NCBI GenBank assembly: GCA_036169595.1
Contig: CM069770.1
Location: 2,100,001-2,164,000, forward strand
DNA length: 64,000 bases
Source of the DNA: Dictyostelium firmibasis
Lineage: Eukaryota; Evosea; Eumycetozoa; Dictyosteliales; Dictyosteliaceae
Direction: 5' to 3'
Shown: one piece after another, positions 1 to 64,000 of the stretch
How positions within the stretch are numbered: position 1 is the stretch's first letter
Layout: the number at the start of each line of letters is the position of its first letter
Position numbers and translations under genes: made by a program
Notes under the pieces: model-generated
Databases searched by the model: none
The model's input: the letters and a program-made list of their open reading frames with translations, nothing else
Told to the model about the DNA's origin: nothing

Positions 1-1
1 T

Positions 2-622
2 AATCAACCAATAACATTTGAAATCTTATCATCATGTAAAAATTTAAAAAATTTATATATCTACGACATAAAACAACCTTTATTTTTAAATGATGAAAAT
101 GAAAATGAAAATAAGATTAATTTATCAATTGAATCAATTCATTTAATGCCAGGATTTAATCAAATTTTAAAGAAAGGTAGTTTATCATCAAAACTTGGTT
201 TCAAAAATTTATATATCTATGATATTAAACAACCATTAATTGAAAATGAATCAATTCCAAATGATTATGATATAAATTTCTTACTTATTGGTGGTAATTA
301 TAAATTTAAATTAAGCAAAGATACAATACCATCAACAAATAAAATTTCAAATTTATATATTGGTAATTTAAATCAACCATTAATACCAAATGAATCAATA
401 CCAAATAATATTGAATCACTTCACTTTGGTGGTGGTTATGAATTTAAAATCCAATGCGATCAAATACCACCAAGTGTGAAAAATTTATATCTATACGATA
501 TTATTGAACCAATAACAAATGAATCAATTCCACAAACTCTTAAAAATATTTTCATTTCAAGTCAATACGAACATTCAATCAATGATTTAATCTCTTCAAA
601 TTATCAAGTTAAAAAAATTTAA
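2..622 (+). CDS. FNIP-type repeat protein, 3' part only
   Basis: The frame is open from the left edge of the window to a TAA at 620-622, so the gene starts upstream. The protein is built of roughly 22-residue units that alternate NLYIYDI(K)QPL-like strands with NESIP turns. Examples are NLYIYDIKQPL, NESIPNDYD, NLYIGNLNQPL, NESIPNNIESLHFG and NLYLYDIIEPI. This is the pattern of the FNIP/IPT-type repeat family that is greatly expanded in Dictyostelium; its biochemical role is unknown. No membrane segment or catalytic motif is visible. The downstream gene is on the opposite strand and converges on it. Family assignment is fairly sure; the particular member cannot be named. Confidence 0.75.
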   Translation, partial: NQPITFEILSSCKNLKNLYIYDIKQPLFLNDENENENKINLSIESIHLMPGFNQILKKGSLSSKLGFKNLYIYDIKQPLIENESIPNDYDINFLLIGGNYKFKLSKDTIPSTNKISNLYIGNLNQPLIPNESIPNNIESLHFGGGYEFKIQCDQIPPSVKNLYLYDIIEPITNESIPQTLKNIFISSQYEHSINDLISSNYQVKKI

Positions 623-887
623 TATAAAAAATATATATATGTATCTTTTAACTTTTATGTTTCGAATATGTATATTATGTATACACAATCATTATAAATT
701 TATTTCATTTTATATTTGTTTTTTTTTTTTTTTTAAATTCTGAAAAAAAAAAGGAAACAAACAAAAATTCAGAAAAAAAAAAAAAGTCTTTTGGTGAGTT
801 ATGTGTACAATTTTGGAGCTAATTTAATGTTTTTGAAAAAATAAATATAAAGGTTTTTGTAGCTTGTTTTTTTCAAATTCTTTCTTT

Positions 888-2580
<1,693 letters not shown>

Positions 2581-2728
2581 TTTTATTTTTTTATTTTTTT
2601 TTTATAAATTTATTATTTTATTATTTTTCTATAGTTTTTTTTATTTAATTTTATTTTTCTGACCCAATTCTAAAGAAAGTTTTTGGAAAAAATGATGAGA
2701 AAAAAAAAAAAATATATTTGTGTGAATC

Positions 2729-2763
<35 letters not shown>

Positions 2764-3640
2764 ATTGTTTATAATTTAAATATATAAGTATATATTATAT
2801 GTTTTATATATATATATATATTTAAATTAATTTAAATGGAATAAAATAATTAGTGCAAATTTAAAATTAATTTTATTTTTTTTAACAATATCTACATTAA
2901 CTAATGCACACAAATCCACAAACACAAATGTAAAAAAACTAAAATTGATAGAGGCATAAAAAAATAATAATAGTTAAAAAATAAAATCATGAGCAAAAAA
3001 AAAAAAAAAAAAGTTATTTTTGTTTTTTTTTTTTTTTTTTTCTTTTTAATCAAACCAATTGTGATATCACACTAAACGAAATAAAATATAAAGATTGCAC
3101 ACAGTAAAAAAATAAAAATAATAAACTTGACAGATTATTTACCATATAAAGGGAGTTATAATTAGATAAAGAGAAAAAGGAGTGAGAGAGAGAGGAAAGT
3201 AATTAATTTTTTTTTTATTTTATGAATATTAAAAAAAAAAAAAAAAAAATAGATTATTTTTATATATGTTGTATTGTTATTACTATTGAAAATAAATTTT
3301 AAAAAAAAACAAAAGAAAAAAAAAAACAGGTTAAAGATAAGGATGTAAAAATCAAATTTATGTTTAAAAATTTTTTTTTTTTTTTTATTTTAAATTTTTT
3401 TTTTTTTTTATTTTTCTTTTTTCTTTTTAAATACTATGATATTGAGACTACTTTTTAACCACTTATAGTGCTTTTTTTTTATTAAATTGAAAAAAAAAGA
3501 AAGAAAGAAAAAAAAAAAGAAAAAATAAACACATATATAGATTTTGTGTGTGGGTGAGTGTGGGAGTGTGAAAAGGGGTAATTCTTTATCGACAATATTA
3601 AAGAATTATACATACAATTCAAAATCTATGACAGATGGAA

Positions 3641-3682
<42 letters not shown>

Positions 3683-4179
3683 TATAATGCTATATTCTTT
3701 CTATTTTATTCAATATAAAATTACTTTAACAATTTATTTTAATTATTTATTTTTATTTTAATTATTTATTTAAACTTTTTTTTTTAACTTTTTTTTTTTT
3801 AATATTATTATTTATTTGAATGAATACACATATATATATCTTTTTTTAGTGAAAGAGGTTTGTGGTTTTGATGAGTTAAAAAAAAACTTTTGGTGTGAAA
3901 GTTAAAATAAAAAAAATAAAAAAAAAAAAAAAAAAATCTCTCAAATCAAATTTTTAATCGGTTGATTGTTTTTTTTTATTTTTATTTTTTTTTTTTTTTA
4001 TTTTTTTTTTATTTTTATTTTTATTTTTATTTCAACTTTCACCAGAGTTTAATTGGGAGACTCAAGTGGCTTTAAATTTTTTTTTTTAAAAAAAAAAAAA
4101 ATAGTAATATTTAACTTATTTTTAATAATTAGTTTTTTTTTTTTTTTTAGTTTACATGTAAATAATAATTTTATTGTTT

Positions 4180-4221
<42 letters not shown>
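2581..4221. other. A/T-rich intergenic region
   Basis: Upstream of the OSBP gene and downstream of the PAP2 gene, both on the minus strand. It holds many poly-A and poly-T runs and a short G/T-rich block near 3545-3580 (gtgtgggtgagtgtggga). I see no coding frame or structured RNA. Confidence 0.8.
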
Positions 4222-5459
4222 TTAATAATAACCAAAATAAAAACCAATGCAATTAATTGAAGAACATAAAACTTGACCAATTGCAAAACCAGCACAAATA
4301 TCTTCAACGGTATGAGCACGAGTATAAACTCTATAGGAAGCCATTAACATTACTAAAAAACCTCTTTGTAATGGTGATATTGAATCAATAGAGCCCAATA
4401 CAATACTTGCTATTGCGGTATGGGATGATGGAAAAGAACAATTTTTTGTGAACTTATAACAATAAGGTCTTTTAAAAGATGAAAATAAAGGTTTAATTAA
4501 AAAGTCAATTAAAAGGAATGGTATTAAACATCTATAAAAATTAAAGTTGAAAATGTTTAAAAAAGAAGTACCAATTAACAATACACTCCATAATGTTACT
4601 ACATCCAAAATTGATAGAATATTTTGAGTGAATTTATTCTCCAATAACCAAATTGGAATTAACCATCTACTATTTCCAGTTAAAAGTTTACCACTAAAAT
4701 TCTCTTTTCTACAAGTTATTAATGAATCAATATGAGCAATACCACCAATAATATCCAAAAAACCAGATTGATTGGGTTGAAAACTTTGAATTATTACAAT
4801 TAGCAATGTTTGTACATAAGCATATGATACATAGAATGTTATCCATTGATCTTTGTTCATGAAACCTTCATCTTTTAATCTCTTTCCTAATCTCATTACC
4901 AAATAAATCTCTAAATAAAAATAATATTTAACCGATGGGAAATAAACGAAACATATGAAAAAGAATATCATTGTCAATAAATGATGTGCTGCAAAAAATA
5001 ATCTTTGATCAACTTTATAACCTTTCCATGCTGATACCATTCCATTGAATAAAATAGTTCCTATAAATAATGCATGATATTTACTAATTGGCCAATAGCT
5101 TTCAATACTATCATCTTGATCATTATTATACCATTTACCAACAATAATATATTGTATCATTGATATTGTAACCATTAAAAACTCTATTATTAATCCATAT
5201 TTCATACCAATAGTTAAATATGGTGAAATCATTGTTACTTCACTTTTTAAAATTTCTTCTTTTTCTTCTTTAATTTTTTGAATTTCATTTTGAGTTTGAT
5301 TTATTATTGGTACATAATAATTATTATCTAATTGTTGTTTTATTTCTTGTTTTTGTTCTTGCTGTTGTTGTTGTTGTTGCTGTTGTTGTTGCTTTTGTAA
5401 AATACATTCATGAATTTCTACATATTCTAAAGTACTTTCTAAATAATTACTTTTGTAAT

Positions 5460-5463
<4 letters not shown>
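4222..5463 (-). CDS. PAP2-superfamily lipid phosphatase with TLC-like N-terminal half
   Basis: Single exon of 413 residues. The C-terminal part carries the PAP2 phosphatase motifs: K324...R332-P333, PSSH at 345-348, and R378-x5-H384-x3-D388. The nucleophile and acid/base His and Asp are all present. The K-to-RP spacing is seven residues, not the usual six. PAP2 enzymes dephosphorylate lipid phosphates such as phosphatidate or sphingosine-1-phosphate in ER or plasma membranes; the substrate here is not evident. The N-terminal half starts with a Gln run at about 25-35. It then has several membrane segments with an HH pair at 159-160 followed by a conserved-looking helix (YLEIYLVMRLGKRL), which recalls TLC-domain proteins. 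That fold assignment is an inference. The start codon follows a poly-A leader typical of this genome. Confidence 0.82.
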
Positions 5464-5498
<35 letters not shown>

Positions 5499-6913
5499 AT
5501 AAAGTATTTTTATATAGTATATAATTTTATAAATTTTTTTTGTAATGTTAAAAAAAAAATTAATTTTATTTCTTTTCTTTTAGGGTTTTTTTTTTTATTT
5601 TTTATTTTTTTATTATATTTTTTTTGGATTTAAACTCTTTTTCTAATATTATTATCCAATTATTATAAATTATTAGTTTTTTTTATTTTAATTTATTTAT
5701 AGACTTTTTTTTTAAAAATTATAATTTAATTTTATTATTATTATTATTTTTTTTTTTTTTTTTTTCATTTGCATATTTATATTAAAAAAAAAAAAAAATA
5801 AAATAAAATAAGTAATAAAAAAAAATAATAAAAAAAGTAATAAAAAAAAATAGAGAAGGGATCAATATTTTTCAAACTCATACCATCCACACACAAGATA
5901 TGTGTCCATGTCTCTTTTTTTTCATTTTAAATGGTCAGTTTTGTTTTATTTTTTATGTGTGTGAGTGTGTGTGTGTGTGTATGAGTACGAGTATATGTGT
6001 GAAAAAAAAACATCTTAACAATATTAACTAAAAAAGAATAACTATGTATCTTATTTCTAATAATGTTTTTCATTGCCCCAATAAACTGCAAATCAAAAAG
6101 TCCACGTTTGAATAATAATTTTAATTTTCACCGATATCTTTTATTCATATATAAATATATGTGTATATATATAGTATAATAAAGAAACATTATAAAAACA
6201 TATAATTTCATGTTTGGGTGTTTAGTGTATGTGTGGGGTGTGTGGGGTGTGTAGGGTATAAAAATAGGATTATCTTAATATCTACTTTTTTTAAAAAAAT
6301 TTTTTTTAAAAAATATTGCTATATAAATATACATTCATGGAAATTTTAAATGCAATGACAATTTAGTAAATTTATTAAACGAAATGATTGTGCTAATTTG
6401 GTAATTTACAAAATTAGGAAAAAAAAAATATAATAATAATCATTTATAAATTAAAAATGATCATAGTTTTTAAGATTTTAATACCATTCACCTACATTTA
6501 CTAGGTAACAAGTTTTTATCATAATAATCCTTTATTAGGTTTTTTTTTTTATATTATTTTTAATTTTTTTTTTTTTTTTTCTTTTTATGGAAATCTTATT
6601 TTACCCATATTAGTATTCTTTACCAATTTTATTTACTATTTTAATAACTATTTAAGATTAAATTAAAAAAATTTAAGATTAAATTAAAAAAAAAAAAAAA
6701 ATACAATGTTTTAACTTTTAAAATAATTTTTAAAAAAAACAAAAAAAAAAAAATTAGTTTTTTTATTTTGAAGAAATACATATATAATTTTCAAACTTTT
6801 TTTTATATTGAAATTTTAAAGTGGATGTTGGGGTTTAGCATATTTTACTCTGTATTTTAAAAACTTTTAATGAATTTCAATAATTAAATGAAAAATATAA
6901 AATATAAAATATC

Positions 6914-6954
<41 letters not shown>

Positions 6955-7464
6955 TTAATTAAATAAAAAAGTATGATTTTTAAAAAATCTTGGAGAAGTG
7001 TATATAAATTATTTTCGTGTTATTATTAATTTTTATATTCGATTTTTATATTCAATTTTTATAGACTTTTATGAAAAAAAAAAAAAAAATTAAATAAAAT
7101 TAATTAAAGTGGGAAAAAAAAGGAGACATCCTAATTGTATTTCTTTTGAACTAAATATCCTACGATCCTAAAAAATCAGAATTCTTATGCCAGTTATTTG
7201 AGAGTTTCTCTGAGTTATTTTGGCCTTAGATTCCTGGATACTTCTAAATTTAATTATAATTTTTTTTTTTTGATATTACACTGGACTATTCGAAAATTCA
7301 TAATTACATAAATGTAAAAGAAAATCTCTAAATTTGGTGTTTTCAAAAATTTTGAAATAAAACCATTTGCCATCATTAAATTTAAAGATTCCCTTTGAAG
7401 TCTTCTAATTATTAATTAGAATTTTTTAATTTTTTTGTTAATTTTGGAAATGTATTAGCTAATT
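5464..7464. other. Gene-poor intergenic region
   Basis: About 2 kb with no convincing reading frame. Besides poly-A and poly-T runs it holds (TG)n-like DNA at about 5950-6000, a G-rich block at 6213-6257, and slightly more complex sequence at 6050-6130 and 7130-7440 that I could not assign. Confidence 0.7.
6213..6257. promoter_or_regulatory. G/T-rich box cluster, candidate GBF-type element
   Basis: Repeated GTGTGGGGTG units stand out in otherwise A/T-only DNA. G-box binding factor of Dictyostelium recognises G/T-rich boxes of this general look. The block lies about 750 bases upstream of the minus-strand PAP2 gene. Function is inferred from composition only. Confidence 0.3.
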
Positions 7465-7473
7465 ACCTTGAAT

Positions 7474-7731
7474 TCAAGGTGCAACTTTTAATTTTTTTTT
7501 GTGATTTTTTCTTTTGGTTGTGTATTTAATTATTGAGTTATAATAGTGATAATTATAATACCTCAATAATTTTCCACCCAACCAAAAGAAAAAATCACAA
7601 CCATCGTTATTAGAATCATTTGCGTTATTATTCCTATTAAGATCAATTGTATTACTAATATTATTACGACCACTTTTATTAATATCTAAATTATTGTTTT
7701 TTTTTTTTTTTTTTTTTCTTTTTCTTACCAA
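7474..7731 (-). other. Open frame without ATG, possible exon remnant
   Basis: The frame reads codons typical of this genome (DINKSGRNNISNTIDLN...DGCDFFFWLGGKLL) but has no ATG near its start. It opens after an AATAATAG that could be a splice acceptor. Its 3' half overlaps the hairpin at 7499-7600. I found no matching upstream exon. It may be chance or a decayed exon. Confidence 0.2.
7499..7600. repeat. Long imperfect hairpin with perfect 22-bp arms
   Basis: Bases 7499-7520 and 7579-7600 are exact reverse complements (core gtgattttttcttttggttg). Inside, 7528-7537 (aattattgag) pairs with 7562-7571, and further A/T pairs lie near the loop, so the 102-base segment can fold into one long stem. 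A separate 16-bp palindrome (accttgaattcaaggt) lies at 7465-7480. It may be a hairpin RNA, a foldback transposon remnant or a cruciform. Confidence 0.6.
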
Positions 7732-8032
7732 ATTCTATTATTTAAAAAAAAAACTTTGTAATAAAAATTAAATAAAATATAAATAAAAATAATGTTAAAA
7801 AAAAATTTTACTATTATTATTTTTGACCCCCTAAAGTGTACTAATTTCTAAATAAAAAAAAAATGGAGGCGCCTCCAAAAAAAAATTTTATAGTTTTAAA
7901 AAAAAAATAAAAAACTGTTTTGCTATTGCTTGTGTTCTTTTATTTGAATAATTATAAATGAAAGTTTTAATATTAAAATGAAAAGAAATAATAAAAAAAG
8001 ATAGTACGTATAAATGTGTGAATTTTCCTGTG

Positions 8033-8314
8033 ATGGTAGTAAATTCATTAAAGAATAGAAATTATGAATTGGAGCTTCAAATTGAGGAAAACAGAATGAC
8101 CATGGTAGCAATGAAAACGAACCATGAACATAAAGTTTCGACATACGAACTAAAAATAAGGATCTTAGAGGCGGATTTACAAGCATTCGTTCAAAAAGAA
8201 GTAACTTTAACAAATAAAGTAAATAGGTTGGAGTTCATAATCGCTAATAAAGCGGACAGCAACGAAGAGAAGAAGCTTCAGGAGTGCAAATATAAATTGT
8301 TGTGTTTGTATTAA
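8033..8314 (+). CDS. Short coiled-coil ORF with atypical codon use, probably a relic
   Basis: From the ATG at 8033 the frame gives 93 residues ending TAA at 8312-8314. The body is charged and heptad-like (ELELQIEENRMTMVAMK, YELKIRILEADLQAF, VTLTNKVNRLEFI), so a coiled coil is likely. The DNA is richer in G and C than neighbouring genes and uses tcg, gcg, acg, agg and several gag codons, which the others avoid. A second frame starting at 8014 (MCEFSCDGSKFIKE) runs into a stop, which suggests a frameshifted older gene. Non-A/T-rich sequence continues to about 8540 with stops. I do not recognise the family; it may be a gene fragment or an acquired piece. Confidence 0.35.
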   Translation: MVVNSLKNRNYELELQIEENRMTMVAMKTNHEHKVSTYELKIRILEADLQAFVQKEVTLTNKVNRLEFIIANKADSNEEKKLQECKYKLLCLY

Positions 8315-9456
8315 AAAAATTTTAAAATTGTTATTAAAAATAATTCTTTTTTTTTTGTTATTTGTTTGTTCAATTTAAAGACGAGAATTGTCCGAAATCA
8401 TAACTTAAATCACCAATAAGAAAAGATGACACTATCATGATTCCACAAGTATATCCATCCTGTCCCTGAAAAGCCTGGTAATGGGAAGACAATTCAATCA
8501 GGTGGCAGAATATGCCACAAATGGAAAGCGAAAATTTTATATTTAAAATATTGCCATAACTTTTTTATTTATTATAAAGGTTTCAGTAATTTGCTTATGG
8601 GATAAAAAAAACTTTTTTTTTTTTTTTTTTTAATTGATTTTTTTTTTTTTTTTTTTTTTTAAATGTGAATATTATTTTAATATTATTAATTAGAAGATAT
8701 TTCGCTATTTTAAAATAAAATATAAAAAAAATCGTTTGTGGGTTTCATGTTAAAAAAGATTTTTTGTTTTGTTTTTTATTATTTTTATAATAAATATTAT
8801 TATTACTACTATTATTATTATTATTATTATTATAAATAAAAATCAAGTCTAAAATTTTTCAATATTTCATCTCCTGTTATTTGATTAATTAAATAAGAAA
8901 ATCTATTATTAATTTTATTTCAAATAAAACTTTTTTTTTTTCTTATAAAAAAATAGAATAGGAACCGAGATTTAAGGTTCTACTTGTTTTTATTTTTATT
9001 TTTATTTTATTTAAATATTTTTTTTTGTTTTATAAAAAATTTTAATACTCGAATCGGGAAAATCTATGAAATTCAATTAAAACACGAAAGGGGGTGTGTA
9101 TGTGTGTATGTGTGTGTGTGTGGTATTGCAATTGCAGATTGTGTATTTGAAATAAAAATAAAAATAAAAAATAAAAATAAAAAAATGAAAAAAAATTAAT
9201 TTTTTTTTTTTTGAAAAAATTTCATACCAATTCGACTGGTCGTGGGAAATTCAAAAATAACAATAAAAAATTTTTCTTTTTTTCTTTTTTTTTTTTTTTT
9301 TTGAATTTTTTCAACTTGACCTAACAAATAGAAAGGTGTGTAAATTCATATAAATATGTGATTTTTATTTTTATTTTATTTTATTATTTTTATTATAATA
9401 TTTTTTTTGATAAAATAAAAAATAAAAATAAATAAAAAACCCAAACAAAGAAAAAA

Positions 9457-9487
<31 letters not shown>

Positions 9488-9564
9488 TATAAAACATAAA
9501 TGTTTAAGTACTAATAAAATTTAAAATTTTAAATATAATATACATATATATATACATAAAGAAA
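8315..9564. other. Intergenic region upstream of malic enzyme
   Basis: 8380-8540 is more complex than normal spacer and may belong to the relic before it. The rest is poly-A and poly-T with a G/T block at 9090-9122 (gggggtgtgtatgtgtg...), about 450 bases before the malic enzyme start. No coding frame is supported. Confidence 0.65.
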
Positions 9565-9892
9565 ATGCAAAGTAAACCATCATTCGTTTTAAGAAATCCA
9601 TCAGTTAATAAAGGTAAGATTAAAAAACAAAATAAAAAACTTTTTTAATAATATGCACAACACCGTAAATGATAAAAAAAAAAAAAAAAATGAAAAAAAA
9701 AAAAAAAAAAAACTATAAAAAAAATTCAACAAAAAATTCCATTTAAATCATTTTGTGATCACATAGAATTTTTGAAATATTTTAATAAAAAAAAATAAAA
9801 AATTAAAAACAAAAATAAAAAATTTAATAATGTACCGAAAAAACACACATAGGGCCACCACAATTTAAATAAATATCATTCGGCAATTTACA

Positions 9893-9932
<40 letters not shown>

Positions 9933-10107
9933 AAAATTAAAATTTTTGAAATTTACAACCACCCCCAAATTTAATCAAGATAAATTCAATTTCAAAATTT
10001 CAATAGATTTTTTTTTTTTTTTTTTTTTCTCTCTCTCTCCCTCTTTATTTAATTAAAATTAAAATTAATATTAATATTAATATTAATATTTTATATTTAA
10101 ATAATAT

Positions 10108-10139
<32 letters not shown>

Positions 10140-11763
10140 AAAAAAAAAAACTTTTTAAAAAAAATAATCAAAATCAGGTACTGGCTTCAATAATGAAGAA
10201 AGAGAGAAATTAGGATTAAAAGGTTTATTACCACCAAAAGTTGAAACATTACAAGAACAATCTGATAGAGCATTATCACAATTTACATCATTTAATACAA
10301 ACTTGGAAAGATATATTTTCTTAAATTGTTTACGTGATCGTAATGAAACTTTATTCTATTATTTATTGAGTAACAATTTGGAATTGATGATGCCAATCAT
10401 TTATACACCAACTGTAGGAGAAGCATGTCAAAAGTTTGGTAATGAATTCCGTTTCGCCCAAGGTATGTACTTTGCATCACGTGACAAAGGTAACATTCGT
10501 GCCATGATGGATAACTGGCCAGCTGATGGTGTTGATATTATCGTTGTTTCCGATGGTTCACGTATTTTAGGTTTAGGTGATCTCGGTACAAATGGTATGG
10601 GTATTCCAGTTGGTAAATTACAATTGTATGTTGCTGGTGCTGGTTTCCATCCAACTCGTACCCTTCCAGTCATTATCGACAGTGGTACAAACACCAAGAA
10701 ATACCTTGAAGATAAATATTATTTGGGTGAACGTCATCCACGTATTCCAGACTCTGAATATTATCCATTAGTCGATGAATTCCTTGCTGCAGCCTACAAT
10801 AAATGGCCAAAGGTTATCGTCCAATTCGAAGATATCTCCAACGATCATTGTTTCACCCTCCTCGATGAATATCGTAACAAATATTTATGTTTCAACGATG
10901 ATATTCAAGGTACTGGTAGTGTTATCTTATCAGGTTTCATCAATGCTGTTCGTTCAGTTCAAAAACCAATCAAAGAACATCGTATGGTATTTTTAGGTGC
11001 TGGTTCTGCTGGTATCGGTGTTGCCGATTGTATTATGTCCCTCTTTGATGAGGCTGGCATTAGCAAAGAAGAAGCTAGAAAGAGTTTCTGGTTTGTCGAT
11101 TCTAAAGGTTTAATCACTACTACTCGTGGTGATGAATTAACTTCACAAAAGAAACAATACGCTCGTGAAGATTACACCTACCAATTAAAGAGTTTGTTAG
11201 AGGTTGTTCGTGATGTTAAACCAACTGCTATCATTGGTTTATCTGGTATTGGTGGTTCCTTTACTCAAGAAATCATTGAAGAAATGGCTAAACACGTTGA
11301 AAAACCAATCGTTTTCGCTCTCTCAAATCCAACTACCAATGCTGAATGTACTGCTGAGCAAGCTTATCAATGGACTGATGGTCGTTGTATCTTTGCTTCT
11401 GGTTCACCATTCAAACCAGTCGAATACAAAGGTAAAACTTTTGTTCCAGGTCAAGGTAACAATATGTATATCTTCCCAGGTCTTGGTTTAGCTGCTAGCG
11501 TTTGTGAAGCTAAACATGTCACTGATGCTATGATTATCACTGCTGCTAAAACTCTCGCCTCATTCGTTGAAGACTCTGAAGTTCTCACCGGTAAAATTTA
11601 CCCAGGTCTCCAACATATTCGTGAAATCTCAACTAGAATCGCTGTTAAAGTCATTGAAAAAGCCTACGAAGAAGGTATGGCTCAATTACCACGTCCAGCT
11701 TGCATTGAAACTTTAGTTAAATCACGTCAATACATTCCAAACTATGAAAACTCAAACAATTGA
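9565..11763 (+). CDS. malA: Malic enzyme
   Basis: Two exons by eye: 9565-9613 (MQSKPSFVLRNPSVNK, then a split Gly codon) and 10178-11763, 544 residues. The intron of 564 bases is long for this genome. Malic enzyme oxidatively decarboxylates L-malate to pyruvate with NAD(P). Family landmarks are GLLPPKVETLQEQ, YTPTVGEACQKFG, GLGDLGTNGMGIPVGK, the metal site FNDDIQGT, the dinucleotide fold FLGAGSAGIGVAD and ALSNPT. The length matches eukaryotic cytosolic or NADP-type enzymes, and no targeting presequence is obvious, so a cytosolic NADP-type enzyme is likely. Cofactor choice was not read from sequence. The codon set is richer in C-ending codons than the neighbours, as for a highly expressed gene. 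It stops with TGA, unusual here. The symbol malA is from memory of the single named gene. Confidence 0.93.
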
Positions 11764-11842
11764 CTATCTTGCCCAATTTCACCAAATACAAATAGATTAT
11801 TAAATTCAAAATTATAAATTTAACATCAAAATTTTAATATTC

Positions 11843-11878
<36 letters not shown>

Positions 11879-12019
11879 TTCCGAATCCTTTTTCTTTCTT
11901 TTTTTTAATGGTTCTCAATCTCAAAATTTTATGTGTTTTTCCTCAATTTAAATGTATTTGTTTATTTTTTTTTTATTTTTTTTATTTCCTCAAAAAAAAA
12001 ATAAATAAATAAATAAAAA

Positions 12020-12054
<35 letters not shown>

Positions 12055-12746
12055 ATAAAAAAAAATTTTAAAAAAAAAAAAAAAAAAACCATCACAAAAA
12101 AAAAAAAAAATTTTTTCTATTTTTTGGAAATTTTAAATTTTTTATTTATTTATTTTTCTTTTTTTTCCAAAATTTGATTTTTAGGATTTTAAAAAAAATG
12201 TAGAGTTTATATAAAACACACTCAACTATTTTGAAAACTAAAGAAAAAAAAAAAAAAATTTAAAAAGAATTATTTTTCAACAGTCCAAAAATTTCTCGGG
12301 ATTTTGTCGCAAAAAACTCGTCTTGTAAAAGTTTTTTCTTTTTCTTGAGTTTTCAGGACAATCGTAAATATTTTTTAATTTTATTAGAGAGTCGCCTCAA
12401 TGTGTTTTGGCTAATCTTTGATAAATTACGTTTGCTAGTATTTTTGTAATGCCATTTCTTAAAAAAAAAAGATTCTTCCCAATAACGAAAGATATTGAAA
12501 ATTATAAAAAAAAAAAAAAATCAAAAATAATTTTTTTTTATAAAAAAAAACAAATAAAAGAAAACTTTTTTTTTTTTTTTAGTTTTAAAAAACATCTTTA
12601 AATTGTAAAAAAGAAAAAAAAAAAACAAATAGAAAAAAAAAAACAAATAGAAAAAAGAAATAAAGAGATAAAGAAATAAATAAATAAATAAAGAAATAAA
12701 GAAATAAATAAAGAAATAAAGAAATAAATAAATAAATAAATAAATA
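11764..12746. other. A/T-rich intergenic region
   Basis: 3' flank of malic enzyme and promoter of the next gene. It holds very long poly-A runs and an (AAAT)n/(AAAG)n tract at about 12655-12746 directly before the next ATG. 12290-12480 is less repetitive but has no convincing reading frame. Confidence 0.7.
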
Positions 12747-13632
12747 ATGGATAGAGCACGTGTTAATACTGTTAAATCTGGACGTGGGAATTCATTTGGT
12801 TCTTTTGAAATTATATATCCACAAAATTTACATGGTGTAATTGAACCATTAGAGGTAATTATTAGTGTTAGCATTTTTTATTTTTTTATTTTTTTTCAAA
12901 ATAACTAATGACTTTTTTTTTTTTCTTATAAATTATTATTATTAAAAAATATAGTTTGAAACAACAATAAAAACTTTAAATAGTAAATGCCATAGTGTTT
13001 TCGCTAATAAATATTTCTTAATATTATTAATTAGTTTACTTGGTTTAATTTTAACAATTGTTGGTTTTGCTAAAACTGCAAATGATACTACTACTAGTTT
13101 TGATAATGAAAATGTAGATCCATCTATTAGTGGTGGAATTGTTTTAGTTGTTATTGGTTTTATTTTAATGTTTATAGGTTGTTGTGTCTTAGGTATTGTA
13201 TATATGGTTTTCAAAAATAAAGTTTTAAACAAAATTAAAGCTGAATTAGAAACAATTAATTTACATTTTGGAACTAGAAGAATTAGTTGGAGTTTAAAAT
13301 CAGAAATTGTTAGAAATTATATCCCAGATCATGAATATAGATTACACAGTAACAATAAAGCCTATAGAAACGGTGTCAAACATGACTATCAGGGTAACCC
13401 ATACAGAGAAGATACCGTTCACTACATTGAAATTCAATTCCCAGCTTTATCAGGTCAAGTCAATAGTTTCCAACCTCAAGTTGTAAATCCAAATTTTGCT
13501 GGTTATAGTGGCCAAGTACCCGGAGCCCATATTTCACAAATGAATATTCATTCTAATGCTGGTTATGGTGGCCAAGTATCCGGAGCCCATATTTCGCTTG
13601 AAATGAATCCTCATTCTAATAATAGATTTTAA
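12747..13632 (+). CDS. Two-TM membrane protein, paralogue 1 of a tandem pair
   Basis: Exons 12747-12854 and 12955-13632, 261 residues. The exon 1/2 join (PLE|FETT) is mirrored exactly in the next gene, which supports it. Two hydrophobic helices lie at about residues 59-78 (FLILLISLLGLILTIVGF) and 108-137 (GIVLVVIGFILMFIGCCVLG). They are followed by a cytosolic-looking basic region and the shared block NYIPDHEYR...NPYRED..HYIEIQFP. The C-terminus carries two tandem units of about 20 residues (AGYSGQVPGAHIS and AGYGGQVSGAHIS). I do not recognise a named family. Its downstream neighbour is a diverged copy in the same orientation. Confidence 0.85.
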
Positions 13633-13746
13633 AAAAAAATAAATAAATAAATAAATAAAATAATAAATTTAGTAAAAAAAAAAAAAATATTTTCAATAGT
13701 TTCTTATCAATATTTTTAATATCAATTTTAAAATTTTTTTTATTTG

Positions 13747-13778
<32 letters not shown>

Positions 13779-13822
13779 TCAAAACCATCCCTTTCAAAGA
13801 AATTTTTTCCTTTTCGCCCCCC

Positions 13823-13858
<36 letters not shown>

Positions 13859-13980
13859 TTTGGTTTTTGGCTTGAAAATAGATACCAAGAATTTTATATT
13901 GAGGCAGGTTTTTTAAAAATAATAATTTTTTTTTTTTTTTTTTTCATTTTTTTTTTTTTTTTTTTTTCTTTCTTTTATAA

Positions 13981-15291
<1,311 letters not shown>

Positions 15292-15709
15292 AAATAAATT
15301 CTTGGATCTGAATTTATTGAAAAAAAAAAAAGAAAAAATTACCCATGTGGTGATTCATATAAATTTTTTTCAAAGAATTGTAATATATTATGATGTAACC
15401 AGCAAAAAAAAAAAAAAAAAAAAATAAATCAAAAACACATTTTACAAAATTACCTTAAAATTTTACCTCTTAAAAAAATCTTTTTTTTTTTGTTTTTTGC
15501 ACTTAAAAATGTATTTTGAAAAAAAAAAAAATTAAAATATAAAAAAAAAAAAAATAATATTTTTTTATTTTTTTTTTATTTTTTTATTTTTTATTTATTT
15601 TTTTATTTTATTTTCTGGTTGTATTACGTGTGAGAGCAATAAAATAATTTTTTTATAATATACCATTTTTAAAAAATAAATAAATTAAAATTAAAATTAA
15701 AATTAAAAT

Positions 15710-15740
<31 letters not shown>

Positions 15741-15752
15741 AAAAATAAAAAT

Positions 15753-15783
<31 letters not shown>

Positions 15784-16064
15784 TAAAAATAAAAAAATAT
15801 TTAAATACAAAATTTATTTTTAATCTATTTATATATAATAAAACATAGTGTAATATTCAATTAATACCTATTACTATGGTTTTTTTTCTACCAGGCTAAT
15901 AAGGAAAAAAAAATAAATTAAAATAAAAAAAAAATAAATTAAAATAAAATAAAATAAAAAAAAAAAAACAAAATTTTTTTTTTTTAAAAAAAACAAAAAC
16001 AAAGAAATAAAAAAAAGAAAGAGTTATTTCTTTCTTTTCTTTTTTTAATATATAGCAGGAAAAA
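15292..16064. other. A/T-rich intergenic region
   Basis: Holds an (AAAAT)n/(AAAAAT)n tract at about 15680-15800 and poly-A runs before the next start codon. Nothing coding is visible. Confidence 0.8.
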
Positions 16065-19451
<3,387 letters not shown>

Positions 19452-19605
19452 AAAAAAAAAAAACATACATAAATTATTTAAACATCTAAAAAAAAACAAC
19501 AACAACAAATAATAAAAGATTTATTTAAAAAAATTATTTAATTGAATTAAAACCAAAAAAAGAAAAATAATTTATAGATTTATTTCATTTTTTTATTTTT
19601 TTATT

Positions 19606-20274
19606 TTAATTACAAAATACAGAATAATAATTATTGTTATTGATTAAAGTTGGAGAAGTTGAATTAATTTGTTGACAATTTGCAGCAGTATATGTTGGAC
19701 CACAACCCCAAATTGAACAATAATATGTATATGGTTCGTTTGAACCACTGCAATAGTATGATGATGGTTTTTGAGTTGAATTTTCAACGGCTTTAGTTGC
19801 ATTACTAAAATATTGAAGATTGGTAACTTCATTCTCATTACATGAGCCAACATTGTACATAAATGATTTAATGTAACTATTACTATTAACTAATGGTTGA
19901 TTTGAAACTGAAACTTTATAATAGTATTTATATACTGGAAATGATGAATCATCGAATGCAATGTTTGTATTTTGTATACATTTACCAATACTAACTGTTT
20001 GAGTAGTTTTTGCAGAACCTGAACAAACTGGATCAACTACATTTGATACGGAATATTGTGCCCATTTAACTTGATTTGTTGATGATGTGAATATATAGGT
20101 ATTGTTTTTATCGTAAGTTGTACAAGTATCAAGTTGGATTGAATAACCAATACCTTGTGAAGTTCCTGTACATTTACTATTTGTAAATGGTTGAAAATTT
20201 ACATATTGAATTTGTGATTGAACATTTAAAATATTAAAAATAATAACAACTAATATTGTTAATAGAAATCTCAT
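19606..20274 (-). CDS. Secreted Cys-containing protein of unknown family
   Basis: Single exon, 222 residues. A clear signal peptide (MRFLLTILVVIIFNILNVQS) is followed by a mature chain with about ten Cys, several N-glycosylation sites (NNT, NAT, NST) and no second membrane segment. It is therefore probably secreted or extracellular. The pattern FxxxxCTGTSQGIGYSIQLDTC and VSIGKCIQN looks like a two-part repeat of Cys-framed strands, as in other short secreted Dictyostelium proteins. I recognise no enzyme motif. It converges on the 1128-residue gene upstream. Confidence 0.8.
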   Translation of the reverse strand: MRFLLTILVVIIFNILNVQSQIQYVNFQPFTNSKCTGTSQGIGYSIQLDTCTTYDKNNTYIFTSSTNQVKWAQYSVSNVVDPVCSGSAKTTQTVSIGKCIQNTNIAFDDSSFPVYKYYYKVSVSNQPLVNSNSYIKSFMYNVGSCNENEVTNLQYFSNATKAVENSTQKPSSYYCSGSNEPYTYYCSIWGCGPTYTAANCQQINSTSPTLINNNNYYSVFCN

Positions 20275-20482
20275 TTTTCTTTTTGTTTAGTTTTTGATTT
20301 GACGAAACTCGAAAAAAATAAAAAATAAAAAAATAAAAAAAAAAAAAAAACAAAAAAAATTGTCTCGAAAGTGTAACATTGTTTAACCTTTCTCTATATT
20401 TTTTTTTTAAGTTTAAAAAAAAAAAAAATTATTTCAAATATTTTTTGATTTGTTGATTAAAATTACCCCTTTTGAAATTCAA

Positions 20483-20525
<43 letters not shown>

Positions 20526-20662
20526 TCCAAAAAAGAAATTTTAATCTATAAATTTTTTTATTTTTTTTATTTGATAATTTTATTATTTTTATAATTTTTT
20601 TTATATGTTAATGACCTTAAATAATTAAAAAAAATTAAATGTTATAAAAATATTATTTACAC

Positions 20663-20709
<47 letters not shown>
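20275..20709. other. Divergent A/T-rich spacer
   Basis: Lies between the starts of the secreted protein (minus) and the small TM protein (plus). Poly-A runs of more than 35 bases precede the ATG at 20710. No other feature is seen. Confidence 0.75.
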
Positions 20710-20712
<3 letters not shown>

Positions 20713-20880
20713 AATGGTTGGGAAATTGGATTTGTAGTTATTAGCTCTATTTCAATATTTTTCTTATTAATTAGGTTGATTTGTAAATGTTGTTTATATC
20801 AGGCTATAGTCAATCGTCATTTACCAAATTCCCATGATGAAGAATCAAGTTTGATTAACTCTGTTCAAAATCAAAATTAG
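20710..20880 (+). CDS. 56-residue single-pass membrane protein
   Basis: The ATG at 20710 directly follows a long poly-A run, the usual start context here; the frame stops at TAG 20878-20880. One strong hydrophobic helix (IGFVVISSISIFFLLIRLI) is followed by CKCC, a possible palmitoylation cluster, and a polar tail (NRHLPNSHDEESSLINSVQ). Codon use is typical of real genes. It is too short to assign to a family. Confidence 0.6.
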
Positions 20881-21561
20881 TTTTTTATATAAAATCGAAA
20901 CAAAAATTTCAAATAGAATATTATCATTTTCCCTAGTGTTATTATTTCAGAATTTATAATAAAATAATTTCATTGATTTAAAACCAGTAAAAATGAATAT
21001 CATTTAAATACTTTTATTTTTTTTAATAATCATTTTCGAAATTTTTTTTTTTTTTAAAATAGTCTTTTATTGATTAAAGTTTATTATTTTTTTCAAACCA
21101 AAAAATATTTAACATTGCGTAAAGGGCAATGGTATTGGGAAAAAAAAATAAATATAAAAAAAAATTGTTTAACAACCCCTGCAGCCTTTGTATTCCTATC
21201 AGAAACTTTTGTGTTTGAAATAAAACATATTAAGTTTTTCAAGATTTCAAAAATTAAAAATTTCAATAATAATACTATAGTTATTAATTAATTTTTTATT
21301 TCAAGATGTATTCAAAAAAATATGAAATTACTCTTATTATCAACAATATAAATGAAAACCCAAACTCTAACATCTTCTGGTCAGTTATTATTGTTTATAC
21401 TATTTAATTATTTTATAATTTTTTTATCATCTCTCTTTCCACTTTCAATTGTTTAAAACCTACTGATGAAATTTTTTTTTTTTTTAATAACCTCATCCAA
21501 TTGGATGTGTTCGAATCATGTTTTTATTTATTAATTATTTTATTTTAAAATTTTTTTATGT
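20881..21561. other. Spacer with a 33-residue open frame
   Basis: A short ATG frame at 21306-21407 (MYSKKYEITLIINNINENP...) ends in TAA and has normal codons. It could be a tiny gene or an exon remnant, but support is weak. The rest is A/T-rich. Confidence 0.4.
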
Positions 21562-21652
21562 GACCACGTTAATTCGTGGTATGACCAAGACTTGAACCAA
21601 GTCCATGGAGGATGTGTTATTCTGTGTGAAACCACTAAGCTAAGCCCCCACG
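21562..21652 (-). repeat. tRNA-like SINE-like element, copy A
   Basis: Read on the minus strand it holds a pol III box A (TAGCTTAGTGG, 21642-21632), a box B-like GGTTCAAGTC (21598-21589), and then a hairpin tail CCACG-AATTAA-CGTGG (21579-21564). It aligns over its whole length with copies B and C on the other strand, with small indels before box B. A full cloverleaf is not convincing, so it is tRNA-derived or tRNA-like rather than a working tRNA. Confidence 0.6.
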
Positions 21653-21695
21653 ACTGATGAAAAATAAAGATATAAAATTTAAAAATTCATCAACC

Positions 21696-21768
21696 GGTTT
21701 TATAGTGTAATTGGTTAGCACCCAGGACTTTGAATCCTGTAATCTGAGTTCGAGTCTCAGTAGAACCA
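21696..21768 (+). tRNA. tRNA-Gln (anticodon UUG)
   Basis: 73 bases without intron. The acceptor stem GGTTTTA pairs with TAGAACC, and the discriminator is A. Box A region is TAGTGTAATTGG. The anticodon arm is CAGGA-CTTTGAA-TCCTG with TTG at 21730-21732. The T arm contains GTTCGAGTC. A T-run (ATTTTTT) follows directly as pol III terminator. Gln-UUG reads CAA, the codon used for nearly all the poly-Gln tracts in this window. Confidence 0.93.
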
Positions 21769-21798
21769 TTTTTTAACAAAAATCAATATATAGTCGCT

Positions 21799-21809
21799 GG
21801 TTCGACTCC
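21799..21809 (+). promoter_or_regulatory. External B box downstream of tRNA-Gln
   Basis: GGTTCGACTCC, a perfect box B consensus, lies 30 bases beyond the tRNA end with no box A of its own. Many Dictyostelium tRNA genes are known to carry such an extra downstream B box. It could instead be the 3' remnant of a broken tRNA, since ...CCTGAAACCA follows. Confidence 0.6.
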
Positions 21810-21852
21810 CGTTCCTGAAACCACAAAGCAAGTTTTTAACATAGGGGTTCCA

Positions 21853-21951
21853 GGGGGGGCTTAGCGTAGTGGTTCCACACTGAATCACAAACCTCCGTGG
21901 CCAAGACCTTAGGTTCGAGTCTTGGTCATATCGCTAAGTAACGTGGTCATA
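21853..21951 (+). repeat. tRNA-like SINE-like element, copy B
   Basis: Box A TAGCGTAGTGG (21862-21872), box B GGTTCGAGTC (21912-21921) and tail AAGTAACGTGGTCATA. It matches copies A and C across the same length. The tail hairpin is damaged here (TCGC in place of CCACG). Confidence 0.6.
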
Positions 21952-21967
21952 ATTATACCCTCATTAT

Positions 21968-22060
21968 TGGAGGCTATACGTAGTGGTTCTGCGCTGAATC
22001 ACACAGTCTCCGTGTCCTTGGTTCGAGCCTTAGGTCATACCACGAAGTAACGTGGTCATA
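21968..22060 (+). repeat. tRNA-like SINE-like element, copy C
   Basis: Box A-like TATACGTAGTGG (21975-21986), box B GGTTCGAGCC (22020-22029) and an intact tail hairpin CCACG-AAGTAA-CGTGG (22040-22055), then TCATA. It is in direct orientation to copy B and inverted to copy A. Confidence 0.6.
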
Positions 22061-22723
22061 AATAACACACCTCGTAATCAACCGATAAAAAGCTCGACTT
22101 CCAAAAAACAACTACAAAAAAAAAAACATGGTGATTAGAAATTCTAATCCCAATAATATTAAAAAAAAAAAAAAAAAAAAAATTTTCTTTTGATACAATA
22201 TAGAATGGGTGATTTTTTTTATTTTGGTTGTTTCTGTTTAAATGATAATTAAAAAAGCATTTAAAAACATTTAAATCAATCATCGATTTTTTAATATTTT
22301 TTTTAAATAAATTTTGTCATAAATACCAGTTTTTTTACTAGCAAAAAAAAGAAAAATAATAATGTTTCAACCATATTAAAAACATCCATATAATAATACC
22401 AATATTGTTAACCCACAAAAACAAAAAACAAAAAAAAAAAAAAAAATGGGTGTATCCTTAAAATTATATTTCAATTTATTTTGTAAGGTTTATTATTTAA
22501 ACTTCTTTTTTAAGCAAAACTTACTTTTATTACAAAAAATTGATCCTTTTATTTTAAAATAAAATAAATTGAAATATATTTTTTTTGAAATTTGTTCTTT
22601 TATATTTTAAAAAATTAATTTTTTTTTATTTTTTATATTATTTATTATTATTTAAAAAATTATTATTTAAACTTAATTAATAATTTTATTATTATTATTC
22701 TCACTATTATTTTTTAAAATTTT

Positions 22724-22756
<33 letters not shown>

Positions 22757-22757
22757 A
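22061..22757. other. Spacer with small frame and hairpins
   Basis: A 17-base perfect hairpin (gattagaa-a-ttctaatc) lies at about 22133-22149. A 38-residue ATG frame from 22446 (MGVSLKLYFNLFCKVYYLN...) follows a poly-A leader but overlaps the larger hairpin at 22466-22577 and has no recognisable domain. Confidence 0.5.
22466..22577. repeat. 112-base hairpin with perfect 17-bp arms
   Basis: atatttcaatttatttt at 22466-22482 is the exact reverse complement of 22561-22577. The spacing of 78 bases is in the size range of a small-RNA precursor or foldback element. Low base complexity makes chance pairing possible. Confidence 0.45.
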
Positions 22758-23654
22758 ATGAAAATAATATTAACTTTAATATTATTAATTGTTTTAAAAG
22801 TAAATTCTTATGATATTTGTTTATCAAACCCAAAGAGATCAACGATAAATCAAGTATGTAAATATTCAACAGATTGTGAGTATCCATTATTTTGTGGTGG
22901 CAATGGGTATGGTAAGAATGCAACATGCTCAAAGAATATTGAAAATGGAGAACATTGTGAATCAAATAATCAATGTTCACCAAGTAGTGTTTGTTTTAAT
23001 GCAAAATGTAAAACTAAACTTTATAGTGGTGATAGTTGTGAAGTGAATAAGAGTTATTGTTCAAATTCAGTATGTATCAAAGGTAAATGTTCAATAGAGG
23101 GTGATGTTTGTACTTCAAATAATCAATGTAAATTTAATAACTATTGTAAATCTGGTAAATGTACTCCATTGGGAAAGGATGGTTCAACATGTGAAAATGA
23201 CTCAAGTTGTTCATTAACTAATGTTTGTATTAATGGAAAATGTGTTATTAAATATCAAAAACAATTGGGTGCTATTTGTTCAACTTCAAATGAATGTCAA
23301 GTTTTTTCTGGTCACATTTGTGAGAATGGTAAATGTTCAGTTTATAAACAACTATTATCCAAATGTAAAGATAATTCTGATTGTGGTCAAAATGGTATGT
23401 GTATGTGTAAGAGCGAGACTGAAAATGTTTGTGTAGATTTATCTTCTGGTGCACTTAAAAATGATAAATGTCCTTCATTACTTTCATCTTTCTCTTCTTG
23501 TATGACTCGTGAACATTGTACTGAGAATACTCCGAATGGTTGTCCAAAATGTTATCCAATCTTTATGTGTTATCAATATTCTTGCTTCTATATGAATCAA
23601 TTCTTTAGATCAACTCAAAATTATTATAAATCATTTTGTTCTTTATTAAATTAA
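22758..23654 (+). CDS. Secreted cysteine-rich protein (Dickkopf/EB-like modules)
   Basis: Single exon, 298 residues. A signal peptide (MKIILTLILLIVLKVNS) is followed by a chain with very regular Cys spacing. Repeated short modules read C.....C....C..GKC (NQCSPSSVCFNAKC, NQCKFNNYCKSGKC, SSCSLTNVCINGKC, NECQVFSGHICENGKC). The C-terminal block is GALKNDKCPSLL..SSC...EHC...NGCPKCYPIFMCYQYSC. The minus-strand gene at 38486-39430 has the same architecture and C-terminal block, so the two are paralogues 15 kb apart. Similar Dictyostelium proteins are described as Dickkopf N-terminal-like. They are probably extracellular, disulfide-rich and non-enzymatic. Confidence 0.85.
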   Translation: MKIILTLILLIVLKVNSYDICLSNPKRSTINQVCKYSTDCEYPLFCGGNGYGKNATCSKNIENGEHCESNNQCSPSSVCFNAKCKTKLYSGDSCEVNKSYCSNSVCIKGKCSIEGDVCTSNNQCKFNNYCKSGKCTPLGKDGSTCENDSSCSLTNVCINGKCVIKYQKQLGAICSTSNECQVFSGHICENGKCSVYKQLLSKCKDNSDCGQNGMCMCKSETENVCVDLSSGALKNDKCPSLLSSFSSCMTREHCTENTPNGCPKCYPIFMCYQYSCFYMNQFFRSTQNYYKSFCSLLN

Positions 23655-24065
23655 TTTTTTTAAAAAAATAAATTTAAATGGTAGTAATAAAAAAAAAAAA
23701 AAATTATTAAAAATAAAATAAAAAACAAAAATAAAAAAAAAAAAAAAAAAAAAAATGGTTATGGTTTTGGGAGAAATTATAAAATTTTTTTTTTTTTTTT
23801 TTGTATTTTTTTCATTTTTTTTCCAAAACAAATATATATTACATAAATTATTTATTTTAACTTTCTTTTTTTTTTTTTTTTTTTTTGTTTTTTTTTTTTT
23901 TTTTTTTTTTAATAATTTTGGAATATCAAACACCATATGTAAAGGGTGTGATTATATTATTTTATATTAAATTACTGATATATACAACTTTAGATTAACA
24001 ATATTACTCAACCCCACATTTGAACAATAAAGCATCAAAAAATAAAAAAGAGGATATTATATTAA
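23655..24065. other. Intergenic region with poly-A/poly-T
   Basis: Alternating poly-A and poly-T blocks to about 23910, then a plainer leader before the next ATG. No gene is seen. Confidence 0.8.
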
Positions 24066-29005
<4,940 letters not shown>

Positions 29006-29131
29006 TATTTTTGAGAAGAATCTTTTATTTTTTTTTTTATTAAAAATTATTTTTTGGTTTTTTTTTTTTTTATTATTTTTTTTTATTTATTTTTTATTAT
29101 TTATTATACAATTTTTTTTAATATTAATTAA

Positions 29132-31003
29132 TTAATTGGTTTTTTCATGGTCATCTTGAGAAATATCATCATCAATACTATGTCCTAACTTTGAACTATT
29201 AACAATTGGAATTGAAGAGGATGATAAATCTTTTTGAGTGACAACTTCTAATTCTTTTCCGTTATCATTATTATCGGTTGGAGTATCGCCATTTAATTCA
29301 TCTAAAACAGATTGATCAATTTCTTTGAATCTATAGGCGATTATGATAAAGATAAAGATAAATACAAACATAACAGAACCGAATAGTAAGGATAGAATGT
29401 ATTCGGGTAGTTCAATTAATTCAATGACAAAAGCATCAAACATATTACCAATGGAAACACAAATTAACCAACCTGCCATAACCAATGATTTCATTGAACG
29501 TGGCGAATTGGCATATGCAAACTCTAAACCGGTGATGGATAGTAATACCTCAGCAGCTGTCAAAACAACATATTGAGGGATTTGTAAAGCAATATGTACG
29601 GATTCTGGTGGAGAATTATCAATATGAACTTGGATTATGGCGGAAATGTAAAATGCAATCACCGATAAAAACATACCAGTTCCCATTCTACGAAGAAGAG
29701 TGAAATTGATCTTTCTCTTTTCCAATGGACGATAAAGACAATATTCAAAAATTGGTACGAAAATCATAACTAACAATGGATTAATACAATTGATAATTTC
29801 GGAATCAATTTCCCAACTTCCCAATTTCCTATCCATAGAGTTTGCTTGAATGGTCCAACGAGTACCGGTTTGATCGTACAATGCCCAAAAGAATGGTAAT
29901 GGTGTAAACACTGTTAATACTCTTAATACCAATTTAACTTGCTCAACGATTCTTGGTGAATATTTTGATTTTGCTCTATCTAAGAAACTATTGGAATAGT
30001 ATTGATCATTATATTTGCTACCTCTGAATAGTTTCTTTGTACTTTCAGAGATACCAGTACCAAAGATACAAAACGCAGTGGACAAAACTGATCCTTGAGG
30101 TTTACGTTTAACATATTGTTTATTACCAATTAAATAAATAATGATTGAAATAATTAATATACCAGCTGGAATAACAAATGCACACCAATATCCAACATTG
30201 GTTCTTAAAATTGGTGATAAAATAGATGAAAAGAATGATCCTAAATTAACACACCAATAAAATACTTGAAATAAATTTTGAAGTAATCTCTTTTGATGTG
30301 GGCCAAATTGATCACCACAAAATGAACTAACCACTGGTTTAATTCCACCAGTGCCAATTGCAATACAAGTTAAACCGACAACCAAACCTAAATCATTTAA
30401 ATTAACTAATTAGTAAATTATTATTTTAAAAATATTATTAAAATATTTTAATAATTACCCCATGGTGATCTATCTCCTGGGCCATCACCTGTAACTCCAG
30501 GAATTGCGGTAATTGAGAAAATTGCAGCACCAACACAATATAAAATACTAAAGTATAAAATTGTTTTATATTTTCCTAATATACCATCAGCAACATAGGC
30601 TCCAACGAGTGAACTTTATGTAATTAATAATATTTAAGTTAGTTAAGTTTTATTTTTTTAAAGATTGTAATTTATATACATACAAAATATAAGCACCAGC
30701 ATTAAATCCATGACCAATTGAGGATGCATTTTTCTCTGAATAACCCATGAAACTAATTAAATAATTTGTTAAAATACCTCTTAATGCATAGTAGGAATAC
30801 CTTTCACAAATTTCATTACCCATAATATATTTAATAGAAGGAGGGAAATGTTTTTCATCGCCACCATAAACAAAAACCTCATTATCTCCTTCTAATTCAC
30901 CTTGTTTACCACCTTTGAATGAACCTTTTCCATCAATAGAAGATCCTAAATTATCAACTGATGTTGAAATTCCAGAATTTGATGATTCTTCCTCGATTGC
31001 CAT
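29132..31003 (-). CDS. Proton-coupled oligopeptide transporter (POT/PTR2 family)
   Basis: Three exons by eye: 31003-30684, 30613-30459 and 30387-29132, 576 residues. Family motifs are restored across the joins: GNEICERYSYYALRGILTNY (proton-coupling E..ER-type site), FSLVGAYVADGILGKYKTI and IGTGGIKPVVSSFCGDQF. About twelve membrane segments can be counted, with a polar N-terminus of about 65 residues and a Ser/Asp-rich C-tail. These transporters import di- and tripeptides (in some eukaryotes nitrate or other small solutes) with protons at plasma or endolysosomal membranes. The EEESSNSG... N-terminal tail could hold sorting signals. The 3' ends of this gene and the polyQ gene converge within 130 bases. 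Confidence 0.92.
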
Positions 31004-31018
31004 TATTATTATTTTTTT

Positions 31019-31053
<35 letters not shown>

Positions 31054-32205
31054 GGCTGTCCTTTTTTCCAAAAATAAATTTATTTTATTTTTATTTTTAT
31101 TTTTATTATTTTATATTTTTATTAATATTTAAATGTTATAAATAGATTAAATTTACAATGTAATTGGTTTTTTAAGCTATTTAGACCAAGTTATTAAATT
31201 AATTTTGGTTTTTTTTTTTTTTTTTTTTTTAATAAAATTAATATATTAATATTTAGTATTTAAAAAAAGACCAACAAATAAAATTTCTTTAAACTAAATC
31301 TACTATAAAATTACAAAAATATTTTTTTTTATTTTTTTTTTATAACAATGAAATAAAAAAAATTATTATTAAATACAAATACAATTATAATACAGATAAT
31401 ATTACAAATAAAAATAATATTATTTTAGAAAATTAGGAAAGAGGATAATATTATAAATTTATTTTTTTTTTTTCTTTTAAAGCCAAGAATTTTTTTTTTT
31501 TTTTTTTTTTTTTATAAAAAACAATAAATTTATTTTGGATTGTTCAAAATATCTATACTCTTATTTTATCCTATTTACTCTATTTTTGTTTTTTTTTTTT
31601 TTTTTTTGATGTTTCGGAATCAAACAATCGGTTCCCTAACCGATAATTTTTTTCATTTTTTTTTTTAATTTTTTTATTTTTTATGACATTTTTTATTTTT
31701 TTTAAATTCTTTTTTTGAGTCTTAATGTTGCGAAATTTAAAAAAGAACAAAAAATGCAGATGAAAGGGTTCATTGCGAATAAAATTATTTTAAGGTTATT
31801 GATATTTTATGAAATTGTATGATTGATTCTGAACAATTGCAACCGAAAATATCTTTTTTAATAATTAATTATAAGAAAAAAAAAAAAAATAAGATTATAT
31901 GAAAAAAAAGACAATCTCGAATGTTTTTTAAAGTTTTGTAAATTTAAAAAAAAAAATAATAATAATAAACCTTACCTTTCACAATGGTTGTAACCTTAAA
32001 AAAAGCTCCAGAATGAAACTGTTAATCTTTAATTTTTTGTTTTATTTTTTTTTTTTTTTATTTTTTTTTATACACAATCGATTAAGGTAAGAATAAAAAT
32101 TTACAGAAAAAAATAAAAAATTAATATGATACAAATTCGAAAATACTACAAATTTTTGATACTGGTGTGGGTATTATTTTTTTCGTTCAAAGCAAAATGA
32201 AAGTT

Positions 32206-32242
<37 letters not shown>

Positions 32243-32711
32243 ATATATGATTATTATTATCCACTAAAAATAATTATTTAAATAAAATAAATTAATACTT
32301 TTAATTTTTTTTTTTTTTTTACTTTTTATAAAATAAAAATTAAAAAAATACCCATTTAAATAATAAAATAATGATAATTATAATTAAAAAAGGGTTTTAT
32401 TTTTAGGGGGTAATAGTAAAAAAATATTTTTATTACCAAAATAATCCTATTAAACCAAAATAAAAAATACCCCAAACTGTTTAACAAATGCAAATTAAGA
32501 AATGATTGTCTAGAAATTTTTTATTTTTTTTTATTATTAAAAAATGAATTCATTTTTAGAAAATAATACCCCTTTATTTTTTTATTATTAAAAAATAAAA
32601 AAAAAAATAAAAAAACGTTTTTAAAACTTGTGAATAATCAAAGCTTGAGGATATTCTTTTTTGATTTTTTTTAAAGTAATATATATATAAATATATATGT
32701 ATTTATTATAA
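31004..32711. other. A/T-rich intergenic region
   Basis: 1.7 kb without a supported gene. A short hairpin (atcggtt-ccct-aaccgat) lies at about 31628-31645. 31730-31860 is more complex than the surroundings and was considered as a snoRNA, without enough support. Several poly-T runs follow. Confidence 0.7.
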
Positions 32712-34393
32712 TTAATTTCTTGGTATTAATTTTATTGAGTATTGTTTTGGATGAATTGAGATACCTGAAACCTCAGTATCATCTAATTGTTTTCCATCGA
32801 TTGATTTAATTTGAAAATTTAAAATAATATTAGAACAAACACTAAACACATTCAACTCGGCAATTGATAGACCAACACAATTTCTAGGACCAGAGGAAAA
32901 TGGTAGAGATACTCTGTCAAGATCATTATAATATTTATTATGTTGTTCAATGTTTTGATTTTTTTGATTATAATACTCTAGCCATCTATCAGGATTAAAT
33001 TTATCAGGCTGATCAACATACAAATGACTCATTCCAAATGTATTTGAGAGTATTTGAGTACCTTTTTTTATAAAGTAACCATTTATTTTACAATCTTGAG
33101 TTGCAATTCTTGGTACTGATAAAGGAAGGGGAGGTCTAATTCTTAAGGTTTCCTTTATTACATTTATTAAATATTGACATTTATCTCTATCTTTTAAAGA
33201 GACAAAGCTTTTATTTTCATTACCAAAAACTGAAATAATCTCCTCATAACATTTCTCTTGAATTATTGGATTATTAATAAGATATAAACATACCCATTCT
33301 AGTGTGGATGCAACTGTATCATCGCCAGCAAATACAAAACTCATACAACCTTTTATTATATTTATTTTCTTTTCAATTGGAGTTGAATTTGGAAAATTTG
33401 TTTTTTCATATTGTATAAATTGATCCATTAAATCTCTTAGATTTGATGGGTCAAATTGAATTAAATGATTATCATAAATTTCTTCCATAAATTTAAAAAC
33501 TTTTTCAGAACTATTCTTTAATTTTCTATACTCATGTCTAAATAATGGTCTAAAAATCTTTATAAAATCACTGATATTACCAGTACCTAATAATAAGAAA
33601 ACTTGTTGTATTGGTTCTGTTAACTTTTCTATTGGGTTATTTTCAACATCATTATTTATTTTGTTTTGTTTAAACATAATTTCTAAAACAATATTGATTG
33701 AAAATTCTCCTAAATATTTTTTTATTTTAAACTTTAACAATAAAAAAAAAAAAAAAATTAATTATATTATTAAAACTATTAAAATTATAATATTTTTTTT
33801 TATAAATAATACACACAGGTTCATTAATATTTCTCATTGAATTTATTAAAATTTTAGTTTGATTTTCAATAACATCTCTATAGTTTGATAAAATTTTAGT
33901 TTTTGTAATTGAAGATGAAACAATTTTCCTAACTTCTGACCAATTTTGGCTATAGTCAATAAAGATTAAATTAACACCTCCACCTGTAAATGATTCAAAA
34001 CTTTTTAATTTTGGTCTATCACAAAAATTTTTAAATTGATTGACCATTATTTCCTTATTTATTAATGGATCTGTTACTATTATTGTTTTAATATCTCCAA
34101 GCCATAATGAATAGATACCTCCATTATTTTTAACCAATTTAGTTAAATTCCTATGTGGATTAATTCCTAATTTATATAGATGTCCAATTATTGGTAGAGC
34201 AAATGATAATATCGGTACTTCATTTTTATTTCTTTTATTCTTTTTTATCTAAATAATACAAGTTTGTTTTAAAAAAAAAATAAATAACAATAACAAAAAA
34301 TTTAAAATAATAATAATAAAAATAATAATTACATACAAAATCTAAAACTAAATAACAAGCTATTAAATAAAATAATATTGAAAATAAATTCAT
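32712..34393 (-). CDS. Cytochrome P450, head-to-head with terpene synthase (candidate CYP521A1)
   Basis: Three exons by eye: 34393-34337, 34248-33817 and 33731-32712, 502 residues. An N-terminal membrane anchor (MNLFSILFYLIACYLVLDF) is followed by basic residues, fitting an ER microsomal P450. Landmarks are PIIGHLYKLGINPHRNL, I-helix AGDDT at about 298-302, K-helix ETLR (ExxR), FNPDRW, and the heme loop FSSGPRNCVG with Cys448. It is divergently transcribed from the terpene synthase, 633 bases start to start. That arrangement matches the published DdTPS8-CYP521A1 cluster, in which the P450 turns the sesquiterpene discoidol into the C12 product discodiene. The identity is inferred from context, not from a sequence match. 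The intron 2 donor is GTGTGT. Confidence 0.9.
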
Positions 34394-35026
34394 TTTTTTT
34401 TAATTAAAATAATGATTTTTTTTTTTTTCTTTATTTTTTTTTTTGTCCTTTTATATTCTTTTTTTAAAAAAAGGATTATAATAATAATAAATGTTAATTT
34501 AAACTAAATAGTTTTTTTAACAATATAAATATTAAGAAAAAAAAAAAAAACCATTTTTGACAAGTAGAAAAAAATTTAAAAGTTTTTTTTTGCTATAATT
34601 GTATAATTATTGCAAATGAAGACAATTTTTTATTTTTTAGTACCTATAAATAATATAAGTTGAAAAAATGTGGTCAGTTGGTTTTTAAAAAAAAAAAATC
34701 TTAACAGATTATTTTTTCTTTTGAACAGTTAAAATAAATACTTTTTTAAAAATAGATAGTTTGAAAACACGTGTGTAACATGTCAAATAATTATAATATA
34801 TATATTTATATATATATAAATACATAAATATAAACTTATTTGTAGAAAAAAAAAAAAAAACTGAAAAAAACTGAAAAAAAAAAGAACAAAAAAACCAAAC
34901 AAAAAAAAAAAATAAAAAAAAAAATAAAAAATAAAAAGTGTATAAAACAAATAAATTTTGAAATTATTAATAATAAAAAATAATTATTTTTATTAAAAGT
35001 TAATCAATAATATCAAATAGCAACAA
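34394..35026. promoter_or_regulatory. Shared divergent promoter, P450/terpene synthase
   Basis: 633 bases between the two start codons. It contains a palindromic acacgtgt (34767-34774, core CACGTG), TA-rich stretches at 34796-34830 (atatatatttatatatat), and poly-A near the terpene synthase start. One regulator could drive both genes. The motif's role is inferred. Confidence 0.5.
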
Positions 35027-36133
35027 ATGAAACAAATTTTATCATTAAAAGATATAAAATTACCAGTTTGTTGGGAAACAAAACCAAATAAAACTGAATA
35101 TATGGATTTTGTTTATCAAGAATCATTAGAAATGGAAGTTTGGAGAAAAGATAATGAAATTGATATATTAACTCACCATCATGTTACTGATTTGTCAAGA
35201 TTCTTTTGGCCAAATGCTAATTTTGAAGGGTTAGTGTTGGGTGCAGAATTAATGGTTTGGTTTTTTGCATTTGATGATTTATTTGATGGTGGTTTCATAG
35301 ATGATAATGAAAATGAACAATCAAGATTGGTAAATAGGATGAATAACGTTTTCATGGAAGGTACTATTGAAACTGATTCTACTGGTGCTGAAAGAATGGG
35401 TTACCATATAAGAAATAAAGTTAAATCAATTTGTGGGGAAAAGAGACAATCTACATTCCTTCGTTTCAACAGTTCCTGTGTTCAATGGATCGATTCAATA
35501 ATACCATTTATAAAATTAAAAAAGAATCAAATATCATTAGATTTCAATCTATATTTATATCATAGAAAATATAATATTGGTGCTATACCATGTTTTATAA
35601 TCTCTGAAATTATCCTTGATCCAATGTCAACTATTGATTCATTTATTTGGTCAGATTCAAGATGGATTAAAATGAGTGAAATCACTTGTGAAATAATAGC
35701 ATTGGTAAATGATTGTGCTTCCTATGAAAAAGAGATTAAAGAGAATGGTGCACCTTTAAATCCTTTAAAATTCATTCAAATAGAAAAGAATTTCAATCTT
35801 CAAGAATCCTATGAACACATTTCAAACTATTTAAATAAAATCATTAAACAATATATTGAACTTGAGTTAAGTTTTATAAATTCTTATAAATTATCAACAA
35901 AAACAACAACAACAACAACAACAACAATAAATGACGATGATGATGATGATGATGATATTAATTCCGATAGAAATATAAACTTTACTTCAATCGTTAATCA
36001 CTTACATAATATGTCATTTGCTAATGTTTCTTGGTCAACTCAAACACCACGTTATCTTAGTCAAACACAACCTTTCATTGAATTAAGAAGAAATACAAAA
36101 ATAGTAACTAAAATTTGTAATATTAAAAAATGA
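35027..36133 (+). CDS. Terpene synthase (candidate DdTPS8)
   Basis: Single open frame, 368 residues, of the microbial class I terpene synthase type found in social amoebae. The Mg-binding motifs are present: D83-D84-L-F-D87 (aspartate-rich) and N228-D229-C-A-S232-Y-E-K-E236 (NSE triad, ND..S...E). A basic YHRKYN near 178-183 fits the pyrophosphate sensor and a C-terminal RY (TPRYLS) is also there. Such enzymes cyclise farnesyl (or geranylgeranyl) diphosphate in the cytosol to volatile terpenes made during development. A Thr/Asp-rich insertion (about 295-315) from acaaca/gatgat repeats sits in a loop before the RY motif. The head-to-head P450 is the likely next enzyme. TPS8 identity is inferred from the arrangement. 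Confidence 0.92.
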   Translation: MKQILSLKDIKLPVCWETKPNKTEYMDFVYQESLEMEVWRKDNEIDILTHHHVTDLSRFFWPNANFEGLVLGAELMVWFFAFDDLFDGGFIDDNENEQSRLVNRMNNVFMEGTIETDSTGAERMGYHIRNKVKSICGEKRQSTFLRFNSSCVQWIDSIIPFIKLKKNQISLDFNLYLYHRKYNIGAIPCFIISEIILDPMSTIDSFIWSDSRWIKMSEITCEIIALVNDCASYEKEIKENGAPLNPLKFIQIEKNFNLQESYEHISNYLNKIIKQYIELELSFINSYKLSTKTTTTTTTTINDDDDDDDDINSDRNINFTSIVNHLHNMSFANVSWSTQTPRYLSQTQPFIELRRNTKIVTKICNIKK

Positions 36134-36470
36134 AAAAAAAAAACAAAATTAATTTCTTCTCAAATCAAAAAAAAAAAAAAAAATCTAAATTTCAGACGAT
36201 GAAAATAAAAAAAAATAAAAAAATAAAAAATAATTAAAAAAAAAAAAAAAAAAAGAAAAAAAGATTTTTAACAATAAAATTAATTATTATTTTTTTATTT
36301 TTTTTTTTAATTTTTTATTTTATTTTTTTCATTTCACTTTTCGTGTGTCATTTTTTTTTTTTTTTTATTTTTTTTTTTTACATAATTAAAAAAACAATTA
36401 ATTAAAATTATTTATTTGTATTACTATCAATTAAATAATATTAAAAATATACATAAAAAAAAAAAAAAAA
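36134..36470. other. A/T-rich intergenic region
   Basis: 3' flank of the terpene synthase and leader of the lipid kinase gene. Only homopolymer runs are seen. Confidence 0.8.
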
Positions 36471-36491
36471 ATGAGTATTAATAATAGTGAT

Positions 36492-36549
<58 letters not shown>

Positions 36550-38399
36550 GTAATATTAATAATAATATATCACCATTAAATTCAAGTGGCGAAAGAAGAA
36601 GTAGTTTAAGGAATAGTTTAAATAGTAGTAATAATAATGTATTAAATACACCAACAGCAAATTCAATCAATAGTAGTGGTAATTTTTCACCTAAAGAATT
36701 TGTATCAAATATAGATGGTGAGGAGATAATTTATCAGAATCAAACTGTAGAGTATAAACAAAGACTATGTACCATTCAAATCAAACAATCTACATTGATC
36801 ATTAGATTTAATGAAAAGAGTGGATTCACTAAATACTTAGTATCAGACACAATAGTTGGATCAGAGATTACAAATGAGGCCACCAATGAATATACTATCT
36901 ATTCATGTGTTATGAATACCGTTGATGTAACCAAAGAGACAAGAAGAAGAAAACAATTTAACCTTAAATTTAGGGACAAATTTGAATTGAATCAATTCAA
37001 TGATAAATTCACACAGGTTTTCTTAGACACCCTACCAATGGGTAATCCAAAGCAGAGAAGAATCAGAGTAATCCTAAATCCAAAATCTGGTAAGAAAATG
37101 TCAGAGTCAATCTTTAAGGATATCAATGAACTCTTTAAAGACTCGAAAATATTTGTAAAGAAAACCGTTACCAAAGGACCTGACCATGCCAAGAAAATCG
37201 GCTACAAATTCAATCTCAAAAAGTATGATACTATAGTGTTCATATCTGGTGATGGTCTATTTCACGAGTTTATCAATGGTCTATTGAGTAGAACAGACTT
37301 TGAACAAGCCAGAAAGATACCATTAGCTTTGATACCTGGTGGCACTGGTAATGGTATCGCCTGTTCTATCGGTCTTCAAGATCCAATGTCTTGTGCTTTG
37401 GCAGTCATACGTGGTTTCACCAAACCATTGGATGTTAGTGTCATTCAACAAGGTGATAAAAAATGGTGTTCAATCCTATCATTAACTTGGGGTTTAGTGT
37501 CCGATGTCGACATAGAATCTGAAAAGTATCGTGCATTAGGTGAGATTCGTTTAATCTTGGGTGCAGCTTTACGTATCCTAAATCTACGTATCTATCGTGG
37601 TAAAATTTGGTACCTACCTGCGTTGGAACTAACAAAAACTGAAATTGCTAAAATTCCAAAATGTTCTTATTCTTGTGACATTTGTGAAAGTGATAATCCT
37701 GTATCAACGATTGATAATATAATATCATCTTCTGGAATTGATCAACAAAACACCACCAATCCTTTAAGACGCTCATCTTTAAATAATAGTTGTAATAATA
37801 ATAATTTTTCATCGCCATCATCACCAGCAAGGTTAAACACTAGTGGTAGTGGTAATGACGAATTAGGATCAATGTTTTCAAAAGAAGAGAATTTAAAAAT
37901 TGAAAATGAAATTCATGATCATCAAAATGATGATGTATCACCATTACTTAGATCTAATGATCAACATTTCATTGTTCCACCAACTAAATTACCAAATCAA
38001 CAATTCTTAAAACAATCAAAAGAGGAGTTATTTGCAAAAGGTTGGAAAGTATTGGAAGGTGAATTTATTGGTATAGTTGCAAGTACGGTATCACATTTAG
38101 CTTCAGATTTCATTGCATCTCCAACAGCTCATCTCTCTGATGGTTTAATCGATTTGGTCGTCATTAAGAATGATAAGAAATTAAGTAAAGCAGGTTTATT
38201 ATCAATTTTGACTGAATCTTCGACTGGTGGTCATGTAAAAAGTGATCTCATAGATCAATATAAAATTCAATCTATGATCTTGGAACCAAGTAATGATAGA
38301 GAAGGTATCATAGCTGTCGACGGTGAATTAATATCCTATGGTCGTACTTCAATGGAATGTATGAGAGGTTGTATCAATTTAATTTGTAGAACATATTAA
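36471..38399 (+). CDS. Sphingosine kinase-type lipid kinase
   Basis: Single exon, 642 residues. A poly-Asn/Ser leader of about 85 residues is followed by a PH-like region and the diacylglycerol-kinase catalytic fold. [14 protein letters not shown] is the nucleotide loop (about 195). [15 protein letters not shown] at about 258 is the catalytic SGDGxxxE motif. [19 protein letters not shown] and the C-terminal [12 protein letters not shown] complete it. Sphingosine kinases phosphorylate sphingosine to sphingosine-1-phosphate at membranes. D. discoideum has two described genes (sgkA, sgkB), and I cannot tell which this is. A Ser/Asn insert of about 120 residues (about 415-520) splits the catalytic lobes, as in other eukaryotic members. 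A ceramide kinase-like role is less likely given the SGDGL motif. Confidence 0.88.
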
Positions 38400-38485
38400 A
38401 AAAAAAATATATATAATATTAAAAATTAAATAAAATTAAAATAAATAAATAAACTATTTTTAATTTTATTTTTATTATAATAAAT

Positions 38486-39430
38486 TTAATGTTTAAAAGA
38501 ACTTTTTGAGGAGCAATTTAAAGATTGATAATAATTTGATTTATATCTATAATATCTTTCAACTGAATTACATTCATATTGGAAACATTCATATTGTCTA
38601 AAACATTTACAAGTTATTGGTGATAATGTATTACATTTTTCAGTTAAAAGACATTGTTCTAATTGATGTTCCAAGTTTACACATTTTTCATTTTTTAATT
38701 CACCATTTGGACCAACACATACTGATTTTAAAGGTTCAGTGATACCATCTAAACAAACACATAGACCACCATTACAAGTTGATTCATCATCACATTGTTT
38801 AAAATATTGATCATTTTTAATACATTTTGAAGTGTGTTGATTACAAATTTCACCATTGAAAACATTACATTGTAATGGTGAATCTATACATGTCTCACCT
38901 ATTTTTGAAGAATATTTTAATATACATTTATTGGTTCCAGATTTTGCTGTACAAATGTGACTTGTTGGACATTGAAAATTTGATTTACATGATATTGAAT
39001 TATAATCATTTGGCAAGAGTTTACATTTTTTAGTTTTATCATCACAATATTGATTTATTGGACAATTGTAATCATTACATGCTGATTTTAATTGACAAAT
39101 TCCATTTTTACACTCACTTGATGATGAACATTTTTGAGAGGCTACTTTTGGATTACAACGATCACCAGTGGCAATAACAATTTCACATTTACCATTTACA
39201 CAATCACCAAAACTATAAGTTAATGTACAATCAGATTTCTTTGTACAACTTTCACCAGTTGTACGAATTTTTGAACAAATCGAATTAAAACATACTTCTG
39301 GAAATACACAATCACCATTAATTTCACATGATTCTCCTTTCAAACCATATGTTTTATTTGAATTACATTCATATGATAATATTAAATTATAATTATTGAT
39401 TATTAAAATTAATATTAATAATAATTTCAT
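38486..39430 (-). CDS. Secreted cysteine-rich protein, paralogue of the 22758-23654 gene
   Basis: Single exon, 314 residues. A signal peptide (MKLLLILILIINNYNLILS) is followed by repeated Cys modules (CTLTYSFGDCVNGKC, CSSSSECKNGIC, CNDYNCPINQYCDDKTKKC, CNVFNGEICNQHTSKC). The C-terminal block is GELKNEKCVNL..QLEQC...EKC...ITCKCFRQYECFQYEC. Order and C-terminus match the gene 15 kb upstream, which is on the opposite strand. The mature protein is probably extracellular and disulfide-bonded. It ends convergent to the lipid kinase gene, 86 bases apart. Confidence 0.85.
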   Translation of the reverse strand: MKLLLILILIINNYNLILSYECNSNKTYGLKGESCEINGDCVFPEVCFNSICSKIRTTGESCTKKSDCTLTYSFGDCVNGKCEIVIATGDRCNPKVASQKCSSSSECKNGICQLKSACNDYNCPINQYCDDKTKKCKLLPNDYNSISCKSNFQCPTSHICTAKSGTNKCILKYSSKIGETCIDSPLQCNVFNGEICNQHTSKCIKNDQYFKQCDDESTCNGGLCVCLDGITEPLKSVCVGPNGELKNEKCVNLEHQLEQCLLTEKCNTLSPITCKCFRQYECFQYECNSVERYYRYKSNYYQSLNCSSKSSFKH

Positions 39431-39961
39431 TTTTTAAAATAATTATATTTATATAAATTTGTTTTTTTTGTTTTTTTTTTTTTTTTCTAACAAGAAATTA
39501 AAAAAAAAAAAACAATTTCATTTTAAAATATTTAAATAAATTTTTTTTTTAAATATTATTATAATAAAAGAAAAAAAAAAATAATAATTAAAAAAATAAA
39601 TAAATTAAAGAATCACCCCACTTATTATCTACCTTACACATTTAAATATCTACAAAATAACTTACTTGTTATGTTGTTATATTATATTTATTATTTGTTT
39701 TTTTTTTTTTTTAATTTATTTACTTTTTGGTTTGCTCATAATTAAAAAAAAAAAAAAAAATTAAATATAAAAAATAATAAAATGAAAACGAAAGTAATAA
39801 AAATAATAGAATTAAATTTTTTTTTTTTTTTTTTTTTTTTTTTATTTTTATTTTATTTAAATTTTATTATTATGTATTATAATAATAATTTTATTTGGTA
39901 ATTTTAAAAAAGAAATTTTTTTTTTTTTTTTTTGGCAATGAACTATTAATCAAATAATTGA
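39431..39961. other. A/T-rich intergenic region
   Basis: Promoter side of the cysteine-rich gene and 3' flank of the small gene that follows. Poly-T and poly-A only. Confidence 0.8.
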
Positions 39962-40123
39962 TTATTTAGTGATTTTAGTTTTGTCATCACCATTTAAGAC
40001 TCTTGAAGTGGTAGTGAGGTAATCATAATATCCAAAGAGGATTGAGGAACCGATCTTTGCAAATTTGTTAGAAATTTCACCACTGGAACTAAGGGTATTA
40101 CTATTATTACTAAGGCTATCCAT
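39962..40123 (-). CDS. 53-residue small protein
   Basis: ATG at 40123-40121, TAA at 39964-39962. The sequence starts MDSLSNNSNTLSSSGEISNK and continues FAKIGSSILFGYYDYLTTTS before a polar KTKITK tail. Codons are those of real genes here, and the surrounding DNA falls back to homopolymers on both sides. One weakly hydrophobic helix is possible (IGSSILFGYYDYL). No family is recognised. Confidence 0.6.
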   Translation of the reverse strand: MDSLSNNSNTLSSSGEISNKFAKIGSSILFGYYDYLTTTSRVLNGDDKTKITK

Positions 40124-41296
40124 TTTAGTTACTTTTAGAGAGTTTTTATTTTGAAAATTTTTGAAAGTATTTTGATTGTAAGAGAGTTAAATTACTAGTG
40201 CATTTAATAATAAATGATTGATTGATTTAAAAGTTATAAAATTTTGTGTATGTTATAAAATTTAATTGTTTGTTTTGTTTATTTGTTTTAATATTTGTTT
40301 TTATATTTTGTTTTTAATTTTAAAAAAAAGTTTATTTTAAATACTAATTTTTATTTCCCAAAAAAAAAAAAAAAAAAAAATTAAAAAAAATAAAAAAAAT
40401 TAAAAAATAAAAAAAAAAATAAAAAATAATAATTTTCGCATTTATAATAATAAGGCTGGTAGGGGTTCCATTTTGGATTATTATTATAATTGCACTACCA
40501 ATTTCTGTTGTTATTTTTGTTTTTTTTTTTTTTTTATTTTTAATTTTTTTTTTATTTTTTTTTTTTTGTTTTTTGTTTTTTTTCATTTACCGTTATCAAA
40601 ACATAGTTAACCATAAAAAAAAAAAAAATTAATTTTTTTGTTTTTTTTTAATTTTTTTTTTTTTTTTATTTCAAATCAAGATTGAATATTTCGAATTATT
40701 ATAATAATTATAGATTCCACATATGCAAAATGTGATATAATATTTTAATATTATAATAAAAAATTCACACACAAATACAGAAATACTGTGGCTCACAAAA
40801 AAAAAAACCCCCCACCAAAATTTTCAATAATTATTAATAATTATTTATGTATTATTTTTGAATTTTATAGTAATTATAAAAAAATCTTTAAATGTTATTG
40901 TAAAAAAATAAAAATAAAAATAAAATAAATTAAAAGGGGTATAGCACGATATATTTGAATATCTAAGCATTTTTGAATTTTTTCTCATTTCTATTATTTT
41001 TATCATCATTATAATAAAAATAAAAGTTAAGATAAAAAGATAAACTACTCTTATTTTATTTTTTTTTTTTTAATATTTTTTTTTTCCCAAATAGATAAAA
41101 CCATTAATAAATAGTATAATAATTAATAATTTATATGAATGATTTTTTAAAAAATAAAATAAAAAATGGGATGAATAATAAAAAAATTCAAATAATATTA
41201 ATTATTTATTTTGGTAAAAAAAAAAAAAAAAAAAAATTATTTGAAATTTTTACTAAAGTGATGATAAAAATAGAAATGAGAAAAAAATATAATTTA

Positions 41297-41338
<42 letters not shown>

Positions 41339-41377
41339 TCAAGGAGTAAAAAGAACTATTAATAATTAAGTATTTCT
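40124..41377. other. Intergenic region
   Basis: Promoter of the 53-residue gene followed by mostly poly-A/T. A short less repetitive stretch lies at 40435-40500 on either strand without a plausible gene. 40680-41040 holds A/T-rich DNA with a C-run (accccccacc) near 40808. Confidence 0.7.
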
Positions 41378-41656
41378 ATGATTGGATTGGGTAAAGAGTT
41401 AAAACCAATTGATTTAACTAAATTAATAATTGTTTTTATTGAGTGAGTTGTTGGGTGTACTCCAATACCCAAATATTAAATAAAAAAAAAATTAAATAAA
41501 TTAAAAAATTAATTTTTAACTAATATCAATTTTTTTTCCTTTTTTTTTCAAATAGTTTTAAGTATCAATTTTCTTGGTAACTTGATTTTGGGTGTTTGTA
41601 TCTTTCCCAGTTTCACCACCTTCACCATTATCATGGTATCAGATGCTTTCGAATAG
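41378..41656. other. Coding-like locus, strand unresolved
   Basis: Plus strand: exon 41378-41442 joined to 41563-41656 would give 52 residues (MIGLGKELKPIDLTKLIIVF... and INFLGNLILGVCIF...), needing a GTGAGT donor and an AAG acceptor. Minus strand: two pieces also read with normal codons, GVHPTTHSIKTIINLVKSIG from about 41450 and YHDNGEGGETGKDTNTQNQV from about 41635. Composition says this stretch is or was coding, but I cannot decide strand or exon structure. Confidence 0.35.
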
Positions 41657-42057
41657 AGATGATAATTATTCCTGATCAATATTTGCATTAAAAAAGATGA
41701 TGAAAATTCTTTCTTTTGTTTCTTTACATTTTCTTTGAAGTCTAGATCATTGACACCATCTCAAAAAATTTTCAAGTTTTATTAAAAAAAGTGATTTTAG
41801 GGGTTTTTGAAAAAAATAAAATAAAAAAAATAAAATAAAAAAAATAATAAAAAAAAAAAAAAATGAAAATAATTTTACACACAATTTTTAAATTAATTTT
41901 TTTAAAATTTTTTTTTTTTTATTTCATTTCAAAAGAGATCAATCTGTAATTTGTAAATATTTTTTGTTTGTGCATAGGAAAAAAAAAAAAAAAAAAGAAA
42001 AAAAGAATATAAAGTCATATTTTTTTTTTTTTTACTCTTATTATTATTATTTATATT
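41657..42057. other. Upstream spacer
   Basis: 41660-41790 is still relatively complex (minus strand reads DGVNDLDFKENVKKQKKEF with rare codons), then poly-A and poly-T to the next start codon. It may belong to the unresolved locus before it. Confidence 0.5.
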
Positions 42058-44354
42058 ATGATACTTGATAGTATTTTAAACAATAAAGATAACAATAGAG
42101 AAAAAGCAAAAAAAATTGAATCTACTCTTTTCTTAAATTATAATTATTTCCATATATTAGAGGTTGTAAAATCAAATGAAGGAAAGGATGGAACCTATGA
42201 TGGTATAAATGGAATGAAAGTAATTATTACATATATACCTATATTCATATATTTTTATATATATGTATATATATTTATATATATATATATATTATAAATA
42301 TAATCAATGAAAAAAAAAGTAATAATATATTTTATTTTATTATTTTTTATTATTTTTTTATAATAACAAAAGTTAGTTTTTGAGTACAATAGATTCATTA
42401 CAATGAAAATATTAAAAAATGATAGAAAGGATGAAATAATAAGTTCATGTCCATTTGTTGAAGTTTTTTGGAAATGGCATCTCACAAACTCTAAAGCGTA
42501 TGAACAATTTTGTAATCTAATTGGATTCTTTATACATCATATACCTTATACCACAGATGATTATGAATTATTTGCAAAACAATTCGATGAAAGAAACATT
42601 AAAACGATTGATTTCTATAAAGAATGTTTTCCAGATATAAATTATTCTGTTTGGAATTTCAATTATTCAGATAACAGTACTATAAAACCTAAAAAACAAC
42701 AAAAAAGCGGTAGCAATCATTCTAATAGAGGTAGTACAAATAATAGACGTAGATCTCATCATCATCATGACAAAGAAAAAGAAAAAGAAAAAGAAAAAAA
42801 TAAAGATATAGATAAATACAGAGATAAACATAAAGAAATAGATAAAGAAAAAGAAAAAGAAAAAGAAAAAGAAAAAGAAAAAGAAAAAGAAAAAGAAAAA
42901 GAAAAAGAAAAAGAGAAAGAGAAAGAAAAAGAAAAAGAGAAAGAAACAGAAAAACAAAAAATAATAGAAAAAGATGCTATTGAAAAAATGAAAATAGATG
43001 ATAGTAATATTAATGGTATTAATAATCCAAAAAAAAGGAAAATTATTGAAGATAAGCTTGAATCGAATCAAAACAATCCTGGAATTTTTAAAAAAGCGAT
43101 ATTAAATAATAATGGTTTGGATGATATATTTAAGGAGCAAAAAGAGAAAAGAGAGAAACAAATTCAAGATTTTGAAAAAACCAATAAAATAGTAAACAAA
43201 ACAAATGGTAATATCAACAATAATACCACCAACACCAATACTATAAACAACAACAACAGCAATAACAACAACAACAATAACAACAAAATAAATGATAATA
43301 AAACCAATGGCTCAATTCCACCAAAACCAAAGGAAAATGCTATCATGAAATCGAGCATACACGTCAAATATATTAGAAAAATAAGTGATGATAATGATTC
43401 TGATGATTCTGATGATTCTGATGATGATAATGTTGAAAACCAAGATAGCGATTTTGATGACAATGACGAATTAGTCCAAAAACCCAAAAATACTTTAAAA
43501 AAATTAAGAAAAATTATTGATGAAGATAATGAAAATGAAAATCCGAAACCAAATTTGACGACAACATCCACAAAAGTAATTCCTCCAAATTTACCAAAAA
43601 CAACAACAACAAAGGTAATACCTTCTTCAATGATTGCAAAGGCAACTCCACCAAGACCAACAGAGGAAAATGAAAAGAAAGAAAAAGAAAGAAATGATAG
43701 AATAGAAAGAGAAAGAGAAAAAGAGAAAAAGAGAGAATTGGAAAAGAGGAGACAGGAGGAAAAAAAACTTGAGGAGAAAAGGAAATTTGAAGAAGAATTT
43801 GAAAGAAAAAGATTGGCGAACGTAGCTGAGACTAAAAGATTGAATGAAAAGATTGAAGAAGAATTTCGACAAAAACAAAAAAAAGAGGAATTAGAAAAGA
43901 AAAAATTAGAAAGCGATAAAAAACTCCCTGAATTACATAGACTTGATGGTAAAAAAGCTTTATTTGATCTCGAAAAGAGAAGTCATTTACTTTCATCTCC
44001 CTCATCGTCCGATCCATCCCCTAAACCAACACCAATTACCACTAATAAAATTTCACAAAATATACCAATGGTATCAGCAACACCAGTGCCATATACAATC
44101 ACTCCAAACCAAATTAAAAAAGATGATAAAAATAAAAATATTGTCCCAAGCGATTTCGAGAAGGAATTGACTGAGTCAAATAAAAATTTATCAAACACTC
44201 AAAAGCCACAACAATATCAACCCCAACCCCAACCCCAAACCCAACCAAATTTTATGGCCCCAGTGAAACAAAACTCTTCAAACGATAAGGATGCAGCTGA
44301 CCAACTAAAAAGAGCAAGCAATGATGATATTTTAAAACAATTACAAATTCTTTC

Positions 44355-44439
<85 letters not shown>

Positions 44440-45170
44440 CTACAACCATTACAAATTAATCATTTACCTGTTCAATTACAACAACAACAAAATAACAACT
44501 CACCTATCCAGTTGCACACAGAAAGAGTCCATTTATTTCAACAACAGCAGCCACCACAACATCAACAGTTACCACAACAACCATTACAACAACAACATTT
44601 ACAACAGCAGTTTACAGCACAGTTACCGCAACAACATTTACAACAACATTTACAACAGCAGTTACCACAACAACTGCATCAACAATTACATCAACCGTCA
44701 CTACAGCAGTTACCACAACAACCACAGCACCACCAGCAAACAATACAACCCCAACATCCTCAACAATTACACCCTTTACAACTGAACCAAAGTATTCAAC
44801 AAAACAATCCAATGTACTATCAACAATCCTCATACCAACAATATCAACCTCAACCATCCTCTCCATTAAACTCACAAAACCCTCAACAATTCCAAACATC
44901 ACCATTAAGCCAACCATATCAACAATCACCTCCACCTCCACCTCAAAGCCAAAACTTTTATTCTTCCACTACATTTCCTCAACATGTACATCCTGCATAT
45001 CACCAGCAACAACCACTATCACCACAATCACAACAACTACAACAACAACAACAACAACAGCTACAACAACAGCTACAACAACAGCTACAACAACAGCTAC
45101 AACAACAACAACCACAACAACCACCACAACAACAACAACAACAATACCAACAACCACCGCCATCACCGCC

Positions 45171-45236
<66 letters not shown>

Positions 45237-45969
45237 GCAACAACAACAACAACAACATTACCAACAACCCTCTACAGATATAACATCAACAAAATCTCCA
45301 CCTTTTGAAAAGATTAATGGTAAAGAAAGAAATCGATTTGATGATGATAAATATTCTAACCATTCATCGTCCCCCTCGCCATTATCAAAAAAATATTCAA
45401 GAGATGATTTCGAATATGGAAAAGAAAGAGACAAATACAACAATAGCAGAGATAGATACAATGACAGAGATAGGGATAGATATGGTAGATTCAATGACAA
45501 AGAGAGAGACATAGATAGGGATAGATATGGTCGTGATAGAAGTAGAAGTCGTGAAAGAAGTGGAAGTAGTGAAAGAGGTAAAAAAAGAGGTTATAATAAT
45601 CATTTCAAAAACAATAATGGTAATAATAATAATAATAATAATATTATTAATAATAGTAATAATAACAATAGTAATAGTAATAATAGTAATAACTATAATA
45701 ATAATAATAACTATAGTAATAACACTAGTGAATATGAAAAAACTACTATTATGGTTACATGCAATACACCAAATTGGACGAACCTAAAACTCGTTATCGA
45801 TAAAAAACAAACATGTATTCAAGAAATTAGAAAGATAATCATTGATAAGAAAAAAATCAAACATGATTTTGATCTACTCCATGATGGTAATACTTTAGAT
45901 AATTGGAGAAATCTTCAATTTTATAGATTTAAAGAAAACTGTACATTTGAAATTAAAATAAAAGATTAA
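42058..45969 (+). CDS. Large KE/polyQ protein with WHxHxL-type N-domain and C-terminal ubiquitin-like fold
   Basis: Exons 42058-42219 and 42373-45969, 1252 residues; the join GINGMK|LVFEYNRF keeps phase. Residues about 79-120 (VEVFWKWHLTNSKAYEQFCN, then FFIHHIP and FYKECFP) resemble a module seen in GRDP/DUF1399-like and other Dictyostelium proteins. That module reads VD..WH.HIL....Y..FC..LFG...HNP....T...Y...F. Then come a KE hexamer-repeat region, acidic DDSDD blocks, coiled-coil KE helices (EREREKEKKRELEKRRQEEK) and long Gln tracts. An RD/RS-like segment (RDRYGRDRSRSRERSGSSER) follows. The last 75 residues (MVTCNTPNWTNLKLVIDKKQ through LLHDGNTLDNWRNLQFY) fit a ubiquitin-like beta-grasp. 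The RS part suggests a nuclear or RNA-linked role, which is inference. Confidence 0.82.
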
Positions 45970-46149
45970 GCAAACACTAAATATCAAAATAAATTTTATT
46001 TTCAAACTTCATTAATGAGAATGTGGTTTAAAAATTAATTATTAGTTTATATAATAATAAATCTAATTTTTTTCTTTTTTTCCAAATTATTTATTATTTC
46101 ATTCATATAAAGTAAATGTATAAATTTTATTTTTATAATAAATAAAAGA

Positions 46150-46180
<31 letters not shown>

Positions 46181-46806
46181 CTCCCTTTTTTGTTTATTGG
46201 AAAAATAACCAAAATATATTAAATTTAAATAATAAATAAAAAAAAAAGTAATCTCTAATAAAAATTTCAAATAAAAATTAAACAAATAAATAAAAATATT
46301 GCAAAAAAAAAAGAAAATAAATAAAAAAAAAACCACACCCAACAGCATATGCAGTTAATAGTTAATATTATTGTGGAGGGGTGATATGCTGCTAAATAGT
46401 AGATATATGTCCATAAACAAAATTTTCCAAGTTACGAATTATAAAATTAAATTTAAAATCGCGATAAAAAATAAGTAAATAAAATTTAATTTCATATATG
46501 ATAAATAATCTTTTATTTATTTATTTATTTTTTTAATTTTATTTTATTTTATTTATTTATTTATTTTTTTTTTTTTAGTTTATATTGAGTTCAAAAATAT
46601 ATTAGGTAAAGGAATATTTTTTTTTTCAAATATTAATTTTCCAAAAATATATAAAAAATAAACAGTTAAGAATGAGAAAATTCCCCAAAATATAAATATT
46701 AGTAAAAATTTAATAAATAAAGAATAATAAAAATAGATAAAAAAAATAAAAATAAAAAAATTAATTAGAAAAAAAAAATAAAAAAATAATATAATAAAAA
46801 AATAAA
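45970..46806. other. Intergenic region
   Basis: Poly-A/T spacer. 46330-46430 is more complex, with cagcatat and atatgctg as short inverted words and a gtggaggggtg G-box-like string about 440 bases before the next ATG. No gene seen. Confidence 0.7.
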
Positions 46807-48278
<1,472 letters not shown>

Positions 48279-49124
48279 AAATGATATATATCCATATATA
48301 ATGTATATAAATCTATCAAACGAGATTTTTTTCATTAATTTGTGTACAATTTCTAAATTGTAATTAAAATTAACTGCAATTTATTCTCCAGTATTTTTTC
48401 TTTTTTTTTTTTTTTCTTTTTTTTTTTTTTCTTTCTTGACACTAATTGGTGAGAACAAAAGAAAACAACACACCACCAACTTAGGTTAAATTTTCAAAAA
48501 AAAAATTTATAAATAAACCCATTGTATTTAAAAATAAATATATTTTGGGGTTTTATTATAATAATAATAAAAATAATATTGAAAAAACCCACAACTACAA
48601 TTTACATAATTTGAAAATTTATATTGAGATTTATATATGTTTTTCTGTATGTGTGTGTGTGTGCGTGTATGTGGGGGTAATAGAATATATATATATAAAA
48701 AATTTTAATTAATTTAAATTTTTTTTTTACATGATCACTTATTTTTTAAAGTGTAAAAAAAAAAAAAAAATTGATTTTGTTTTATTTTAATTTTTTTTTT
48801 TTTTTTTTTTTTTGTTGATTTTTTTTTTTTTTTTTTTTTATTTATAAAATTATTTTAGAATAATTATAAATTTGCAGGCAAAAATAGGTGGTTTTTTTGC
48901 AAATTTATTTAAACACAACAAAATAATTTTGATATCAATTTAATTTTTTATTTTTTTTCTTCTTCTTCTTTTTTATTGATACATCAAATTAAGATAAAAT
49001 TGTTTTTATTTTATTTTATTTTTATTTTATTTTATTTTATTTTATTTTTTTTATATTAAAAAAATTTTAACATAAAATATTTTTTTTTAATAATTAATAA
49101 AAATAAATTAATAAATAAATAAAA
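48279..49124. other. Intergenic region upstream of ankyrin gene
   Basis: Poly-A/T with a G/T block at about 48645-48680 (tgtgtgtgtgtgcgtgtatgt and ggggg), 450 bases before the start codon, comparable in place to the block before malic enzyme. Confidence 0.75.
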
Positions 49125-53072
<3,948 letters not shown>

Positions 53073-53339
53073 TTGAAAAAAATAAAATAAAAAAATAAAA
53101 CATATTTATAAATTTTAAATTATTCCTATTCAAAAAATTGGTTTCTTTTTTTTATTAAAAAAAATTTCTGCATTGCAATAAAAATATTAATATAAAGTAA
53201 TTAAAAATATTATTAATATTAAACTATTATAGAAAATTTAACTACTTACTATATATATATTTATTATAGTTTTTAATTTAATTTTTATTTTTTAAATTTT
53301 TTTTTCTTTTTTTTTTTTCATATATTATAAAAAATTTAT

Positions 53340-53594
53340 TTAAAACATTCCTTCACCAGATAATTTCATAAAGTGATTATTTAAGGCAGATGTGAAAAAT
53401 ATATTTTTTTCAACACATTTGTAAACACAAAGTTGTTCATCGTCATCTAATTTTCTAATTCTGAAATTGGTGATACATGCTTGGAAACATTTGTTGGTAA
53501 GATTGACTGATGTATCAACCATTTCCATCATTTGTAATTTATTTAATTCATTTACAATTCTTTCTTCTTCTTTTTTACTTAATTTTCTATCCAT
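53340..53594 (-). CDS. Small Tim chaperone (Tim9/Tim10 family), Tim9-like
   Basis: 84 residues from the ATG at 53594 (CCAAAATGG context). An upstream in-frame ATG at 53642 would add MHLFLYKSLNKKKETK, which is not family-like, so I reject it. The twin CX3C motifs C36-FQA-C40 and C56-VYK-C60 form the disulfide-linked hairpin of intermembrane-space chaperones that escort hydrophobic precursors to TIM22/TIM23. The stretch NLTNKCFQACITNFRIRKL resembles Tim9 (LTETCFLDCV.DFT.R.V) more than Tim10. It is convergent with the ankyrin gene. Confidence 0.85.
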   Translation of the reverse strand: MDRKLSKKEEERIVNELNKLQMMEMVDTSVNLTNKCFQACITNFRIRKLDDDEQLCVYKCVEKNIFFTSALNNHFMKLSGEGMF

Positions 53595-54056
53595 TTTGGT
53601 TTCCTTTTTTTTATTTAATGATTTATATAAAAATAAATGCAAAACGAAATGAATTCAAAAAAATTTCGTTCAAAAAAAAAAAAAAATTAAAAAAAAAAAA
53701 ATTAAAAAATAAAAAAAAAATATTCTAAAAAAAAATTAAAAAAATTAATTTCACAGCACATAATTTGTTTTCAATGTAATATTGTTTTTTATTTGTAAAA
53801 AAGAAATATATGTCTTTTTTTTTTTTTTTCCTATTTTGTGATTAGTTCCAACAGTCATAAAAAAAATATAAAAAAAAATTAAAAAAAAAATAAAAACTTT
53901 ATTTTTTTAAAAAATTTTTAAAAAGAAAAAAAAATTTATTTTTATTTATTAACACCCTCGCATTATTTATTTTTAAAATTACCCAAATGAACAATTAATA
54001 ATAGTAATAATAAAATAATTAATAATAATAGTAGTAATAAGAGGAATAATAATTAA
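53595..54056. other. Divergent spacer
   Basis: Lies between the starts of the small Tim gene (minus) and the SAYSvFN gene (plus). Poly-A/T with an AATAGT-rich leader. No gene. Confidence 0.8.
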
Positions 54057-54618
54057 ATGAGTCATTTTCAAAATAATCCATTTTCAAATAATAGTAGAGG
54101 TAGTTCAGGTAGTTATGGAAGTTTAAATAGTAATAATAGAAGGACCATTATTCAAAATGGAGAAGTTAGACAGATAAACACCACTCATAGAAGAGACGAA
54201 CCAATGGATGATGTTGATATACAATTTCTTACATTTTTTACAATGGATAATTTTAAGAGAATAGGAAAGAATTATTGGAAATTATTATTAAAAGTATTAA
54301 TTTGGATGGCAATCCAATATTATTTCATAAAAATTGAATTTGGTGCTGTTTTCTTTGTTTTTTCTTGTTTTGCTTTAATATTAATGAATCTTGGTAAAAG
54401 AGATAAGGTAAATTTTAATTTCATTTCTTTATAATTATTCCAACCATTTTTCAGTAGTATTGAAAAAAAAAAAACTAATTTTTATAAAAATTATATATTA
54501 TAATAATCTTTAGAATTCATTAAGTGCATATAATGTTTTCAATAAAAACTTTGAAAACATTTTATTAAGCAAGAGTAAAGAAAGTTTAGAAAGAGATTTA
54601 GGTAGAAATACAATGTAA
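54057..54618 (+). CDS. SAYSvFN-domain membrane protein (SAYSD1-like), copy 1
   Basis: Exons 54057-54407 and 54514-54618, 151 residues. After a Ser/Asn leader comes a predicted hairpin membrane region (LLLKVLIWMAIQYYFIKIEF and GAVFFVFSCFALILMNLG). The family tail is SLSAYNVFNKNFENI...LERDLG and matches human SAYSD1 (FGAVFF..S.F..I..N.G......SAYSVFN...LERELR). The splice falls just before the SAYxVFN motif. The stop in the unspliced frame (VNFNFISL*) is intronic. SAYSD1 is described as an ER membrane protein that helps clear stalled ribosome products at translocons; transfer of that role here is inference. Confidence 0.88.
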
Positions 54619-54824
54619 AGATATAAAATATGCGCATAAATTCACCCATTAAAGTAAAAAAAAAAAAAAAAAAAAACACACAATTATACCACCAAACATG
54701 TAAATAGTAATAATAAATAAAAATTCAAAAAAATCCAAAATTCAAATATTTTCTTTTTTTTAAAAGTTTATGTGTTTTTTTTTTTTTCTTAATTTTATAT
54801 GAAATAACAAACCAACCACAAATT

Positions 54825-54869
<45 letters not shown>

Positions 54870-54959
54870 ATAACTATATTCAGATGCACACACACTAAAA
54901 ACAGTAAAAGCATTAAACAAATAGGAGAGAAATTCATATTAAGCCAACTATAGTTGATA
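54619..54959. other. Intergenic spacer between tandem copies
   Basis: Poly-A/T only, with an acacacacta string near 54890. No gene seen. Confidence 0.8.
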
Positions 54960-55613
54960 ATGTATTTGGATAATATAAAATATTACCGATACTCATTTAA
55001 GGAAGGATTTTGTAGTGGTAATGGAATAAATAAAATTAGTTGTATTTTTGGTAGTAGTATATTTGAAGGTGTGGGTGGCATCGGAGTAGGAGTAGGAGTA
55101 GGAGTAGGAGGAGGAGGAAATGTAGATGGGTTAAGAAGAAGGGGTAATGGTGGTGTTGGTGATGATGTTGTTTTCAATGGTGATAGAATTATTGGTGGTG
55201 ATATGATTTTAAATGAAGAAGATGAATTAATTGATGAAGTGGATATTATGTGTATTAACTTTTTTAGTTTAAAAAATTTTAAAAAGCTAATAAAGCATAA
55301 TATCCATTTTTTCATTAGAGTTTTTGCTTTAATTATATTGCAATATTTATTAGTAAAATTTTTTGGGCCAGTTTGTTTTGTTTTCACTTGTTTTTTTTTA
55401 ATATTTAATAATCTTGGTAAAAAAAAATCAAAGGTAAAAAAAATAAAAAAAAAAAAAAAAAAGTTCAATAAATAGAGTTAAAGTATATATATTCTAATAA
55501 ATATAAAAATAAATAAAAAAAAATAGGATGAAATTAGTGCATATAGTGTTTTTAATAAAAATCAGTCAAATCTTGTAAAAGGGCCAAATTTGATTGCCAT
55601 AAATTTTGTTTAA
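54960..55613 (+). CDS. SAYSvFN-domain membrane protein, copy 2
   Basis: Exons 54960-55433 and 55527-55613, 186 residues. It is a tandem copy of the gene upstream. It has the same exon break before the motif, the same FFSLKNFKKLIKHN / TFFTMDNFKRIGKNY block, a membrane hairpin (FFIRVFALIILQYLLVKFFG and PVCFVFTCFFLIFNNLG), and DEISAYSVFNKNQ. The N-terminus is unlike copy 1: it contains a Gly/Val run (GVGVGVGVGGGG) and RRRGNGG. The C-terminus after SAYSVFN lacks the LERDLG helix and ends GPNLIAINFV. Divergence at both ends suggests a changed or relaxed role. The start is the first ATG (54960). Confidence 0.8.
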
Positions 55614-55949
55614 TATAAAAGCAACAAATGAACTTATGATTTTAATTAATTAAAATCCAAAATTATAAAAAAATAAAAAAAAAAATAAAATAAAAAATTA
55701 TTAGAAAAAAAAACCTTTTTTGTCGTTTGGGAAAAGAAAAAACAGATTTTTTTTCAAAAAAAAAAAAAAAGAAAAAAAAAAACAATTGTAAATTTTTATT
55801 TTCAAATGATTTTTAATTTTTTTTAAATTTTTTTTTCCTTTTTTAATTTTTTTTTATCTCACTTTTAATTGTATTAATATGTATTATAATTTTAAAATAA
55901 TAATAATAATAATAATAGCAAATAAATAGTTTATAATTAATAATATACA
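55614..55949. other. A/T-rich intergenic region
   Basis: Poly-A and poly-T only. No feature seen. Confidence 0.8.
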
Positions 55950-56231
55950 ATGATAATATTTATAATATCAATAATAATTACTATCTCTTCAATTATATTT
56001 TTACTCAAAACTGTATATAAAAAAAAGGAAAATAATAATAATAGTAGTTGTGATAAAATAGAAAAAGAAAATAATGAAAGTAATGAAAAAATAGTATTTA
56101 CAAAAAAAGATCCAATTGAAGATGATGAAAAATATAAAGAGGAATTTTATAAATTTTTAAATAAATTTTCAAAGAACCAAGAATATGGTTATAAAGATAA
56201 TTTAATTGATAAAGAGTTAAGAAACCATGAC

Positions 56232-56279
<48 letters not shown>

Positions 56280-58277
56280 TACAATGGTAAAATTGAACAA
56301 TTTCCAAAATTAAAAGATATGGTTTATTTAGATCATGCAGCTAGTACATTAGCATCAATTGATCAAATTGAAGAGATTTCTAAAGAGATTAAAAACTCAA
56401 TGTTTTGTAATCCACATAGTGTTAATCCTATTGGATTGAAAACTAAAGAAGAAGTTGACTCAATAAGAGAAATGATATTAAACTATTTCAATGCACCCTA
56501 CAGACAATATAGTGTAATATTTACAAGTGGCTGTACTGATAGTTTAAAAAAAGTTGGTGAATATTTTGCATGGACTAAAAACAGTAAATTCTACTATTCA
56601 TTAGAATCTCATAACTCATTATTGGGTATAAGAGAATATGCATGTGAAAAAATCAAGAATTCCTCCACATCATCATCTTCATTTCAACCAATACCATCAT
56701 TATATTTTAAATGCAATAGTAATCAATTTAATGATATTTTAGAGATTATCGGTAATAATTATAATGAAAATGTTGAAAATAATAATAATGAATCATATAG
56801 TTTATTTGGATATCCAGGACAATGTAACTATTCAGGTACAAAGTATCCATTGGAACTAATAAATAGAATACAAAAGAGATATCCAAAGTGTAAAGTTTTA
56901 TTGGATGCAGCAGGTTTAGTATCAACATCATCATTTGATTTGAGCAAGTATCCTGTTGATTTTATGACAATATCATTTTATAAGATATTTGGTTATCCAA
57001 CTGGAATTGGTGCATTGATTGTAAAGAATGAAAGTGGCGAAAAATGTTTAACCAATAAAAAGTATTTCAGCGGTGGTACAGTTAATGCTTCAATGGCACA
57101 AGAACGATTTCATGTCGACAGATCATCACTTGTTGAACGACTAGAGGATGGAACTATTAATTACATGAATATAATTTCATTGAAACATGGTTTCAACATT
57201 ATAAACAATCAATTGGGTGGAATTGATAATGTTAAAAGACATACTTTTGCATTGGCTCAATATTGTAAAGAGGAAATGTTAAAATTAGTTCATGATAATG
57301 ATATTATTAGTGATTATGATGATGATAACATTTCAAAATCTCAAAAACAACAAAAACAACAACTTTGTATAATTTATTCAGATAATCATTTTAAAGATTG
57401 TAATAAACAAGGATCAATAATTAATTTTAATATAGTTAGGTCTAATGGTAAGATGTTTGGATATAATGAAGTTGAAAAGTTGGCATCATTATCATCAATC
57501 TTTTTAAGAACAGGTTGTTTCTGTAATCCTGGTGCATGTCATAGCTATTTGAACCTATCAAAAAAAGATATTGAACAACATTTAAAAGATGGTCATGTTT
57601 GTTGGGATTCAAAGGATATACTAAATGGTAAACCAACTGGTTCTCTTAGAATCTCATTTGGATATATGAATAATTTTAATGATGTTTATAAATTCATCAA
57701 TTTCTTAAAATTAAATTTCATTAATGATCATAAATTTGAAAAAGAACTTATTAAATCAAATAATTTATTAAAACTAAATAACTCCAATGCCATTGGTAAT
57801 ATTAATAGTGATGGTAGTAGTGGTAGTAGTGGCGGCGATAGTAGTGGTGGTAGTGATGGTAGTAGTGGTGTTGAAGAATACGAAATTCAATATAACTATG
57901 AGGGTAAAGAAGAAAATGAAATTTTATTATCAGAAATTTATATTTATCCAGTTAAATCATGTTCAGGACATAGGGTTGTTAATGATAAATGGGAGTTAGT
58001 ACCATCAGGATTAAAATATGATAGAGAATGGACAATAATTGATCAAAGTGGAAATTATATCAATCAAAAGAAATTACCTATATTGGCATTAATTCAAACT
58101 GAAATCGATTTAATTAATGATAGATTAATTTTAACAGCACCAGAGATGAAAGTTTTATCAATACCATTATCCTATTATCCAATCTCTGCTTTTGATCAAA
58201 TTCAAGTTTGTGGTGATAAAGTTGATGGTTTATTATATGGTGATAAAGATTTCTCTAATAATTATAATGACAACAAA

Positions 58278-58371
<94 letters not shown>

Positions 58372-58985
58372 TTGATAACATTAATGAATGGTTATATCAA
58401 TTTACAGGAAAAAAATGCTATTTAGTTAGAAAATCACCAGAATCACATAGAAAATCAAAAGTTGATTCATTAAATGAAATCTCATTTGCAAATGAATCAC
58501 CATTTCTATTGGTTAATGAAGAGAGTGTATCAGATTTAAAAAATAGAGTTGTTAGAGATAATCCTGATTGTGAACCTTCTGATTGGAATTGGATAACTAA
58601 ACATAGTTTTAGAGCAAACTTTATCATTAGCGGTGGTAAACCTTATCAAGAAGATTTATGGTCACAATTTCAATTAATTAGTAAACATAACCAATCATCA
58701 TCGTTGGTATTTAATTCTGCTGGTGATTGTAATAGATGTAAAATGATATGTATAAATCAAAAGATGGGTATCGAAGAAAGAGAACCATTGTCAACCTTGG
58801 CAACCTATAGAAGATCAGGTGGTAAAATTATATTTGGTCAACATTTAAATTTCGCTGATTCTGTCAAAAGAAATACTCACTCAAATGATACAGCTTTAGG
58901 TAGTATTGAATCCTCTATCTCCACTTCAAATCCAATATTCTTATATGTTCCAAGTAAACTAAAAGTTTTATCTGAGAGATATTAA
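55950..58985 (+). CDS. mocos: Molybdenum cofactor sulfurase with N-terminal membrane anchor
   Basis: Single exon, 1011 residues. The enzyme transfers sulfur from L-cysteine to desulfo-molybdenum cofactor, activating xanthine dehydrogenase and aldehyde oxidase. The NifS-like half has YLDHAAS, NPHSVNP and the PLP-lysine region [16 protein letters not shown]. The persulfide Cys loop is [17 protein letters not shown]. The C-terminal MOSC half starts [20 protein letters not shown]. It ends with [16 protein letters not shown] and [13 protein letters not shown]. Poly-Asn inserts (about 92-108 and 775-810) and a Ser/Gly linker ([20 protein letters not shown]) interrupt loops. Residues 1-21 ([20 protein letters not shown]) form a strong hydrophobic segment followed by KKKE, which animal, plant and fungal enzymes are not known to have. 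This suggests membrane attachment facing the cytosol. Confidence 0.92.
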
Positions 58986-59240
58986 TAATAAATCCGATAT
59001 TCATCATTGTAATTACGTTTAAATAAATTTTTTTTAAAAAAAAAATGGAAAAAAGAATGAATTTCGAGAACGATCATTGGTTTTTTTTTTAAAAATACGA
59101 TGAAAATAAATAAAAGAACTTATGTATGCATTCTTTAATAATTTTTTTTGTTTTTTATTAACTTTATTTATGATAGCTTTTCTGCAAAATAAAAAATCAA
59201 AAAAACTAACCAATTTAAAATGAGTAAGATTTTGAAGTTT

Positions 59241-59760
59241 TTAGATTATTTTAGGTGTTGTACAATTTGCAAAGGTTTGATCATATAATTTTATTGAGCT
59301 AAATTGTAATGTTGAATTTGGTAAATTTTGGTTATTATTTGCATATGTATCTAAATTTGAATGGTTAAAATAAATATCTTTAAGATTATTTAGTGAATCA
59401 TGATCATCTAATTGAAAATTTCGGTATTCTCGTGATTTTTCACTAATAGATTGTTCATTTTTCTTATTAATCTGTTAATGTCGTTTAAGATTTTATCCTA
59501 TGCGGCGTGTTGTAGCTTTTTGAGTTTATTTGTGATTTGTTGCATATTTATTATTGGGGGGGGCGAATTCGCCCAATCCAAGTTTTATTTCTTCACATAT
59601 GTTTCTGTTGGATTCCTTTTAAATTGATAATATATTATCAATACCATGTTCATCCAACTTTTTGTTGAAGCACTTAAATATGTTTTTAAAGTAACAAAAC
59701 TGTTTAACTTGGTGTAAATTTAACATTTTCAGAACAAATAAAACACTTTGCTGATAACAT
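59241..59760 (-). pseudogene. Decayed gene, zinc-finger-like start
   Basis: From an ATG at 59760 the minus strand reads MLSAKCFICSENVKFTPS, a CxxC-type start. Coding-like sequence then continues, mostly in one shifted frame. Examples are FCYFKNIFKCFNKKLDEHGI, NICEEIKLGLGEFA, FQLDDHDSLNNLKDIYFNHS and FSSIKLYDQTFANCTTPKII, to a final stop at 59241. Several in-frame stops and one frame change interrupt it, too many for introns of the usual A/T-rich type. Codon bias is still that of real genes, so decay is recent. I do not recognise the intact family. Confidence 0.6.
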
Positions 59761-60273
59761 TTTTTTTTTTTTTTAATTGTTATGTATAAATTTTAAAATT
59801 GAGTTTATTTTTTTATATAAAAAAATTTTAAATATCCCTTCAACGAGTTTTAACAAATGACAACTAAAAGTCAAAATGATCAGCCAAAGGATTTGGTCTT
59901 TGTGTTTTTCTTTGGAAGTTAAGTTAGTACCCAAAAAATCCGTACACATAAAAACACATTAAGTTATTAAAGATTTAAAATTAACGAATTTCCTTTTTAA
60001 ATTGAAAAATATTATTTGAATGTTATGGGAATTAATTTCAAAAAAATTTCGAAAATATCTTTTTTTTTTTTAAAAAATATTTTTTTTATTTTTTTTTATT
60101 TACATACTAAAATACATAATTTTTTTTTAATTTATTTTTATTATTTATTTTTAAAATTTTTTTTTAATTTTTTTTTTTATTGTGAAAGGTATGGCAAAAA
60201 ATAGTAATAATAAAAATAGTGAAAATAGTAATCAAGTTAAAAAAAACAGCCTTTGATAACACAGGTTCAGGGT
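59761..60273. other. Spacer with coding-like scraps
   Basis: A 21-residue frame at 59857 (MTTKSQNDQPKDLVFVFFFG) and a start-like ATG at 60191 (MAKNSNNKNSENSNQVKKNS, then stop) look like pieces of a gene. They do not join cleanly to the ORF that follows. The rest is poly-A/T. Confidence 0.45.
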
Positions 60274-60462
60274 ATGAAACCCAATGCAACTGGTTTTGAT
60301 AACACCACCACCGAAACATGCAACAAATTATCCGATCTCGTATATTATTCGGGGAAACTTATGAATGAGTTTGGATTCGATAGCGCATTAATTTCTTCAA
60401 CCAAAAGAGCAGTTTTCAGAGATAACACAAACACAACCACAACCAACAAAATAAAAAAATAA
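60274..60462 (+). CDS. Small protein of unknown family, 5' end uncertain
   Basis: From the ATG at 60274 the frame gives 62 residues: MKPNATGFDNTTTETCNKLS, DLVYYSGKLMNEFGFDSALI, SSTKRAVFRD and a Thr/Asn/Lys tail, ending TAA. Codons such as tcc, ctc, ggg and agc are slightly unlike its neighbours. The 5' part is suspicious. The word tttgataacac occurs twice 40 bases apart, and another frame reads AFDNTGSGYETQCNWF. A frame change between 60191 and 60300, or a diverged start, is therefore likely. It could be a truncated member of a small family. Confidence 0.45.
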   Translation: MKPNATGFDNTTTETCNKLSDLVYYSGKLMNEFGFDSALISSTKRAVFRDNTNTTTTNKIKK

Positions 60463-60785
60463 ACTAATTACTCTTATATAAGAGTAATATTTTTAAAATA
60501 AATAAATAAATAAATAAATAAACAAATAAATAAATTTAAAATTATTTTTATTTATTATATTGAGCTATGTATAAAAATTTCTATTATTATTTTTTTTCCA
60601 CAACTTCGCCTTTATTTCTTTCTTATTCCTCTTCTTTTTTTTATTTATTTATTGTGAAAAATTAAAAATAAAATCACATGTTTGTGATTTAAAAGATTAT
60701 CAAAACTTTTGGTTTAAAATTCACAACATTTTTAATTTTTATTTTTATTATTTTTTTATTTTATTTTTTAAATTTTTTATTTTCC

Positions 60786-60821
<36 letters not shown>

Positions 60822-60858
60822 AAATCATCTTTTTTTTTAGTCAAATAAAAAAAAAACA
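60463..60858. other. Intergenic region before carboxypeptidase
   Basis: Starts with the palindrome at 60467-60488, then (AAAT)n, a less repetitive 60560-60730 stretch without a gene, and poly-T to the next start. Confidence 0.75.
60467..60488. terminator. Perfect 22-bp palindrome in 3' flank
   Basis: attactctta-tataagagtaat reads the same on both strands and starts five bases after the TAA of the small gene, followed by ATTTTTAAAATAAATAAA. It could act in 3'-end formation or be a foldback remnant. Role inferred. Confidence 0.4.
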
Positions 60859-61754
60859 ATGAAGGTTTCACTTTCTTTTCTTCTTACAATTTTAATTGTT
60901 ATAATTACCGTTAAGGTAAATTTATCACAAGAGATCAAAATAAGCCCATTCTTTGCAAATAACTTAAAATTTGAACCTATTCCAGATTATATTCAATATG
61001 ATTCGGAGTAAAAATCAATTTTATTATTCCCCACAACCTTTTTTTTTTTTTTTTTTTTTTATCGTATCTTAATGATTAACATAGCAATTACGATTTATAT
61101 ATAGTTCAGATGCAGGAGAAGCATTATTCTTATCAAATTATTTAGATGATCATAAAACTGCCAAACAAAAATCATGTGTTGATATTGGTGCTCCATTTCA
61201 ATCATGTGACCAATTATTAAACATTGGCTCTGATCTTAGAAATACAAGTGATTTCTTTACATTCACTGGCTTCATTACTGTTAATGAAACTTACAATAGT
61301 AATACTTTCTTTTGGTTTTTAGAAGCTCAAAATGGTGACAAAAACTCTCCATTAGTAATCTTTTTACAAGGTGGTAAGTGAATTTATTCAAAAAATAATG
61401 TTTGATTTTATCTAATTCTTTCTTGTATTCTTTCTCCAACAATAAAAATAATAAAAACAACAGGACCAGGAGGTGCATCAACCTTTTCACTTTTTGTTGA
61501 AACTGGCCCATATGAACTTCTTGATAATTTCACTCTGCTTCCAAGAGAAGTTACATGGAATTCAGAATTTGCCATGTTATATATTGATAATCCAGTTGGT
61601 ACAGGTTTTTCATTTACTGATTCTCAAGAGGGTTATTCAAATAATCAAGGTGAAATTGCATCAAATTTATACATCTTTTTACAACAATTCTATAAACTTT
61701 ATCCTGAATATTATGCAAATGAATTATATATTACTGGTGAAGTAAGTAACATAG

Positions 61755-61841
<87 letters not shown>

Positions 61842-62176
61842 TATTTAGAGTTATGCAGGTAAATACATTCCAGCATTTTCATATCATATTATTCAAGAAA
61901 ATTTAAATCCAAACAATCCAAATATCAATCTTAAAGGTATGGCAATTGGTGATGGTTTATGTGATCCAATCACTCAAGTAACTCAATATGCAAACCTTGC
62001 ATTCTATACTGGCTTAGCTGATCTTCAACAACAAGAAGTTATGTTTGAATATCAAGATAAAATTGTTGAAGCAATTAATCAAGAACAATGGTCGGTTGCA
62101 AATGATTTATTTACTGATTTAATTAATGGTCCACCAGATTATTTCCAAGTAAATATATATTAATAGTTAAAATAAC

Positions 62177-62220
<44 letters not shown>

Positions 62221-62753
62221 AGAGATATTAATTTTTTAAAAAATAGAATATTACAGGTGAACCAGATTATTATGATATTCGTAAAACTGTTGAACCAACC
62301 TATGGTGGTGATTTTTCAGCATTTTTAAATCAATCATCAATTCGTACATTAATTCATGTTGGTAATAACTATTTCCAAAATAATAATGATGTTTACATTC
62401 ATTTAGAAGAGGATATTCCAAAATCAGTTTTATCTTTGTTCCCAACCATTTTAGATAACATCAAAGTCATGTTATATAATGGTCAATTTGATTTCATTGT
62501 TGGTCCTTCTCTAACAGAAACAATGATTCGTACTATTGAGTGGGAAGGAATTCAACCCTTCTTACAGTCACAAAGAGTCATTTGGAAAATTCCTTCCGAT
62601 AATGTAGATGTAGCAGGTTATGTTAGAAACTATAACAATTTCTATCAAGTTGTCGTAAGAGGTGCTGGTCATATTTTACCTTATGACCAACCACAAAGAG
62701 GTTTCGATATGATTAATAGATTCATTAATAACGAACCTTTTCCAACTGGTTAG
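60859..62753 (+). CDS. Serine carboxypeptidase (peptidase family S10)
   Basis: Five exons by eye: 60859-61007, 61105-61373, 61464-61741, 61849-62148 and 62247-62753, 500 residues. Every join keeps frame and restores motifs. A signal peptide (MKVSLSFLLTILIVIITVKV) starts the protein. The oxyanion region is FLQGGPGGAS (across exons 2/3; family GGPG). The nucleophile is GESYAGKYIP with Ser233 at the exon 3/4 join. Asp414 lies in MLYNGQFDFIVG and His474 in VRGAGHILPYDQPQ. NPVGTGFSFT is also typical. The enzyme removes C-terminal residues from peptides in acidic lysosomes or outside the cell. Several N-glycosylation sites (NET, NQS, NIT) fit. It ends with TAG. Introns 3 and 4 hold (AAT)n arrays. 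Confidence 0.92.
61757..61842. repeat. (AAT)n array in carboxypeptidase intron 3
   Basis: About 85 bases of AAT triplets between GTAAGT and TTTAG. A shorter array (about 62176-62218) lies in intron 4. Confidence 0.9.
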
Positions 62754-62779
62754 ATAATAATGTATGGTATTTACTACCT

Positions 62780-62930
62780 TGTAAAGGCTAAATAGAATAA
62801 TATTATCAGAGAAAATAAACAAAGTTCTTTTTTTTAAATTATTACCATAACTTATCTTTAATTTTAATTTTTTTTTTTTTGTCGGTGTTGGTGTATCATT
62901 TTAATAATATTATTCTATTTAGCCTTTACA
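62780..62930. repeat. Inverted repeat, perfect 26-bp arms, between convergent genes
   Basis: 62780-62805 (starting tgtaaaggctaaatagaata) is the exact reverse complement of 62905-62930, with a 99-base loop. Weaker pairing continues outside the arms (acctt / aggt with one offset). It lies between the 3' ends of the carboxypeptidase (plus) and the nucleoplasmin-like gene (minus), so both 3' UTRs may include an arm. Confidence 0.8.
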
Positions 62931-63088
62931 GGTGGCATATTGATAATTGAATTTTATTTCTCCGTACTTTTTCTAGTTCTACAAGCTAAAAAGAAAAAAA
63001 TAATATAAATAATAAAAAAAAAAAATGAAAAAAATAATAATTGTTTGTGTATATTTAAATAAAAGAATAAATTTATTAAGTTAATTCT

Positions 63089-64000
63089 TTAGTTTTTTGA
63101 TTTCTTTTTGTTATTTTCATTTTGGTTTTGTTGTGGTCTTTTGTTGTTATTGTTTTTAGCTGGTGATTGTTGTTGTGGTTGTTGTGGTTGTTTTGGTGAA
63201 TTTTTTGGTTGGTTGTTTTGTGGTTTGGCTGGGGCAGCTGCTGGTTTATTGGCAGCTTTTTCTGGTTGTTGGGCAACAACTTTTTCTGGTTGTTGAGCAG
63301 CAGCTTTCTTTTGTTGTGGTTTTTGTGGTTGTTGTGGTTGTTGTTTCTTTGGTTCTGGGATTTCAACGATTTTAGCAGAACCTTTTTTGGTTGGTTGAAT
63401 TAATTGTGGGATTTCATCATCAGATTCTTCATCATCATCTTCTTGTTCAGAGTCACCAAATTCCTCATCACTATCGATTTCTTCATCATCTTCATGATTG
63501 ATACCACAATGATCATCTTCACAATCTTCATCATCACAACCACCTTGTTCCATGGTGATAATTGAACCAGAGAGAGAAACAATATCGACTGAATTATCAG
63601 CACCTTGGAGAACAAATCTAACGATTTGTCCAAAATTAAAATGTAAATTAAGGTCGACTTGTTCAGTTTTACCAGCCTCTAAAATACAAATTGGGATTTC
63701 GATTTCATCATCTCTTTCTTCTTCATCTTCTTCATCTTCCATATCTTCATCATCCATTAAACTAATAACTGCAGTTAAATAAACTTTACCTTTACCTTCA
63801 GCTTTTGGGTGGATAACTGCCTATTGATTTAAATAAATTTTTTTTAAAAATAATAAAAAAAAAAAAAATTAATTAACTTATCGTTTGTATGATCCAATTT
63901 GGTTATTTATAATATATAAATTTTTTTTTTTTTTATTTGTATTTATAATTTTTTTTTATTCACATACTTTAGTTAATTGGAAGATATCACCTTGATCTAA
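63089..64000 (-). CDS. Nucleoplasmin-like (NPL) acidic protein, 5' end outside window
   Basis: Exon 63820-63089 and the end of an upstream exon (64000-63968, LDQGDIFQLTK) joined in phase 0. The start lies beyond the window edge, and 254 residues are visible. LDQGDIFQLTK|AVIHPKAEGKGKVYLTAVIS, then the strand FNFGQIVRFVLQGADNSVDIVSLSG, fits the nucleoplasmin-like beta fold found in FKBP39/Fpr-type and histone-chaperone proteins. An acidic loop (DDEDMEDEEDEEERDDE) interrupts it and a second acidic tract follows, then a basic Gln/Pro/Lys-rich tail ending NKKKSKN. No FKBP domain is present before the stop. It is likely a nuclear or nucleolar histone chaperone, inferred from fold and acid tracts. 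Confidence 0.75.

Follow-up and report, generated by a model that had tools for sequence, protein, structure and literature searches.

The repeats on either side of a tRNA-Gln gene in Dictyostelium firmibasis very probably belong to two related families of LINE-mobilised SINEs, S5 and S3, which have the same head and different tails and sit on opposite sides of tRNA genes. In this species it is the best explanation of what was observed, namely copy number, ends, target-site duplications (TSDs), side, distance, orientation and the identity of the S5 tail. In the literature searched, no earlier description of a dictyostelid SINE was found aside from an unnamed RepeatMasker count, and S5 and S3 thus appear to be the first such families on record, although Glockner et al. 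2001 may mention one. The count, 88 "SINEs" listed for D. discoideum in RepeatMasker default mode, with no family named in the excerpt of the source (PMC4683709), is not taken as a description of S5 and S3. The published transposon annotation of D. firmibasis relied on tblastx and on references from D. discoideum (PMC11193728, in excerpt), so these families would not be expected to show in it.

The window, the whole stretch of 64,000 nucleotides that was analyzed, contains two insertions around tRNA-Gln (TTG), the only tRNA detected in it by ARAGORN and Rfam. The features are listed by position, with strand in brackets.

21462..21471 (no strand): S5 TSD ACTGATGAAA, distal copy, exact 10-nt match with 21653-21662
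21472..21652 (-): S5, monomeric SINE insertion, 43 bp upstream of tRNA-Gln, opposite orientation, with TSD
21472..21485 (-): S5 A-tail, 14 T on the + strand (sequence)
21486..21517 (-): S5 3' end GATTCGAACACATCCAATTGGATGAGGTTATT, common to the 3' end of a TRE5-like LINE by sequence comparison
21494-21507 (-): palindrome CATCCAATTGGATG within the S5 3' end (sequence)
21561..21650 (-): S5 head module, with box A 21632-21642, box B GGTTCAAGTC 21589-21598 and hairpin 21564-21579
21653..21662 (no strand): S5 TSD, tRNA-proximal copy, 10 nt, exact match with 21462-21471
21696..21768 (+): tRNA-Gln (TTG), the target gene (ARAGORN; Rfam RF00005, 67.4 bits)
21799..21809 (+): external B box GGTTCGACTCC, downstream of the tRNA gene (sequence; compare PMC5911963, in excerpt)
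21854..22182 (+): S3, dimeric SINE insertion, 85 bp downstream of tRNA-Gln, same orientation
21854..21951 (+): S3 module 1, with box A 21862-21872 and box B GGTTCGAGTC 21912-21921; its third hairpin is decayed here
21969..22060 (+): S3 module 2, with a degenerate box A, box B GGTTCGAGCC 22020-22029 and hairpin 22040-22055
22061..22160 (+): S3 3' region, with terminal hairpin GATTAGAAATTCTAATC 22133-22149, then CCAATAATATT 22150-22160
22161..22182 (+): S3 A-tail, 22 A (sequence)

The original prediction had described three copies of a single family here, one inverted and two direct, between 21562 and 22060. The repeated segments are real: the inverted-repeat arms, 21561-21598 with 21912-21949 (87%), 21615-21649 with 21855-21889 (89%) and 21554-21586 with 22033-22065 (88%), are 87-89% alike, the direct copies start at 21855/21969 and 21924/22033, and the pieces recur genome-wide, with no hits for reversed-pattern controls. 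The limits were drawn too tightly, since S5 reaches 21472 with its A-tail and S3 reaches 22182 with its 3' hairpin and A-tail. The count changes as well: the two direct modules form one dimeric element, hence one monomer and one dimer from two insertions, and these represent two families, with different tails and different tRNA sides. Both tails consist of a hairpin, a short spacer and poly(A), and their sequences differ. Over the features in the window, ORFs of 30 aa or more measure 31, 42, 43, 44, 45 and 75 aa, the 75-aa ORF running out of S3, so that S5 and S3 have no coding capacity by these window ORFs, as is the case for SINEs. We rejected the idea that they are TRE5 or TRE3 elements proper, which have ORF1 and an ORF2 with APE-RT, as S5 and S3 lack these ORFs and measure only about 178 and 330 bp. 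A plasmid collection gave no match.

To evaluate abundance, we searched the D. firmibasis assembly (12 contigs, 31,455,843 bases), in which the window lies on contig C6. With up to three mismatches, the S5 tail pattern was found at 239 places (LINE copies included), the last 30 nt of the S3 tail at 137 and the head pattern at 279, and each reversed pattern at none, positions being listed for the first 100 places per pattern; the further genomic copies that the original prediction implied are therefore present. Similarity queries, with 40 candidates scored in each case, gave at least 43 near-full matches to S3, at 91-95% to the window copy, at least 83 to S5, pieces included, and at least 177 to the whole region with its tRNA. 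A catalogue was made of loci chosen by similarity to the repeats, seven of which (L002-L008) came from the query that included the tRNA. Overlapping loci were merged, and 66 of the 68 were kept, L001 and L039 being dropped as duplicates of the window. The catalogue holds 56 S3 copies, 79 S5 copies and 55 tRNA genes, the last counted only inside fetched loci. S5 copies are about 178 bp long with one module and S3 copies about 330 bp with two; 38/56 S3 and 53/79 S5 copies keep both ends. The catalogue and the tail patterns thus show numerous dispersed copies whose 5' and 3' ends are fixed, as for SINEs in general. Mean pairwise divergence among full-length copies is 1.7% in S3 (38 copies) and 3.8% in S5 (52 copies), and by this low divergence the full-length copies of both families are young. 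Of the 38 S3 copies, the one in the window has diverged most, at 4.9% from the majority sequence, and the window S5 copy differs from its own by 4.3%. No support was found in tandem arrays for the farther copy being the more diverged (8 versus 6 for S5, 1 versus 2 for S3).

The modules of both families, each about 90 nt long, are clearly related, with family-majority identities of 91% between the S5 head and S3 module 1, 86% between S5 and module 2 and 93% between modules 1 and 2. In the S5 module, box A lies at position 8 and box B at position 52. Of the motifs that the original prediction had assigned to every segment, box B is indeed in all three, whereas box A of the type TAGCNTAGTGG occurs in the S5 module and in S3 module 1 and is replaced in the second direct module by the degenerate TATACGTAGTGG. 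Likewise, the common module tail TAACGTGGTCATA is exact in the two direct modules and reads TAACGTGGTCACA in the inverted one. The CCACG/CGTGG hairpin is intact in two, as described (21564-21579 on the reverse strand and 22040-22055 on the forward strand).

Box A and box B could also mean that S5 and S3 are tRNA pseudogenes or decayed tRNA genes, and S5 does match tRNA-Trp over 16 nt in register, with a score of 32 against at most 26 in 200 shuffles (35 tRNA sequences compared). S3 modules 1 and 2, compared to the same 35 sequences, gave no score above their shuffles. A tRNA-model search up to E=5 found no match at the copies in the window and in four other loci, only the neighbouring tRNA genes being matched, and the predicted fold of the three module types has three hairpins instead of a cloverleaf; the copies also have tails and TSDs. 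We therefore rejected tRNA pseudogenes, an explanation that is barely conceivable, and retain a dispersed element with box A and B motifs, in agreement with the original prediction. RNAalifold on 40 of 61 distinct modules gave 21 pairs with weak covariation, with one two-sided change, in 2/40 sequences. No match to 7SL/SRP was found in Rfam for the window copies. The run TTTT is found in 0/38 S3 copies, compared to 51% of mononucleotide shuffles, which would suit a pol III transcript. It is found in 20/52 S5 copies (shuffles, 47%), so there is no avoidance in S5, and this does not favour pol III transcription of S5.

The position of the copies relative to tRNA genes is strict in the 66 catalogued loci. 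Among the copies at up to 1 kb from a tRNA gene, 64/69 S5 copies lie upstream in opposite orientation (3 upstream/same, 2 downstream/same), and 49/51 S3 copies lie downstream in the same orientation (2 upstream/same). For ten S5 and five S3 copies, the fetched loci contain no tRNA gene at up to 1 kb. By simple arithmetic from the 379 tRNA genes in 31.5 Mb given for this genome (excerpt of PMC11193728), about 2-3% of random places would be expected to fall that close to a tRNA gene. Distances were taken from the copy nearest each tRNA flank and counted if its 5' end was intact. For S5 (31 copies) the median is 50 bp, with 21/31 at 44-54 bp and 4/31 beyond 100 bp; for S3 (34 copies) it is 93.5 bp, with 22/34 at up to 150 bp and 12/34 beyond, up to 325 bp. 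The published windows are about 44-54 bp upstream, opposite, for TRE5 and 40-150 bp downstream, same orientation, for TRE3, for which external B boxes are described as a landmark (PMC5911963, in excerpt). Sides and orientations of S5 and S3 match those of TRE5 and TRE3 as given there, and distances largely match (PMC5911963, in excerpt). The tRNA-targeted integration suggested by the original prediction is supported by these strict sides and orientations. At 15 places in the catalogue, S5 and S3 heads point towards one another with a tRNA gene between them, within 400 bp, which is also the arrangement of the window.

Two pairs of diverging S5 copies with no tRNA gene between them were also seen (L036:2471/2520 and L045:2643/2690), with heads 48 and 46 bp apart. 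An exact genome-wide pattern for such pairs was found at one place, and at none with control spacing. The TSDs of these insertions fall in the CATCCAATTGGATG palindrome of S5 tails, and consequently distance and site are confounded in them.

TSDs accompany both families, as they do SINEs. TSD-like matches of at least 9 nt flank 25/36 testable S3 and 31/47 S5 copies, against 17/1744 (S3) and 102/2308 (S5) when the flanks of different copies are paired, although some of the S5 matches are T- or A-rich and for that reason weak evidence. In the window, S5 has its 10-nt TSD and the S3 copy has no visible one. In the catalogue, 15/79 S5 and 8/56 S3 copies retain the 3' end alone, and 5/79 and 6/56, respectively, retain the 5' end alone, which gives an excess of 5' truncation in S5 and no clear one in S3. 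A further 28 loci were picked by eye, mostly as matches to the S3 tail that had no listed head close by or that lay near a LINE reverse transcriptase (RT) match; these keep the S3 3' end by selection, and the reading of the remaining S3-tail places among the 137 covered those situated in other loci. Among the 28, L102 has a listed head and some copies are full length (for example L080, L082 and L097). S3 is cut in this set anywhere at its 5' side, from about 50 nt to full length, and several remnants sit within the A-tails of LINEs. TSDs, truncated pieces and A-tails are together the traces left by target-primed reverse transcription. Tandem or segmental duplication of tRNA loci might have spread the repeats without retrotransposition, as copies are strongly tRNA-linked and often in tandem. 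However, many of them have their own TSD and A-tail and the target tRNAs are of many types, so that we rejected this very improbable alternative in favour of retrotransposed SINEs.

We then compared the tails to the LINEs of the same genome. RT-positive ORFs were sampled by length, giving six TRE types by their ORF2 (1244, 1229, 1195, 1163, 1159 and 1146 aa); two further RT matches considered as TRE partners turned out to be LTR elements and were rejected. The 1159-aa TRE type ends after ORF2 in CTAATAAACAAGATTCGAACACATCCAATTGGATGAGGTTATT(A)n, and its last 32 nt are the S5 3' end. Of 41 matches, 2 were read as RT-positive copies of this type and 9 more as diverged ORF2 ends. The S5 tail is present behind ORF2 in both listed RT-positive copies and is recognisable, if sometimes decayed, in 8/9 diverged ends, L115 being without it. 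The 5' ends of the two RT-positive copies lie 49 bp from tRNA-Ile and 47 bp from tRNA-Glu, in each case upstream of the gene and in opposite orientation, and the TSDs of these copies, ATTATCTTTTAAG and ATATCTAAA, were read close behind the tail. S5 therefore has the 3' tail in common with a partner LINE that is characteristic of SINEs, and on sequence comparison its 3' end is that of a TRE5-like LINE.

In S3 the tail gives a different picture, as it was found at the 3' end of none of the six TRE types read, and its helper is thus a putative one. Some SINEs have only the A-tail in common with their LINE. The last 11 nt of S3 match the 1229/1244-aa TRE type at 9/11 positions and the other types at 3-6; for comparison, among 981 11-mers before A-runs in the studied loci, a redundant set unsorted by origin, 18 reach a score of 9 or 10 and 89 a score of 11. 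The 1229/1244-aa type also seems, by eye, to have a hairpin before its last 11 nt, as S3 has, and the sole 1229-type copy with its 5' flank read has the same sense as tRNA-Leu and is placed downstream of it. The place of S3 and its last 11 nt are a hint of a TRE3-A-like partner. Alternatively, S3 may have no dedicated TRE3-type helper and be moved by the protein of the TRE5-like LINE, or of any LINE that takes poly(A) RNA, its downstream place being due to selection. The absence of the S3 tail from the six TRE types would agree with this, as would the ability of L1-clade LINEs to take poly(A) RNA. But S3 is as strict as S5 in side and orientation (49/51), and opposite sides and orientations make a single common machinery hardly likely, so we consider this alternative unlikely and prefer a TRE3-type helper.

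The likeness to TRE elements raises another possibility, that S5 and S3 arose from TRE LINEs by internal deletion and are non-autonomous copies of pol II type. A precedent is known in TRE5-A.2, a non-autonomous TRE5-A variant without ORF2 (PMC5633606, in excerpt), and a third short repeat, S-X (see below), runs on in L003 into a coding-like stretch, translated by eye only. However, blastn (E up to 1e-5) of S5 and S3 against the 5' regions of the LINEs in L129, L130 and L131 matched only separate S3 copies beyond tRNA genes, the S5 head has its box A and box B, and the same head is found with two different tails, all of which makes this origin quite improbable and argues for SINEs with a pol III-type head.

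We infer from these data that pol III transcription, movement in trans, a partner LINE for S3 and a role for the tail are part of how the two families spread. Pol III would transcribe the element, a TRE LINE would supply the reverse transcriptase that takes the SINE RNA by its tail, and target-primed reverse transcription would copy this RNA at the integration site of that LINE. S5 would use the TRE5-like LINE with the same 3' end and insert in opposite orientation, about 50 bp upstream of tRNA genes. S3 would most likely use a TRE3-type LINE and land about 50-230 bp downstream in the same orientation. With heads 86-93% identical and opposite sides, it is probably the LINE machinery, brought in by the tail, and not the head that determines the landing side. 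We lean towards a stronger version, in which one pol III module was captured twice by LINEs of opposite side preference and the tail alone decides the landing side. If so, S5 and S3 would be a natural tail-swap experiment, in which the tail chooses the LINE protein and hence upstream-opposite or downstream-same insertion, and the diverging S5 pairs would hint that S5 heads can be pol III targets in their own right. Among TRE elements, TRE5-A alone has had its targeting studied in some detail, and different mechanisms are assumed for TRE5 and TRE3 (PMC5006619, in excerpt). Similar heads with different tails on opposite sides separate the promoter of the element from the machinery that copies it, and offer substrates of only about 180 and 330 bp for direct tests of targeting.

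Among known systems, TRE5 and TRE3 non-LTR retrotransposons resemble S5 and S3 in side, distance and orientation at tRNA genes, in TSD and in A-tail, and the TRE5-like element has the 3' end in common with S5, whereas S5 and S3 are far shorter, have no long ORF and begin with box A/B heads. TRE5-A.2 is, like S5, non-autonomous with TRE5 targeting, and is mobilised in trans (PMC5633606, in excerpt), but it is a shortened LINE and S5 and S3 are box A/B elements. SINEs generally combine a pol III-type head with a 3' part matching a partner LINE (PMC7245038, in excerpt). S5 has this structure in common with tRNA-type SINEs with LINE-derived tails; unlike these, S5 and S3 target tRNA genes precisely, have one head on opposite sides and a predicted three-hairpin head. 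Alu is a dimeric SINE, and S3 resembles Alu-type SINEs in its head-to-tail dimer, short linker and A-tail; unlike them, the window copies of S5 and S3 are without the 7SL/SRP match. H3R and DGLT-A solo LTRs are also short repeats adjoining tRNA genes, on their upstream side (PMC5006619, in excerpt); a DGLT-A solo LTR lies about 15 bp from the gene and has no A-tail. Compared by description, they differ from S5 and S3, which end in poly(A), S3 moreover lying downstream of the gene; a solo-LTR origin was rejected on the A-tails and the other tRNA distances, by which the families are set apart.

The third short repeat, S-X (L069:596-826, L042, L044, L061 and others), has at least 48 matches, most listed copies being 94-100% identical, and ends in CTTGAATAGGT(A)n. 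Twelve copies were seen in catalogue loci: 6 have the same sense as a tRNA gene and lie 96-127 bp downstream of it, 2 are at 633-668 bp and 4 are elsewhere. TSDs were seen by eye in L042 and L044. As its start continues into the coding-like stretch in L003, S-X may be a deleted TRE3 derivative. In L011:1490-1500, a single telomere-like unit, GGGGAGAGACA, lies at the junction of two tandem S3 copies, which may be chance because S3 itself starts with a G-run.

Some features of the LINEs themselves were also apparent. The 5' region of the TRE5-like 1159-aa LINE contains tandem 182-bp repeats (L129:1058-1604, L130:867-1395), which recall the promoter monomers of some mammalian L1. A copy of this LINE on contig C2 (L104, C2:1362560-1363900) has, in the part of ORF2 read, a 2-bp gap relative to the C5 copy that breaks the frame. 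A long CAACAG/CAACAA-type tract lies behind the A-tail of a 1195-aa TRE (L071:200-700), followed by an ending in CTAATCATAGGT(A)n, and the same ending is seen behind the 1146-aa TRE type.
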